Below, in pieces: positions 1-54,035 of a DNA stretch of 54,035 nucleotides. Source of the DNA: Fibrobacter sp. (GTDB lineage: Bacteria > Fibrobacterota > Fibrobacteria > Fibrobacterales > Fibrobacteraceae); the NCBI GenBank assembly GCA_012511955.1, contig JAAZFC010000008.1:1-54035 (forward strand), read 5' to 3'. Made by a program: the position numbers and the translations under genes. The notes beneath the pieces are model-generated. The model worked only from the letters and a program-made list of their open reading frames with translations, was not told where the DNA came from and searched no databases. The stretch's first letter is position 1, and the number at the start of each line of letters is the position of its first letter.

Positions 1-719
1 ACGGTTTTATGGAATGGTCTAACGCAACCAACCCAGATATTCTCAGCATTCAAGAAGTACGCGGCGAAGTAGAACAAATTCCCGCTGAAATTCGCGAAAT
101 ACCTGGTTACCATGCTTTTTGGAATCCCGCAGAGCGCAAAGGTTACAGTGGCACGGGGATTTTGACTAAAATTGAGCCTTTAGAGGTGAATTATGGTTTT
201 GGAGAGCCAGAGTTTGATAAAGAAGGCAGAGTGTTGCAACTAGTTTTTGATACTTGGGTGTTCAATGGTATTTATTTTCCCAATGGATCAGCTTCAGAAG
301 ATCGCTTGGATTATAAGTTACGTTTTTATGATGCTTTTTTAGAAGATTCTTTAGAATGGCAACGCCGCGGTAAAAATGTTATTACCGTAGGTGATTATAA
401 TACCTGTCATCATGAGATTGATATAGCTAGGCCACGAGAAAATTCACGAGTTTCTGGCTTTTTACCCATTGAAAGAGCTTGGATGGATAAATATGTGGAA
501 AGTGGTTTTATAGACACCTTTCGCGCATTACACCCTGATGTGGCCCATCGCTATACTTGGTGGTCAAACCGTGGGGGAGCTAGACCTAACAATGTGGGTT
601 GGCGCATTGACTACTGCTTTGTTAATCAAGCTTTAATGGAAAATGTACAAGCCGCTGAAATTCACGACCAAATAATGGGAAGCGATCATTGCCCCATAAG
701 CATAGATATTAATATTTAA
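1..719 (+). CDS. xthA: Exodeoxyribonuclease III, 5'-truncated by the window edge
   Basis: AP endonuclease / 3'-5' exonuclease of the endonuclease-exonuclease-phosphatase fold, acting in base excision repair. Family blocks are visible in order: SIQEVR with the metal-binding Glu, GTGILTK, YFPNG, VGDYNT (the GDxN motif), YTWWS, WRIDY and the terminal SDHCP. The frame is open to the first base: the codons before the Met at 9 read Gly-Phe, and family members carry about 20 more N-terminal residues (the IxSWNVNG strand). The Met at 9 is therefore internal and the true start lies outside the window. No terminator is evident before the next gene. Function is secure; only the start is missing. Confidence 0.93.
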   Translation, partial: GFMEWSNATNPDILSIQEVRGEVEQIPAEIREIPGYHAFWNPAERKGYSGTGILTKIEPLEVNYGFGEPEFDKEGRVLQLVFDTWVFNGIYFPNGSASEDRLDYKLRFYDAFLEDSLEWQRRGKNVITVGDYNTCHHEIDIARPRENSRVSGFLPIERAWMDKYVESGFIDTFRALHPDVAHRYTWWSNRGGARPNNVGWRIDYCFVNQALMENVQAAEIHDQIMGSDHCPISIDINI

Positions 720-782
720 TGTGTAATGTGTGCCAAAATTAACTTTATCCTATATGTTGGAGTCTAGGTAAAAAGAGGCTAT

Positions 783-2378
783 ATGTTATCCGATTTTACA
801 TTATTAGAAAAAGTTGGTGGATGGGAACCATGGACGGTGCAAAGGGCCACTATTGACGGTTCTTCTTTTAAAATAAAGTTAAAAAATGACGAAGGCCCTC
901 CCTTGTGTTGTGGCAAACAGATGCTTTTAGTGCAAAGTCGTAAAAGAATAGGCAGGGATATGCCCATATTAGACTTTGGGGTGGAGTTAAGTTTTATTCA
1001 AAAAAGCTTTTCTTGTAAGCAATGCTCAAAAAGTTTTACACAAGATATTCCTTGGTACGACATAGAAAATGAATGTACTTTGCGCTGTGTTAACCATAAA
1101 CAAAGCTCTATGCCCGTGGAAAAAGCCATGGTGGTTTTGCAAGAAGAACGACGCTTGCTTTTTGGTGGCCCCATGGTAGTACTAAAATGGCAAATGGAGA
1201 GTTTTTGTGAAGTAGTTTATTGTTCTCCTAATATACTAGATGTTTTGGCTTATAACCCTATGGACTTTTACTTAGACAACATAGCTTTTGAGGCTATAAT
1301 TCACTCCCAAGATCAGTTTAGGGTAACCAGTAAAATGAAGGCCATGTTTGAAAAAAAAGATCCAGAGCCTTTTGTGGAAGTGTTTAGGTTATCAAATGCT
1401 CATGGTGAATGGCGTTGGATAGAAATGCACCTTGTTTTAGATGCTCGGACTAAAGGTGGAAATCGTGTAATTACCGGTTATCTACTCGATATAACCAAGA
1501 CAAAAAGTGTAGAAGAAGAGCTGCGCGCTTCCCGAAATAGTCTGCAAATGGTTTTGGGTAGCACCCACACTGGGTGTTGGTCTGTGGACTTAAACACTAT
1601 GCAACTAAAAAGGGACCTTGATTGGGCTAACTCTTTAAATATAAAAAGCTTCGATTCCAATTTAGCCAGTGCCACAGAAGTTATACATCCCGATGATAGG
1701 CAGTATATAAAAGGGCAAATAGAGCTGTGTATTAAAGGCTTGTTAGAGATAGTGGAAGTTGAATGTAGGCTGAAAACAAATGCTGGCGCTTGGTTATGGG
1801 TTTCTGTAGTAGCTATGGTGTCTAAAGTTCGAGGTGATGGTTCTCCGCGCATTTTTTCAGGGGTAGTTACCGACATTAGTAAAGGAAAAGAAGCCAATGC
1901 AATCATGCTCAGCGAGAAAAAACGCTACGATGCAATTTTTAATTTAGTGCAAAGTCCAGTGATGTTAGTTGACGCACAGGATTCTATGATTATTGATGTT
2001 AATCCCGCTACTTGCAAATTAATAGGTCGCCACCGTTCTGAACTTATAGGAAGAATAGCCTATGATTATATTTTTCCTGCCTCAAACTTTAAGTGCGATC
2101 TCGAAGAAAAAGTTTCTTACGATGCAAATAAAGCTGAATTGGTGCATGCCGATGGAACACTTATCCCAACAGAAAGAACTTACTCCTTTATTGATATAGA
2201 CGAAAAATTGCATTGCTTACTAAACTTCGTAGATATAAGTAAAGAAAAGTCCATGGACATGAGTTTAGAAAGAACCTTAAAGTTTAAAGAAAAGCTAATA
2301 AACGAGCAAAGACTTGCATCAATTGAGATAGAAAAACTAAAAAAAGATATTGAAAAATTACAGCAAAATTCCTCTTAA
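783..2378 (+). CDS. Multi-PAS sensory protein with N-terminal cysteine-rich region and no output domain
   Basis: A soluble 531-residue protein. Residues 1-100 hold a Cys-Cys pair (42-43) and a Cys-x2-Cys pair (78, 81) that could bind zinc. Three PAS/PAC units follow at about 145-250, 255-370 and 380-490; the first two end in the typical GYLLDIT / GVVTDIS PAC signature and the third in LNFVDIS. The last 40 residues are a Lys/Glu-rich coiled coil. No histidine kinase, GGDEF, EAL or methyl-accepting domain is present, so the coiled coil probably passes the signal to a partner. Start supported by AGAGG about 8 bases upstream. It ends six bases before the convergent recombinase gene. Ligand unknown. 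Confidence 0.8.
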   Translation: MLSDFTLLEKVGGWEPWTVQRATIDGSSFKIKLKNDEGPPLCCGKQMLLVQSRKRIGRDMPILDFGVELSFIQKSFSCKQCSKSFTQDIPWYDIENECTLRCVNHKQSSMPVEKAMVVLQEERRLLFGGPMVVLKWQMESFCEVVYCSPNILDVLAYNPMDFYLDNIAFEAIIHSQDQFRVTSKMKAMFEKKDPEPFVEVFRLSNAHGEWRWIEMHLVLDARTKGGNRVITGYLLDITKTKSVEEELRASRNSLQMVLGSTHTGCWSVDLNTMQLKRDLDWANSLNIKSFDSNLASATEVIHPDDRQYIKGQIELCIKGLLEIVEVECRLKTNAGAWLWVSVVAMVSKVRGDGSPRIFSGVVTDISKGKEANAIMLSEKKRYDAIFNLVQSPVMLVDAQDSMIIDVNPATCKLIGRHRSELIGRIAYDYIFPASNFKCDLEEKVSYDANKAELVHADGTLIPTERTYSFIDIDEKLHCLLNFVDISKEKSMDMSLERTLKFKEKLINEQRLASIEIEKLKKDIEKLQQNSS

Positions 2379-2384
2379 AAAATT

Positions 2385-3293
2385 CTAAGCTCGAGGATGG
2401 GCCAAATTAAATGCTTTTTTTAACCTTTCCGCCGTAACATGGGTATAGACTTGGGTAGTACTCAAGGAGCTATGCCCTAACATTTCTTTTACAGACATTA
2501 AATCTGCGCCTTCATCCAGCAAATGGGTAGCAAAAGAATGTCTTAGTATATGGGGAGAGGCTTGGCCTTCCCAACCGCTTTGTTTTAAGATTGTTCTAAT
2601 GTCGTTTTGAATGCTACGCAATGATATAGCTTCACCTTTTAGATTGACAAAGACTTTGTTTTTATGGTTTGCATTCAACCCTCTAGCTTTTAACAGTTCG
2701 CGGTATTTTTTTAGCCAAGTTATGGCGCTAGAAGTTATGGGAACCATGCGCATTTTTTTTCCTTTCCCCCAAATTTTCAGCATTTCTTGCTCAAAATCAA
2801 CATCTTCCCAGCGCAATGTTCCACATTCGGCTAAGCGCATTCCTGAGCCGTAAATGCATTCTAGCAAAGCTCTTTGCCGATGGGCAACTTCGTCATCGGG
2901 GAGGACTTCGGGAAGTTTGTTTGAATTTAACTGTTTTTTTCCCATAAATTGCACCAGTCTTTCCTCTTTGCGGGGGTATCTGAGGTTTTGGGCGGGATTA
3001 TTGGGTAAATAGCCTTGGCGCACTAGGTATTTCCCCCAACTTTTGCAACATGAAATATACTGGGCCATGGTAGCACTGGAAATTTTATGCTGAGTTTTTT
3101 GCTCCCAAATAAAATTTCGCAATAATTCTTCATTAATTTGTTCAATAGATATTATATTGCGATCATGCAAGAACAAGGCTAGCTTATCTAAAATGTTTTG
3201 ATAGGCATTAACGGTAAGCACAGAGTAGGCTTTTTGTGATTGTAGATAATCCAAAAATAAGGATGCTAATTTAGTGATGTTTTTTAATGGCAC
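2385..3293 (-). CDS. xerC: Site-specific tyrosine recombinase XerC/XerD
   Basis: Tyrosine recombinase of the Xer family, expected to resolve chromosome dimers at dif. The N-terminal SAM-like core-binding domain is followed by a catalytic domain with a complete active set: Arg in GSGMRLAE, Lys in WGKGKKMR, His-x2-Arg in PHILRHSFATHL, His in MLGHSS and the nucleophile Tyr in TQVYTH. I prefer the GTG at 3293 (302 residues, usual Xer length). The frame stays open to an ATG at 3398, but that adds 35 unconserved residues and would overlap the divergent gene starting at 3349. XerC and XerD cannot be separated by eye, and no recognition gene or IS lies beside it, so a housekeeping role is more likely than an integrase. 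Confidence 0.85.
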   Translation of the reverse strand: MPLKNITKLASLFLDYLQSQKAYSVLTVNAYQNILDKLALFLHDRNIISIEQINEELLRNFIWEQKTQHKISSATMAQYISCCKSWGKYLVRQGYLPNNPAQNLRYPRKEERLVQFMGKKQLNSNKLPEVLPDDEVAHRQRALLECIYGSGMRLAECGTLRWEDVDFEQEMLKIWGKGKKMRMVPITSSAITWLKKYRELLKARGLNANHKNKVFVNLKGEAISLRSIQNDIRTILKQSGWEGQASPHILRHSFATHLLDEGADLMSVKEMLGHSSLSTTQVYTHVTAERLKKAFNLAHPRA

Positions 3294-3348
3294 AACGAAC
3301 TCAAAGTTATGTATCTTATTATAATATATACATTTATAAGAATTTAAG

Positions 3349-4461
3349 ATGTTCAAGTTGTTGATAAATATAAGCGTTTTTTGTGTGCTTTTAAGCAACT
3401 ACAGTTTTGCTTTGCAAAGAGTTGTCGGCGCTAATTCAAGTAGTAACTTAGTCGGTTCTGCAGAACTCGCTGCTATGGCAAATAATGATGCTTTAACTAA
3501 GGATATATTGTCGTTAAACCGCAATCCATTGGTACTTCTATCTGCTAAAGATTCATGGTTGGGGATGGGGCATAATGCGTTGTTTGAAGGTTCGCATTTG
3601 CATTTATTGGCGGAAAATATCCCTTTAAAAGAGCAAAGTTTTGGCTTTTCGGTGGCGCGCTTTGGCACTGATGGCATAATTTGGAGCCCAGAAGGAGAGG
3701 AAATTCCCGTAACTATGCCCACCAAGACTATGTCAGCGGTGGATTGGAATATGACTTTGGCATGGGCACGGACCTTTTGTGATGAAAAATTAGATGTGGG
3801 AGCTAATGTGCACTTATTATGGCGTAATTTAGATCAGTCTGGATTGGGATTTAGCGGTGATTTAGCTGCTCGGTGGAAGTTTAACGATGATCTTGCAATA
3901 TTGGCACAATTGCAAAACTTCTTTAGCTCTTTGACTGTTTGGAGGTCTGGGTATAAAGAATTTAGCCCCCCTGAAGCTAAAATTGGACTGGTTTGGGGGA
4001 AAAACATATCTTATTTATATGGAAATTTGCGCTTGGGGTGGCAAAGTGCTGATATTTTGCATCGCCGCAATCAAGAATATTATTGGAGCGATTATCTGGT
4101 ACTGGATTCTTTAGCCCAAGCACCTCAAAGTGGAAAAACTTTGTGGAATTCTCCTCTTTCATGGATTAAAGCTAGCGCATTGGGAGCTGAGCTACAGTGG
4201 AAGTGGGGTGGTTCAATACGACTTGGATTAATGTCTTTTGAAAGTATAGAAGCGTGGTCTTTAGGTATGGGAATGCAAATATCTTCGAAAATGAAACTAG
4301 ATTATGCTTATCAGAATCATCCTGTTTTAAATAATTTACATCGAGTGAGCTTGGCGTTGAAATTGTGGGAAAACCCAAAAGTTGAACACGATGAGGACAC
4401 TGTTTTAGATGATGAAAGAGAAGAGTTTCCTGAAAGTGGTAGAGTTTTTTGGGAAGATTAG
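3349..4461 (+). CDS. Outer-membrane beta-barrel protein, PorV/UPF0164-like
   Basis: A 370-residue exported protein with a hydrophobic signal peptide (about 1-22, ending SFALQ). The body is rich in alternating aromatic/Gly strands (LRLGWQSADI, AELQWKWGGSIRLG, KMKLDYAYQNHP), as expected of a beta-barrel. The N-terminal stretch SSSNLVGSAELAAMANNDA and the pattern 'NPLVLLS ... SWLGMGHNALFEG' resemble the PorV/PorQ-UPF0164 group of FCB bacteria. The C-terminus is an acidic tail, unlike a classical terminal barrel strand. It is divergent from the recombinase gene, sharing a short intergenic region. Family assignment is from pattern only. Confidence 0.6.
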   Translation: MFKLLINISVFCVLLSNYSFALQRVVGANSSSNLVGSAELAAMANNDALTKDILSLNRNPLVLLSAKDSWLGMGHNALFEGSHLHLLAENIPLKEQSFGFSVARFGTDGIIWSPEGEEIPVTMPTKTMSAVDWNMTLAWARTFCDEKLDVGANVHLLWRNLDQSGLGFSGDLAARWKFNDDLAILAQLQNFFSSLTVWRSGYKEFSPPEAKIGLVWGKNISYLYGNLRLGWQSADILHRRNQEYYWSDYLVLDSLAQAPQSGKTLWNSPLSWIKASALGAELQWKWGGSIRLGLMSFESIEAWSLGMGMQISSKMKLDYAYQNHPVLNNLHRVSLALKLWENPKVEHDEDTVLDDEREEFPESGRVFWED

Positions 4462-4511
4462 AGTTGAATTAAGTATATTTTTGTAACGCATTAAAAACGA
4501 GGTGAATAAGC

Positions 4512-5093
4512 GTGCTAAAAAATTATCGAGAAGTGGGAAAGTTTGATGTGCTAGAAGCTCCTCGGAACCCCATTGGTGCGTTTGCATCAGAGCAGTTTAA
4601 AAACGAGGCTTTAGAGCTTGTTGAAAAAGGCACTAAACATTTGGTGGTTAATCTAGGCGATCTTGATTTTTTGTACAGTGATGCCTTAAATGCTTTTTCT
4701 ACAGTACATCAAAAACTATCAGACAATGGTGGTTCACTTGGGGTTTTAGCTATTGACGAGTTGGCTGTGAAGTCAATTGAACAGGCGCGTTTAGATTCTA
4801 TCATAAAAATATATCGAAATGAAGCAGAAATGCTTACGGCATCAGTGCGCGGAGTTGTAACTGAAACATCCAAGGAAAAATCTAAAACAGAAAAAGAAGA
4901 GAAGGTTAAAAGTCGTGTTTTCACCCAGAGTTTTAATTCTATTAGTGTAGATGATAATGTAAAAGGAGTGCGTGAACCTTTTAATGTGGATGCCTTAGAG
5001 TCGAGCAGTTCTGTATCTAGTCTTTTAATAGTCGGCTTAGTTTTAGTGTTTATTGTGGTTGTTGCTGCACTTGTTTGGCACTTTTTAATGTGA
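4512..5093 (+). CDS. STAS-domain protein with C-terminal membrane anchor
   Basis: GTG start with a good Shine-Dalgarno (GAGGTG, 8 bases upstream). Residues 1-115 resemble an anti-sigma-factor-antagonist (STAS) fold, including NLGDLDFLYSDALNAF, where SpoIIAA-type proteins carry the phosphorylatable Ser/Thr. A Lys/Glu-rich linker (about 118-165) follows, then a single transmembrane helix at about 168-192 that ends the protein. STAS proteins of this class are normally soluble, so a tail-anchored STAS domain is unusual. The stop overlaps the next gene's GTG (GTGA), implying translational coupling with the degenerate LytM protein. Partner kinase or anti-sigma factor not seen nearby. Confidence 0.65.
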   Translation: MLKNYREVGKFDVLEAPRNPIGAFASEQFKNEALELVEKGTKHLVVNLGDLDFLYSDALNAFSTVHQKLSDNGGSLGVLAIDELAVKSIEQARLDSIIKIYRNEAEMLTASVRGVVTETSKEKSKTEKEEKVKSRVFTQSFNSISVDDNVKGVREPFNVDALESSSSVSSLLIVGLVLVFIVVVAALVWHFLM

Positions 5094-6040
5094 GTTTTTA
5101 TCGTAAAGATTATAATTATCGCGGGAAATCATCTTATGGAAAAAGAGCTAAAAAGAAATTCCCCTTAATTAGATTGTTGCTCCTTTTAATTTTAGTTGTT
5201 GTGCTGTGGAAAAATCGGCATCTAATAACTACGCAATGGGAAGCTTTGCGGGCAAAGTTTTTTGACTTTGAGAAGCAGGCGGTGGTTGAGGTTATAGATT
5301 TACCAGTAACTCAAACCTTTAAACTGCGTAAAGGCTGGTGGCAAAAGTCATGGAAGATTACCCGTGAAAAAGATGTGGACTGGCTGTGCTCACAAAGTCC
5401 AGGACAGGAGCGCTGTTTAATTGCTCAAGAGTTAGCTTTTAAACATGGTGCTTTTGCAGGAGGAGTCATTGATTATTTTTCGAAAGATAGTTTAGGAGAA
5501 TTGTTGATGGTTTACTGGAAAAGTTCTGTGCATCAGGTGAGAATTGCTAAGCACAAAACACAGAAATGCCAGTATTGGATAGATTTAAGCAATGGTTGCG
5601 TGTGGAAAGAACCCTGTCCCACCCATCCTTTAGAGGGTGGCGCTATTCCAATTGGTGCGGATTTTGACTTTCAGGGAAGGGAATACCTATTTACTCAAGA
5701 TTTATTTGTAGGAATTGGTGAGTCGCCTGTTTTTGCTCTATTAGGTGGGGAGGTTCAAGGGGTAGATACCTTAGCTGGGGATTTTTCAGTGCGAATTAAT
5801 CATGGCGGTGGCGTGCAAACCCGCAGTTCGGGGATAAAAACCTTAGCAGAAGGAGTAAATGTTGGAAAAAATGTGGAAAAATCACAATTGTTAGGGCGAT
5901 TATCGGCGCAAGATACCACAGAGTTCACTTTACAAATAACCCGCAACGGTCGCTTTGTGCGTTGGGCAGATTTTCATCAAGAAAGCTACCCCTTAAGTGA
6001 TAAAGCATTTGCTAAATTTTTAAAATCCTTGGATATGTAA
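5090..6040 (+). CDS. Membrane-anchored degenerate LytM/M23-like protein
   Basis: Start taken as the GTG at 5090, overlapping the upstream stop by 4 bases; a TTG at 5075 is the only upstream alternative. A basic N-terminus and one transmembrane helix (FPLIRLLLLLILVVVLW) place the rest in the periplasm. The C-terminal 120 residues follow the M23 peptidase outline: a VFALLGGEVQGVD strand, a V-RINHGGG strand, then GVNVGKNVEKSQLLGRLS. Both zinc motifs are absent: no His-x3-Asp before the first strand, and the HxH position reads EFTLQI. It is probably a non-catalytic LytM domain of the EnvC/NlpD type that activates a separate amidase. An AmiC-type amidase is encoded at 27445, but that link is inference. 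Confidence 0.6.
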   Translation: MSFYRKDYNYRGKSSYGKRAKKKFPLIRLLLLLILVVVLWKNRHLITTQWEALRAKFFDFEKQAVVEVIDLPVTQTFKLRKGWWQKSWKITREKDVDWLCSQSPGQERCLIAQELAFKHGAFAGGVIDYFSKDSLGELLMVYWKSSVHQVRIAKHKTQKCQYWIDLSNGCVWKEPCPTHPLEGGAIPIGADFDFQGREYLFTQDLFVGIGESPVFALLGGEVQGVDTLAGDFSVRINHGGGVQTRSSGIKTLAEGVNVGKNVEKSQLLGRLSAQDTTEFTLQITRNGRFVRWADFHQESYPLSDKAFAKFLKSLDM

Positions 6041-6889
6041 ATGCGTAAATATTTATTTCTATGTCTTTGTTTCTTGGCATGCTCTAATTCAGGAGACGGT
6101 CCCTTAAACGCTTTTGATGAGACTAAAAAATGGTATGGCGATGGCTTTTATTTAGGTGCGGAACTTTCTTTAGGCAGAAAAGCTCATTCCACCAACGATA
6201 CTCTTCCAGTGGAACTTAAAAATATTTGGGTGCAATCTCATTGTTACTGGGATTCAATCAATGGTTTTAGTGAAGTTCAGGACAATCTATGGCATTTGTC
6301 TTTTCGTATCCCCTTAGTTAGTAGCGCCGATATAAATTGCGCCACTGCACAGTTTTTTGACACTACCTTGTTAGTTGCTCCAGCTAAGTCTTGGGAAAAT
6401 ATTGAAAAAATCATTATTTGGGGCGCTGACACCGCCGTGGCACTAAGCTTAGAAGAACCAGAATTGAGTTTTACTCAAAAATATGAAGTTGTTTTAGATA
6501 GCGTGTTTTTGTTGGCAGGAGAAAATCAAGATAGCAGTTTTAGCGTGGTTTTAGATTCGACTTTCTTAGCGGATAAACCTGTTTTACAAGGTGAAAACCC
6601 TTGGGTTTATCGTTATACAGATACGCTTTCTGAAGAACCGCAAAGATTTACTTTTTGGGTGGAAAAGCTACCATCAAAAAGCTTTTATAACCGAACTAAA
6701 AGTAATTTTTTAGGAAATTTGCGACTGGAGTTTTGGCGAGAGTTGTTTGTGTGCGAACAGCTCGATTCTTTAAGTGAGCTTTGCCAAGCTCAGAACTATG
6801 CTGTGTGGGATTTAGAAAACAACGAAGAGGTTTTAGACAGTGAATTTATCGCACAGTTGGTTCAACAAATAGGATTAGAAGGTGAGTGA
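6041..6889 (+). CDS. Putative lipoprotein of unknown function
   Basis: Starts directly after the upstream stop codon. The N-terminus has a short basic-hydrophobic signal ending in a lipobox (CFLAC-S, Cys14), so it should be lipidated and anchored in the periplasm or outer membrane. The remaining 265 residues are acidic with beta-strand-like patches (YEVVLDSVFLLAG, SFSVVLDSTFL) and no motif I recognise. The two strands containing VLDS look like an internal repeat. It is the third gene of a tightly coupled set with the STAS-anchor and degenerate LytM proteins, suggesting a shared envelope function. I cannot name a family. Confidence 0.6.
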   Translation: MRKYLFLCLCFLACSNSGDGPLNAFDETKKWYGDGFYLGAELSLGRKAHSTNDTLPVELKNIWVQSHCYWDSINGFSEVQDNLWHLSFRIPLVSSADINCATAQFFDTTLLVAPAKSWENIEKIIIWGADTAVALSLEEPELSFTQKYEVVLDSVFLLAGENQDSSFSVVLDSTFLADKPVLQGENPWVYRYTDTLSEEPQRFTFWVEKLPSKSFYNRTKSNFLGNLRLEFWRELFVCEQLDSLSELCQAQNYAVWDLENNEEVLDSEFIAQLVQQIGLEGE

Positions 6890-8027
6890 ACAAAGTATTT
6901 CAGCGGCACAAATATTCGATGGGTGTAGTTTTCAGTCTCAAAAGCAAATAATATGGGAAAAAGACCATATTATTGCAATTAAAGATTGTTCAAAACTGCC
7001 TCAAAATTCAAAAATTATTTTACCAGGTTTTATCAACTTACACTGCCATTTAGAACTCACTGCTTTAGAGGGATTATTGCCCCAAAAAAAGGATTTTCCC
7101 CAATGGGTGGAAGTGTTGCAAAAGCATACGGCGGCTTTTTCTACCCATGATTGGGAAAAGTCTGTGCAAAAAGGTTTGGATTTATCGCTGCAATCGGGAG
7201 TGACTAGCATATTTGATGTGGGGAACAGCGGTGCAACTTGGTCTGCTGAAATATCTACTCCTATACGCTTATGGGCTGCTGTGGAGCTATTGGGAAATGC
7301 AGGAGAAGACACGCTGCCTCCGCCTTTGGGCCCACCAAAACATCGCCGGGGTTATAGTGCCCATGCTTTGTATTCTTGTGGTGGAGATTGCTGGCACAAA
7401 GCGAAGGATTTCTGCCAAAAAAATGATTTTCCCTTTAGCTTTCATTTGGCCGAAAGCCTGGCGGAGCATAAACTGCTAACCCAAGGACAAGGCATTATGC
7501 GTAGCTGGCTAGATGCCAAAACTCCTCACCATAATTTTAAAAAGCCGGGTCTAGCTCCTTTAGCGCGGGCACTGAAATTAGGAGTTTTGCAAGGGAGCAT
7601 AGCGGTGCATGGCAACACTTTAAGCCCAGAAGATTTACAGAATTTGGCGCAAAACCAGTGTGGATTGGTGCATTGTCCTCAAAGTGCGGAATGGTTTGGA
7701 CATCCTCCTTTAGATATGCTAAGCTGCGACAAAAGCGATTTGCCTGTGAGTATAGGCAGTGATAGTTTAGCCTCTGCACATTCTCTGAGTTTGTGGGAGC
7801 AAATGGCTGTTTTTGCGAAAAACCATCCCCATTATTCTGTGGAAGAAGTGCTAGCGCGAGTAACTGCAGTGCCAGCGCAAATTTTAGGTGAAGAAAGCTC
7901 TCTGGGTAGCTTAACGCCTGGGAGTAAAGCTGACTTTATGGTGGTAGAATGGGGCCAAAACTGGGAGCAACTTCCCCAAGTACAGCAAGTTTATATATCA
8001 GGAAAATTAGTTTATGAAAATATCTAA
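6882..8027 (+). CDS. mqnX: Amidohydrolase, probable aminodeoxyfutalosine deaminase (MqnX-like)
   Basis: GTG start overlapping the previous gene by 8 bases. An amidohydrolase-superfamily enzyme with the metal motif HCHLE (His54, His56) after the beta-strand ILPGFIN, then FHLAES, VHGNTLS, VHCPQSAEWF and the Asp in IGSDSLAS, all in the order of ATZ/TRZ-type deaminases. The short composite domain and the HLE-L form resemble the Campylobacterota-type 6-amino-6-deoxyfutalosine deaminase, which converts aminodeoxyfutalosine to futalosine in menaquinone synthesis. MqnE, which makes that substrate, is encoded at 21123 in this window. A different amino-purine or guanine-type deaminase remains possible. 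It overlaps pdxA by 14 bases. Confidence 0.7.
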   Translation: MSEQSISAAQIFDGCSFQSQKQIIWEKDHIIAIKDCSKLPQNSKIILPGFINLHCHLELTALEGLLPQKKDFPQWVEVLQKHTAAFSTHDWEKSVQKGLDLSLQSGVTSIFDVGNSGATWSAEISTPIRLWAAVELLGNAGEDTLPPPLGPPKHRRGYSAHALYSCGGDCWHKAKDFCQKNDFPFSFHLAESLAEHKLLTQGQGIMRSWLDAKTPHHNFKKPGLAPLARALKLGVLQGSIAVHGNTLSPEDLQNLAQNQCGLVHCPQSAEWFGHPPLDMLSCDKSDLPVSIGSDSLASAHSLSLWEQMAVFAKNHPHYSVEEVLARVTAVPAQILGEESSLGSLTPGSKADFMVVEWGQNWEQLPQVQQVYISGKLVYENI

Positions 8028-9039
8028 GAAAATAATATTGATTACCATGGGGGATCCCCACGGAATAGGTCCGGAAATATGTGCTCAAATGCTTAGTTCA
8101 CCGGATTTTAACACCGCATTTATACCGGTGGTGGTGGGAGATGCAGAAATAATGCGCAGCGCTTTGGATTTAATAAAAAGCTCTGCAAAATTAAAAGTTA
8201 TTTCTGAATTGGGCGATGTGCAAAGTCATGGCAAAGATCAAATTTTGTTGTGGGAGCCTTTAAAATATAAGGGAGAGTTTAAAGCTGGGAAAATATGCTC
8301 TTTGGCAGGGGCTGCATCCATTGCTTGGGTGCGAGAAGCTGTGCTTGCTATCCAAGGGGAAAAAGCCGTGGCCATGGTTACGGCACCTATTAGCAAAGAA
8401 TCCATTGCCCCCACGGTGCCAGGATTTCAGGGACATACGGAATATATCGGCGAAATGTGCGACGAACCCAGACCTGTGTTGACTTTGGTGCATAAAAACT
8501 GGGTTATTTCTCATGTTTCTACCCATGTGTCTCTGCGTGAGGCTTGCGATCGTGTAAAAATCCCCCGCATTGAAAAAACAGCACTTTTGCTTCACGAATT
8601 TTTACAAAAATATCGCGGTATAGAAAAGCCGCGCATTGGCGTAGCTGGGTTAAATCCCCACGCTGGCGAAGATGGGCTTTTTGGTAAGGAAGAGGTTGAA
8701 GAAATAGCTCCAGCGGTGCAAAAATTATTGGATAAAGGTTTGAATGTGGCGGGGCCTATACCTGGAGATGTGATTTTTCCTCAGTTGCGTGCAGAATTGT
8801 TTGATGGGGTGGTGGCAATGTATCACGACCAAGGGCATATTGTAACCAAAACCATGCTTTTTGGTTTGGGTGAACAACGCAAAACTGCGGGAGTAAATCT
8901 AAGCTTAGGCTTACCTGTGTTACGAACTTCGGTGGATCACGGTACTGGTTTTGATATTGCGTGGCAAGGCAAAGCTGATGCCAATAGTTTGATAGACGCT
9001 TATGAATTAGCTGAAGTTTTAAGTGAAAATAATGATTGA
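8014..9039 (+). CDS. pdxA: 4-hydroxythreonine-4-phosphate dehydrogenase
   Basis: NAD-dependent oxidative decarboxylation of 4-phosphohydroxy-L-threonine in the DXP-dependent pyridoxal phosphate pathway. Signature blocks: MGDPHGIGPEI, VTAPISKE, GHTEYIGEM, the metal-binding His in HVSLREA, NPHAGEDGLFG and MYHDQGHI, and VDHGTGFDIAWQGKAD near the end. Length (341) is normal. It lies in an overlapping run with the deaminase upstream and queG downstream, where the PdxA stop overlaps the queG start by 8 bases. All three metal ligands are present, so it should be active. Confidence 0.95.
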   Translation: MKISKKIILITMGDPHGIGPEICAQMLSSPDFNTAFIPVVVGDAEIMRSALDLIKSSAKLKVISELGDVQSHGKDQILLWEPLKYKGEFKAGKICSLAGAASIAWVREAVLAIQGEKAVAMVTAPISKESIAPTVPGFQGHTEYIGEMCDEPRPVLTLVHKNWVISHVSTHVSLREACDRVKIPRIEKTALLLHEFLQKYRGIEKPRIGVAGLNPHAGEDGLFGKEEVEEIAPAVQKLLDKGLNVAGPIPGDVIFPQLRAELFDGVVAMYHDQGHIVTKTMLFGLGEQRKTAGVNLSLGLPVLRTSVDHGTGFDIAWQGKADANSLIDAYELAEVLSENND

Positions 9040-9955
9040 GATTGCGCAGCTAAAAGCCTTGGTTGATAATTTTGTGGCGGAAAAACCTCAGTTATTGACT
9101 TGGGCTAGCCTAGCTTTACCAAAAACTTTGCCCCATGAAGAGAAATTGCGGCAGTGGTTGCAAAAAGGCTATCAAGCAGAAATGTCGTGGTTGCAACGCA
9201 GTTTAGATTTAAGATTAAATCCCCAAAAATGGCAAAAAGGCTTAAATTATGCGTGGGTTTTTCTTTGCAAAGCTCCACAAGCCTTAAAAAAAACCGCAGA
9301 GCGAGAGTTGAAAATTTCCCATTATGGCCAAGGCGAAGATTATCACACTTATTTTAGCAAATTGCTCTATACACTGGCACATAAAGTCAGCGCAAAATAC
9401 TCTGGATTTAAATTTAGAGTATTTTGCGACGCCCAACCCGTGGCCGAACGAGAATTGGCGCAATTAGCGGGCTTGGGCTGGAAGGGCAAAAACTCCATGC
9501 TGATAAATCGCCATTGGGGTAGTGCTTTTTTTATAGGTGGCATTTTTTGCAATGTGAAACTGCCTGGCGAAGCTGTGCCAGCCGATGATTTGTGCGGAAA
9601 ATGCACTCGTTGCATCGATGCTTGTCCCACCCAGGCCATAACCTTGGATAAACAAGTGGATGCGAACAAGTGTATCTCATATTTGACCATCGAGTATCGA
9701 GGGGAATTTAGCTCTCTACAAAAAGAATCTTTAAATGGATGGCTATTTGGTTGCGATATTTGCCAAGAAGTTTGTCCTTGGAATCATAAACACTTAGGTT
9801 CTGATACAGAAAATGATTTTTGGCCTCATAAAGTGAAGGATTGGGAAAATCTATTTATCCCTGGTTCAGGATTAACTAATCGCATAAAGAAAACCCCTCT
9901 TTCCCGAGCGGGGAAAAAGGGGTTAAAAAGAAATTTTTTAAGTTTAATGACCTAG
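9032..9955 (+). CDS. queG: Epoxyqueuosine reductase
   Basis: Cobalamin- and iron-sulfur-dependent reductase for the last step of queuosine tRNA modification. A QueG-type N-terminal region with WLQRSLDLRLNP and the DAQPVAERELA block precedes two [4Fe-4S] motifs, CGKCTRCIDACP and GCDICQEVCPWN, separated by SYLTIEYRG. The conserved ending TPLSRAGKKGLKRN is intact. ATG at 9032 chosen; a GTG three codons earlier is possible. Its last 12 bases overlap the 3' end of the convergent lipoprotein gene, and a hairpin that serves the opposite strand lies within its last 20 codons. Confidence 0.93.
   Translation: MIEIAQLKALVDNFVAEKPQLLTWASLALPKTLPHEEKLRQWLQKGYQAEMSWLQRSLDLRLNPQKWQKGLNYAWVFLCKAPQALKKTAERELKISHYGQGEDYHTYFSKLLYTLAHKVSAKYSGFKFRVFCDAQPVAERELAQLAGLGWKGKNSMLINRHWGSAFFIGGIFCNVKLPGEAVPADDLCGKCTRCIDACPTQAITLDKQVDANKCISYLTIEYRGEFSSLQKESLNGWLFGCDICQEVCPWNHKHLGSDTENDFWPHKVKDWENLFIPGSGLTNRIKKTPLSRAGKKGLKRNFLSLMT
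9882..9924 (-). terminator. Rho-independent terminator for the leftward lipoprotein gene, embedded in queG
   Basis: A 14-bp stem with a single mismatch (9892-9905 with 9911-9924, loop GAGCG). Read on the minus strand it is followed at once by TTTTCTTT (9891-9884). On the plus strand no T-run follows. It therefore terminates the transcript coming from 10978, using sequence that also codes for the conserved queG C-terminus. Confidence 0.75.
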
Positions 9956-10978
9956 ATACTTACGACCTACGCCAAAATTATCTCTGTATTCTACATAATC
10001 GGGAGTAAAGTCGCGACCGTAGTTAAATACAATATCAGCACTGCATTGTTTTTCATCTAATAGTCGGCCTTTGCCAGCAAGTCTTTCTTTGGTTTTAGCT
10101 TCGGCATCGGTACCGGTACACCAGCCGACACCCACTTGTTTGGCGTTAACTTCTTTGCCATCGGTGGAAACCAAGCGAATATCAGCAACGACCAATTCTG
10201 TGTTATTTCCGGAAGAGTTCCAGAATTGGATTTCACCTTTTAGCTCAGTGGGACCAACAGTGATGCTGGGGAATGCCATGACATAGCCATATTTATCAAC
10301 CCAACGGGAAGGTTGCTCAATTCCCACAGCTTGGTAAATTAAGAAATCACCGCGGTTCTTTTTGCGCACTGGGTTTATGGCTGCTAACAATTCTTCGTTA
10401 TTGGGGGCTACCACTTCAGCCAAAGCTAGTTCGTATTCTTGAGCTACGCTATTATCAACGGCACTAGCTTTTTCGATGGCTGCTTTTACCACTTTGCTTT
10501 CTGCTTCATCTCGGGCCGCTTTAATAATAGCCGCACCTAGTTTATTGTGTTTGGCAGAATATTCTTCTGCTAATTTGATGTTGTTAAAGCCTTGTAGAGT
10601 AAATTCATAGTCAAAATCCACTTGAGTTTGCAAAACTCCGATTTTGGTAAGAACTTTGATAAAGTATTCAACAACTTCTTCATTTTTAGATTCTTTTAGG
10701 AATTTATCACTTTGATCTAAATAGCCTCTAACTACAGTATTGCCGGGATCATTTTCAGCTAGTCTTTCGGCCATTTTTAAGTATGCTGTGGAAAAATTAT
10801 CGTAAAATTCATCGGAGACTTTGCCTTTTTGCTCAGCTTTGGTGTACATGGCAATGGCATTTTGAATGCGTCCGGCTTCTAAGTGCTGATCTCCAAGCTT
10901 TTCTGTTTTGCTCTTACAGCCGAACAGAAACAAGCTGAATACCACAGCAAAAGTTATAAGGTTGTATGTTTTTTTCAT
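9944..10978 (-). CDS. Lipoprotein with TPR-like N-terminal half
   Basis: Signal peptide with lipobox LFLFGC-K (Cys about 21). Residues 28-65 look like a tetratricopeptide hairpin (LGDQHLEAGRIQNAIAMYTKA, then DEFYDNFSTAYLKMAERL). A helical middle follows, and the C-terminal 130 residues look beta-rich (ELKGEIQFWNSSGNNTELVVADIRLVS). Two Cys in the C-terminal part (GWCTG, EKQCSAD) may form a disulfide. Monocistronic: its own terminator lies downstream and a divergent gene upstream. I do not recognise the C-terminal domain; cell-envelope location is the only supported statement. Confidence 0.6.
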   Translation of the reverse strand: MKKTYNLITFAVVFSLFLFGCKSKTEKLGDQHLEAGRIQNAIAMYTKAEQKGKVSDEFYDNFSTAYLKMAERLAENDPGNTVVRGYLDQSDKFLKESKNEEVVEYFIKVLTKIGVLQTQVDFDYEFTLQGFNNIKLAEEYSAKHNKLGAAIIKAARDEAESKVVKAAIEKASAVDNSVAQEYELALAEVVAPNNEELLAAINPVRKKNRGDFLIYQAVGIEQPSRWVDKYGYVMAFPSITVGPTELKGEIQFWNSSGNNTELVVADIRLVSTDGKEVNAKQVGVGWCTGTDAEAKTKERLAGKGRLLDEKQCSADIVFNYGRDFTPDYVEYRDNFGVGRKYLGH

Positions 10979-11095
10979 ATTGTTCCTCGTGTTAAAAAAA
11001 TCTTTGGATATTAAAATGATATTTCTACATTTTATATATAACTGTATTTAATTTAATTAAACGGACAACATATCCCAAGAGTTATTTGAGTTTAT
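10979..11095. promoter_or_regulatory. Divergent intergenic region, AT-rich
   Basis: 117 bases between two divergently transcribed genes, so it must hold promoters for both. It contains an AT-rich palindrome-like run (TTTAATTTAATTAAA) and TATATATA-like stretches. I cannot assign a specific -35/-10 pair with confidence. Confidence 0.35.
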
Positions 11096-12502
11096 ATGAG
11101 AGTATTGTTAATAAGTCCCGAGGCCGGTGAAAATTATCTAACTAGTGGTTTTGCTGATACCATAAATCAATTGGCGCAAGCCTACAAGTTTAAGGGAGCA
11201 GAAGTTAGAGTTTATTCACCATATTATGAAAGAGCTTTGAAAGCTGACCATGAAAATCATTTAGTTTTTGAAACTAATGAAATAGTGCGAAATGAAAGCT
11301 ACAAAGTTTACAAGGGTTCCTTAGATTTTCATTATTATATAGCTAATAAGGCTTATTTTGATCGCAGCGGCTTTTATGATGATGAAGAGCGCTATCCTTA
11401 TTGGGATAATCACTATCGTTTTTCGCTTTTAGCTTCAGGTGCTTTGAACCATGCCATTAAATCAGGCTTTATTCCAGATGTGGTTCATACTCATGAGTGG
11501 GGTGGTGCTTTGGCAGGGGCTTTGGTAAGAGGTGAGTATGCTAAGTATCTTCCTAAAACTAAAGTGATTTTTACTATTCATAATGTAGATTATGATTTTC
11601 ATTTTTTAGCCCAAGATATAGAGCGAGTTGGCTTGCCACCTAAAGACTTTAATATTGAAGGTTATGAGTTTTGGGGTAAAGTCAGCATGTTAAAAGCAGG
11701 AATTTTATATGCTGATTATGTAACGGTTACTTCTATTGGATATAGAGGACAGCTGTTACATGGAGATCTACCCAGTGGTATTAGAGGCTTTTTGGAGACC
11801 CATGTAGATAAACTTCATGGTATTCAACACGGTATAGACTACGCTTATTGGGATTTATTTGCCAATAGAGGACAAAATTTGGTGGAGGCTAAGGTATCTA
11901 CCAAAACTGTTTTGCAGAAGAAGCTAGGTTTAGCCCAAGATTCTTCTTTTATGCTTTATTGTCATATAGACAAAGAAACCAAAGCAACTATAGATATGTT
12001 ATTAACTATTTTACAAGATGTGCTCGATTTAAATGTGCAAATAGTATTTGGCGTTTCAGATGACTATGGAGATAGATCTTATTTGTCTTCTTTAGCAGCG
12101 CAAATGCCAGAAAAAATAGCATTGCTTTCTACGGATGTGAACATTGATAATACTCGTAAAGCACTTTCTGCCAGTGATGCCTTATTTTTATCTCATACCG
12201 AAGAACCTGCAGCTTCTATTGTGCTTAAAGCCATGGCTAGTGGAGTGGTAGCTATTACGGGATATAATTGCGGTTGTTCGAGTATATTAACATCTTTTGA
12301 TGGCACTAACTTTAAAAAAGCTAATGCCTTGATGGTAGAAAAAGTTTGGCCTGATTATATGTTAAGAGAATTGCGTAAAGCTGTGGAATTATACGAAAAC
12401 AGTAATTCTCAATGGCGTCAACTGAGTTTAAACGCTTATTCTTTGCGCCAAACTTGGTCATCTACAGTAACTAATTACTTTAACTTGCTTAAACTAAAAT
12501 AA
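11096..12502 (+). CDS. Glycogen/starch-synthase-like glycosyltransferase (GT5), divergent
   Basis: A GT-B glycosyltransferase clearly related to GlgA: MRVLLISPEA start, GLPPKDFN, VVHTHEWGGALAG, IFTIHNVDY, the TVTS block and GIQHGIDYAYWD are GlgA landmarks. The N-terminal substrate loop is changed: the family's Lys-x-Gly-Gly-Leu-Ala-Asp reads LTSGFADT here, losing the Lys and one Gly that contact ADP-glucose. The C-terminal nucleotide-binding half keeps SHTEEPAASIVLKAM but lacks the TGGL segment, reading GYNCGCSS. It may use a different donor or be inactive. No other glycogen genes are nearby. The gene lies 23 bases upstream of a tRNA gene with which it may be cotranscribed. Confidence 0.7.
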   Translation: MRVLLISPEAGENYLTSGFADTINQLAQAYKFKGAEVRVYSPYYERALKADHENHLVFETNEIVRNESYKVYKGSLDFHYYIANKAYFDRSGFYDDEERYPYWDNHYRFSLLASGALNHAIKSGFIPDVVHTHEWGGALAGALVRGEYAKYLPKTKVIFTIHNVDYDFHFLAQDIERVGLPPKDFNIEGYEFWGKVSMLKAGILYADYVTVTSIGYRGQLLHGDLPSGIRGFLETHVDKLHGIQHGIDYAYWDLFANRGQNLVEAKVSTKTVLQKKLGLAQDSSFMLYCHIDKETKATIDMLLTILQDVLDLNVQIVFGVSDDYGDRSYLSSLAAQMPEKIALLSTDVNIDNTRKALSASDALFLSHTEEPAASIVLKAMASGVVAITGYNCGCSSILTSFDGTNFKKANALMVEKVWPDYMLRELRKAVELYENSNSQWRQLSLNAYSLRQTWSSTVTNYFNLLKLK

Positions 12503-12525
12503 TTAATTAGATTTGGGAAACTTTA

Positions 12526-12598
12526 GGGCCCATAGCTCAGCGGTTAGAGCAAGGGACTCATAATCTCTTGGTCGCAGGTTCAATTCCTGCTGGGCCCA
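12526..12598 (+). tRNA. tRNA with CAU anticodon, most likely tRNA-Ile2 (lysidine type)
   Basis: Complete cloverleaf: 7-bp acceptor GGGCCCA/TGGGCCC, D arm GCTC/GAGC, anticodon stem AGGGA/TCTCT with loop CTCATAA, variable TGGTC, T arm GCAGG/CCTGC, discriminator A. No encoded CCA. The anticodon CAU allows Met or Ile2. The anticodon arm plus CTTGGTCGC matches bacterial Ile2 genes such as E. coli ileX rather than elongator Met, so the anticodon C is probably changed to lysidine by TilS and reads AUA. It is not an initiator: it lacks the GGG/CCC anticodon stem. Confidence 0.85.
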
Positions 12599-12600
12599 TA

Positions 12601-12628
12601 ACGACGAACAAAAGTTCGTCGTTTTTTT
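12601..12628 (+). terminator. Rho-independent terminator after the tRNA gene
   Basis: Perfect 9-bp stem ACGACGAAC/GTTCGTCGT with an AAAA loop followed by seven T's, three bases downstream of the tRNA. Its T-run overlaps the stop codon of the convergent chemoreceptor gene (12627-12629). Confidence 0.92.
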
Positions 12629-14630
12629 ATTTACGGTAAACTGATAACAATTTGTTTAAGTTTTGCGCAATATCATTTAGACTTTGTGCAGAGGTTTGTA
12701 CTTTAAGATTAGCAGCACTAGTTTCCCTAGCAATTTGCTCTACGCTGGCAACTTCTGGGCTAACTGCTTGGGCAACCTTAGTCATTTCTTGAGAATTTTC
12801 AGACACTTGGGTTATAGTAGTGTTTGTTTGCTGGACATTTTGAGCAATATCTTCAATGGATTTAGTTTGATCGGCAATGGTCTGGTCGATTCCACTCACA
12901 GTGTTGTGAATATTTTGCACCAAATTTGCCACCTCGGTCATTCCTACGCTGACTTCTTCTGAAATATCGGTAATGCCGCTAATTTTTTCCCTAATATCTT
13001 GGGCTGATTCATCGGTTTGAGTCGCTAATTCTTTAATCTCTCGTGCTACCACCGCAAAGCTTTTACCTGCTTCTCCAGCCGTGGCTGCTTCAATGGTGGC
13101 GTTGAGAGCCAAGAGGTTAGTTTGTTCTGAAATGTCAAGAATAGTATCTATTATATGGGTGATATCAGCAACTATATTATTGAGTTCTGAAGAACGAGCA
13201 GCAAATTCAGTGGTTTTTTGGGTAGCATCTGCAGTGATGGAATTAGCCGTGCTGGTGCCTTTGTTAACTTGGCGACCACTGTCTAAAAGACTTTGGGTGG
13301 ATGTGCTTATCAGGCTGAAGTTTTGTGCAGAGCTTTCCATGTTTTGAGAAACCGCACTAATGGTTACTCCCATTTCTTCTATGGCTGTAGCCACAGTTTG
13401 ACTGCGATCTTGGGATTCATTGGCCAATTGCAATGTCTGTTCAGAAATAGTGGAAAGCTGTTCTGAAGCTGTGGCCACTTCCACGGCATAATCGCTAATT
13501 TCTATAACTAGCTCTTGCACCTTACTAGCAAACTCATTGAAGTATTTACCTAGCTGGCTTAGCTCATCGCTTCCCGATTCGTCCATTCTGCGTGTAAGAT
13601 CATGGTCTCCCGAAGCGATTTCACGCAAAGATGTAATACCGATTTTAAATCTTTTGCGTATAGAGACAAAGGTGGTTAATACCATAACAGCAACAAATAA
13701 ACTTATTAAAACTATGACAATTATACTGATTATTGCAGATTTTAGGCTTTTTTGCTTATAATCTTGCACTTTTTTTACCATGATATCTATTTCGCTGAAA
13801 ATAATTTCATAAATGTTTTCAATATTTTGTGTTGCTATTCTAAAATATGTGTCCGTGGAGACCTCATATTCTCCCTCACGGTATTTGTTAATGAGGGTTT
13901 CTAAGTTGTCTTGAAGTTGTAACCACTCGTTTTTTTGCATTAATTGGCTTAGCGCATTTAGACCAGATGGACTAATTGCCATAGCAGGAGATTTCAAGTT
14001 TGTTTCTAAACCGCTTTTTAAGTTTAAAACTGCATTGAGTTGGTTGGAATTTAAAGCTGCGCCAAGAGTAAATAGCTCAGCACCTAAAGCGCGTATTTGT
14101 CCAGCATTTTCTTTTGCTACCTCTAAAATAAGCAAAGATGAGTAAGTCTTCCCCACTCCTGCAGTGGTTCGGGAATTAGCTATCAAATTTTGAATAAGCA
14201 ACAGGTCTGAAATAACCGCTGAGTATTCAGCGCTACACTTTCTTCCGAGTGCTTTATTTTGTTCATGGCAATTTTTACGGATTTCTTGGGTTTTGCCTCT
14301 TTTGTGGGCAAGTTCTGAAGGTATTTTTAAATCAGTTTTATTTGTTAGAACAATTTGTTCAAACTCTAGAAAAGCTGCGTCTGTATTTTTTATCGCCTCA
14401 GATACAGGTGTATAGTTAGAAGCTCCTGAAACATAAGCAACAGTGCGCCCTCTTTCTAACTGTAAAAAGTTTATTAGGCTAGAAACTTTTACGAAAATAA
14501 GAGTTTTTTGCTCTAGTTCAGAACTTACTTGAGCTTCGTCCCAAGCCAATTTAATGTATAAGGCAGTGCTGATTAGGAAAGCCAAAAAAGGTATAATTGT
14601 AATTAAGAAAATTTTAGTAGTAATTCGCAT
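12627..14630 (-). CDS. Methyl-accepting chemotaxis protein with NIT-type sensor domain
   Basis: 667-residue transmembrane chemoreceptor. TM1 about 7-28; a mostly helical periplasmic region (30-295) containing [16 protein letters not shown], typical of nitrate/nitrite-sensing NIT domains; TM2 about 298-320; HAMP to about 375; then a cytoplasmic signalling hairpin with the conserved tip [15 protein letters not shown] and [13 protein letters not shown], which docks CheA/CheW. The usual tip sequence GEAGRGF reads GEAGKSF. No C-terminal CheR-binding pentapeptide. It has its own promoter region upstream (14631-14677 separates it from nadD). No other chemotaxis gene is in the window. NIT assignment rests on the ERG motif and helical pattern. 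Confidence 0.88.
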
Positions 14631-14677
14631 TTGTAGATTATACTCCTTAATTATTGTGAAGTCAATGTGAATTGCTT

Positions 14678-15268
14678 TTAGGTTTTATAAAGACGATGGG
14701 TATATATATATTCCCATACTCCCGTGGCTAATGTCCGACGAGCTTCTGCGCAGTGCCATAATTTGTCGCGAATCTTGCTACTTGCATGTTTTCCTTCAAA
14801 ATCTTTGAGCAATTCAATGCTTTTAAAACCTTTGCTCAAATGTTTTGTAGGTGAGGGAAGGGGGTAGTTTTTGCGAGGGAAAATAATAAGCGCAAACTCA
14901 CCCAGTAGTTTTTCTCCTTGAATCCAGTTTTTAATATGGGGATAAGTGTCTGCACCTATAATAAGCTTTAAGTTTGCGATGCCATTTTCTTGAGCAAGTT
15001 TTTTTAAAAGCAGATAAGTACCTTGATAGCCTTGGCGAAGTTCGATGTCTGAAACTAAGGTATGCGGATTAGCAGAGCAAGCTATTTTAAGCATATTTAA
15101 GCGGTGTTCTGCAGAAACCTGTGGAGTTTTGTCTGCGCGAGGGGGACTAGGGACATATAAAACTTTCTGGCATATTTTTTTTTCTAATATGTGCTTCCCC
15201 ATGGCTATATGGTCTAAATGGACCGGATCAAAAGCGCCACCTAAAATTCCAATACAATTGCTTTTCAT
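14678..15268 (-). CDS. nadD: Nicotinate-nucleotide adenylyltransferase
   Basis: Forms nicotinic acid adenine dinucleotide from NaMN and ATP in NAD synthesis. Nucleotidyltransferase motifs present: [15 protein letters not shown] (the GGxFDPxHxxH motif with both histidines), [19 protein letters not shown] and ASSKIRDKL (the ISxxxIR motif). Length 196 is typical. It begins one base after the HD-GYP-like gene's stop, last in an operon of five genes transcribed leftward from 19508. Confidence 0.92.
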
Positions 15269-15269
15269 A

Positions 15270-16475
15270 TTAAGAATCTATGCTTATTTGTTGAAGGGCA
15301 TAACCAGGGTTTTCTGCTAAATTTATGATTACATGCTCAGTCCATTGATTGTGTGCATCATAAAGCAAAGTGATTTCAGGTAGTTCCTGATATGCAGGGT
15401 TAGATTTACTGACAATGGCTGTGTAACCCACTAATTTTTCGTCGGGGGCAGCGATAATCTTCACTCGGGATCCTGTTCCTAAAATGGGAATCATGGGAAT
15501 TAAAGTTTCTACAATAGCAGCATTTAATTGAGTAGTTGCAGCCAAAAGCAAAAATTTAATAGCTTCCACAGGAGTGCGAATTTTTTCCCCTGGTCGAGGT
15601 TTTATAAGTGAAACAAAAGCGTCTGCCACTGCGGCTATTTCCGCATAGCGGTGGATGGAGCGTTTATCATTTATTTTTTGCTTTAAAGGTAGGGTATTGG
15701 TGCCAGTTAAGCGACGGGGATAACCGCCACCATCTTGTCTTTCTTGATGCTGGTAAGCTACATGGGCACATACTAAGGGAATAGTGGTAGAGTTTCTAAT
15801 GATTTCAAAACCTAAATTAGGATGCTCTTTGAGAGCATTGAATTCGTGAATACTCAACCTTTGAGCCTTAACAGCTATGTCCCCAGGCAAAGCTTGCAAG
15901 CCAATATCCATTAATAGGGTTCCCACTGCCAAGTTTTCTAGTTCTTCTTCGGAATATTGGAGGTATCGCCCTAAGCATATTGCAACTATAGTAACATCTA
16001 CAGCGTGTTGTAGTAAGTAGTTGCCTCTATTACGAGTGCTAGCTAAATGCAACAAAAAGGGTTGTTGGACTCGTCTAAGTTCTCGACTTAATGTGTGCCC
16101 TAGCTTAGTGATTCTGCTTGCTAAAAGGGCATCGGGTAGGTTGCTTAAGCTTTTTAAAAATGTTTTGACATTGAATTCACGATAATCAAAGTTTTCACTG
16201 TTTATATTAATGCTTTTTTTTAAATGTTCAGCATTTAAACGCAACTCTTCCACAGCTTGATTGTACAGATGTTCAGGAATGAGTTCCTCAGGTAAAATAT
16301 GTTCTAAACCAGGTTCTTGAACCCAAAAAATAAATTGCTCAGACTCTTTTAGCTTTTCAATAACTTCATTAGTTAGTGTATAGCCAGCAGTTAGCAAAAT
16401 TTCACCAGTCGATCTATAAACAGATCTTGCCAGACTTAAGCCCGCTTTTAGTTCGTTTACAGTAAGTTCTATCAT
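15270..16475 (-). CDS. Degenerate HD-GYP domain protein
   Basis: Residues 1-130 form an N-terminal region common in HD-GYP proteins (VNELKAGLSLARSVYRSTGEILLTAG). The rest is an HD-GYP fold, whose family members hydrolyse cyclic di-GMP. The outline is kept: YLLQHAVDV, KEHPNLGFEII, AHVAYQHQERQDGGGYP, AVADAF. The core His-Asp-Ile-Gly-Lys reads MDIGLQ, so the metal-binding His is lost and Lys is replaced. This predicts an inactive phosphodiesterase or a binding-only protein. Overlaps the upstream gene by 4 bases and abuts nadD. GGDEF and PilZ genes elsewhere in the window show that c-di-GMP is used. Confidence 0.8.
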   Translation of the reverse strand: MIELTVNELKAGLSLARSVYRSTGEILLTAGYTLTNEVIEKLKESEQFIFWVQEPGLEHILPEELIPEHLYNQAVEELRLNAEHLKKSININSENFDYREFNVKTFLKSLSNLPDALLASRITKLGHTLSRELRRVQQPFLLHLASTRNRGNYLLQHAVDVTIVAICLGRYLQYSEEELENLAVGTLLMDIGLQALPGDIAVKAQRLSIHEFNALKEHPNLGFEIIRNSTTIPLVCAHVAYQHQERQDGGGYPRRLTGTNTLPLKQKINDKRSIHRYAEIAAVADAFVSLIKPRPGEKIRTPVEAIKFLLLAATTQLNAAIVETLIPMIPILGTGSRVKIIAAPDEKLVGYTAIVSKSNPAYQELPEITLLYDAHNQWTEHVIINLAENPGYALQQISIDS

Positions 16476-17173
16476 AGTTGAAAGTTATAAGCCATACTGG
16501 GTTCTAGTTTAGGGTGATGGTAGAAACTACCAGCCAGTGCAAAAAAGTTGAAAATAAATTCAGACGCTAAAGAAAAAGTTCTTGCAGGGTACCAATAGCC
16601 AAGTCTCAAATGCCAACGGGGGGCAATTCTTACAGTTTGAGCTAGACCCAAAGCCCATTGTTTTTTTGAAAAATGAGAAAAATTCACAGTCATATTGGTT
16701 CCTTCGCTTATAGTCCATTGTATTGATATTTCCCAAGGTGTGCAAGTATTAATTGGAGAAATTGCTCCATTTATGGCAAAAAAGTGATTTATGTTTTTAG
16801 AAATGGCAAAAGTTGGCTTAAAATGAGTGTTTTTAAGGTTTTGATTAAAGACATTAAAATTTAAAAAGAAGATGCAAAAGCGATTTGTATGCATGAGACC
16901 ACCGTCGTACTCATAATCTGTACCAATGTTAGCTATTTGTGAGATTTTAGCATTAAACCAACCGCGAAAATTATTTAATCTTAAGTTAGCTCCTAAATTC
17001 CCTGAGTTTATATCAGTTTTCCAGTGCTGTGTGACTCCACCTTGAAGCACCCAGGCGGGGTAGTCCGCAGGTAAAAAATATTTATCGTGATCAGCTAAGT
17101 AGCCATGACCTTGAATGGGGAACCATAAAGCATAAGATGAATTAAAAAGAACTAATAATAAGAGAACTATCAT
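16472..17173 (-). CDS. Putative outer-membrane protein
   Basis: 233 residues with a short hydrophobic signal peptide (about 1-16, ending SYA-LWF). The remainder alternates aromatic and polar residues in strand-like blocks (WHLRLGYWYPARTF, LEPSMAYNFQL) and ends with a hydrophobic residue, consistent with a small beta-barrel. The first mature segment (WFPIQGHGYLADHDKYFLPADYP) is PorV-like but weak. It overlaps the genes on both sides by 4 bases (ATGA), so it is translationally coupled to the lamin-tail protein upstream and the HD-GYP-like protein downstream. Function unknown. Confidence 0.5.
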   Translation of the reverse strand: MIVLLLLVLFNSSYALWFPIQGHGYLADHDKYFLPADYPAWVLQGGVTQHWKTDINSGNLGANLRLNNFRGWFNAKISQIANIGTDYEYDGGLMHTNRFCIFFLNFNVFNQNLKNTHFKPTFAISKNINHFFAINGAISPINTCTPWEISIQWTISEGTNMTVNFSHFSKKQWALGLAQTVRIAPRWHLRLGYWYPARTFSLASEFIFNFFALAGSFYHHPKLEPSMAYNFQL

Positions 17174-18564
17174 GGTAAATAAATTCCATGCAAAACCAAA
17201 CTGTGTTTTTTAGCATCAGCCCCTTGGATTACTAAATATAAAGGACTTTTGGGAGCTTCTTCGATTTTTATGAGGAAGTTGCTGTTATCGCTATGGCCGT
17301 GTTGCAATAATGTGGCTTTATTGTTGTATAGTTTATAGGTCCAAGGTAGCAACTCAGGGTCTGCGCGAATTTCTATACTTTTCCCCTTATGTGCGCGTTG
17401 ACTAGATATACGCAAGGATTTATAAAAAGAACTAGCTTGGATTTTATAACCAGGACTATGCTCTGTTTTGGCAATTAATGTATCGCCTTTGACATCGTAG
17501 GCTGTTTGACATTTGCCCGAAGCAATTTTCCAGTGAATTTGCTGAATTTGGGTGTGATCTAAACATAAATTCAAGGTGTCTATGGTATTGCGCAGTCGAA
17601 TGTTTTTTGAGCTACTCAATAAGTTTATTAAAGAACTTTCTCCAAACTCCTCTTTGAGTGCGTTGGTGTCGTTACCCATAATAGCTAAAGATTTTGGGGG
17701 GATAAGCTTTGGACTAATGGCAGAAGGACCCGTGCATGGAGATATTCTGTGAGCCGCAATATGGTAAAGAGTCTTATTTTCTAGTTCCCACCACTCATTT
17801 TCTTCTTCTGGGGGGCAAATCACCACTTCAGTTAGAGATAAGGGAGGATTGTCTTTGGGGAAAATAATGGTGTCGAGAAGGTTATCTAAAGGGAAATCAT
17901 CGCCTACCAAGCGCAATTGCAGTTGTAGATGGATAGGCCAGGCACTGGGTAAATAAAAGGCAGAGTCTTGGGTTAAAATGCCTTTGCCCAAAGTTTTTTG
18001 ATCTAGGGAAAAAACCTCCCAGTAAAGGGAGTCTCCAGGATGCACTTCGAACTTTAATTTCCAGGGATAGCGGGCAGAGATTTGCACTTTGGGTATGCGA
18101 TTTTCTAGGTTTTTATCCCATTGCGGGTCGGGAAAACCTGGGGTGGCATCCCCAACATTCCAAGGATTATTAGGGGAGTTTCTGACCCATGATTTTCCCG
18201 CCTTAGAGCGAGGAAGCACCACAGAATCTCGACAACTAGCCCAGGAAATTTGCGTAAATATTTCCGTGGAGTTAGGCAAATTTCCATCCCAGACTAAGCA
18301 TGGCACCGGCTGTTCGGGTAAAAGTTTGAGGGTGTCTTGGTGGCAAAAAACCAAGCGTTGAGGGGCAGAAGCTTCTATAAAATAACTTTGCTGATTATTA
18401 TGCACGCTTATATGCAAAGTATCAGAAAGATGTTTTGGAAGAACCACTTCGAAATATTCTCCTTGAGAATCTTCCATGGTAGTTGGATCTGCGTGCATTT
18501 CACTAATGTATGGACATTGCAAAAAAGATGCTAAAACAATGCTGTTTAAAACGCTCCCCCACAT
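17170..18564 (-). CDS. Secreted lamin-tail-domain (LTD) protein
   Basis: A 464-residue exported protein (signal about 1-24). Residues 18-165 follow the lamin-tail-domain plan: ISEMHADPTT...GEYFEVVLP at the start, LVFCHQDT, a DSVVLPRS strand, SWVRNSPNNPWNVG and the closing TPGFPDP. LTDs in bacteria are extracellular or cell-surface modules, often on secreted nucleases or adhesins. The remaining 300 residues are beta-rich with no motif I recognise; one Cys pair (LVICPPEE, ISPCTG) may form a disulfide. Second in the M23 - LTD - barrel - HD-GYP-like - NadD operon. Domain call is by pattern, moderately sure. Confidence 0.6.
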   Translation of the reverse strand: MWGSVLNSIVLASFLQCPYISEMHADPTTMEDSQGEYFEVVLPKHLSDTLHISVHNNQQSYFIEASAPQRLVFCHQDTLKLLPEQPVPCLVWDGNLPNSTEIFTQISWASCRDSVVLPRSKAGKSWVRNSPNNPWNVGDATPGFPDPQWDKNLENRIPKVQISARYPWKLKFEVHPGDSLYWEVFSLDQKTLGKGILTQDSAFYLPSAWPIHLQLQLRLVGDDFPLDNLLDTIIFPKDNPPLSLTEVVICPPEEENEWWELENKTLYHIAAHRISPCTGPSAISPKLIPPKSLAIMGNDTNALKEEFGESSLINLLSSSKNIRLRNTIDTLNLCLDHTQIQQIHWKIASGKCQTAYDVKGDTLIAKTEHSPGYKIQASSFYKSLRISSQRAHKGKSIEIRADPELLPWTYKLYNNKATLLQHGHSDNSNFLIKIEEAPKSPLYLVIQGADAKKHSLVLHGIYLP

Positions 18565-18587
18565 AATTTCTGCTCCCTCTTATAAAA

Positions 18588-19508
18588 TTATTCTACAGAA
18601 TACTCCGATGGTAAAATGTATTTGAGCGGATCTTGGGGAACTCCATTTTTATGCACTTCGTAGTGTACATGAATACCCGTAACGCGCCCAGTGTTTCCCA
18701 TATAGCCCAAAAGCTGATAGCGTTTTACCTGTTGACCATCTACCACCACAGGAAGTTCCATGTGTCCATATTTGGTCAAGTAAGTGTCGCCATGTTTAAG
18801 AGTTACATAATTGCCAAAGTATTCGCTTTTACGGACTCCTTCCACCTCACCATCGGCAGTGGCGTATATGGGGGTCCAACGAACATTTGAGATATCTATG
18901 CCCATGTGCATTTTGTCTAATTCACCAGTAACTGGATGAGTACGCAAGCCAAAAGGTGAACTAAAACGACCGTTACTTGGTGCAATGGAAGGTATATAGC
19001 GCCATTTTTTGTGTTTAGAGTCGATTTTATCTTTAATCACATCAAAACTTTCTTTGGAGCGAATAGTTTGCCTATCCAGATGTTTCATTTTTTCTTCTAC
19101 TACAAAATGTAGCCCTCGTACAGGATGCACGCTATGCATAAATGCTGATTCTGGAGAAACTGGACCACCATAACCTAAGTGCTTGTTATCTTGATAGGGG
19201 TTTTTAAGCCCAAACTTTAAGTAAAGTAAGTCTTCGTGATGGTAAGTAGCGTGTATTTGGGTCTCAATTTCATCTAATTGGTGATTGAGTTCACTAAGCT
19301 GTTCGTGTAGATTAACTTGCTCTCTAGCTGCAGAGTCAATTAAGAAACTTTGGCCAATATTTGTGCTGATTTGTATTAAAAAAAGTAAAACACCAATCAT
19401 TATCGCTAGCTTTGCTGCGGTTAGAACCTTAAAAAACACCACAGGTACTTGGATTCGCAAAGCCCGTGAGGATGATTTAAAATTTATATGAAAACTAACG
19501 GTTTTCAC
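18588..19508 (-). CDS. Membrane-anchored M23 metallopeptidase
   Basis: Peptidoglycan DD-endopeptidase-type protein. A cytoplasmic N-terminus, one TM helix (about 28-52), a periplasmic coiled coil (VNLHEQLSELNHQLDEIETQI, split here by position about 65-90) and a C-terminal LytM domain. Catalytic motifs are complete: HMGIDI (His-x3-Asp), YGHM and HVHYEVH, with SPFGLRTHPVTGE before them. It should cleave peptide cross-links and resembles the MepM/NlpD-like group. First gene of a leftward operon; 23 bases separate it from the LTD gene. Contrast with the inactive LytM protein at 5090. Confidence 0.9.
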   Translation of the reverse strand: MKTVSFHINFKSSSRALRIQVPVVFFKVLTAAKLAIMIGVLLFLIQISTNIGQSFLIDSAAREQVNLHEQLSELNHQLDEIETQIHATYHHEDLLYLKFGLKNPYQDNKHLGYGGPVSPESAFMHSVHPVRGLHFVVEEKMKHLDRQTIRSKESFDVIKDKIDSKHKKWRYIPSIAPSNGRFSSPFGLRTHPVTGELDKMHMGIDISNVRWTPIYATADGEVEGVRKSEYFGNYVTLKHGDTYLTKYGHMELPVVVDGQQVKRYQLLGYMGNTGRVTGIHVHYEVHKNGVPQDPLKYILPSEYSVE

Positions 19509-19589
19509 TTAATTCCTTTATTACTTATCTTAACAATACTCAATATTAAGAAACTTTATGGAATATCGCAACTCATATACGCAAAATGT

Positions 19590-20078
19590 TTAAAGTTTAG
19601 GTATGGATTCCCAATTTTTAGAGTGAATGTGATCGTAATAAAAGTTCCATATTAGAGATTGTTGCTTAGCGTTGTATAGGTTTCCTTTAACAGGCAAAAG
19701 TGTTAATATGATTAACAATAAAATATTTAACAAAATTGCTTTAATTAAGCCAATTCCCACTCCACCTACACGATTAAGAGTGTTTAGTGGGGATTTTTTC
19801 ACCATTTTATGAAAAGTTGCGCCAATGATTTTGGTGATAATGAAAAAGCTTAAAAAGATAGCGATAGCTGCAGATACTTTTAGGGCTAAGGGGTGAATGG
19901 CGGCAATGTTTTTGATTAAAATAGTGGTAAGAGGGGTAGTGAGTACCCAAGCACCGATTATGGCCACAACCCAAGTGGCAATGTTAAATAGACCTTTAAT
20001 TAAACCAATAAAGGCCCCCCAAAAAGCAAAAACTGCAAAAATTATCAATACAGTAAAGTCAATCCAATTTAACTCCAT
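19590..20078 (-). CDS. cvpA: CvpA family membrane protein
   Basis: 162 residues with four hydrophobic helices. The opening WIDFTVLIIFAVFAFWGAFIGLIKG and later RVGGVGIGLIKAILL are typical of CvpA/colicin V production proteins, whose biochemical role is unclear but is tied to envelope homeostasis. It starts immediately after the kinase stop codon (no gap), so the two are cotranscribed. Confidence 0.85.
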   Translation of the reverse strand: MELNWIDFTVLIIFAVFAFWGAFIGLIKGLFNIATWVVAIIGAWVLTTPLTTILIKNIAAIHPLALKVSAAIAIFLSFFIITKIIGATFHKMVKKSPLNTLNRVGGVGIGLIKAILLNILLLIILTLLPVKGNLYNAKQQSLIWNFYYDHIHSKNWESIPKL

Positions 20079-21068
20079 TTATAGACTCCATAAAAAATAG
20101 GCGCTAGCACCGATGATAAAACCCAAGAACAAAGTTAGCCAAAAGCGCTTAAAACTTGCGCGTGGAACTTGAATTTTACTATTGTCGCCTTTGCGTAAGT
20201 CGTAAATCCAATTGGCAAGCCAGGGGCTTAAGTCTCGCGGATATGCGCTAAGAGCTCTGTCTATATGCAAGGCAACTTCTCTGCTATTTTGAGGGCGTTT
20301 TTTAGTTTTTTTTGCTAAAAGACGGCGGTTCCACTGCCCTAAATTGTGGGGGATTTTGTTGGAAAGCTTCCCTTGGGGATTAGCGCCGATAATGTTTGCC
20401 ACGGTTTGTTCGGGATTTTCATGGCGAAAGGGGTGTTGACCGCTAAACATTTTCCAAACCACAATGCCTAAACTAAAAAGATCTGATGCGGGGCTTAAAG
20501 GTAGAGATTGCGCCTGTTCGGGGCTTAAAAAAGAAGTAGTTCCTACAATTCCAGCCCCTTGGGTGAGGTCTTGTTCTGAATCTTTGGCAATGCCAAAATC
20601 TAAAATACGCACTCTACCATCGAACCCGAACATGATATTACTGGGTTTTAAATCTCTGTGAATCACATCGCGATCGTGGGCATAAGTTAAACCGCTTAAA
20701 ATATCGCGGATAATGGCCAAGCAAACCCAAAGTGGTGGTTGGGGACATTTTTCGAGTACTTGCTCTAAGTTCCAACCGTTTACCCATTCCATGCCAATGT
20801 TTAAAGTGGTGTTGCTTTCACGCCAATAAGAATGAATGCCCACTATGTTGGGATGCTGTAATTTAGCATGAACTCGAACTTCGCGGTTAAAGCGTTCTTC
20901 CATGACTTTGGAGTTGCGCAAACTGACTTTCATCTGTTTTACAATCAAATTTCTATCCAAAGAATGATCGTAGCACAGCCAAATATCGCCCATGGCTCCT
21001 TGGCCAATCTTTTCAATGGGTTCAAATGCTCCGATGCGTAGTGGGGCTTTGTTTTTAGCTTTAGTCAT
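20079..21068 (-). CDS. Serine/threonine protein kinase with C-terminal TM helix
   Basis: Hanks-type kinase with all catalytic elements: glycine loop IGQGAMGDIW, Lys in LIVKQM, HRDLKPSNIMF (catalytic Asp), DFGIAK and activation-segment GTTSFLSPEQA, ending near residue 280. A TM helix (about 307-327) closes the protein, with no extracellular sensor after it, unlike PknB with PASTA repeats. Substrate unknown. It is followed without gap by cvpA and is divergent from mqnE. Confidence 0.9.
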   Translation of the reverse strand: MTKAKNKAPLRIGAFEPIEKIGQGAMGDIWLCYDHSLDRNLIVKQMKVSLRNSKVMEERFNREVRVHAKLQHPNIVGIHSYWRESNTTLNIGMEWVNGWNLEQVLEKCPQPPLWVCLAIIRDILSGLTYAHDRDVIHRDLKPSNIMFGFDGRVRILDFGIAKDSEQDLTQGAGIVGTTSFLSPEQAQSLPLSPASDLFSLGIVVWKMFSGQHPFRHENPEQTVANIIGANPQGKLSNKIPHNLGQWNRRLLAKKTKKRPQNSREVALHIDRALSAYPRDLSPWLANWIYDLRKGDNSKIQVPRASFKRFWLTLFLGFIIGASAYFLWSL

Positions 21069-21122
21069 AAAAGTTCCTCAACCAGCGTAAATTTCTTTTA
21101 CTATTGTTAATTTTAACAAATC

Positions 21123-22196
21123 ATGTGGCAAAGCATAAAAGATAAAGTTAAACAAAAACATCGATTAACCAAAACCGAGGCCCTTTGGCTTTACGAGCAA
21201 GCACCTGCTCAAGATTTATACGATTTAGCAAATTTTGTTAAAATTCAAAAACACGGCAAAAATATATACTGGGTTAATAACAGACATATAAATTATACCA
21301 ATGTTTGTGTGCTAAATTGCAGATTTTGCGCCTTTTCTAAGATAAAAAAAGATAGTCCCACAGCTTATAATTGGAGCCCTGCAGAAGTTTTAGCCAAAGC
21401 CCAAGAATCCGTGGACCAAGGAGCCCAAGAGCTTCATATTGTGGGCGGCTTGCATCCTGATCATCCTTTGCAATATTACATAGATATGCTGAGCAATTTA
21501 CGAGCGCAGTTTCCCACAGTTTCCCTTAAAGCTTTTACCGCCGTCGAACTAATTCACTTTGCGCAAATAGCTGACATTAGCGTCGCTGAAGTTTTGCAAC
21601 GCTTAAAAGACGCCGGTTTGCAAGCTTTGCCCGGGGGTGGGGCAGAAATTTTAGTGCCCGAAGTTCGCCAGGAAATTTGCGGAGAAAAAGAAAGCGGCGA
21701 ACAGTGGTTGCAAGTGCATCGCACCGCCCACGAAATGGGGATTCCCAGCAATGCCACCATGCTTTTTGGACATATAGAAAGCTTGCAGCATAGGGTGGAG
21801 CATTTGGCCATGATTAGAGATTTAGAAGACCGTGCGCCGGGCTTTTTTGCCTTTATTCCTTTAGTTTTTCACCCAGAAAACAATGCTTTGGGCCAGCGCC
21901 TTAAAAAAATGACATCCCCAGAAGATCGTTTGCGTACTATTGCGGTGTCGCGTTTGTTTTTAGATAATATTCCCCATATTAAGGCTTACTGGGTGCAAAT
22001 GGGCATAGATGTAGCCCAGCAAGCTCTTTTGGCAGGGGCCAGCGACTTAGATGGAACCATTGCTGAAGAGAAGATCACCTCGGCAGCTGGAGCCCAAAGT
22101 GCTCAGGGATTGAGTGTGGCGCAAATGAATTCTATTATAAAAGAAGTTGGCTGCGTTCCTGTGGAACGCAATGGTTTATATGAAAACATTCCATGA
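21123..22196 (+). CDS. mqnE: Aminofutalosine synthase (radical SAM)
   Basis: Radical SAM enzyme that joins 3-[(1-carboxyvinyl)oxy]benzoate to SAM-derived adenosine, giving aminodeoxyfutalosine for menaquinone. The cluster motif is CVLNCRFC (Cys-x3-Cys-x2-Cys) after WVNNRHINYTNV; then ELHIVGGLHPD, AFTAVELIHFA, LPGGGAEI, NATMLFGHIE and FIPLVFHPEN, all MqnE hallmarks that separate it from the cyclase MqnC. 357 residues, normal. It implies a futalosine pathway; the deaminase candidate is at 6882. MqnA, MqnC and MqnD are not in the window. Confidence 0.93.
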   Translation: MWQSIKDKVKQKHRLTKTEALWLYEQAPAQDLYDLANFVKIQKHGKNIYWVNNRHINYTNVCVLNCRFCAFSKIKKDSPTAYNWSPAEVLAKAQESVDQGAQELHIVGGLHPDHPLQYYIDMLSNLRAQFPTVSLKAFTAVELIHFAQIADISVAEVLQRLKDAGLQALPGGGAEILVPEVRQEICGEKESGEQWLQVHRTAHEMGIPSNATMLFGHIESLQHRVEHLAMIRDLEDRAPGFFAFIPLVFHPENNALGQRLKKMTSPEDRLRTIAVSRLFLDNIPHIKAYWVQMGIDVAQQALLAGASDLDGTIAEEKITSAAGAQSAQGLSVAQMNSIIKEVGCVPVERNGLYENIP

Positions 22197-22244
22197 AATT
22201 ATTTTTAAACAGTTTTTTTGCAATTTATAGCGTAAATTAAAAAT

Positions 22245-23363
22245 ATGACAGTAAAATATACACTTGTGGACAAAGAAGATCGCTTAGCTGAACTCGTAAG
22301 CGTTTTAAATGAAGTTCCAGGGTGTGCTTTAGATACTGAAGCTGATTCTATGCACCATTATCGGGTGCGCTTATGTTTAATACAAATCACAGTAGCTGGT
22401 AAAAATTGGATAGTTGATCCTCTAAGTGATATTAATTTAAATAAGCTTTGGCAAACTAAAGCTTTGCAAAATTTGATTTTACATGGTGCCGATTACGATT
22501 TGCGCATGTTGCACACATTTTGTGATTTTACTCCGCAAAAAATATTTGATACCATGATAGCAGCCAGATTTTTAGGGGTGCATCGCGTTGGTTTAAGCTC
22601 TTTGGTGAAAAAATACTTTAGTGTTACTTTAGCAAAATCCAATCAAAAGGCTGATTGGACTAAGAGACCTCTACCTAAAACCATGAAGCAGTACGCGGTT
22701 TTAGATACTTTTTACTTACATGAATTACGAGAAATATTATTAGCTGATTTGCGTAAGTTAGGCAGGGAAGAATGGCATACGCAAACTTGTGCTCACATAT
22801 TGCAAAATTCCCAAGAAGATATTTTTTTAGAGTCAGATGATGATGCTTGGCGTATTAAAAAATCAAATTCATTGGACCCTAGAGCCCTGGTTTTTTTGCG
22901 GGAACTTTGGCATTGGCGCGAAAAAGAAGGGGAGTTGTTAGATCGGCCTGTTTTTAAAGTGCTTAACAACGAAGCTTTAATTGGAATATCTCGCCGAGCT
23001 GCGAATAATGCTAGCAATATTACCGCGCAAACTTTTAATAAGTTACCCCGTAACTTTACTGGAGATAGGCTGCGAAGGTTTTTGAACACTTTGCATAGAG
23101 CTGCAAAAATCCCTCAAAAAGAGTGGCCAGAGCCTAAAGCTAGGCGATTAAAGCTTGTAGATTCTCCCAATGCTAAACATTTAGAGAGTATTCGTAATTA
23201 TCGCGATAAAATAGCCTTGGAGCTAGAAATAGATCCCACTATCATAGCTAATCGCAATCAAATGGTAAATTTGGCTATGCCTAACAAAGATTGGGAAAAT
23301 AAAATAAAACTTGCTAGGCTTTTGCCTTGGCAATGGGAAATGCTTAAACCAGGAATAAATTAA
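22245..23363 (+). CDS. rnd: Ribonuclease D
   Basis: 3'-5' exoribonuclease of the DEDDy class involved in tRNA 3' maturation. Exo motifs: ALDTEADSM (Asp-x-Glu), LHGADYDLRML (Asp) and QYAVLDTFYL (Tyr-x3-Asp). The C-terminal half has HRDC-like helices (LDPRALVFLRELWHWRE, NEALIGISRRAA). 372 residues fits. The last base of its stop is the first base of the next gene's ATG (TAATG), a tight coupling. Confidence 0.9.
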   Translation: MTVKYTLVDKEDRLAELVSVLNEVPGCALDTEADSMHHYRVRLCLIQITVAGKNWIVDPLSDINLNKLWQTKALQNLILHGADYDLRMLHTFCDFTPQKIFDTMIAARFLGVHRVGLSSLVKKYFSVTLAKSNQKADWTKRPLPKTMKQYAVLDTFYLHELREILLADLRKLGREEWHTQTCAHILQNSQEDIFLESDDDAWRIKKSNSLDPRALVFLRELWHWREKEGELLDRPVFKVLNNEALIGISRRAANNASNITAQTFNKLPRNFTGDRLRRFLNTLHRAAKIPQKEWPEPKARRLKLVDSPNAKHLESIRNYRDKIALELEIDPTIIANRNQMVNLAMPNKDWENKIKLARLLPWQWEMLKPGIN

Positions 23364-23917
23364 TGGCTATTAGAACTCGTCATTTAGTTGCTGCTAAGCT
23401 TAGAACTATGACCCCCCAAGCCTTGCGAGAAGAAAGCGCAAATATTGTTAGGCTTATCACTGAATGGTCTGTTTTTCAAGAAGCCGAAGTAGTGGCAGGT
23501 TTTTATCCCACCCATCAAGAACCGCAAATAAAGCCTTTATTGCAAAAAATTATGGCAGAAAAAAAACTTTTGCTCCCTAAAGTGTTGGGTAATGGTTTAA
23601 TGGATTTTCATCAAGTTTTTACCTTTGATGTTTTGCGTTCAGGAGCTTTTGGTTTAATGGAGCCTTCTCTAAGCGCACAGCCTTGGCTAGGTTCCGATCC
23701 CGACATAGTTTTGGTGCCGGGAATGACTTTTAATAATTTTGGTGAGCGCGTGGGTAAAGGAGGCGGTTATTATGATAGATATTTGGCAAAATCTAAAAAC
23801 TCTATATATGTAGGTTTGGGTTTTTCGGTGCAAATGGTGGCAGGGAACATTCCTCAACACCAATATGATGTGAGAATGAATTATATTGTATCTCCAACGG
23901 AAATTTTTAAAGTTTAA
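23363..23917 (+). CDS. 5-formyltetrahydrofolate cyclo-ligase
   Basis: ATP-dependent conversion of 5-formyl-THF to 5,10-methenyl-THF in folate one-carbon metabolism. Family features: the FYPTHQEPQIKPLL block, LLPKV, SGAFGLMEPS, DIVLVPGMTFNNFGERVGKGGGYYDRYL (ATP/substrate signature spanning about 113-140) and a final HQYDVRMNYIVSP. 184 residues, typical. Overlaps rnd by one base. Confidence 0.92.
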   Translation: MAIRTRHLVAAKLRTMTPQALREESANIVRLITEWSVFQEAEVVAGFYPTHQEPQIKPLLQKIMAEKKLLLPKVLGNGLMDFHQVFTFDVLRSGAFGLMEPSLSAQPWLGSDPDIVLVPGMTFNNFGERVGKGGGYYDRYLAKSKNSIYVGLGFSVQMVAGNIPQHQYDVRMNYIVSPTEIFKV

Positions 23918-23929
23918 AGCAAGGTAAAT

Positions 23930-24370
23930 ATGAAAGCTGTTTTAGTACTAGCTACTGGCGAAAGTTTTACAGGCACAGTTTTGGGAAGCGCTACCAATGT
24001 TCAGGGTAATATCGTGTTTAATACCTCGATGAATGCTTATGAAGATGTGCTTTTTGACAGTGAATTAAAAGATGAAATCGTTTGTATGACTTATCCCGAA
24101 ATAGGAAATACTGGTGTTGATTTGCAAAGAATTGCTCAGGAGTCAGTGCACTTAAAAGGGTTAATTATTAAAAGTGCGTGTCGAAATCCTTCTGGAGATA
24201 GGTCGAAAATACAAGTTTTAGAAGATTTTTTGCAAGAGAAAGGCGTTTCGGGGATAATGGGGATAGACACTCGGCAAGTAACCAAGATTATTCGCGATAA
24301 TCCAGGCTTAAAAGCAGGGATTTTTGTAGGAGATGTCAGTGTGGCCGATGCTTTAGCTCAATTAGCTTAA
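23930..24370 (+). CDS. Stand-alone carbamoyl-phosphate synthase small-chain N-terminal domain (CarA without glutaminase)
   Basis: The 146 residues align with the first domain of CarA: LVLATGESFTGTVLG, IVFNTSMNAYEDVL, DEIVCMTYPEIGN, LKGLIIKSACRNPS, GVSGIMGIDTRQVTKIIRD and GIFVGD. CarA normally continues with a class I glutamine amidotransferase domain (about 230 residues with a catalytic Cys), which is absent. The next gene starts 5 bases after the stop and no frame nearby encodes the missing part, so a simple frameshift does not explain it. Either the glutaminase is encoded elsewhere or this is a partner-binding or regulatory remnant. Good family match, unknown function. Confidence 0.8.
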   Translation: MKAVLVLATGESFTGTVLGSATNVQGNIVFNTSMNAYEDVLFDSELKDEIVCMTYPEIGNTGVDLQRIAQESVHLKGLIIKSACRNPSGDRSKIQVLEDFLQEKGVSGIMGIDTRQVTKIIRDNPGLKAGIFVGDVSVADALAQLA

Positions 24371-24374
24371 TATT

Positions 24375-25214
24375 ATGAGAAAAAGACAAAATTACAGAAG
24401 AAAGCGAAGCAGTCAGCATACAGAAATGCGTAGTCCGCCTCAAAAAGTGATTTACGGAGTCAAAGCGGTTAGTGAAATACTGAAAAATCGCCCTGGCTTG
24501 GTCCATAGAGTAGTGTTTCAAAAAGGTGCTGGTCGCGTAGAGCTTTATGAACTACAAAAGATAGTCAAGCGTTTGCATATACATTATCAGCAATTAGATG
24601 CGCGAATGTTAGAACAGCACGCTCCCAACCACGGCGGAGTTTTAGCTTTTTGTCATGAACAAGAAACCCTAAGTTGGGAACAAGTTTTGCCTGATTTAAA
24701 TGCTGTTTTTGTCAATGAAAAAAGCAGTGTGGTGGCGGTAATGGCCAATATTGAAGATCCCCGCAATTTAGGGGCGAGTTTGCGTTCGTGTTTGGCTTTA
24801 GGCGTTAAAACCGTGTTAATGCCTGCCAAGGGAATGTGTGGCTTAACGCCAGCAGTGGTGCGTAGTTCAGCGGGAACTTTAAGCAAATTGCAAATATGCA
24901 GGCCTAATAATTTGGAAAAAGCCTTAGAAGATTTATCGCAAATAGGCTATAAATTAGTGGGTTTAGATGGCTATGGTGAAAGCGCTTTAGCGCGGGTGGA
25001 CTTTTCAGGGCATAATGTGATAATAGTAGGCGGAGAAGATCGTGGTTTACCGCCATATATGCGCAAGCAATGCGATGCTGTGGCTCGTATTCCCATGGCT
25101 TTAGATGCCCATTCTTACAATGCTTCCGTGGCTTTGTCCCTAGCTTTATACGAGTGTGCACGCCAACAAGGATTTACAGGTTTGCAAGAACTTGCAGTTA
25201 TAAATATTGAATAA
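24375..25214 (+). CDS. rlmB: 23S rRNA (guanosine-2'-O)-methyltransferase, RlmB/TrmH family
   Basis: SPOUT-class methyltransferase. A basic leader (1-25), a substrate-binding domain with VIYGVKAVSEILKN and HGGVLAF, then the knotted SAM domain: NIEDPRNLGASLRSCLALG, SSAGTLSKL, IIVGGEDRGLPP and ARIPMALDAHSYNASVALSLALYE, the three SpoU motifs. Probably modifies G2251 of 23S rRNA as RlmB does; a tRNA substrate cannot be excluded. It follows the CarA fragment by 4 bases, probably the same transcript. Confidence 0.88.
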   Translation: MRKRQNYRRKRSSQHTEMRSPPQKVIYGVKAVSEILKNRPGLVHRVVFQKGAGRVELYELQKIVKRLHIHYQQLDARMLEQHAPNHGGVLAFCHEQETLSWEQVLPDLNAVFVNEKSSVVAVMANIEDPRNLGASLRSCLALGVKTVLMPAKGMCGLTPAVVRSSAGTLSKLQICRPNNLEKALEDLSQIGYKLVGLDGYGESALARVDFSGHNVIIVGGEDRGLPPYMRKQCDAVARIPMALDAHSYNASVALSLALYECARQQGFTGLQELAVINIE

Positions 25215-25327
25215 TTTGCGGATTGATAAGAAATATTCGATTAAGATACTCCATGATTTTCTTGTCTAGATCTATTATAATTAAAGATAAATAGTGCTTT
25301 TGACGATATAAGCATATAGGGTTATCT

Positions 25328-26620
25328 ATGATTACGAAGATAAAGCTTTTTTGGCAACAAATTTCAGATAAAGACCGCCGTATGATACGATGGACGCTTT
25401 TAGTTTGTGCTGGGATCTTGAGCGTTTCTTTTGTGGCTTTGATTTTATATGTGAAATTCGTCCCTTCTGTTGCCGTGGATGATTTGGAACTCGGTGATAG
25501 TAACGCTTGGGTTGATACTGAAAGTGAAAATTTAGAAGTGGGTTTAGCTGATATCCCTCCTTTACCTGGGGGAGAAATTTTTGCGAGTTTAGACAGTTTC
25601 AATAATAGTGCTCACAAAGAATTGGCTAAGATATATTTGGAAAGACGACTGTTTTCTAAAAGTTTATTGCACGCCGAGCGCATTGCGCCGTGGATGGAAG
25701 AAGATCTAGAGTTTCAGGGACAAATAGGTAGCACATATTTACAAGCTGGTCGCCCCCATGAAGCCATTGCTCCTTTGGAGTTAGCTTTGCAAAAACATCG
25801 TGATAATGCGGAGTTGTGGGCAGATTTAGCTTTAGCTCGTTTTCGGGGGATGCAAGGGGATAGCGGCATTAGCACCATTGAAAAAGCCATGGAAAAATTT
25901 CCTAATAATCCATTATTGCTTACTCATAGAGCTGCCATGTTGGGAGAAGTTCGACATCGCAATGCCACTGGGGAAAAAATATTTCAAAATCTGTTAAAGC
26001 AATTTCCTAATTATGCACCTGCTCGCTATCAGTTTGGTCGTTTTTTAATGAATCAAAGCAATTTTGGTTCAGCTTATAGGCAGTTGTTAGCAGCGCAAAA
26101 ATTAGATCCCTTTGATTCGCGTATTCATGCCCGCATAGGCATGGCGCAGTTTTATTTGGGACGAGATAAAGAGGCAGAAAAATCTTATAAGACAGCCTTG
26201 GCTATGAATAGTTTAGACTACAACACTTGGTTTAATTTAGGGGAATTGTATCTGTCTTTGGCCAATGAAAACACCACTCCATCGGGGTTTAAGGCCTACA
26301 CTCGTTTGGCATTAGAGGCTTATTTGACTACTTTAGCGCACCAACCCGAACATTACGATGCCCATTATCGCGTGGGTTCTATATTAAATATAAACAAGCA
26401 AAACCGCGAAGCGATACTGCATTTGCAAAAGGCTTTGAATGCTAATCCCCAGTCGGTTCCTGTGCTTTTACAGCTCGCTGCAGCCTGGGAATCTTTGGGG
26501 GAATACATTAAGGCATGGGACTATACGCAAAAGGCTTTTGAAATAGAACCATACAATAAAGTCTTGGTTTCTCAGATACAACGCCTAAAAAATGTTAAGG
26601 AAAGTCGTCCTGACACTTGA
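25328..26620 (+). CDS. Membrane-anchored TPR protein
   Basis: 430 residues: cytoplasmic basic N-terminus, one TM helix (about 22-46), then an acidic spacer and a superhelix of TPR-like repeats from about 95 to the end (e.g. GSTYLQAGRPHEAIAPLELAL, AELWADLALARFRG, FNLGELYLSL, RVGSILNINKQNREAILHLQ). TPRs mediate protein contacts; topology suggests periplasmic display. A 113-base intergenic region precedes it. The promoter of the HU gene overlaps its stop codon. No enzymatic domain. Confidence 0.75.
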   Translation: MITKIKLFWQQISDKDRRMIRWTLLVCAGILSVSFVALILYVKFVPSVAVDDLELGDSNAWVDTESENLEVGLADIPPLPGGEIFASLDSFNNSAHKELAKIYLERRLFSKSLLHAERIAPWMEEDLEFQGQIGSTYLQAGRPHEAIAPLELALQKHRDNAELWADLALARFRGMQGDSGISTIEKAMEKFPNNPLLLTHRAAMLGEVRHRNATGEKIFQNLLKQFPNYAPARYQFGRFLMNQSNFGSAYRQLLAAQKLDPFDSRIHARIGMAQFYLGRDKEAEKSYKTALAMNSLDYNTWFNLGELYLSLANENTTPSGFKAYTRLALEAYLTTLAHQPEHYDAHYRVGSILNINKQNREAILHLQKALNANPQSVPVLLQLAAAWESLGEYIKAWDYTQKAFEIEPYNKVLVSQIQRLKNVKESRPDT

Positions 26621-26645
26621 CTCAAGACTTTTTAAAATGTATTAT
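26617..26645 (+). promoter_or_regulatory. Sigma70-type promoter for the HU/IHF gene
   Basis: TTGACT (26617-26622), 17-base spacer, TATTAT (26640-26645), placed 31 bases before the HU start codon. The -35 box overlaps the TPR stop codon. Confidence 0.65.
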
Positions 26646-26676
26646 ATAGTCATAAGTTGGTGATATTAAATAGATT

Positions 26677-26994
26677 ATGACTAATGTAACGAAAAAAGAT
26701 TTGGTGGCTAACATAGCTAAGCAAACTGGTTTAACCCAAGTTGATACTAAGATTATAGTGGAGGGCTTTTTGGACTCCATTGCTAAGGCTTTAATAGAAG
26801 GGAATAATATTGAAATTCGCGGCTTTGGTCGCTTTAAAGTACGCACTCGAAAAGCGCGTATGGCCCGTAACCCCCGCACAGGAGAGCCAGTAAAAGTAAA
26901 AGAAGGGGTAAAACCAGTGTTCGAAGCTAGTAGAGGACTGCAAAAAACCATAAACGAGCAAATTAAAGCAAGTTTGGAAAACGATGACAGCTAA
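26677..26994 (+). CDS. HU/IHF-family DNA-binding protein
   Basis: Histone-like nucleoid protein. MTNVTKKDLVANIAKQTGL, the EIRGFGRFKVRTRKARMARNP arm-and-loop (given by position about 47-67) and RNPRTGEPVKV with the intercalating Pro region are the HU/IHF signature. The 105 residues include a C-terminal extension. It could be an IHF subunit or a homodimeric HU. Its end overlaps the smpB start by 11 bases. Confidence 0.92.
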   Translation: MTNVTKKDLVANIAKQTGLTQVDTKIIVEGFLDSIAKALIEGNNIEIRGFGRFKVRTRKARMARNPRTGEPVKVKEGVKPVFEASRGLQKTINEQIKASLENDDS

Positions 26995-27448
26995 GGCACC
27001 TACTATTAGAAACCGCAAAGCTTTGCACAATTATTTTGTGGAAGAACGCTTTGAGGTGGGTATTGTTTTGCGTGGAACCGAAATCAAATCCATACGCGAA
27101 TCACAGATTAGTTTGGCGGAAGCCTGGGTAGATGTTTCCGATAAAATGGAGCTATGGTTGGTGGGAGCCCATATAAATGAATATAAATATTCCGCCCATG
27201 CCGTTCACGATTCGGTACGGCGGCGCAAACTATTGGCCCATCGTCATGAAATTGTAAAAATGCACAAAGCTGTACAATTAAGAGGGTTGACCATTGTTCC
27301 CTTAAAACTTTATTTTAAAAATCGTCGAGCTAAATTAGAAATTGGTATTTGTCGAGGTAAAGGCGATAGAGACCGGCGTCAAGATGTGTTTAAAAGAGAA
27401 GCCAAACGAGAAATGGACCGTGAAATGAAAAGGGCTAATTTCCGATGA
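26984..27448 (+). CDS. smpB: SsrA-binding protein SmpB
   Basis: Binds tmRNA for rescue of stalled ribosomes. Conserved segments: RNRKALHNYFVEERFEVGI, LRGTEIKSIRESQISLAEA, WLVGAHINEY, LLAHRHEI, GLTIVPLKLYFKN and KLEIGICRGKGDRDRRQD with the basic tail. 154 residues, normal. ATG overlaps the HU stop; the stop overlaps the amidase start by 4 bases (ATGA). Confidence 0.95.
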   Translation: MTAKAPTIRNRKALHNYFVEERFEVGIVLRGTEIKSIRESQISLAEAWVDVSDKMELWLVGAHINEYKYSAHAVHDSVRRRKLLAHRHEIVKMHKAVQLRGLTIVPLKLYFKNRRAKLEIGICRGKGDRDRRQDVFKREAKREMDREMKRANFR

Positions 27449-28914
27449 AAAAAATCTGTTGTATATTGCTTTTTTCAGTGGCTTGGCTTTTTGGACAAAA
27501 CATTAAGGTACAATATCAAGGGCAAACTTGGCCTTTGAATGATATGGTTTTCCAAGAGAGTCAAAATACTTGGTTTAATGCGGGAGAACTGTTTTCTCGT
27601 TTAAATATAAATCATCAATGGAACCCATATAATCAGCAAATAGTTGTGCAAGGTATGGGCAAAACACTAGTTTTTGTGCCTAATTTTCGTGTTTATCAGT
27701 GTGAAACAGACTTTGGCGTTTTAGAGCAAGTGCCGCAATTGCGTCGAGGAAATTTATGGCTGACTCAAAAAGATTTAACCGCAGTTTTGCAAAAGTGGGC
27801 GGCTTTAAATTTAACATGGAGCAGTGCAGAAAATGTACTGCTTATAAACCCAGTGCAGGATTTGCTTAACGCCAAGCTAGAATCGAGAAATAATGGGGAT
27901 TTATTAGAATTGAATTTTGCCCAAAAAGTTCGCTATGAATCGTTTTTTCATGCCCCACATTTTATTTTGCGGTTAAACAACATAAAAGTTGATTCAGAAA
28001 GTTTAAAAAGCTTAAAAGGCAAATTAGCTCGCAAAATCACCGTATTGCAAGAGGAAAAAGCCGTACAAGTTACAGTTTTGCTTTCCAGTATCTCTGAAGG
28101 AGGCGAACTTTTAGAAAAAGATGATGGTAAAACCTTGCAAATATTGTTTAGAAGACCGCAAAAATCTGAACAACAAAGTTACGCTCCGACCCCTGAAATT
28201 AACACAAAAAAAATTAAAACCGTGGTAATAGATCCAGGGCATGGTGGAAAAGATCCTGGGGCTATTGGTTTGAAAGCTAAGGAAAAAGATATAGTCTTGG
28301 CGGTGGGTTTATTGTTGCGCGATAAGCTGAAAAAAGAGGGTTTTAAGGTGAAAATGACCCGGGATACAGACAAATTTGTGGAATTACAAGAGCGTCCAGC
28401 CATTGCCTCTAAAGCAGGTGGCGATTTATTTATATCTCTGCATTGTAATGCCATTGATGGTAATGTACAGCGCAAGCGTCGAGTAGAAGGATTTAAGATC
28501 TACATTTTGCGAGAAGCGGAATCCGAAGAAGATCGCGCCATTGCCCGCAGGGAAAATCAAGCTGCTATGCTTTCATCGAAGAAAACCAAAGCTGAAATTT
28601 CACCAGTGGAATGGATTCTGTTGGAAAATCAGTTGAATTTATATACAAAAGAGAGTGAAACTTTCACTTCGATTTTGGTGGATACCATGTCCCAAGGCAA
28701 AATCGCAAAACTGGGCAGTGGCGCCGGACAAGCGGGATTTATGGTGTTAGTGGGCGCTTTTATGCCCAGTGCTTTGGTGGAGCTAGGCTTTATAACCAAT
28801 CCCAATGATGAATTGTATATGATGAGCAAAAAAGGGCAAGCGGATTTGGCGGAACGAATTTCCCAAGCAGTAGTTGCTTATCGCAATAGCGTAGAAAAAC
28901 GCTATATTAAATAA
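27445..28914 (+). CDS. amiC: N-acetylmuramoyl-L-alanine amidase (Amidase_3)
   Basis: Periplasmic peptidoglycan amidase for daughter-cell separation. Signal peptide 1-17 (LLFSVAWLFG). Residues 20-130 resemble copper-amine-oxidase-like repeats, 140-245 an AMIN-type targeting domain (LLELNFAQKVRYESFF...), and 265-480 Amidase_3 with zinc ligands in VVIDPGHGGKDPGA, FISLHCNA and the Glu of ALVELGFITNPND. A helix inserted between the last two motifs (about 360-400) is like the autoinhibitory segment relieved by LytM activators such as EnvC. The degenerate LytM protein at 5090 is a possible activator. Confidence 0.9.
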   Translation: MKKICCILLFSVAWLFGQNIKVQYQGQTWPLNDMVFQESQNTWFNAGELFSRLNINHQWNPYNQQIVVQGMGKTLVFVPNFRVYQCETDFGVLEQVPQLRRGNLWLTQKDLTAVLQKWAALNLTWSSAENVLLINPVQDLLNAKLESRNNGDLLELNFAQKVRYESFFHAPHFILRLNNIKVDSESLKSLKGKLARKITVLQEEKAVQVTVLLSSISEGGELLEKDDGKTLQILFRRPQKSEQQSYAPTPEINTKKIKTVVIDPGHGGKDPGAIGLKAKEKDIVLAVGLLLRDKLKKEGFKVKMTRDTDKFVELQERPAIASKAGGDLFISLHCNAIDGNVQRKRRVEGFKIYILREAESEEDRAIARRENQAAMLSSKKTKAEISPVEWILLENQLNLYTKESETFTSILVDTMSQGKIAKLGSGAGQAGFMVLVGAFMPSALVELGFITNPNDELYMMSKKGQADLAERISQAVVAYRNSVEKRYIK

Positions 28915-28941
28915 TATCTTCATTTTTTAAAGAGGTAATTT

Positions 28942-29667
28942 ATGGCAGGCCATTCAAAATGGGCAAATATCAAGCGCAAAAAAGCTAAAACCGATGTGGC
29001 GAGAGCCAAAGTTTGGAATAAGTTACTAAAAGAAATTACAGTAGCTGCAAAGTTGGGCGGTGGCGATCCCGATGCTAATCCAAGGTTGCGGGCTGCTATT
29101 CTCAAAGGAAGAGGTCAATCCTTGCCTATGAAAAACATTGAGGGGGCTATTGACAAAGCTGTGGGGAACACCGATGCTAATAATATGGAAGAGCCTATGT
29201 ACGAAGGCTATGGTCCCGAAGGTACAGCGATTTTGGTAAAATGTATGACAGACAATCGCACCCGCACCGTGGCTGAAGTGCGTAATGCTTTTAATAAAAA
29301 TGGCGGAAATATGGGCGAACCTGGTTCCGTGGCTTGGGGTTTTGCGCATCAGGGCGTGATTATTATTGATGCTAGCGTTTATGAAGAAGAACAAGTCATG
29401 GATGTAGTTTTGGAAGCTGGTGCCCTTGATATGACAAGTGTAGATGGGGTTTTTGAGGTGATTACCGAAGTAGAGCAGTTTAATGCAGTGAGTGCTGCTT
29501 TAGAAAATGCAAAAATAGACATGCTTAGTGCCGAATTGGCGTATAACCATTCTACCCCGGTGCAGTTAGAAGGCGAATCTGTGCAAGTTTTGATGAAACT
29601 CATTGAAAAGCTTGAAGATTTAGATGATGTGCAAGATGTATATCACAACGCTGAGTTCGATGATTAA
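28942..29667 (+). CDS. yebC: YebC/PmpR family protein
   Basis: AGHSKWANIKRKKAKTD is the invariant start of the family, followed by NPRLRAAILKGRGQSLPMKNIEGAI, YEGYGPEGTAILV, TDNRTRTVAEVR and GNMGEPGSVAW. 241 residues. Annotated as a transcriptional regulator in many genomes; recent work links the family to translation at proline-rich stretches. Good Shine-Dalgarno (AAAGAGG). It sits just upstream of ruvC as in many bacteria. Confidence 0.95.
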   Translation: MAGHSKWANIKRKKAKTDVARAKVWNKLLKEITVAAKLGGGDPDANPRLRAAILKGRGQSLPMKNIEGAIDKAVGNTDANNMEEPMYEGYGPEGTAILVKCMTDNRTRTVAEVRNAFNKNGGNMGEPGSVAWGFAHQGVIIIDASVYEEEQVMDVVLEAGALDMTSVDGVFEVITEVEQFNAVSAALENAKIDMLSAELAYNHSTPVQLEGESVQVLMKLIEKLEDLDDVQDVYHNAEFDD

Positions 29668-29690
29668 ATGCGCGCTTTTAGGAATAGATC

Positions 29691-30245
29691 GTGTTAGTAT
29701 TAGGGATTGATCCGGGATCCCACAGCACGGGTTTTGCTTTTTTATTAAATAAAAGCACCTCTAAAGATCCCAAAGTCTTGGAATACGGTACCATCAAAGC
29801 TCCAAGGAGAGCAGAATTACCTTTACGCCTAAAGTATATATGCCATGAGTTAGAACAGCGTATAGGGGTTTATAAACCCCAGCATTTAGCCATGGAAGAA
29901 AGCTTTTTTGCGAAAAATCCCCGCACTGCACTGGTTTTAGGACATGCGCGGGGAGCTATCATGGCCACCGCCTTGCGTTATGACATCGAAATTGCAGAAT
30001 ATAGCCCAAGCTCCATAAAAAAAGCTGTTACGGGCAACGGTGGAGCAAGCAAAGAAATGGTGGCAAAAATGGTGAAACTCTTGCTGAATTTGCGGGAGAT
30101 CGACGATTCTACTGATGCCACTGATGCTTTGGCCATAGCCTTGGCTTTTTTGCACAATCAAAGAGAAAAACCTAAATTAGCAAACACCATATCGCCAGAA
30201 GTTTTAAAATTATTAGCGCGCAGCAAAGGAAGGCATAGACGATGA
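29691..30245 (+). CDS. ruvC: Holliday junction resolvase RuvC
   Basis: Endonuclease that cuts Holliday junctions. Acidic catalytic residues present: Asp in LGIDPGSHSTGF, Glu in AMEESFF, and Asp pair in DSTDATDALAIALAF. GTG start with AGGA about 10 bases upstream. It overlaps ruvA by 4 bases. RuvC, RuvA and RuvB are consecutive, giving the full RuvABC resolvasome from one transcript. Confidence 0.95.
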   Translation: MLVLGIDPGSHSTGFAFLLNKSTSKDPKVLEYGTIKAPRRAELPLRLKYICHELEQRIGVYKPQHLAMEESFFAKNPRTALVLGHARGAIMATALRYDIEIAEYSPSSIKKAVTGNGGASKEMVAKMVKLLLNLREIDDSTDATDALAIALAFLHNQREKPKLANTISPEVLKLLARSKGRHRR

Positions 30246-30820
30246 TTGAAAGAGTAAGTGGAAAATTAATACGCAATGGTGGTACTTTTGCTGTGATAGA
30301 TTGCGGTGGGGTGGGGTATAAGCTGAATGTCAGTGCGCGTACTGGCTCAGAACTTCCCTCCGAAGGAGAGGCTCTAACCTTGCTTAGCTTTTTGCATGTG
30401 CGCGAAGGCATTATGCAGTTATATGGGTTTTTGCACGAGTCAGAGAGAGAGGTGTTATTAGCTTTGATAGGATTTTCTGGCATTGGTCCTAGATTGGGGC
30501 AAAGAATTTTGTCAGAAATTGCGCCTTTGGATCTAATGGCTCTTATTGCCACCGAAAACCGTGTGGGTTTAACAAAGATCAAGGGCATTGGCAAAAAAAC
30601 CGCAGAATTATTGGTGTTGGGGCTTAAAGACTTGGCCTTGAGCGCATCGGCAGAAACAGATTTGAAGATCAGTGGGCCCATGCACGATGCCATGTTAGCC
30701 TTAGTTTCTTTAGGGGTAAGAGAAAATAAAGCGCAAAAAGCTTTGGAAAAAGCTGTAAAAGAACTGGGAAGCGATGCTAGTTTAGCCCAACTGATACCTA
30801 CAGCTTTGAAACACACTTAA
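30242..30820 (+). CDS. ruvA: Holliday junction branch-migration protein RuvA
   Basis: Tetrameric junction-binding subunit. OB domain (MIERVSGKLIRNGGTFAVIDCGGVGY by position 1-27, LLSFLHVREG, LYGFLHESERE), then the double helix-hairpin-helix (LIGFSGIGPRLGQRILSE, KIKGIGKKTAELLVLGLKD) and a C-terminal domain III (ALVSLGVRENKAQKALEKA) that contacts RuvB. 192 residues, complete. Coupled to ruvC and followed 14 bases later by ruvB. Confidence 0.95.
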   Translation: MIERVSGKLIRNGGTFAVIDCGGVGYKLNVSARTGSELPSEGEALTLLSFLHVREGIMQLYGFLHESEREVLLALIGFSGIGPRLGQRILSEIAPLDLMALIATENRVGLTKIKGIGKKTAELLVLGLKDLALSASAETDLKISGPMHDAMLALVSLGVRENKAQKALEKAVKELGSDASLAQLIPTALKHT

Positions 30821-30834
30821 TCTATATTTAAATT

Positions 30835-31869
30835 ATGTCCATAGAGCGCATTACCAATCCTGAACAAATTCATGAAGACTCCATTGAAGATCGCGGTTTA
30901 AGACCTCGTAGCTTGCAGGAGTTTACAGGGCAAGAAACTTTAAAAGAAAGCTTATCCATAGCCCTGAGTGCAGCAAAAATGCGCGAAGAAGCGGTGGACC
31001 ATTGCTTGTTAGCAGGTCCTCCTGGTTTGGGAAAGACCACTTTAGCGGCGATTATAGCCCAAGAAATGGACACGCAACTACATATAACTTCGGGTCCTGT
31101 TTTAGAAAAACCTTCGGATTTAGCAGGGATATTAACTTCTTTGCAAGCGGGAGAAGTGCTTTTTATAGATGAAATTCACCGTTTAAATCGTTCCATCGAA
31201 GAATATCTCTATGTGGCCATGGAAGATTTTCGCTTAGATATTATGATTGATAGCGGCCCTGCGGCCCGTAGCGTGAATATTCCTCTGCAACCTTTTACAT
31301 TAGTGGGCGCCACCACCAGAGCGGGGATGCTTTCTGCTCCCTTTCGCGACCGTTTTGGCTTGCAGTTTCGCTTGGAAATGTATAACCCCCAAGAATTAGC
31401 GCAGATTTTAGGCCGTTCGGCAGGGATTTTAGATGTGAGCTTGCAAAGCGATGCCGCAGAGCTCTTAGCAGCGCGCAGCCGTGGTACTCCTCGCATTGCC
31501 AATAGAGTTTTGCGCCGTTGCAGAGATGTGGCTCAAGTGGTGGGCGATTCTGTGGTAACAGTAAAAGTTGCCAACAAGACTTTAGATATGTTAGGTATAG
31601 ACGAACATGGCTTAGATTTAATGGATCGCACCATTTTAGAAACTCTTATAGATAAATTTAATGGGGGGCCTGTGGGTTTAAGCACTATTGGTGCGGCCAT
31701 AGGAGAAGAAGCTTCTACCATTGAAGAAGTATATGAACCTTATTTAATTCAACAAGGATTTTTAGCGCGCACCCAGCGGGGGAGAGTAGCCACGGTTAGA
31801 GCTTACCAGAAATTACACCGGACAGTTCCCAAGTCCCATCAGGATTTGCAAGAAGAACTTCTATTTTAG
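30835..31869 (+). CDS. ruvB: Holliday junction branch-migration ATPase RuvB
   Basis: AAA+ hexameric motor. RPRSLQEFTGQ, Walker A GPPGLGKTTLA, Walker B LFIDEIHRL, the sensor GATTRAG and arginine finger PFRDRFG, and the C-terminal winged-helix with TRRGRVAT-like TQRGRVAT. 344 residues, full length. Ends the ruvCAB cluster; the PilZ gene starts 32 bases further on. Confidence 0.96.
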   Translation: MSIERITNPEQIHEDSIEDRGLRPRSLQEFTGQETLKESLSIALSAAKMREEAVDHCLLAGPPGLGKTTLAAIIAQEMDTQLHITSGPVLEKPSDLAGILTSLQAGEVLFIDEIHRLNRSIEEYLYVAMEDFRLDIMIDSGPAARSVNIPLQPFTLVGATTRAGMLSAPFRDRFGLQFRLEMYNPQELAQILGRSAGILDVSLQSDAAELLAARSRGTPRIANRVLRRCRDVAQVVGDSVVTVKVANKTLDMLGIDEHGLDLMDRTILETLIDKFNGGPVGLSTIGAAIGEEASTIEEVYEPYLIQQGFLARTQRGRVATVRAYQKLHRTVPKSHQDLQEELLF

Positions 31870-31901
31870 CTAGTAATTATTAAATTTGGCTTGGAGTTTA
31901 A

Positions 31902-32621
31902 ATGAACCATAAAGGCATAGCTGTTTTAGTGTATGACAAAGCCGAAGAACGACGGCCTCTTTGGCTTCGAATGCTATTGTCTTATGGTTTTGCGCCGAGC
32001 ATGATGGATAATTATGCCGAATTTGTAAAAATGGTAGCCACTCGCAAATATCCTTTGGTAGCATGTGTGGTTGCAAATATTGAAGAAGCTTTAACTTTGA
32101 AAGTGTTTAGAGAGCGGGTAGAGTTCCGCTATATTCAAATTGTGCTGATATTAGAAGACGCACGACAAGAAACGGTGCTTGAGTTAATTAAGATGGGCTT
32201 TTACAATCTTTTAACCCTTGATCAAATAGGCAATCCCTTAATAGATAAAATGACTGCACTTACAGAACATTTAGCAGGAGCCAAAGAACGGCGCCAACAT
32301 GTGCGCGTGCAAATTATGGCCTATGAAAATGCTAGGGTGGTTTTAACTCTGTCTAATCAACGCAAAGTTACTTCTATTGTAAAAAATCTCAGCTTAGGTG
32401 GCTTACAAATTTCATTTAGAGATCGAGTTTTTGTGCGCTTTAGTGTAGGTGAAGTTTTTAGAAGTTCTTTAGTAGTTTTTAAAGATATGGATTTCACCAC
32501 TGATTTAGAAGTTGTGGCTGTGCACAACAAAGGTTTACAGTTAAAGTTTGTGAATTTAAGCGAAGAACAAAATAATAAAGTCGCTGCATTGATTTATGAG
32601 CGACTTTATTTTGGTTTTTAA
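31902..32621 (+). CDS. PilZ-domain protein with receiver-like N-terminus
   Basis: Residues 1-125 look like a response-regulator receiver fold (IAVLVYDKAEERRPLWLRMLL, LVACVVANIEEA, YIQIVLILED) but lack the acidic pocket and phospho-acceptor Asp, so it is a pseudo-receiver. The C-terminal PilZ domain carries both c-di-GMP motifs: Arg-x3-Arg in RRQHVR and Asn-x-Ser-x2-Gly in NLSLGG. It should bind cyclic di-GMP. The GGDEF cyclase at 37794 is a possible source of the ligand. Target process unknown. Confidence 0.75.
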   Translation: MNHKGIAVLVYDKAEERRPLWLRMLLSYGFAPSMMDNYAEFVKMVATRKYPLVACVVANIEEALTLKVFRERVEFRYIQIVLILEDARQETVLELIKMGFYNLLTLDQIGNPLIDKMTALTEHLAGAKERRQHVRVQIMAYENARVVLTLSNQRKVTSIVKNLSLGGLQISFRDRVFVRFSVGEVFRSSLVVFKDMDFTTDLEVVAVHNKGLQLKFVNLSEEQNNKVAALIYERLYFGF

Positions 32622-32633
32622 ACTGTTAAATAT

Positions 32634-33089
32634 TTATTCTTCATCTTCTTCGTTTTCTTGATTGACTAGTTTGCCTAGCAAATCATCTATATCAATACTT
32701 TCTACGATATCTCTATCATTAAAAGTAACCACAATGTTGTATTTTCCCCAACCAATGCGACGAGCTTTTTTGCCTTCTACGGAAGCTGCGTCCACAGCTA
32801 AGAAAGCTTCTTCATTTTCACGGTTAGGTAATCTTTTGCTTTTAGCTAAACGAGTTACATTGGTTAAAGATTTGTCTTTGGCATCTTTAATATCTATTAC
32901 AAGTTCCCACAAGACATTATTGTTTACATTTATTTCACCAGCTTGTTTTAGTTGATGGTTAACATTTTCCATAACTTTGCTTACATGTTTTTGTGCTTGG
33001 GAATGGGCATCCTTTTTAACATAAAAGAGCAGACCAATAAAAAGCACATTTAGTACAACAGATAAGATTAAAATGTTTCTTTGGTTCAT
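32634..33089 (-). CDS. Small membrane-anchored hypothetical protein
   Basis: 151 residues: one N-terminal hydrophobic helix (about 5-25, uncleaved-anchor type), a short amphipathic coiled region (SQAQKHVSKVMENVNHQL), then a charged domain with KKARRIGWGKYNIVVTF and a very acidic tail (NQENEEDEE). No family recognised. It ends 12 bases from the convergent PilZ gene and is separated from the STAS gene upstream by 75 bases. Confidence 0.55.
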   Translation of the reverse strand: MNQRNILILSVVLNVLFIGLLFYVKKDAHSQAQKHVSKVMENVNHQLKQAGEINVNNNVLWELVIDIKDAKDKSLTNVTRLAKSKRLPNRENEEAFLAVDAASVEGKKARRIGWGKYNIVVTFNDRDIVESIDIDDLLGKLVNQENEEDEE

Positions 33090-33164
33090 TTGAGCCTCAT
33101 TAATTAAGTGAACATTAAATTGAATTTAACCTTTAGCATAGCAAAAACCAAGGGAAAAATCAAA

Positions 33165-33506
33165 TTATTGAGAAAAAACTTGCAAATCAGGGTCGTTTTC
33201 GTTTACAACTTCAAATATATCCAGCAAATTGGTGATTTCTAGCAGTTCTTTACTTGAATCTGGGATATTCATCAGTTGTAAAGTGGCTTTACTGTTTGTT
33301 GCAGCAGTGTATGCAGATACTAATTCGCCTATGCCCGTGCTATCTATTTGTGTTACCTTGTCGAGATTTATAATCACTCGTTTGAGCCCTTGATCAAATA
33401 GAGCTTTTATAGAGCCTCGCAATGATTGATTTAATGCTGTGGCGGTTAATTTGTTATAAACAGAAACAATTGCCGTAGCATCTTTTTCTTTTATTTCTAA
33501 CTTCAT
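33165..33506 (-). CDS. Anti-sigma factor antagonist (STAS domain, SpoIIAA-like)
   Basis: A single-domain STAS protein of 113 residues. VIINLDKVTQIDSTGIGELVSAY contains the typical DSTGIG phosphorylation site at about residue 54; family members switch anti-sigma kinases by this Ser. No RsbW-type kinase or sigma factor adjoins it, so the partner is elsewhere. A good minus-strand promoter lies just upstream. It is the second STAS protein in this window but, unlike the one at 4512, has no membrane helix. Confidence 0.88.
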   Translation of the reverse strand: MKLEIKEKDATAIVSVYNKLTATALNQSLRGSIKALFDQGLKRVIINLDKVTQIDSTGIGELVSAYTAATNSKATLQLMNIPDSSKELLEITNLLDIFEVVNENDPDLQVFSQ

Positions 33507-33547
33507 TATTATGTACTCTCATTTTTTATATTGATGTGGATAATCTT

Positions 33548-33575
33548 ATTTTATGATTTCTTTTTTAAAAATCAA
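33548..33575 (-). promoter_or_regulatory. Sigma70-like promoter for the STAS gene
   Basis: On the minus strand: TTGATT (33575-33570), 16-base spacer, TAAAAT (33553-33548), about 40 bases upstream of the STAS start codon. Spacing and sequence fit sigma70; the region is AT-rich, so chance matches are possible. Confidence 0.4.
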
Positions 33576-33583
33576 GAAAAGAA

Positions 33584-34084
33584 ATGCTTATGAATGTAAA
33601 AAAACAAAAACAAAAGCCCTGGGAACAGGTAAATAACAATCTTATAGAGTTTATAAAGCTGTGGAAAGCTGCTCATGAGTCAGTTTTGGGCTTTCATTGG
33701 AAAAAGCTTCCCCCCTTTAGTTTTATATGGCCTCAGGTGGATTTTTTGCGAATTCAATCACTTATGGCAGATTTATCTAAGCAGTGTTCAGAACAAATTC
33801 GCAATTTACAGGTTTTAATTAAAAAGAGCAACAACTCAGTTGCAGAAGAACAGTTGTTTTATAAAAAGACCATCCCTTATTTGCACAGTTTACAAAATAG
33901 TGCCAAAATTCTTATAAAAATCGCTGCTTTTAAACAGTCTAAATTAGAAAAGAAACCGGTGAAAGCCCGGGATTTAAATCGTTTATTAAAAGACTACGAA
34001 GCTAAAGTTGCAGAGTTAAGAAATAATTCTTTAGTAGCTCGTGAACAATGGTTACTTTTAAATAGCGCCTTATCGGAAAAATAA
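33584..34084 (+). CDS. Hypothetical helical protein
   Basis: 166 residues, basic (many Lys), predicted almost entirely alpha-helical with heptad-like stretches (LLKDYEAKVAELRNNSLVAREQWLLL). No signal peptide, TM segment or recognised motif. An ATG two codons later is an equally good start. Divergent from the STAS gene and upstream of sod. Real gene status rests on length and codon pattern only. Confidence 0.5.
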   Translation: MLMNVKKQKQKPWEQVNNNLIEFIKLWKAAHESVLGFHWKKLPPFSFIWPQVDFLRIQSLMADLSKQCSEQIRNLQVLIKKSNNSVAEEQLFYKKTIPYLHSLQNSAKILIKIAAFKQSKLEKKPVKARDLNRLLKDYEAKVAELRNNSLVAREQWLLLNSALSEK

Positions 34085-34097
34085 GCAGTTTAACTAA

Positions 34098-34150
34098 AAA
34101 TGATATAAATCATTTATACATTAAACCAATATTAACAAACCAATATAACT
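34098..34150 (+). promoter_or_regulatory. Palindrome and tandem repeat upstream of sod, candidate operator
   Basis: A perfect inverted repeat AAATGAT-ATAA-ATCATTT at 34098-34115 (Fur/PerR-box-like in outline), followed by two copies of AAACCAATAT with a 14-base period (34123 and 34137), ending 13 bases before the sod start codon. Position suits regulation of sod. The regulator is inferred, not seen. Confidence 0.4.
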
Positions 34151-34162
34151 CAAGGAGAAATT

Positions 34163-34768
34163 ATGGCTTTTGAATTACCAAAATTACCCTATGCTTATGA
34201 CGCATTGGAGCCACATTACGATGCTCAAACAGTGGAAATTCACCACAGCAAACATCACAACGCTTATACTATGAATTTTAACAAAGCTGTGGAAGCCGCA
34301 GGTTTAGAAGGTAAAAGCGCCGAAGAAATTTTAACTTCCTTAGATTCTATCCCCGCAGACAAGCGCACTGCTATCATAAATCACGGCGGTGGCTACTGGA
34401 ACCACAATTTTTTCTGGGAATCTATTTCACCCAATGGCGGTGGCGAAGCTAAAGGAAAATTAGCCGACGCAATCAATGCTAAATGGGGAAGTTTTGCCGC
34501 TTTCAAAGAAGAATTTACCGCCAAAGCTGCCGGGCATTTTGGCTCTGGTTGGGCTTGGTTGGTAGTTAATAATTCAGGTGAATTAGAAATTGTAGATACC
34601 CACGATCAAGTTTGTCCCATTACCACAGGTTTGAAACCCCTAACAGTGATTGATGTGTGGGAACACGCTTATTACTTGAAATACAAAAATGTGCGTCCAG
34701 AATGGATTACAGCATGGTGGAATGTTGCAGATTGGGATAAAGCCGAAGAACGCTTTAATGCAGTTTAA
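34163..34768 (+). CDS. sodB: Superoxide dismutase [Fe/Mn]
   Basis: Detoxifies superoxide in the cytoplasm. Metal ligands: His in EIHHSKHHNAY, His in GGGYWNHNFFW, and Asp and His in DVWEHAYYLKYKN. The active-site aromatic block FGSGWAWLVV and ITAWWNVADWDKA are intact. 201 residues, full length, strong Shine-Dalgarno (AAGGAG). The metal (Fe or Mn) cannot be settled by eye; the sodB symbol is provisional. It faces the peroxiredoxin gene across a shared terminator. Confidence 0.95.
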   Translation: MAFELPKLPYAYDALEPHYDAQTVEIHHSKHHNAYTMNFNKAVEAAGLEGKSAEEILTSLDSIPADKRTAIINHGGGYWNHNFFWESISPNGGGEAKGKLADAINAKWGSFAAFKEEFTAKAAGHFGSGWAWLVVNNSGELEIVDTHDQVCPITTGLKPLTVIDVWEHAYYLKYKNVRPEWITAWWNVADWDKAEERFNAV

Positions 34769-34814
34769 CGCTTTAACGCAGTATAAGTGATATTAAATTT
34801 CACTAACTAAAAAT

Positions 34815-34843
34815 AAAACGCCTCCCCAAAGGGAGGCGTTTTT
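34815..34843. terminator. Bidirectional Rho-independent terminator
   Basis: Stem AAAACGCCTCCC / GGGAGGCGTTTT with a short CAAA-type loop. T-runs follow on both strands (TTTTT rightward, TTTTATTTTT leftward), so it serves both sod and the convergent peroxiredoxin gene. Confidence 0.9.
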
Positions 34844-34864
34844 CATGTTTAAGCCTGGGTTAAA

Positions 34865-35572
34865 CTATTTATAAATAGCTTTCATAACAGTTTCTTTATC
34901 AAGCTTTTTGGTGCAGAAGAACCAATCGTAGCAAGTAACGCCTTCTTCTTCGCTTTCTACGCGTTCTTTAGCAACACCGCAACTTTCGGCTGTGGGAACG
35001 ATAACATCGTCACCGGGGCGCCAATCGGCAGGTGTAGCTACATTAAATTCATCAGAAGCTTGTAAAGCTTGCATGATGCGAACAATTTCGTCGAAGTTGC
35101 GACCCATGCTCAAGGGGTAGTAGAGAATGGTGCGAATAATACCTTTGGGGTCGATTACAAATACAGCACGCACTGCTTTAGTATCGCTTTCACCTGGTTG
35201 TAACATTCCATATTTTTGAGAAACATTCATAGTAATGTCTTCAATAAGTGGGAAAGTTATTTCCACATTTTTCATGCCTTTGTATTCGATTTTTTCTTTA
35301 ATGGTGCGTAGCCAGGCTATGTGACTGTACAAACCATCTACTGAAACTCCCACTAATTTAGTGTTCATTTTGTTCAGTTCTTCTTCGATGGATGCAAAGG
35401 TCATAATTTCAGAAGTACTCACATGGGTAAAATCAGCTGGATGGCTAAAAAGTATAAACCAACTTCCTACGTATTGTTCGGGAAATTGTATATCACCTTG
35501 GGTGGTAATAGCTTTGAAAGAAGGGGCTTTTTCGCCGATTAAAGGCATGCGAGGTGTTTCTTGTTCAGACAT
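34865..35572 (-). CDS. Peroxiredoxin-family protein lacking the peroxidatic cysteine
   Basis: AhpC/Prx6-type thioredoxin fold. Start taken at the ATG at 35572, preceded by GGAGAG at good spacing (an ATG at 35584 is in frame). Family landmarks are present: FSHPADFT, VRAVFVIDPKGIIR, ADWRPGDDV and a C-terminal CYDWFFC like the archaeal Prx6-type CxxxxxC. The active loop, normally FTxVCTTE, reads FTHVSTSE: the peroxidatic Cys is Ser52 (AGT at 35417-35419). The other cysteines (198, 214, 220) remain. Classical peroxidase activity is therefore not expected. Its pairing with sod still suggests an oxidative-stress context. Confidence 0.85.
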   Translation of the reverse strand: MSEQETPRMPLIGEKAPSFKAITTQGDIQFPEQYVGSWFILFSHPADFTHVSTSEIMTFASIEEELNKMNTKLVGVSVDGLYSHIAWLRTIKEKIEYKGMKNVEITFPLIEDITMNVSQKYGMLQPGESDTKAVRAVFVIDPKGIIRTILYYPLSMGRNFDEIVRIMQALQASDEFNVATPADWRPGDDVIVPTAESCGVAKERVESEEEGVTCYDWFFCTKKLDKETVMKAIYK

Positions 35573-35710
35573 AGAACTCTCCATTTGGTTGTGTTGCTTA
35601 GCAACGGTTTAAGTTAACACATACCATTATACATTTTTTCACGAAAAAGACAATGAGATTCAATCTTATTAGACTGATTATTCTACTAAACCTACAAAAG
35701 CATCGCTCAA

Positions 35711-35750
35711 TTAGAATGAGTGTTCTAAAAAGCAGCGATAAATCTGCTTC
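35711..35750 (-). terminator. Probable terminator for the PHP gene, next to a 6+6 palindrome
   Basis: On the minus strand, 10 bases past the PHP stop, AAGCAG-(8)-CTGCTT is followed by a T4-5 run. Adjacent at 35711-35728 is TTAGAA-TGAGTG-TTCTAA, a perfect 6-bp inverted repeat about 140 bases upstream of the peroxiredoxin start; it could be an operator. The rest of 35585-35759 is AT-rich with no clear feature. Confidence 0.45.
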
Positions 35751-35759
35751 AAAAATTGG

Positions 35760-36638
35760 TTAAAATCTTTCGGCGTGAGATTTTTCTCGCCTATTGCGCA
35801 ATTCTTCTACCACAGCATAAGGCATACGCAAACCGTTGATAGCTACTGGGCTTTGACTGCTATGATAATCGGAACCACCCGTGCCTACTAAGTTGTAACG
35901 GCGAGCGATACTGCGATATTTACGCCTAATTGCGCCTTTTTGTCCAGGACTATAAACTTCAATTCCTTTTAAGCCTGCTTCTACTAAACTGGGGATTAAC
36001 TCATCGGCATTGGTTTTGTATGGATGGGCCATTACTGCCACGCCCCCAGCATTTTCTATGAGTTTTACAGTTTCATGGGGGCTAATGCCATTCTTTTCTA
36101 CAAATGCCGCCGCCCCTTCTCCCAAGTATTTTTGAAAGGCCTCGCCAAAAGACCCCACAAGTTCTTCGGCGAGCATGGCCAAAGCTATATGCGGTCGCCC
36201 AATAACCTTACCTTTGCAAAAGCTAAGAACTTTATCGTAGCTGATTTCTACTCCCAGGGAGTTTAGCTTTTTGATAATAGCTTTTACCCGAATATGGCGT
36301 TGCTTGGTTAATTCTTGAAGTTCTAAGTTTAGGGATAAGTTGGTGGGATCAAAAAAATACCCTAAAATATGTATGTCGCGCCCTTGATGAACGGAGCTTA
36401 TCTCTACACCAGGAATAAGTTCAAGATCGTGTTCAGCAGCCAATTTTTTCCCTTGAAAATAAGAGTCAATATTATCGTGATCGGTGATAGAAATGCATCG
36501 CACCTTTTTTTTAGTGGACATTTCAATGATTTCTTTGACAGAAAAATTACCGTCAGATAAGTTAGTGTGAATGTGCAAATCTGCAAAACCAGTGGGTTTT
36601 ATAGGCTTTTGAATCCAAATTTCAGTCCCTGAGAGCAT
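35760..36638 (-). CDS. PHP-domain phosphoesterase (RNase AM/TrpH-like)
   Basis: Metal-dependent phosphoesterase of the polymerase-histidinol-phosphatase fold. Metal motifs in order: ADLHIHTNLSDG, SITDHDN, LIPGVEIS, DIHILGYFF, MAHPYK and GGSDYHSS, which are complete. Closest in layout to YciV/TrpH-type 5'-3' exoribonucleases and 3',5'-nucleoside bisphosphatases. 292 residues. The start has an N-terminal extension (about 15 residues) before the first strand. Nine bases separate it from the GT9-like gene upstream. Confidence 0.88.
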   Translation of the reverse strand: MLSGTEIWIQKPIKPTGFADLHIHTNLSDGNFSVKEIIEMSTKKKVRCISITDHDNIDSYFQGKKLAAEHDLELIPGVEISSVHQGRDIHILGYFFDPTNLSLNLELQELTKQRHIRVKAIIKKLNSLGVEISYDKVLSFCKGKVIGRPHIALAMLAEELVGSFGEAFQKYLGEGAAAFVEKNGISPHETVKLIENAGGVAVMAHPYKTNADELIPSLVEAGLKGIEVYSPGQKGAIRRKYRSIARRYNLVGTGGSDYHSSQSPVAINGLRMPYAVVEELRNRREKSHAERF

Positions 36639-36647
36639 ATCTATAAT

Positions 36648-37760
36648 TTAAGCTTCTTTTTTAGGTAAAGTACCAAGCCAATTATTTAGTTGCACCTTTT
36701 TTTCTGAGATTTTGGAACGCATTTCTCGGCTAACATAAGAGCTTAAATTGCCTTCAGATTCGCCATTAAAGATTAAAATTGGACTCAAGCTTAGATGCGT
36801 GGCTAGTATGCCATGGGGAGAATTTAAAGATATTAACCCAGGATATTGGCGCAATTGCTCTATAAAAAATTGAAAAGAAGCTCCCCCTGGGGCTGTTCTA
36901 ATTCCTAATTTGTCTAAAGTTGGGCTCAGAGAGTTTTTAGTAGAGCTGGGATTTATAGCCAAAAAGCGATAGGATGCACCTATGGCGGCACTGAGCTTTA
37001 TTATTTCGTCAGGAGTCCAAACTTCTCCGGTTATAGATGGCTCAAGGTTTAGTAAAATTACATTGTGGGAAATTTGAGAAATAGCATCTTGGGCCAAGAA
37101 AGGTCGCAGGCTTTCAGTGGGTATTTTAAGCTGTCCAGCCAACTGATTGCGATAGTCTATAAGTAATTTATTGCCTGAGCCGTTAAAACTGATGTTTAAA
37201 AAAGGATAATTATGCTCATTTTGAAACCCAACGCGATGCTGAGAACCTGCTTTGGCTATTAAATAAAGCTTGAGAATGTTGGGGTTGGGATCTAAGCAAA
37301 CCACTAAATCCCATATTCTATCAGTGACTTTACGCTCAATTACAGCAAAAGTAAGACTACCATATTTGAATTGTGCTGGGTCGTAAGTTTGATAATAACT
37401 GTTTAAATCTAGCCGTTTAAGTAAGGTTGAGAATTTTTTTGGGCCTAAAAAAAGTAATTCGTTGGGGTCGGGTTTTTGCGATACCAAATAGCGCATAAGT
37501 GGTAAAAAAACAGATAATTCTTCGAGAGTGTCGGGCAATACAAAGAATTTAGAGTTTGATGCGCTTAAGTCTCTAGAAAAAGTAAATGTTTCAGCTTGTG
37601 TGCCTGATTTTTTTAAAAACCAATTACGAATGCGTTTAGGGGAGGCAAACTTATATAAACACCACCGCCAATGGTCGATAAATGGGAAAAAATCTTTATC
37701 TGTATTATTTTTGTTTTGCACAATTGAAAATATATGTTTTATAAATAAAAAGAACTGCAA
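36648..37760 (-). CDS. Putative GT9-like (heptosyltransferase-type) protein, divergent
   Basis: 370 residues resembling glycosyltransferase family 9 in outline: DTLEELSVFLPLMRYLVSQKP as a first Rossmann unit, WDLVVCLDPNPNILKLYLIAKAG and HRVGFQNEH (the GT9 'xRxG' block), then a second half with INPSSTKNSLSP and NSPHGILATHLSLSPILIFNG, where GT9 enzymes have the TGxxHLAAALG segment. The usual DTG...H acceptor motif is weak. Probably a surface glycan enzyme or an inactive relative. Upstream of the PHP gene in one transcript. Confidence 0.45.
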   Translation of the reverse strand: MQFFLFIKHIFSIVQNKNNTDKDFFPFIDHWRWCLYKFASPKRIRNWFLKKSGTQAETFTFSRDLSASNSKFFVLPDTLEELSVFLPLMRYLVSQKPDPNELLFLGPKKFSTLLKRLDLNSYYQTYDPAQFKYGSLTFAVIERKVTDRIWDLVVCLDPNPNILKLYLIAKAGSQHRVGFQNEHNYPFLNISFNGSGNKLLIDYRNQLAGQLKIPTESLRPFLAQDAISQISHNVILLNLEPSITGEVWTPDEIIKLSAAIGASYRFLAINPSSTKNSLSPTLDKLGIRTAPGGASFQFFIEQLRQYPGLISLNSPHGILATHLSLSPILIFNGESEGNLSSYVSREMRSKISEKKVQLNNWLGTLPKKEA

Positions 37761-37793
37761 TTAACAATATATATTTGTAAAAGAAGGTAGTTT

Positions 37794-39989
37794 GTGGCAA
37801 AAAAATCTCAAAAAATGTCCAGTGACTCTATAAGTACCATTATAGGAGCGCTCTTGTGGTTAGGACAAATTAGCGGTGCAACATACATCTGGGTTAGCCA
37901 GTCGGCTTTACCTATTGAGAATACTTTATTGCTTTTTATGGCGACTTTAGGCGCACAGATAGTATTTCTGTATCTATTGGGAATCTTTATTTTACGCGAT
38001 TCTGTAGGTGAAATTTCTCTGGGTGCTATTTTAGGTTTTAGTGGCTCCGCATTTTTATTTAGTTCGCTTAATGGATTAATAGTCAATTCGCACAATATAT
38101 TGTTTTATTTAATACCAGTGCTCTGGATTGCTAGCAACTCAAGTTCTCGCAAGGTATTTTTCACAGCTCTTTTGACTTTGTTTCCCGAAGCTTTACAGTG
38201 GTTAAACGCTTATTTTGGCTTTTTATCCCCAATTCCCCCAGTGGTTGGTGTGGCTGATCCTCGCCTATTTGATTGGTCTGGATTTGTCCTAAGTTATGGT
38301 TTAACTGCATTAACTGTAAGTTTATTGGGACTTTTAGTTGTGCGTAGCCGATTTTCTTCGGTGGTGGTTAGTTCCAATATGCCTCCACCGCCTGTAAAAT
38401 CAAATGCTAAAATAGATGCTCAATCTGAAGCGCCTAGCGAAGAGATTGAAGAGAAAATTTCATTAGGAGTAAGTTTTAATGCCATGGATGGCGCTGAAGC
38501 TAAAACGGGCTTGCGGGGGATTTTAGAATCCATTGTCTTTTTTATGAGCAAAAACTTTAAGGCGCATTCGGCATTAGGATTTTTATCATTAGACGAAGGG
38601 CATACCTTTGTGATTAATGCGCGTTATAGCCGCAGTAACTATATTAAAGAAGATGTCTTAGTTTATGAGGGTTCAGGTATAGTAGGAAAGGCCATTGCCC
38701 AGGAGCAAGGCTTTATGACGGGGAACTTAAAATCTTATCCCGATAAAATTGAGTATTATTCGCGACAAGAAGAAGTTAATTCCGTAATTATAACTCGCAT
38801 TGTAGAAGAGGACAGCAAAAAAGTGTTGGGTTTATTGGTGGTAGATAGCCCATCCATACGAGGTTTTAACGATTCAGATAAGGATCTGCTCAATCGATTC
38901 TCTACCGTGGCCTCTAAGTTGATTAGTAATGCCCTTATGCGGCGAGTGATGGAAACTGTAGCTCACCAAAACGAAGTGGTTTATGAAACCTCCAAAAAAC
39001 TCACCGAGCAAAATTCTGTGCGCGGCGTTATGGGAGTGCTAATAGAAAATTTACGAGAGGTTTTTAACGCCGATAATTTGATAGTATGCGATTACGATAG
39101 TGCCAAAAAACAAGGGCGTGTGATTCGGGCTATTGGCGAAAATCCAGGGGTTTCAGAAAACATTTCATTTAGTATTGACGATCCTTTAGGTATATACGCC
39201 CAGGTGTTTCACAACAAAGAAGAAACTTTAGAAGTTGATTTACGCTTAGGTGAAAAATACCGCTTTGTTAGTAATGAATTAAGAGATAATATGCCCGTGG
39301 AGCTTATTGCAGCTCCTATGTTAGATGTTCAGGGCAATGTTTTATTGGTTTTAGGATTGGAGTCATATACTGGTGGGGCTTTCAGTAAAAGCGCTTTGGT
39401 GTTGTTACAGACCATTATGGCCAATGCTTCATCCTCTTTGGGGAGAGCAAGAGCGTATCAGCGTATAAAAGAGCAAGCTACTGTAGATGGTTTGACTCGT
39501 ATTCCCAACCACAGACACTTTCAAGATACTTTGGATAAAATTATTGAAATTAGTCAAAGAGAAGGGCGGGAATTTGCTCTCTTACTGATGGATATAGATC
39601 ACTTTAAGCAATTTAATGATACTTATGGTCACCCGGTGGGGGATAGAGTGTTGCAAGTGGTGGCTGCAGCAATAAGCAAAGTTGTGCGTCCCAATACCGA
39701 TTTTGTGGCCCGTTATGGGGGGGAAGAATTTACGGTGATTCTCAATACTTCTCCTGCGGAATTGCGCATAGCTGCTGAGCGAGTGCGTCAGGCGGTGGAA
39801 GCTCAGAGAATTGAACATAATGGCGAAGATTTGCATGTTACAGTTTCCATCGGCGCCGCTACTTTCCCCTTGGACACAGATGAAAAAGCAAAGTTGATAG
39901 ATTACGCTGACCAAGCTATGTACCATTCTAAAAAAGCTGGTCGCAATAGAGTATCTTTGTGGTCTAATGTAAAATCGTTAATAGAATAA
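37794..39989 (+). CDS. Membrane GAF-GGDEF diguanylate cyclase
   Basis: GTG start preceded by AAGGTAG. Six TM helices in residues 10-190, a low-complexity linker, two GAF-like domains (about 240-390 and 405-550, including GSGIVGKAIAQEQGF and LLVVDSPSIRGF), and a C-terminal GGDEF domain (560-731) with DGLTRIPNHRHF, LLMDIDHFKQFNDTYGHPVGD and the active-site loop RYGGEEF. It should synthesise cyclic di-GMP from two GTP. The inhibitory RxxD site is not in its usual register (RPNTD). Signal unknown. PilZ and degenerate HD-GYP proteins elsewhere in the window are potential partners. Confidence 0.92.
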   Translation: MAKKSQKMSSDSISTIIGALLWLGQISGATYIWVSQSALPIENTLLLFMATLGAQIVFLYLLGIFILRDSVGEISLGAILGFSGSAFLFSSLNGLIVNSHNILFYLIPVLWIASNSSSRKVFFTALLTLFPEALQWLNAYFGFLSPIPPVVGVADPRLFDWSGFVLSYGLTALTVSLLGLLVVRSRFSSVVVSSNMPPPPVKSNAKIDAQSEAPSEEIEEKISLGVSFNAMDGAEAKTGLRGILESIVFFMSKNFKAHSALGFLSLDEGHTFVINARYSRSNYIKEDVLVYEGSGIVGKAIAQEQGFMTGNLKSYPDKIEYYSRQEEVNSVIITRIVEEDSKKVLGLLVVDSPSIRGFNDSDKDLLNRFSTVASKLISNALMRRVMETVAHQNEVVYETSKKLTEQNSVRGVMGVLIENLREVFNADNLIVCDYDSAKKQGRVIRAIGENPGVSENISFSIDDPLGIYAQVFHNKEETLEVDLRLGEKYRFVSNELRDNMPVELIAAPMLDVQGNVLLVLGLESYTGGAFSKSALVLLQTIMANASSSLGRARAYQRIKEQATVDGLTRIPNHRHFQDTLDKIIEISQREGREFALLLMDIDHFKQFNDTYGHPVGDRVLQVVAAAISKVVRPNTDFVARYGGEEFTVILNTSPAELRIAAERVRQAVEAQRIEHNGEDLHVTVSIGAATFPLDTDEKAKLIDYADQAMYHSKKAGRNRVSLWSNVKSLIE

Positions 39990-39996
39990 GGAAATA

Positions 39997-40599
39997 GTGA
40001 GTAAGCAAAAATATTATGCCATCAGGCAACCAAAACCAGCACGCATAGTGATGACCTGGGCTGAATGTTCAGCCATAGTACATGGGGCTAAAGGTGCTCT
40101 GTTTAAATCTTTTAAGACTAAAAAAGAAGCCCAAGCCTGGATAGAAGATCGTCCGGTAGGTGCAGAAAAAGGTTTGATGTTATTTGTAGATGGATCATTT
40201 ATGGGAAGCAGTCCCAAAGCCGGCTGGGGGTGGGTGGCGGTTTTGGACGGTGTGGAAATAGCCCACGCCCAAGGAACTACCCCTCACGATGCTTTGTCGC
40301 GGAACATAGACGGGGAGTTAGCGGCCGCAGTGGAAGCTTTGCAGTGGTTTCAAGAGTGGAGAGGACAAAAGCTAGGGGAAAGGCAAATTCCCCTGCAAAG
40401 CACGGTTTGCCATGATTACGAAGGCATAGGCCGCTGGGCTTTGGGGGAGTGGCAAGCGAGAAGCCAAGTAGCCCAAGAATACCAGCGCCAGGTGCAAAGC
40501 CTTTTGACCGGGGTTAGTTTTCGCAAAGTCAGCGCCCATAGTGGTGATAGGTGGAATGATAGGGTGGATGCTTTGGCGAAGGGTGCTCTTTTAAGTTAG
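39997..40599 (+). CDS. rnhA: Ribonuclease H1 with hybrid-binding domain
   Basis: Two domains: an N-terminal viroplasmin/HBD-type module (KYYAIRQPKPARIVMTWAE... FKSFKTKKEAQAWIE, about 1-50) and an RNase H fold with the catalytic acidic set: Asp in FVDGSF, Glu in NIDGELAAAVEAL, Asp in VCHDYEGI and Asp in WNDRVDALAKGAL. Degrades RNA of RNA-DNA hybrids. GTG start, 7 bases after the cyclase stop. The insert ERQIPLQS between strands is short, resembling the bacterial 'type 1 with HBD' group. Confidence 0.88.
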   Translation: MSKQKYYAIRQPKPARIVMTWAECSAIVHGAKGALFKSFKTKKEAQAWIEDRPVGAEKGLMLFVDGSFMGSSPKAGWGWVAVLDGVEIAHAQGTTPHDALSRNIDGELAAAVEALQWFQEWRGQKLGERQIPLQSTVCHDYEGIGRWALGEWQARSQVAQEYQRQVQSLLTGVSFRKVSAHSGDRWNDRVDALAKGALLS

Positions 40600-40680
40600 T
40601 AACGCAGACGCCCTCGATACTATTTCGCTTAAAAAACCATTTCATAAGTGGCGAAAGCACTAGGGGATCGTGGGGGCAAC
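40600..40680. other. Short intergenic region between convergent genes
   Basis: Holds an imperfect inverted repeat (TTTCGCTTA ... TAAGTGGCGAAA) that could form a weak hairpin, but no T-run typical of an intrinsic terminator. No gene seen. Confidence 0.3.
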
Positions 40681-41898
40681 CTACTCATAGCGCAGCGCGT
40701 CAATGGGGTTGAGTTTCGCCGCTTTAGACGCGGGGTAATAGCCGAAAAATATTCCCACCGCTGCGGAAAAGCTAAAGGCAATCAACATTATGGAGCTGTC
40801 TATTACCGTGGTCATTTCCGTCCATTTTTCTAAACCATAGCACACCGCCAATGCAAAGGCTATGCCCAAAAGCCCCCCCAAGACGCATAAAACCACAGAT
40901 TCTATTAAAAACTGCAGTAAAATATCTTTGCCTCTGGCTCCCAAAGCCATGCGAATACCGATTTCTCGGTTGCGCTCGGTTACGGAAACCAGCATGATAT
41001 TCATAATTCCTATGCCTCCCACCAACAGGGAAATCCCCGCAATGGCGCTGAGCAATAGGGTAAAAGTCTTGGTCATATCCGTGGCCGTGGATAAAATATC
41101 GCTTTGATTGCGTACCATAAAATCATCGTTTTGCCCGGCTTTTATGCGATGGATACGCCGTAAAATATCTTCCAATTCCGCCTGGGCCTCATTCATTTTG
41201 TCGATGCTCACCGCACTCACATAAATATCGTTGATAAAATTGCGCCCACTTAAGCGATAATACACCGTGTTGAGTGGCGCCATAATCACATCATCTTGAT
41301 CGCCCCCTGGCCCCGATGCGCCTTTGCTTTGCAAAACGCCAATCACCGTAAAAGGCACGGTGCGAATCCGGATTTTTTTACCCACAGCGACACTTGCATC
41401 CCCAAAAAGTTCTTGGGCGGTAGTTGCGCCCAGCACCGCCACTTTGCGCGACTGCCGCACATCGTAATCATCGAAAAAATCCCCATGAGCAAGGTGCCAA
41501 TCCCGAATTTCTTGATAATCTGGATTTACCCCTTCGATGGATGTGTTCCAGTTTTTCCCCTCGGCAATCACTTGCTCATTGAGCCGCACCCTTCCCGAAA
41601 CTCCTTGCAAAAGCGTGGACTGCTCTTTGATGCTTTGCACATCTTTGAGCTTTAAGCTAGTGCGACTAGTCCCGCTCATGCGCACGCCACCGGAACTAAA
41701 AGCTCTGGGATAAACCATGAGTAGATTTGTGCCCATGGATTCAATTTGCTTTTGAATGGTGGCTTCGCTCCCTTTGCCCACGGCCACCATGATAATCACC
41801 GCACCTACGCCTATCACAATGCCCAAAACCGTGAGCAAAGTGCGCATCCGGTTGCGCAAAATGTTCTTAAAAGCTGTTTGAAAAATTGAAAAAAGCAT
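40681..41898 (-). CDS. macB: MacB-type ABC transporter permease
   Basis: FtsX/MacB permease, 405 residues. TM1 at about 20-42 (MRTLLTVLGIVIGVGAVIIMVA), a large periplasmic MacB domain (45-270) and three C-terminal TM helices including LLVGGIGIMNIMLVSVTERNREIGIRMALGA, the conserved FtsX coupling-helix region. Works with the separate ATPase (41907), MacA-type adaptor (42602) and TolC (43855) in tripartite export of peptides, drugs or lipoprotein-like substrates. In E. coli permease and ATPase are fused; here they are two genes. Confidence 0.93.
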   Translation of the reverse strand: MLFSIFQTAFKNILRNRMRTLLTVLGIVIGVGAVIIMVAVGKGSEATIQKQIESMGTNLLMVYPRAFSSGGVRMSGTSRTSLKLKDVQSIKEQSTLLQGVSGRVRLNEQVIAEGKNWNTSIEGVNPDYQEIRDWHLAHGDFFDDYDVRQSRKVAVLGATTAQELFGDASVAVGKKIRIRTVPFTVIGVLQSKGASGPGGDQDDVIMAPLNTVYYRLSGRNFINDIYVSAVSIDKMNEAQAELEDILRRIHRIKAGQNDDFMVRNQSDILSTATDMTKTFTLLLSAIAGISLLVGGIGIMNIMLVSVTERNREIGIRMALGARGKDILLQFLIESVVLCVLGGLLGIAFALAVCYGLEKWTEMTTVIDSSIMLIAFSFSAAVGIFFGYYPASKAAKLNPIDALRYE

Positions 41899-41906
41899 GT
41901 TTTACT

Positions 41907-42593
41907 CTAGTTTAGGGTATCAGATTGTATTAATCCATCGCGAACTACTATGGTGCGCTTGGCAAAAGCGGCGATTTCATCTTCGTGGGTAACCATGACA
42001 ATGGTGATTCCCTGGGCATTGAGTTGTTGAAAGAGCACCATAATCTCTGCAGAGCGTTTAGAATCTAGGTTGCCTGTGGGTTCATCGGCCAAAAGTATAG
42101 AGGGTTCGTTTACCAATGCGCGGGCGATGGCCACTCTTTGCTGTTGGCCGCCGGAAAGCTGGTTGGGCACATGGTCTAAACGATCTTCTAAGCCCACCAA
42201 GCTTAGCATATCTATAGCCCTTTGGCGTGGATTTGCTAGCTTGCGGTGGCGCAAATATTGGGTGGGAAGCTCCACATTTTCCAAGGTGGTGGTACGGGAT
42301 AAAAGGTTAAAACCTTGGAAAACAAAGCCAATGGACGAGGCGCGAATATCGGCGAGTTGGTCTTTGTTCATATTATCTACCCTTTGCCCCGAAAGCGTGT
42401 ATTTACCAGCGGTGGGCTGGTCCAAGCAACCCAAAATATTCATCAAAGTAGATTTTCCCGAGCCAGAAGCCCCCATTATAGCCACAAATTCTCCAGTATT
42501 TATGCTTAAATCTACCCCGCGCAGGGCGTGAACTTGGTTTTCACCCATGGAATAGATTTTTTGCACCGCATTTATTTGCACCACATTTTGCAT
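41907..42593 (-). CDS. MacB-type ABC transporter ATP-binding protein
   Basis: LolD/MacB-class ATPase, 228 residues. Walker [14 protein letters not shown]-loop [10 protein letters not shown], signature [15 protein letters not shown], Walker [14 protein letters not shown], and the H-loop VMVTHEDE. Located 8 bases upstream (in transcription order) of the permease gene and 8 bases after the adaptor gene. Energises the MacAB-TolC-type pump. Confidence 0.95.
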
Positions 42594-42601
42594 AATTGCA
42601 C

Positions 42602-43858
42602 CTATCTGCGGCGAGGGCCGCCCATCATCATAGGGTTAAATGACCGGCCGGCACCGCCTCGACTATTATTTTGCAGCGAACCCACCACCACGGAATCTCC
42701 CATTTGGAGTTCGCCGGGGTCTAGTAGGGCGGTGCGCGTGTCGTCGCTCAGGCCCAGTTTTACAGCTATGGGTTTAAGTTGGCCTTGGCGTTCTACCCAG
42801 ACCCTGGAGCGACCGACACTACGCCGCAGATCGGAACGCGTTTTGCCAGGTGCACCCCGCTGGGCTTTAAACTCATCGCCAGCGGAAAACTCGCCACGAG
42901 GGGAAAACTTGCCGCCAGATCTAGGCTTACCGTCAGGGGAAAATGGTGGCCTAAAGTTAGTGGCGGCGGTGGGGATTATAATGCCGCTATCGCTTTGGGC
43001 GATGATAAAATCCACCGTGGCAGTCATGCCCGGAAAAAGCGCCAGTTCGGGATTGGGCGCGCTTAAAACTACGGTGTAGTTTACAACATTTTGCACCACT
43101 TGGGGCTGCAAACGCACCTGTTGTACCGTGCCGTTAAACTCGCGATCGGGGTAAGCTTGTACGGTAAAGCGCGCCTCTTGGCCCAGCTGGATTTTCCCAA
43201 TATCGCTTTCATCAACATCGGCGAGAATCTCCATCTGGGCAAGATCTTCGGCCACCACAAAAAGCGTGGGGGTAGAAAGACTAGCCGCCACAGTTTGTCC
43301 CCTTTCTACCGCGCGGGAAATCACCGTGCCGTTAATGGGGGAGCGAATGGTGGTATAAGTGAGGGAAGCTTCGGCTCTGCGCAGAGATGCACGAGCCTGA
43401 TCCACCTGGGCTTGGTTCACAGCGTGGGTGCTTTGAGCCGTTTGTAATTCCACCTCAGAAATCACATTTTGAGCAAAAAACTGCTGGGCTCTATCTAAAT
43501 CAAACTGGCTTTTTTGCGCCTGAGCTTGGGCGCGAGCCAAAGAAGCACGACTTTCATCACGACTGGCTAATAATGCTGTTTTATCTAAAATCGCCAAAGG
43601 CTGATTGCTTTTGACAATATCGTTGTAATCCACCAAAATCTTATCGATGATTCCCGAAACTTGGCTACCTACTTCCACCGTGCCCACCGCACCCAAAGTA
43701 CCCGTGGCGGAGACATTTTGTTCTAAAACCCCAAATTCCACTGCATTTTTGCGCCATTGAACTTGATCTTTAGCATTTTTAGGGGACTTTTTCCATAAAG
43801 TTACAGCTATTACTATAACTAAAACTGTCCCGGTGATAATTGAAATCTTTTTAATCAT
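42602..43858 (-). CDS. macA: MacA-type periplasmic adaptor (HlyD/RND family)
   Basis: 418 residues. N-terminal TM/signal anchor, then barrel-sandwich lipoyl halves (VEVGSQVSGIIDKILVD; TTIRSPINGTVISRAVERGQ) around a coiled coil (ARAQAQAQKSQFDLDRAQQFFAQNVI, by position 95-170), a beta-barrel domain (LGQEARFTVQAYPDREFNGTV) and a membrane-proximal domain. Between the last two is a Gly/Arg/Ser-rich insert (about 310-345) with repeated Phe-Ser-Pro/Ala-x-Gly-Glu-like units, and the protein ends in an Arg/Gly/Met-rich tail. Overlaps tolC by 4 bases. Bridges MacB to TolC. Confidence 0.92.
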   Translation of the reverse strand: MIKKISIITGTVLVIVIAVTLWKKSPKNAKDQVQWRKNAVEFGVLEQNVSATGTLGAVGTVEVGSQVSGIIDKILVDYNDIVKSNQPLAILDKTALLASRDESRASLARAQAQAQKSQFDLDRAQQFFAQNVISEVELQTAQSTHAVNQAQVDQARASLRRAEASLTYTTIRSPINGTVISRAVERGQTVAASLSTPTLFVVAEDLAQMEILADVDESDIGKIQLGQEARFTVQAYPDREFNGTVQQVRLQPQVVQNVVNYTVVLSAPNPELALFPGMTATVDFIIAQSDSGIIIPTAATNFRPPFSPDGKPRSGGKFSPRGEFSAGDEFKAQRGAPGKTRSDLRRSVGRSRVWVERQGQLKPIAVKLGLSDDTRTALLDPGELQMGDSVVVGSLQNNSRGGAGRSFNPMMMGGPRRR

Positions 43859-45132
43859 AAACTTGCACCTGTAAGCTGTTCAAGGGCGGTTTCTAATTGT
43901 CCCATGGCATCCATGGCGTTTAAATAAGCGTTTAAAGCACTGAGATTGGCATCGATGCGCGCAATTTCGGCATTTTGCCACAAAGTTTGCGCTTGTTGCA
44001 TTTCTAATTGAGTGGCCGCTCCCAGTTGATAACGCACTTCTAACTCTTGGCTAGAACGCTCCGCCACTGCACTGGCGCGACTAAGTGCCTCCAGCTTGTT
44101 TTGGGCATTTTGCCAGCGCCGCACAGCGGATTTCTGCTGAGAACTTAAATCTTGTTCTTGCTGATTGAGTTCAATTTGTGCGCTTTGTAAATTTACCTTG
44201 CTACGAGCTACGCGAATATGGCGAGTGCGTCCATCTAAAATAGGCACCGACAAAGAAGCAGTCCAAGCCAAAGTATTGCGCCGCTCACGCACCATGTTGA
44301 AATCGTGGGCCAAAGTGGCACCCAAACTCACCGTGGGAAAGTAGTTCCACCGCGCCGCTTGCAAACTATGTTGGGCCCCTTGAATCTTTTCTTGTTGGGC
44401 TAAATATTCCGCCGATTGCTGCAAATTAAACTCCCCTGGCGGTTCCGGATTTAGGCTAATATCTATGGGAAGCAATTTCAAAGCCTCTATTTCCAAAGAA
44501 TCACTGTTGATTAAATCCACCAAATTTTGCAAAAGGTCGCTTAAATCATTGGCGATTTGCACCGAATCAGCCACGGATTGCGCCACGGTGCTTTCTTGCT
44601 GATAAACCTCGGACAAAGTTTTAGCTCCACTCTGTTGCTGAAACTCAATTTGCGCTAAAACCGCACGCTGATGAGCCAGCTTCACTTGGGCTAAATTCAA
44701 TTTTTCTTGGGCTCCCAAGCACTGCAAAAAAGTCTGAGCCACCGTGAGGCTTAAAGATTCTTGAAAGCGTTTAAAGCGCAGTTTGGCTTCGCGGGTATTG
44801 GCCTCCGCCGCAGAAAGACTAGGCCACAGGGAAAGATCTAGTTTTTCATTCACCGAAAGCGAGGCAGATTTGCGCTCATTGTGGGACCAATCGTGGAGCT
44901 GATAAGTTCTACCCAGGGAAGCACCAGCGCTCATGGTGGGTAAAAATTGCCCAAATTGCTGTTTTTCATTTAAAATATAAAGCTGCTGCTGATGCTTTTG
45001 CAAAGTCAAAGCGTTATTGTTTTGCATAGCCAAATCAATGGCTTGGTGCAAGCTGAGATCTCGGGCAAAAACCGCTAAAATAAAAGCTCCTAAGCCCAAA
45101 CACAAAGATTTTGTAAAGATGTTTTTCATCAC
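43855..45132 (-). CDS. tolC: TolC-family outer-membrane efflux protein
   Basis: 425 residues with signal peptide (1-23, LAVFA-RD). The two OEP repeats are visible: SLHQAIDLAMQNNNALTLQKHQQQL and a long alpha-helical barrel segment, then strands SVPILDGRTRHIRVARSK and helices ending YQLGAATQLEMQQAQTLWQNAEIARIDANLSALNAYLNAM by position about 368-408. Outer-membrane exit duct of the tripartite pump. Overlaps the response-regulator gene and macA by 4 bases each. Confidence 0.93.
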   Translation of the reverse strand: MMKNIFTKSLCLGLGAFILAVFARDLSLHQAIDLAMQNNNALTLQKHQQQLYILNEKQQFGQFLPTMSAGASLGRTYQLHDWSHNERKSASLSVNEKLDLSLWPSLSAAEANTREAKLRFKRFQESLSLTVAQTFLQCLGAQEKLNLAQVKLAHQRAVLAQIEFQQQSGAKTLSEVYQQESTVAQSVADSVQIANDLSDLLQNLVDLINSDSLEIEALKLLPIDISLNPEPPGEFNLQQSAEYLAQQEKIQGAQHSLQAARWNYFPTVSLGATLAHDFNMVRERRNTLAWTASLSVPILDGRTRHIRVARSKVNLQSAQIELNQQEQDLSSQQKSAVRRWQNAQNKLEALSRASAVAERSSQELEVRYQLGAATQLEMQQAQTLWQNAEIARIDANLSALNAYLNAMDAMGQLETALEQLTGASL

Positions 45133-45818
45133 TTTTTCTTTAGAGAATTAGCCGCTATATATTCCATAAAAGCCTCGCGAAATTGGTCGCCAATGGGAAC
45201 TTCTTTGCCATCGCTCAACAGGGCGAAACTCTTTTCTATGCGCTGAATTTCATTTAAGTTCAATAAAAAAGACCGATGTACCCGCATAAAACCGTGGGGA
45301 CGCAAGCGCTCTTCAAAGGATTTTAAACTAGCTAAAGTCATCACTGGCCTTTCGGGAGGTCTATAAATACGCACATAATCCTTCATGCTTTCAATGTATG
45401 TAACTTGGCTGAGGTCGATATTTATCACTTGGTATTCAGATTTTACAAAGATATGATTGTCCACCGGGCGATTCAAAGCTTTTTGCGCTGCTTGGTTAAA
45501 ATCAGCATAGCTAAAAGGTTTGAGCAAGTAATCCAAAGCGTTTACCCTATAGCTTTCCACTGCATAGGACTCGTAAGCGGTGGTGAAAATCACTTGGGGA
45601 GGGTTTTTTAGGGCTTTTACCAAGTCCATGCCGCTGAGATCGGGCATTTCTATGTCCGCAAACATTAGATCTACGGTGTTTTTTTCTAAGAATTCTAAGG
45701 CCTCTTTGCTGCGTGTAGAAGAAAAGCTCAATTCTAAAAAAAAAGAGCGTTCAATATAAGAACACAGTTGTTGCAAGGCCAAAGGCTCATCATCAATGGC
45801 TAGGCAGCGAAGTTTCAT
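45129..45818 (-). CDS. LytTR-family response regulator
   Basis: Receiver domain (1-118): DDEP acidic pocket, phospho-acceptor Asp in MFADIEMPDLSG, Thr/Lys switch in FTTAYESYA and LKPFSY. C-terminal LytTR DNA-binding domain (130-229) with YIESMKDYVRIY, MTLASLKSFEERL and FMRVHRSFLLNL. Likely controls the efflux genes it is cotranscribed with. Overlaps the histidine kinase gene by 26 bases and tolC by 4. Confidence 0.94.
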   Translation of the reverse strand: MKLRCLAIDDEPLALQQLCSYIERSFFLELSFSSTRSKEALEFLEKNTVDLMFADIEMPDLSGMDLVKALKNPPQVIFTTAYESYAVESYRVNALDYLLKPFSYADFNQAAQKALNRPVDNHIFVKSEYQVINIDLSQVTYIESMKDYVRIYRPPERPVMTLASLKSFEERLRPHGFMRVHRSFLLNLNEIQRIEKSFALLSDGKEVPIGDQFREAFMEYIAANSLKKK

Positions 45819-46875
45819 AGGGAATCCTCAAATTTACAGTGAAGGTATCGTTACTAGAGTCGATTTCTAAGCAATGTTGGTGGGGGTAAAGTAGTTTTAA
45901 GCGTTTGCGCACATTATCTAGGCCAATCCCAGATTTGCTGTGCTTTTCATTTTGCCAGGGGGGAATGCTATTTTGGCAATGAAAATGCAGATTTTGTTCA
46001 TCTACAGAGATCTTTACCGTAATAAAAGAAGGAACCTCGTAACTAATACCGTGTTTAAAAGCGTTTTCTATAAAAGAAACCAAAAGTAAAATAGGAATAT
46101 AGCCTTGGGGGTAGGGCGTTTCGGGCAATTCCAAAGTGGTGCTAACCGTTTGGTCGTAGCGCAAACTCATTAAATAAAAATAGCTGCGCACAAATTCAAA
46201 TTCATTTTTTAAAGTGGTGTAACCGTGTTGATGATTATATAAATGGTAGCGCATCATGCGGGAAAGTTGCACGCAGGCATCTTGGGCAGATTCGGGATTG
46301 GCGGGAATCAGCGCATGAATATTATTGAGGGTATTCATAAAAAAATGCGGACTAATTTGATGGCGTAGGGAATCTAAAGAGCTTTGCAAAATTTGTTGTT
46401 GCAAAGTAGCTTGCACTCTTTCGCGATCTATCCATTTGCGGAAAAGTAATACCGCGGCTCCCATGCCCGCCACCAAATAACTCACGGAAATGTGGGAAAA
46501 GAAAATCCGCAAATAGGGTGGAGGGCGATGCTTAAAACGCCGGGGAAGAAAACTAATATCTAAGAGGTTTTCGATAACAGGATTTAGCAAAATATGGCCA
46601 ATGTGAATGCCAAAAATAAAGATGCTGGTCCACAAAATATAGCGACGCCATTGCATTTTTAATAAAAAACGAGGCACTAACAGATATTGATTAAAAATAA
46701 ATATCATCAAATAGGGAAGAGTGCGTATCCAGCTGCGCATAAGGTATCTACTACCTAAATGCTCGTTATAACTTACGCTAATTACGGGAATTAAAAAAAC
46801 CAATAGCCAAATCAGCGCGTAGTAAATTTCGAAACGCGCATAAAAAGGTCGTTTTTTGTCTTGATCAATAAACAC
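45793..46875 (-). CDS. LytS/YehU-type sensor histidine kinase
   Basis: 360 residues, GTG start. Four TM helices in the first 150 residues (e.g. IYYALIWLLVFLIPVISVSY, IFFSHISVSYLVAGMGAAVLL), then the His_kinase domain with LRHQISPHFFMNTLNNIHAL (phospho-His) and an ATPase domain with FIENAFKHGISY and GIGLDNVRKRLKLLYP. No obvious periplasmic sensor, so it probably senses within the membrane. First gene of the six-gene leftward operon with response regulator, tolC, macA and the ABC genes. Confidence 0.92.
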   Translation of the reverse strand: MFIDQDKKRPFYARFEIYYALIWLLVFLIPVISVSYNEHLGSRYLMRSWIRTLPYLMIFIFNQYLLVPRFLLKMQWRRYILWTSIFIFGIHIGHILLNPVIENLLDISFLPRRFKHRPPPYLRIFFSHISVSYLVAGMGAAVLLFRKWIDRERVQATLQQQILQSSLDSLRHQISPHFFMNTLNNIHALIPANPESAQDACVQLSRMMRYHLYNHQHGYTTLKNEFEFVRSYFYLMSLRYDQTVSTTLELPETPYPQGYIPILLLVSFIENAFKHGISYEVPSFITVKISVDEQNLHFHCQNSIPPWQNEKHSKSGIGLDNVRKRLKLLYPHQHCLEIDSSNDTFTVNLRIPYETSLPSH

Positions 46876-46930
46876 ATACAGTAATTTACTTAATAGATGG
46901 GCGATAAAAAATGGCTTTCGGCAAAGTGCA

Positions 46931-46997
46931 GATATTTATAGACTAATTTTTCTCGGACTTAATGCCCCAACGCCAAGTGGCATTAAGTTGGGTGATT
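46931..46997. repeat. 67-bp direct repeat, left (orphan) copy
   Basis: Identical over 67 bases to 48021-48087; flanking bases differ at both ends. It contains a 10-bp perfect inverted repeat, ACTTAATGCC (46957-46966) with GGCATTAAGT (46979-46988). On the minus strand it carries the last 17 codons and stop of the barrel gene but no gene body, lying upstream of the histidine kinase start. Confidence 0.97.
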
Positions 46998-47094
46998 TCA
47001 AAATATTTTCACTTTTCCGTAACAAAACTCCTCCTTTTGTCGTCTATACATATAGAGCGCACTTTGCGCATTAACAAATATAAGGAGGAATTGC
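46998..47094 (+). promoter_or_regulatory. rpn leader with strong Shine-Dalgarno and a complementary upstream segment
   Basis: AAGGAGGA (47082-47089) sits 5 bases before the ATG, the strongest ribosome-binding site I noticed in the window. TCCTCCTT at 47029-47036 is its exact complement and, between them, GCGCA-CTT-TGCGC (47057-47069) can form a small hairpin. If transcription starts upstream of 47029, the mRNA could mask the binding site. A TATACA at 47045 could be a -10 box, which would leave the complementary segment outside the transcript. Confidence 0.4.
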
Positions 47095-48009
47095 ATGTCA
47101 AAAGCAAATTTATCACTTACCAACGATCACATTTTTCATCGCGTTTTTGGCGTGGAGGAAACCAAAGACAGCTTGATTTATATTATCAACGAGGTTTTTG
47201 CTGATTTGGATCTGAAAAAAATCAAAGAAATAACCTTACTTAACCCAATTAATTACAGCGAATTTATAAAAGGCAAAAACTCAGTTTTGGACATCAAAGC
47301 CAAGTCTGAAACAGATGAATTATTTAACATTGAAATGCAGATTTCTGATGAAAAAGACTTTATCCTGCGCAGTCATAAATATCTAAGTCAGATGCACGCC
47401 ACCCAAGGAGAAAAGGGAGGTAAATACACTGAGATTAAACCATCTCACAGCATTAATTTTTTAAACTTCTCCATTGAGCCTGAGAGCAAGAATTTTCATA
47501 AATATTTTTTGATGACTGAATACACCGACAAGGATTTTACCCTTAATGTGTTCAATATGCATTACATTGAAATGAATAAAGTGAAGAAAGTCCATGATAA
47601 AAGCACTAAGCTAGAAAAAATGATATATTTTATGAAGAGGATTAACCAAACGGAGGATAAAGAAGTGGCAAGTTTAATAAAAAGCGATGCAAATATTAAA
47701 CGCATGTACGAAGATTACAAAAGGGTTATGAGCGACACTGATATGGTTCACTATTTTCAATCTTTAGAGAAAAAAGAAGCAGATGAACTAAACAGATTGT
47801 ATAACGCTGAAGCTAGGGGCGAAGCTAGAGGTGAAGCTAGAGGTGAAGCTAGAGGTGAAGCTAGGGGTGAAGCTAGGGGTGAAGCTCAAAAGCAACGTGA
47901 ATTTGTTCTCCGCTTGGTGCAACGACAATTTTCTATAGAAGAAATCGCTGATATGGTGGGCATCACCGAAACTGAAGTGCAGCAAATAATTAATTATTCT
48001 TCTAAATAA
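47095..48009 (+). CDS. rpn: Rpn-family recombination-promoting nuclease / PD-(D/E)XK transposase-like protein
   Basis: 304 residues. The N-terminal half has the Rpn opening (TNDHIFHRVFG, the usual DxxFKxxFG region) and the nuclease core VLDIKAKSETDELFNIEMQ: the Asp and the Glu-x-Gln catalytic pair. KYLSQMHATQ and HSINFLNFSI are also family-like. After a helical middle comes a run of six Glu-Ala-Arg-Gly units (about 239-262), then LRLVQRQFSIEEIADMVGITETEVQQI, a helix-turn-helix-like end. E. coli Rpn proteins are toxic nucleases used in phage defence, inhibited by a C-terminal fragment translated from within the same gene. In-frame Met codons at residues 204, 212 and 217 are candidate internal starts, none with a strong Shine-Dalgarno. 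Confidence 0.88.
   Translation: MSKANLSLTNDHIFHRVFGVEETKDSLIYIINEVFADLDLKKIKEITLLNPINYSEFIKGKNSVLDIKAKSETDELFNIEMQISDEKDFILRSHKYLSQMHATQGEKGGKYTEIKPSHSINFLNFSIEPESKNFHKYFLMTEYTDKDFTLNVFNMHYIEMNKVKKVHDKSTKLEKMIYFMKRINQTEDKEVASLIKSDANIKRMYEDYKRVMSDTDMVHYFQSLEKKEADELNRLYNAEARGEARGEARGEARGEARGEARGEAQKQREFVLRLVQRQFSIEEIADMVGITETEVQQIINYSSK
47809..47886 (+). repeat. In-frame 12-bp tandem repeat coding Glu-Ala-Arg-Gly
   Basis: Six full copies of GAAGCTAGRGGT (R = A or G; first copy ends GGC) plus a half copy GAAGCT. Units differ only at a silent third or wobble position. Copy-number change by slippage would keep the frame and lengthen a charged helix in the Rpn protein. Confidence 0.97.
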
Positions 48010-48020
48010 AATAACCAACC

Positions 48021-48087
48021 GATATTTATAGACTAATTTTTCTCGGACTTAATGCCCCAACGCCAAGTGGCATTAAGTTGGGTGATT
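48021..48087. repeat. 67-bp direct repeat, right (native) copy
   Basis: Identical to 46931-46997, exactly 1090 bp away. It includes 12 bases beyond the barrel gene's stop codon and the final 17 codons of that gene. The inverted repeat is at 48047-48056 and 48069-48078. It begins 11 bases after the rpn stop codon. Confidence 0.97.
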
Positions 48088-49553
48088 AATTGGTGTTGGG
48101 TGGATTGCTGTCGGTGATTTTCGTTGCGCAAAGCGCGGTAACCCAGCAAAGCTTGCAGGCTGAGATCGCCCTGGGTGAATTGGGCACCAATAACGGCGCG
48201 TTTTTCTTCTTCTACCACGCCACTTAACACCGAACGGGTGGCGGCGCTATCAAAATTATCCCACAATTCGCTTTGCCCCTGGCGCAACCAGGCTAAATCT
48301 AAGCTAAAATTCCACTGGGCGTGGGGTTGATATTGCAGATTAAACCATAAATCCAAAGCATCGGGGCCACGCAAATAGCCCAGGGGATAATCCATGATAT
48401 AAGTATCCGCAAAAGCGGCGGAATCTTGATGACGGTAATTGCTGCGATAAACTTGCCGGCTAGTCATTTTTAGCAAGGGCAAGCGATAGTTGTTAAAAGC
48501 GGGATCCGTGTAAATAGCATCTATGCTGGTGCGGAGATTGGGCAACCATTGAGCTTGCCAGCCGGCTAAAATCCCAAAAATGTTGGGAAAGGTTTCGCCG
48601 CTGGTTTCGCCCACGGGGCTGGCGATGTCTTCGGCGTTGAGTTGCCAATAAAAAAGATGCCCTTTGCTGGGTCGCAAAGCTAGCTCCAAAGTAGTGGAAG
48701 ATTTGGTATATCCGTCGCTAAAATTGTTGTGCCAAAGCATAAAAGGGTTGAAATCGCGGAAATCTAGGGGTTTTCCTCCCACCATGCTTTGCTCAATGGC
48801 GGCGATGTGTCCCCAAGAGCCATGATAGCTCAACTTATGTACCAAAAGATTTTTGGCGGGTTGAGCGTAGATGCGGTGGCGTTGATTGGGCACGGTTAAA
48901 TGCATTTGTTGCCATGCTTCTGAATCTTCGGGAGGCATTATTCCCACCTCGCGGGGAGTGCCCAAAAGCTGCGCATCCAGAGATACTAAAACAAAGTCAA
49001 AGCGCAGCTTACGCAGGCTTTGCTGCCAGTGCAAAGCCTCGTGAAACGCCGGCGCGGTGCCTAGCACTAGCGTGTATGGCGATGGTCCTAAATCCACGGC
49101 AAAACGCCCTATTTGCACCGCACCCCCATGTGCCGTTTGCGAAGCGTATTGCCAACGAGCATAAGATGTATAAGGTACATTGATATTAATCTCATTAAAA
49201 CCTAAGGGAATATTATGCCCAACTTTGCTGGCGTGCCAGGCTTCTAAATCCCGTTGCAAAGGTAGTTCGCTGTATATGCTAAAAGCAGAATCCCAATGGG
49301 CGCTTAAATTGATGCTGGCCATGGCCGGAGTATTTTGGTATTCCAAAGCATTTTGCAGCGGAATGCGCAGGGCCAACCAACCCTTGTATCCATAACAATG
49401 GGGGCAATAATTATCGGCGGTGTCCAAAGAAAACTCAGAGTTTTTTAATCCCGTTTGTACACTGGGACTAATTTCTATGCCCACGGCATAATTTAACTTG
49501 GCCAAAGGAGTTAAATAACAAGCAAATAACAGGAAAAAGAACAATTTTACCAT
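48033..49553 (-). CDS. Wzi-like outer-membrane beta-barrel protein
   Basis: 506 residues with signal peptide (about 1-23). Strand-rich; the segment AVQIGRFAVDLGPSPYTLVLG followed by APAFHEALHWQQSLRKLRFDFVLVSL resembles the capsule-assembly Wzi family (IGRD...WGPG...L..S). An unusual CPHC motif lies near the N-terminus (about residue 49-52). It ends with the strand LNATWRWGIKSEKN. The final 17 codons lie in the 67-bp repeat. Seven-base overlap with the next Wzi-like gene upstream. Proposed role: surface polysaccharide attachment or export. Confidence 0.6.
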   Translation of the reverse strand: MVKLFFFLLFACYLTPLAKLNYAVGIEISPSVQTGLKNSEFSLDTADNYCPHCYGYKGWLALRIPLQNALEYQNTPAMASINLSAHWDSAFSIYSELPLQRDLEAWHASKVGHNIPLGFNEININVPYTSYARWQYASQTAHGGAVQIGRFAVDLGPSPYTLVLGTAPAFHEALHWQQSLRKLRFDFVLVSLDAQLLGTPREVGIMPPEDSEAWQQMHLTVPNQRHRIYAQPAKNLLVHKLSYHGSWGHIAAIEQSMVGGKPLDFRDFNPFMLWHNNFSDGYTKSSTTLELALRPSKGHLFYWQLNAEDIASPVGETSGETFPNIFGILAGWQAQWLPNLRTSIDAIYTDPAFNNYRLPLLKMTSRQVYRSNYRHQDSAAFADTYIMDYPLGYLRGPDALDLWFNLQYQPHAQWNFSLDLAWLRQGQSELWDNFDSAATRSVLSGVVEEEKRAVIGAQFTQGDLSLQALLGYRALRNENHRQQSTQHQLITQLNATWRWGIKSEKN

Positions 49554-50983
49554 GATAAACCTATGCGAGTGGCAAAGCGCCTTCTGGTGCCAAAGGTGAT
49601 TTCAGCTTCGCCGTGCAAATAAGTGCCAATGTATGCTAAACGCGGGCTTAAAGCCCATTGCATGGGGGCATCCTTAATAAAATATTTGGGCGTGGAATGA
49701 TGGTCGTAAACCGGGGTAGTATCGTTGAGTGCACTACCATAATCGGTGCCTTTCCAGTGCCAAGAGGAACTTAAACTTATTTGTATTTTTTCTTTCCAAT
49801 AACCATAAAACATGGTTTCAATGGCTTGGCTGTTGGGCCCTAAAGGCGCTCCCAAAGGCTGTCCTTGGTGGGCTACCTGAGCAGTATTAGGCTTAAAATG
49901 AGTATAGACATAGGGTTCCACCCGGGCATATTCAGAAATCCAACCCAGTTGCAAGTAGTCCCAATCGTGAATCAAGTGCAAACCCACCGTGCCGCCCCAT
50001 TTGGCCTCGATGGTGGAGTTTTCCCATAAACTGATAGGACTTTCCATGTCGTCCAGCATAAATTCCCCGTAAATTCGCCCCCAGCCGGGGAGTCTAAAGG
50101 CTAAATCTAGCCCCAACAAACCGTTGTTATAGTCTTCGGACATTTGCCCTTTGTGCATAAAAAGCGGAACAATGGGCACAAACAAAATCGGCGCACTAAT
50201 GCTATCTACAATGGTGGCTTCGCTGATTCCTAATAGCACATTGGAGCCTAACTTGAGCTCGTAGCGATGGGCGTATAAATTGCGATCGCGAGTGTTGAGA
50301 TTGCTCATGGAATGACCGCCAATATTAAGGTCACCATAAAGGGTTTTCACCGTAAGAGGGCCAATTTGTGTTTCTAAACTTGCCTGGGGAAAAGGAATGG
50401 CATTTTGGTTAAAAACCAGAGCGTGTTTCCAAGCTGGCCCCCAATGAGCGGCATCGCGCCCCATGCTTAAACGGGCCCAGTCAAAATGTATGGATAAATT
50501 CCCTCGGTAGCGGGCGTAACTGGTGTAAGAAAGCGCCCCGTTGATGGCACTATCTTGGATTTCCAAAAATTCTCGGTCCCATGACCGGGGGTAAGAAGCC
50601 CTGTGATCTTCGTTGTAAATGCGGGCATCGAGCCAAAATTCCACGCTATCTCGGTAACCTCGCAAAACCATACCTCCTTCTAGGGCGTTGACTGTATCGG
50701 CAAGTCTTTCGGATCCTAAAAAGTTATATCCCTGCACCGGACTAATGGCCAACAAGCTCTTGTCGTCATGCCAGGAGAACATTGAATTAATGGGGAGATT
50801 TGGACGCCAAAGGGAGTTGCGCCGAGGAAAATGACTTTCTAAATTGTCCCCTGCACTTTGTTGGTGCAATGCCTGTAATAAAGATTGAGATTGAGGCGTT
50901 TTTAGACTGTAAGGACGGTCTAAATTGATTTCTTGGGCCAAAACCGAGGAAAAAAGTAGTGTTATTAATAATAAAAGTTTCAA
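49547..50983 (-). CDS. Wzi-like capsule-assembly outer-membrane protein
   Basis: 478 residues, signal peptide 1-16 (LLFSSVLAQ). Contains the Wzi-like stretch RLSMGRDAAHWGPAWKHALVF followed by IPFPQASLETQIGPLTVKTLYG, and ends in an aromatic-terminated strand RFATRIGLSW, the classical C-terminal signal for BamA-dependent barrel insertion. It is paired with the similar 506-residue protein downstream, overlapping by 7 bases, and overlaps the small membrane protein gene upstream by 4. UDP-glucose dehydrogenase is divergent next door, so a role in surface glycan is plausible. Confidence 0.65.
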   Translation of the reverse strand: MKLLLLITLLFSSVLAQEINLDRPYSLKTPQSQSLLQALHQQSAGDNLESHFPRRNSLWRPNLPINSMFSWHDDKSLLAISPVQGYNFLGSERLADTVNALEGGMVLRGYRDSVEFWLDARIYNEDHRASYPRSWDREFLEIQDSAINGALSYTSYARYRGNLSIHFDWARLSMGRDAAHWGPAWKHALVFNQNAIPFPQASLETQIGPLTVKTLYGDLNIGGHSMSNLNTRDRNLYAHRYELKLGSNVLLGISEATIVDSISAPILFVPIVPLFMHKGQMSEDYNNGLLGLDLAFRLPGWGRIYGEFMLDDMESPISLWENSTIEAKWGGTVGLHLIHDWDYLQLGWISEYARVEPYVYTHFKPNTAQVAHQGQPLGAPLGPNSQAIETMFYGYWKEKIQISLSSSWHWKGTDYGSALNDTTPVYDHHSTPKYFIKDAPMQWALSPRLAYIGTYLHGEAEITFGTRRRFATRIGLSW

Positions 50984-51441
50984 GATCGTTCCTGAGTTGA
51001 AGAATTTTCTGCTTCAATTTCGCTAAGCACACCACCTATATTACATAAATGCCCCTGTTGTTTTATGTTTAAATGTAAACATTGTACGGTATAAATAGGC
51101 CCGCGAAATATGCCCCACCAGCCAAAAATCAGAGAAAATACCACCGCTAGCCATCGCTGCACAAAGTTGTAAAAGGAGTTTGGGTGGGCATAAGCCGTGG
51201 GAAACTTACCGGCGGCGAAAACAAAAGAAATAGCGCATAAATATTGAATCATGGGGGAATCTTGATCAATCAATCTGCCTCGAAATTTGACTTTTTCCCC
51301 TTGGCGTAAAGCCTTGTTGTGCTTAGTGAACCAAGCTTTGGTAGCTTTAATACGCCAGTTTTGGTAAAATATATACAGAAATGCTACCCCATAAGCGAGG
51401 GCGATATAAAACAGAGCGGCTTTAAAAAATGCTGAAATCAT
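50980..51441 (-). CDS. Small membrane protein, DUF3592-like
   Basis: 153 residues with two hydrophobic helices (about 5-27 and 95-120). Between them KATKAWFTKHNKALRQGEKVKFRGRLIDQDSP and IQYLCAISFVFAAGKFP resemble small DUF3592-type inner-membrane proteins, but the match is weak. First gene of a three-gene leftward set with two Wzi-like barrels; divergent from ugd. Function unknown. Confidence 0.5.
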   Translation of the reverse strand: MISAFFKAALFYIALAYGVAFLYIFYQNWRIKATKAWFTKHNKALRQGEKVKFRGRLIDQDSPMIQYLCAISFVFAAGKFPTAYAHPNSFYNFVQRWLAVVFSLIFGWWGIFRGPIYTVQCLHLNIKQQGHLCNIGGVLSEIEAENSSTQERS

Positions 51442-51501
51442 ATTACATCGTTTATTAAATAATTAGTAATTTTAGCATAAAAAAGGAACAAAGAGGTTTA
51501 A

Positions 51502-52878
51502 ATGAACTGGGAAAAGAAGATTTTATGTATAGGCGCAGGGTATGTGGGTGGTCCCACTATGTCGGTGATAGCGGATCGTTGCCCCCAATATAAGGTTACT
51601 GTGGTAGATATTAATGCCGATAGAATTGCGGCATGGAATTCTGCGCAATTGCCTATTTATGAACCTGGTTTAGAGCAAGTGGTGGAACGCGCTCGGGGGC
51701 GCAACCTGTTTTTTAGCACAGATATAGATGCGGGCATTGCCGAAGCTAATATTATTTTTGTCAGTGTAAATACTCCCACCAAAACCTTTGGGCATGGGGC
51801 TGGTTATGCTTCGGATTTGCAATATTTAGAGAAAACCGCTCGACATATATTGGCCGTGAGCGAAGAACCCAAAATAGTGGTGGAAAAAAGTACCTTACCC
51901 GTGCGCACCGCCGAAGCTATGCAGCGAATTTTGGATTCCAACGACAAAGGCATCCACTTTGAAATACTTTCTAACCCTGAGTTTTTGGCTGAAGGAACCG
52001 CCATAAATGACCTAGAAAATCCCGATCGAGTGTTGATTGGAGCCAGCGAAACCCCCGAAGGACAAGCGGCTTTACAAGAAGTTATAGATATATACGCCAA
52101 CTGGGTGCCTCGGGACAGAATTTTAACCACTAATGTGTGGTCGTCAGAGCTTTCTAAACTCACCGCCAATGCTTTTTTGGCTCAAAGAGTGAGTTCCATC
52201 AATGCGGTTTCGGCGATTTGCGAAGCCACCGGAGCCAATGTGGATGAAGTGGCTTTTGCCATTGGACAAGATTCCCGTATTGGGCCCAAATTTTTAAAAG
52301 CATCCGTGGGTTTTGGGGGGTCTTGCTTTAAAAAAGATATTTTGAACTTGGTTTATTTGTGCAGACACTTTAATTTACCCGAAGCGGCAGAATATTGGGA
52401 ATGGGTGGTACGCATGAATGAGTGGCAAAAACACCGCTTTACTAAACGCATTTTAACCACCATGTTTAATAGCATTGCAGGAAAACGCATTGCGGTATTT
52501 GGCTTTGCTTTTAAGGCAGACACAGGAGATACCCGGGAAACTCCGGCGCTGACCGTGGTGAGAGATTTGTTGGACGAGCATGCTTTACCAGTGATTACTG
52601 ATCCCCAAGCTATACCTGAGGCCAAAAATGACTTGGCCGATGTACTGGATTTGGTGGAATTTACCGAAGATCCCTATGAAAGTGTTAAAGGTGCCCATGC
52701 CATAGTGATTTGCACCGAATGGCAGCATTTTAAGGAGCTGGATTATCAAAAAATCTATGACTCCATGGAAAAACCTGCCTTTATATTTGATGGTCGCAAC
52801 ATTTTGGATCATCAAAAGCTCTATGAAATCGGTTTTGAGGTAACTCCTGTGGGTAAAGCTGGGTATTCGAGGCTGTGA
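51502..52878 (+). CDS. ugd: UDP-glucose 6-dehydrogenase (eukaryote-like type)
   Basis: Oxidises UDP-glucose to UDP-glucuronate, a precursor for surface polysaccharide. Rossmann motif [51 protein letters not shown] by position about 160-185, the catalytic Cys in [11 protein letters not shown], and [15 protein letters not shown]. The GGPTM and DTGDTRE forms and the 458-residue length match the animal/plant-type UGDH found in some FCB bacteria rather than E. coli Ugd (388). Shine-Dalgarno AAAGAGG. Complete. Confidence 0.93.
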
Positions 52879-52879
52879 T

Positions 52880-53887
52880 TTGCGCTTTTTAGGGCTGATT
52901 TGTGTTTTCGTAGCCAGTGCGTGGGCTAATGCCCCAGTCGTTGATGGCTCCACGGTCGTCGAGCTTCCTACAAGTGTGGATTCCTCCACGGTCGTCGAGC
53001 TTCCTGCAAGTGTGGATTCCTCCACGGTCGTCGAGTGTTCCGAACAAAGTGAGGAATGTATCGAGACGGAGGTGCATTACGGAAAATTAACCCTAGTAGC
53101 CAGCGCCACCAGCCTGTCATTTTTAGGATCGTGGTTCTTGGTGTTTCGCAAAGCTTGGTGGGATGAATCCACCACTAAATTTCACTTTAAAAACGACTTT
53201 GAATACGCCAAAAATCTGGATAAATTGGGGCATTTTTACGCCGGAGCGCTTATAGGAGAAGGTTTTTACGATGGCTTGCGCTGGAGCGGAGTTTCGGAGT
53301 TTAAATCCCATCTTTGGGCCGGGATTTTCGCCAGTTTAACCCATGTGGGCGTGGATATTAAAGATGGTTTTAGCAGCTGGGGCTACAGCGTTTGGGATGT
53401 AGTAGGCGGAAGTCTAGGCGGATTTTGGCCCATGGCGCAAAAATATGTGCCATTTATGAAGTATGTGGACTATAAAATGAGTTATTGGGTAAATTCCAAG
53501 CTTTATTGGACCGAAGGGGATCATACCGGAGTTTTCACCGATGATTACCCCAATCAAACCCACTGGCTAAGTTTTAGAATCAACGCCATGCTCCCCGATG
53601 TTTTAGAACCATTTTGGCCCGATTGGCTAAATATCGCCGTGGGTTTGAGCGTAGAAGACGGGATATTTGCCCGGGACGATTTGAACTACGCCCAAAACAA
53701 TCAACGCCTAAAAGACGCTCGCCGTCAAGTGTATATTGGCTTAGACTACGATTTGCAAGTGTTTAAACCCAAAGCCTATTGGGCCAAACGCTTGCTCACC
53801 TACGCCAATTACATCAAACTCCCGGCTCCCAGTGTGCGAGTTTATCCGGATTTTGAGGTGCAGTGGGTTTATCCCATACAATTTTAG
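52880..53887 (+). CDS. DUF2279-like exported membrane protein with N-terminal repeats
   Basis: 335 residues, TTG start one base after the ugd stop. Signal peptide about 1-17 (LGLICVFVASAWA-N). Residues 19-62 carry a 12-residue tandem repeat (STVVELPTSVDS type). The core has LDKLGHFYAGALIGEGFYDGLRWSG, WAGIFASLTHVGVDIKDGFSSWG and WDVVGGSLGG, the DUF2279/YfiM-type His- and Gly-rich helices, probably membrane-embedded, then a strand-rich C-terminal half ending VQWVYPIQF. Role unknown; it follows ugd in the same transcript. Repeat-derived DNA in the N-terminus is likely a late insertion. Confidence 0.65.
   Translation: MRFLGLICVFVASAWANAPVVDGSTVVELPTSVDSSTVVELPASVDSSTVVECSEQSEECIETEVHYGKLTLVASATSLSFLGSWFLVFRKAWWDESTTKFHFKNDFEYAKNLDKLGHFYAGALIGEGFYDGLRWSGVSEFKSHLWAGIFASLTHVGVDIKDGFSSWGYSVWDVVGGSLGGFWPMAQKYVPFMKYVDYKMSYWVNSKLYWTEGDHTGVFTDDYPNQTHWLSFRINAMLPDVLEPFWPDWLNIAVGLSVEDGIFARDDLNYAQNNQRLKDARRQVYIGLDYDLQVFKPKAYWAKRLLTYANYIKLPAPSVRVYPDFEVQWVYPIQF
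52949..53035 (+). repeat. 36-bp in-frame tandem repeat
   Basis: Two full 36-bp units (52949-52984 and 52985-53020) differing by one base, plus the first 15 bases of a third. Each codes for 12 residues. The third partial unit runs into an imperfect palindrome (about 53027-53067: GTC, TCGA and TTCC facing GGAA, TCGA and GAC) still inside the reading frame. Confidence 0.9.
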
Positions 53888-53888
53888 C

Positions 53889-54013
53889 TTCTTCGGGCTG
53901 CGCGAGCGTACTGCCGCGTTGCACTGCGGATGAAAACTACTCGAAATACTCTATGTATGTCTCATAGTTTTCACCTGGTGCGCCTTGCATTACATTTCGC
54001 TCGCTCCGAAGAA
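53889..54013. repeat. Nested inverted-repeat element after the DUF2279-like gene
   Basis: Outer arms TTCTTCGG (53889-53896) and CCGAAGAA (54006-54013), next GCGAGCG (53902-53908) and CGCTCGC (53998-54004), inner arms TGAAAACTA (53931-53939) and TAGTTTTCA (53965-53973). About 125 bases with no open gene, starting one base past the stop codon. Looks like a dispersed repeat or MITE/REP-type structure; no T-run follows the outer stem, so it is not a simple terminator. Confidence 0.75.
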
Positions 54014-54035
54014 CTATTCTTGGAGGTTTCGGGCT

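Follow-up and report, generated by a model that had tools for sequence, protein, structure and literature searches.

What is left for the small subunit of carbamoyl-phosphate synthase (CPS) to do once its glutaminase domain has gone? The question is raised by carA-N, a short gene in the 54,035-nucleotide stretch of Fibrobacter sp. DNA analysed here (the window), which is part of a draft genome, referred to as G000, of 150 contigs and 2.68 Mb that is 96.85% complete. An earlier note had offered two roles for the product, pairing with a separate glutaminase or docking on the large subunit, CarB, to give an ammonia-using enzyme. From the sequence comparisons below, the second appears to be the best explanation. 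It is quite likely that CarA-N binds CarB non-catalytically to form a CPS that uses free ammonia, and that this is part of a genome-wide switch of class-I amidotransferases.

The carA-N gene and its proposed partner CarB

The reading frame starts with ATG. PF00988 is the sole Pfam match of its product (residues 5–129 against profile positions 1–124 of 126, E 1.3e-34; 119 bits, with a cut-off of 27), and this is the single match to PF00988 in the whole assembly. TIGR01368 is matched over profile positions 1–138 of 361 only, at 117.8 bits, below its equivalog cut-off of 307.35, and a search of PDB sequences aligned the product to residues 5–138 of E. coli CarA (E 3.5e-20). What is encoded is the first CarA domain alone, as had been thought. 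A CarA glutaminase (GATase) domain was found neither in the gene, nor in its flanks, nor in six frames of the genome, and the class-I GATase with a Cys-His-Glu triad by which a CarA is recognised is absent from carA-N. As the upstream stop codon is 12 bases 5′ of carA-N and the downstream gene starts 4 bases 3′ of its stop, no remainder of CarA is hidden beside it; the earlier view that no nearby frame encodes a glutaminase was correct. Judged by its sequence, carA-N is a CarA remnant after clean deletion of the glutaminase domain. An AlphaFold model has E. coli CarA and human CPS1 as its best PDB matches, though with a mean pLDDT of 59 it is too weak to serve as an argument.

Table 1. Positions in the window of carA-N, of its altered loop and of the adjoining genes
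Feature	Position	Strand	Basis
carA-N, stand-alone CPSase small-chain N-terminal domain, 146 aa, without GATase	23930..24370	+	PF00988
Codons for D44-S-E-L47 (protein numbering approximate) replacing the D45-P46-S47-Y48 loop (E. coli numbering)	24060..24071 (by codon counting, about +/-10 bases)	+	Alignment, 49 full-length CarAs
5-formyltetrahydrofolate cyclo-ligase (context)	23363..23917	+	PF01812
SpoU-type rRNA 2'-O-methylase (context)	24375..25214	+	PF00588, PF08032

Elsewhere in the window are genes for an aminofutalosine-deaminase-family hydrolase (6882-8027, +; a weak match, below cut-off) and an MqnC/CofH-type radical SAM protein (21123-22196, +), a pair that suggests the futalosine route to menaquinone. 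An Rpn-family PD-(D/E)XK recombination-promoting nuclease/putative transposase is encoded at 47095-48009 (+).

Thirty-three positions of the N-domain are each at least 90% conserved across 49 full-length CarAs. L9, G12, F15, G17, G21, G28, F32, T34, V53, G61 and G64 are kept in all short forms (those of relatives are described below), as are the D114-T115-R116 motif and R123. The D45-P46-S47-Y48 loop, which is near-invariant in full-length CarAs, has been lost repeatedly across the short forms together with E71-S72. With 21 of the 33 positions retained, the G000 domain is the most diverged of them. Its earlier description as intact and well conserved holds for the fold positions, the DTR motif and R123, but not for the decayed loop and E71-S72. 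S47 and Y48 are changed also in the CarA of a relative, G006, which is full length but dead, and so these two residues track glutaminase function. (Ser47 of E. coli CarA is, we presume, in contact with bound glutamine.)

The carA-N and carB genes are unlinked in G000, carA-N being between folate and rRNA-methylase genes. The search for full-length subunits that had been proposed gave no carA beyond carA-N and a full-length CarB, of the canonical clade, on contig C82. All of the CarB catalytic residues checked are kept, and by this check the sites for carboxyphosphate and carbamate are intact, as is the ammonia gate (C232, A251 and A314); the residue lists are those we take to be catalytic, except for the gate, which follows a parallel with CPS1. 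The CPS1 gate consists of Cys648, Ala667 and Ala729 (PMC4655335). CarB positions that are invariant in the presence of full CarA and changed in CarA-N genomes cluster at residues 225–350, a region picked post hoc with the data already seen: it holds 9 of 13 such changes in G000, 7 of 8 in G014 and 8 of 22 in G065, with 4 of 61 in leave-one-out controls. D258 and F348 are altered in all three.

CarB alone might suffice, as seems to be so for CarB2 in CarA-less genomes. CarB2 is a second CarB clade with about 49% identity to E. coli CarB, and may be a small-subunit-free, ammonia-using CPS. Three genomes have it alongside normal CarAB with no second CarA (G016:C1:713680, L178; G037:C8:67097, L179; G004:C40:47150, L180), and it is the sole CarB found in the CarA-less G002 (L087), G070 (L086) and G073 (L182). 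At a further locus, L044 (G078:C14:80000-90000), CarB2 adjoins a PurF-like gene, two PyrG pieces (one from the N terminus of the synthase, 120 residues long, the other from the C terminus of the GATase) and a CarA that is degenerate and matches profile positions 2–89 only, full carAB being elsewhere in that genome; the PurF-like/CarB2 neighbourhood of G070 is similar. That the CarA-less genomes are the next step after CarA-N was considered and rejected, their CarB being of the other clade.

Short and dead CarAs among the relatives

Proteins of similar size, which it had been suggested to look for, were found among 80 related genomes. Stand-alone CarA N-domains are present in G065 (another family, 146 aa) and, in genus g6, in G005 (about 157 aa) and G014 (about 151 aa). 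G036, also of g6, has one of 154 aa on one contig; since it has a full carA too and 5% contamination, it is not relied on alone. We did not count the degenerate gene of G078:C14 or fragments at contig ends (G038), taking them to be remnants or truncations. The stand-alone forms of the three lineages (G000, G065 and g6) end at nearly the same boundary, by alignment at about residue 147 of E. coli CarA, short of the hinge that leads to the glutaminase domain. G006 CarA is full length with a dead triad (GFGLGHL; QFFPDA in place of QFHPEA), while Cys and His are retained in the other full-length CarAs examined. A related-locus search of GTDB genomes gave only full-length CarAs, from Halanaerobium and Nitrospinae-type genomes.

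At one locus of g6, G034 has full carA-pyrR-pyrB where G005 and G036 have carA-N-pyrR-pyrB; the short form there is thus a clean deletion in place, and a selected one. Between G005 and G036 the dN/dS of CarA-N is 0.095, close to that of pyrR (0.093) and of the synthetase part of GuaA (0.082). CarA-N is under purifying selection in these g6 relatives, in which the supposition that selection maintains the domain was borne out; for the G000 gene itself, the intact reading frame and the kept positions point the same way. Random decay would give neither a common boundary nor low dN/dS.

The fate of the other glutaminases

CarA is not the only glutaminase affected. Just two PF00117 domains are present in the G000 assembly, TrpG and the C-terminal domain of PyrG, and both are without the catalytic Cys. 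TrpG, encoded between trpE and trpD, has GIGLGHH where the nucleophile motif is GxCLGHQ (Cys to Gly), and PyrG has FLAIGEAMY where its relatives have FLGICYGMQ (again Cys to Gly). Divergence of PyrG has been much faster in the glutaminase half (45% identity to G008) than in the synthetase half (74%); in the control, G006, the two values are 77% and 82%. About half of the glutaminase domain of GuaA is deleted, leaving no GATase match, and the synthetase half retains SGGVDS and its GMP_synt_C domain. PurL has a C-terminal GATase_5 with GVGNGAQ in place of GVCNGCQ, another Cys to Gly change. All five class-I glutaminases found (CarA, GuaA, PyrG, TrpG and PurL; HisH was not among them) are thus non-functional, judged by sequence. 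The N-terminal Cys is kept in the class-II (Ntn) enzymes PurF, GlmS and AsnB, and G000, like every relative that is at least 90% complete, has a glutamine synthetase (PF00120). Loss of glutamine synthetase as the cause, and loss of every glutaminase class, were accordingly rejected.

Relatives have lost glutaminases in parallel. GuaA has an intact GATase in 41 of 51 genes checked; the ten that have lost it or carry a dead one are from G000, G002 (Cys to Ser), G003, G005, G014, G018, G036, G065, G069 (second copy) and G070. (A Cys codon survives in the G014 fragment, though half of the domain, including the His, has gone.) A tree of the synthetase part requires six changes to the lost state, at least five of them forced by well-supported branches. 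The synthetase parts of G000, G065 and G069 have unusually long branches (0.77, 0.74 and 0.57; the median is 0.13), as though they no longer had to fit the domain that was lost. The catalytic Cys is missing from PurL in G000, G002, G005, G014 and G070, and from PyrG in G000, G014 and G065; G003 (98% complete), G070 (100%) and G073 (89%) gave no match to CTP synthase (PF06418). Loss or death affects both CarA and GuaA in 7 genomes, CarA only in 1, GuaA only in 1 and neither in 33 (Fisher p 2.3e-6, with descent ignored). When descent is taken into account 3–4 independent pairs agree and none is against, which is too few for significance.

Ammonia as the proposed donor, rival explanations and known systems

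In E. coli, carbamoyl phosphate is formed from ammonia on the large subunit, whose carboxyphosphate domain is in contact with the small subunit (PMC6245113). For human CPS1 a path for external ammonia has been proposed, from the surface between Glu82 and His142 to the gate, that runs where the small- and large-subunit moieties meet and bypasses the dead glutaminase (PMC4655335). Residues 46–178 of CPS1 align to the carA-N product (PDB 6uel), and so the external path opens in the homologous domain. CarA-N would cover the face of CarB that leads to the carboxyphosphate site and, at the interface of the subunits, maintain the wall of the ammonia path, serving as wall, cap and stabiliser of CarB. 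With the glutaminase domain gone, ammonia would enter from outside, as proposed for CPS1. The glutaminase domain would have become superfluous while CarA-N stayed; where ammonia is plentiful, its direct use should save the ATP spent by glutamine synthetase. We infer the binding to CarB, ammonia as the donor and an ammonia-rich niche as the driver. Ammonia is reported to suffice as the only nitrogen source for Fibrobacter succinogenes S85 (PMC10499230). Genome features of the relatives, together with T9SS-type sorting domains, point to Fibrobacterota as the phylum of G000.

That CarA-N is a functionless, decaying remnant beside a CarB that works alone with ammonia is unlikely. CarA-less genomes with only CarB do exist, and the G000 domain has diverged, but the dN/dS between G005 and G036, the clean boundary common to three lineages and the intact, tightly packed reading frame all speak against decay, and the CarA-less genomes, with CarB of the CarB2 clade, are not an end point of the CarA-N series. 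A new role unrelated to CarB, in regulation for instance, is very unlikely: the distance of carA-N from carB in G000 and its position before pyrR in g6 could be taken to hint at one, yet neighbours differ by lineage, in G034 it is full-length carA that stands before pyrR, and CarB shows matching changes. An artefact of assembly or binning, or a full carA cut off at the end of a contig, is almost certainly not the explanation. The genome is a draft of 150 contigs, but the junction is clean, inside a 54 kb contig and 30 kb from the window end, and no six-frame match to a CarA GATase was found. The earlier note had taken full-length carA in relatives as the sign of an artefact; G034 has one, yet the gene is short at the same locus of G005 and G036, and the same short architecture inside contigs of other genomes argues against an artefact.

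The other option of the note, a stand-alone class-I amidotransferase recruited in trans by CarA-N on CarB to give a three-piece CPS, is highly improbable. Split amidotransferases are known (PurL/PurQ, TrpE/TrpG), and the CPS of Aquifex is split in another way (PMC6022934). But the search for an orphan class-I amidotransferase gave only the Cys-less TrpG and PyrG domains, the PurL GATase is Cys-less as well, and decay has reached the S47/Y48 loop, which is tied to glutaminase function; an orphan partner was rejected. There is a very slim probability that the ammonia-using enzyme is as we propose and that the driver was escape from glutamine analogues (acivicin, DON) that attack the catalytic Cys. 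Such analogues inhibit class-II amidotransferases too, and GlmS, a class-II enzyme, cannot use ammonia, so that retention of class II is explained without drugs. On the side of inhibitor escape are the confinement of loss to class-I Cys-triad enzymes, class II being kept, and the targeting of amidotransferase domains by such drugs (PMC8718007).

The preferred reading, CarA-N docked on CarB and supplied with free ammonia, has partial counterparts. Like E. coli CarAB (CPS II), G000 has a canonical-clade CarB with the checked catalytic and gate residues and a domain homologous to CarA residues 1 to about 147; unlike it, G000 lacks a glutaminase domain and triad, and its two genes are unlinked. 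With human CPS1 (CPS I) it would share the use of free ammonia and the S1 domain in which the external path is proposed (PMC4655335). CPS1 is, however, a single fused chain that depends on N-acetylglutamate and still has a dead S2 domain (Cys to Ser), whereas G000 has separate chains with S2 deleted and so falls outside the CPS I family. The dead-domain state of CPS1 has its bacterial counterpart in the CarA of G006. No functional glutaminase was found for the G000 enzyme and its synthetase sites and gate look intact, as expected of an ammonia-dependent CPS. Single-domain NadE is a synthetase without glutaminase for which ammonia use has been shown; it is of the nitrilase class (IV) and proposed to be ancestral (PMC3376133), in contrast to secondary loss from class-I enzymes. 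Aquifex, with CarB split and the glutaminase kept, and Pyrococcus, with a carbamate-kinase-like CPS of another fold, also have non-standard routes to carbamoyl phosphate (PMC6022934).

No report of a truncated or free CarA N-domain, or of concerted class-I glutaminase loss, was found in the open-access literature. The genome-wide pattern (every class-I glutaminase found dead, class II intact, glutamine synthetase present) is a stronger novelty than the CarA-N enzyme. A survey of about 600-800 genomes lists no glutaminase-free CarAB, GuaA, PyrG, PurL or TrpDE, only NadE (PMC3376133 Table 1).

It is likely that one phylum has repeatedly given up glutamine as donor for class-I amidotransferases (of purine, pyrimidine, CTP and tryptophan synthesis), in G000 completely for the enzymes examined, and lives on ammonia. 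CPS would then be graded from active CarA, through full-length dead CarA, to a CarB-docking domain that shapes external ammonia entry, with other lineages on CarA-less CarB2.

Textbooks present glutamine as the universal amide donor, on the assumption that free ammonia is scarce in cells. Glutamine synthetase and single-domain NadE aside, direct use of ammonia in vivo by these biosynthetic enzymes is unrecorded in the survey cited above (PMC3376133). If the reading is true, ammonia can sustain the core synthesis of purines, pyrimidines and tryptophan. CarA-N with CarB, and GATase-free GuaA, would be natural minimal enzymes for the roles of glutaminases beyond hydrolysis and for external ammonia entry, and the graded series (active, dead, N-domain only) would make the evolution of ammonia-dependent CPS testable in bacteria.
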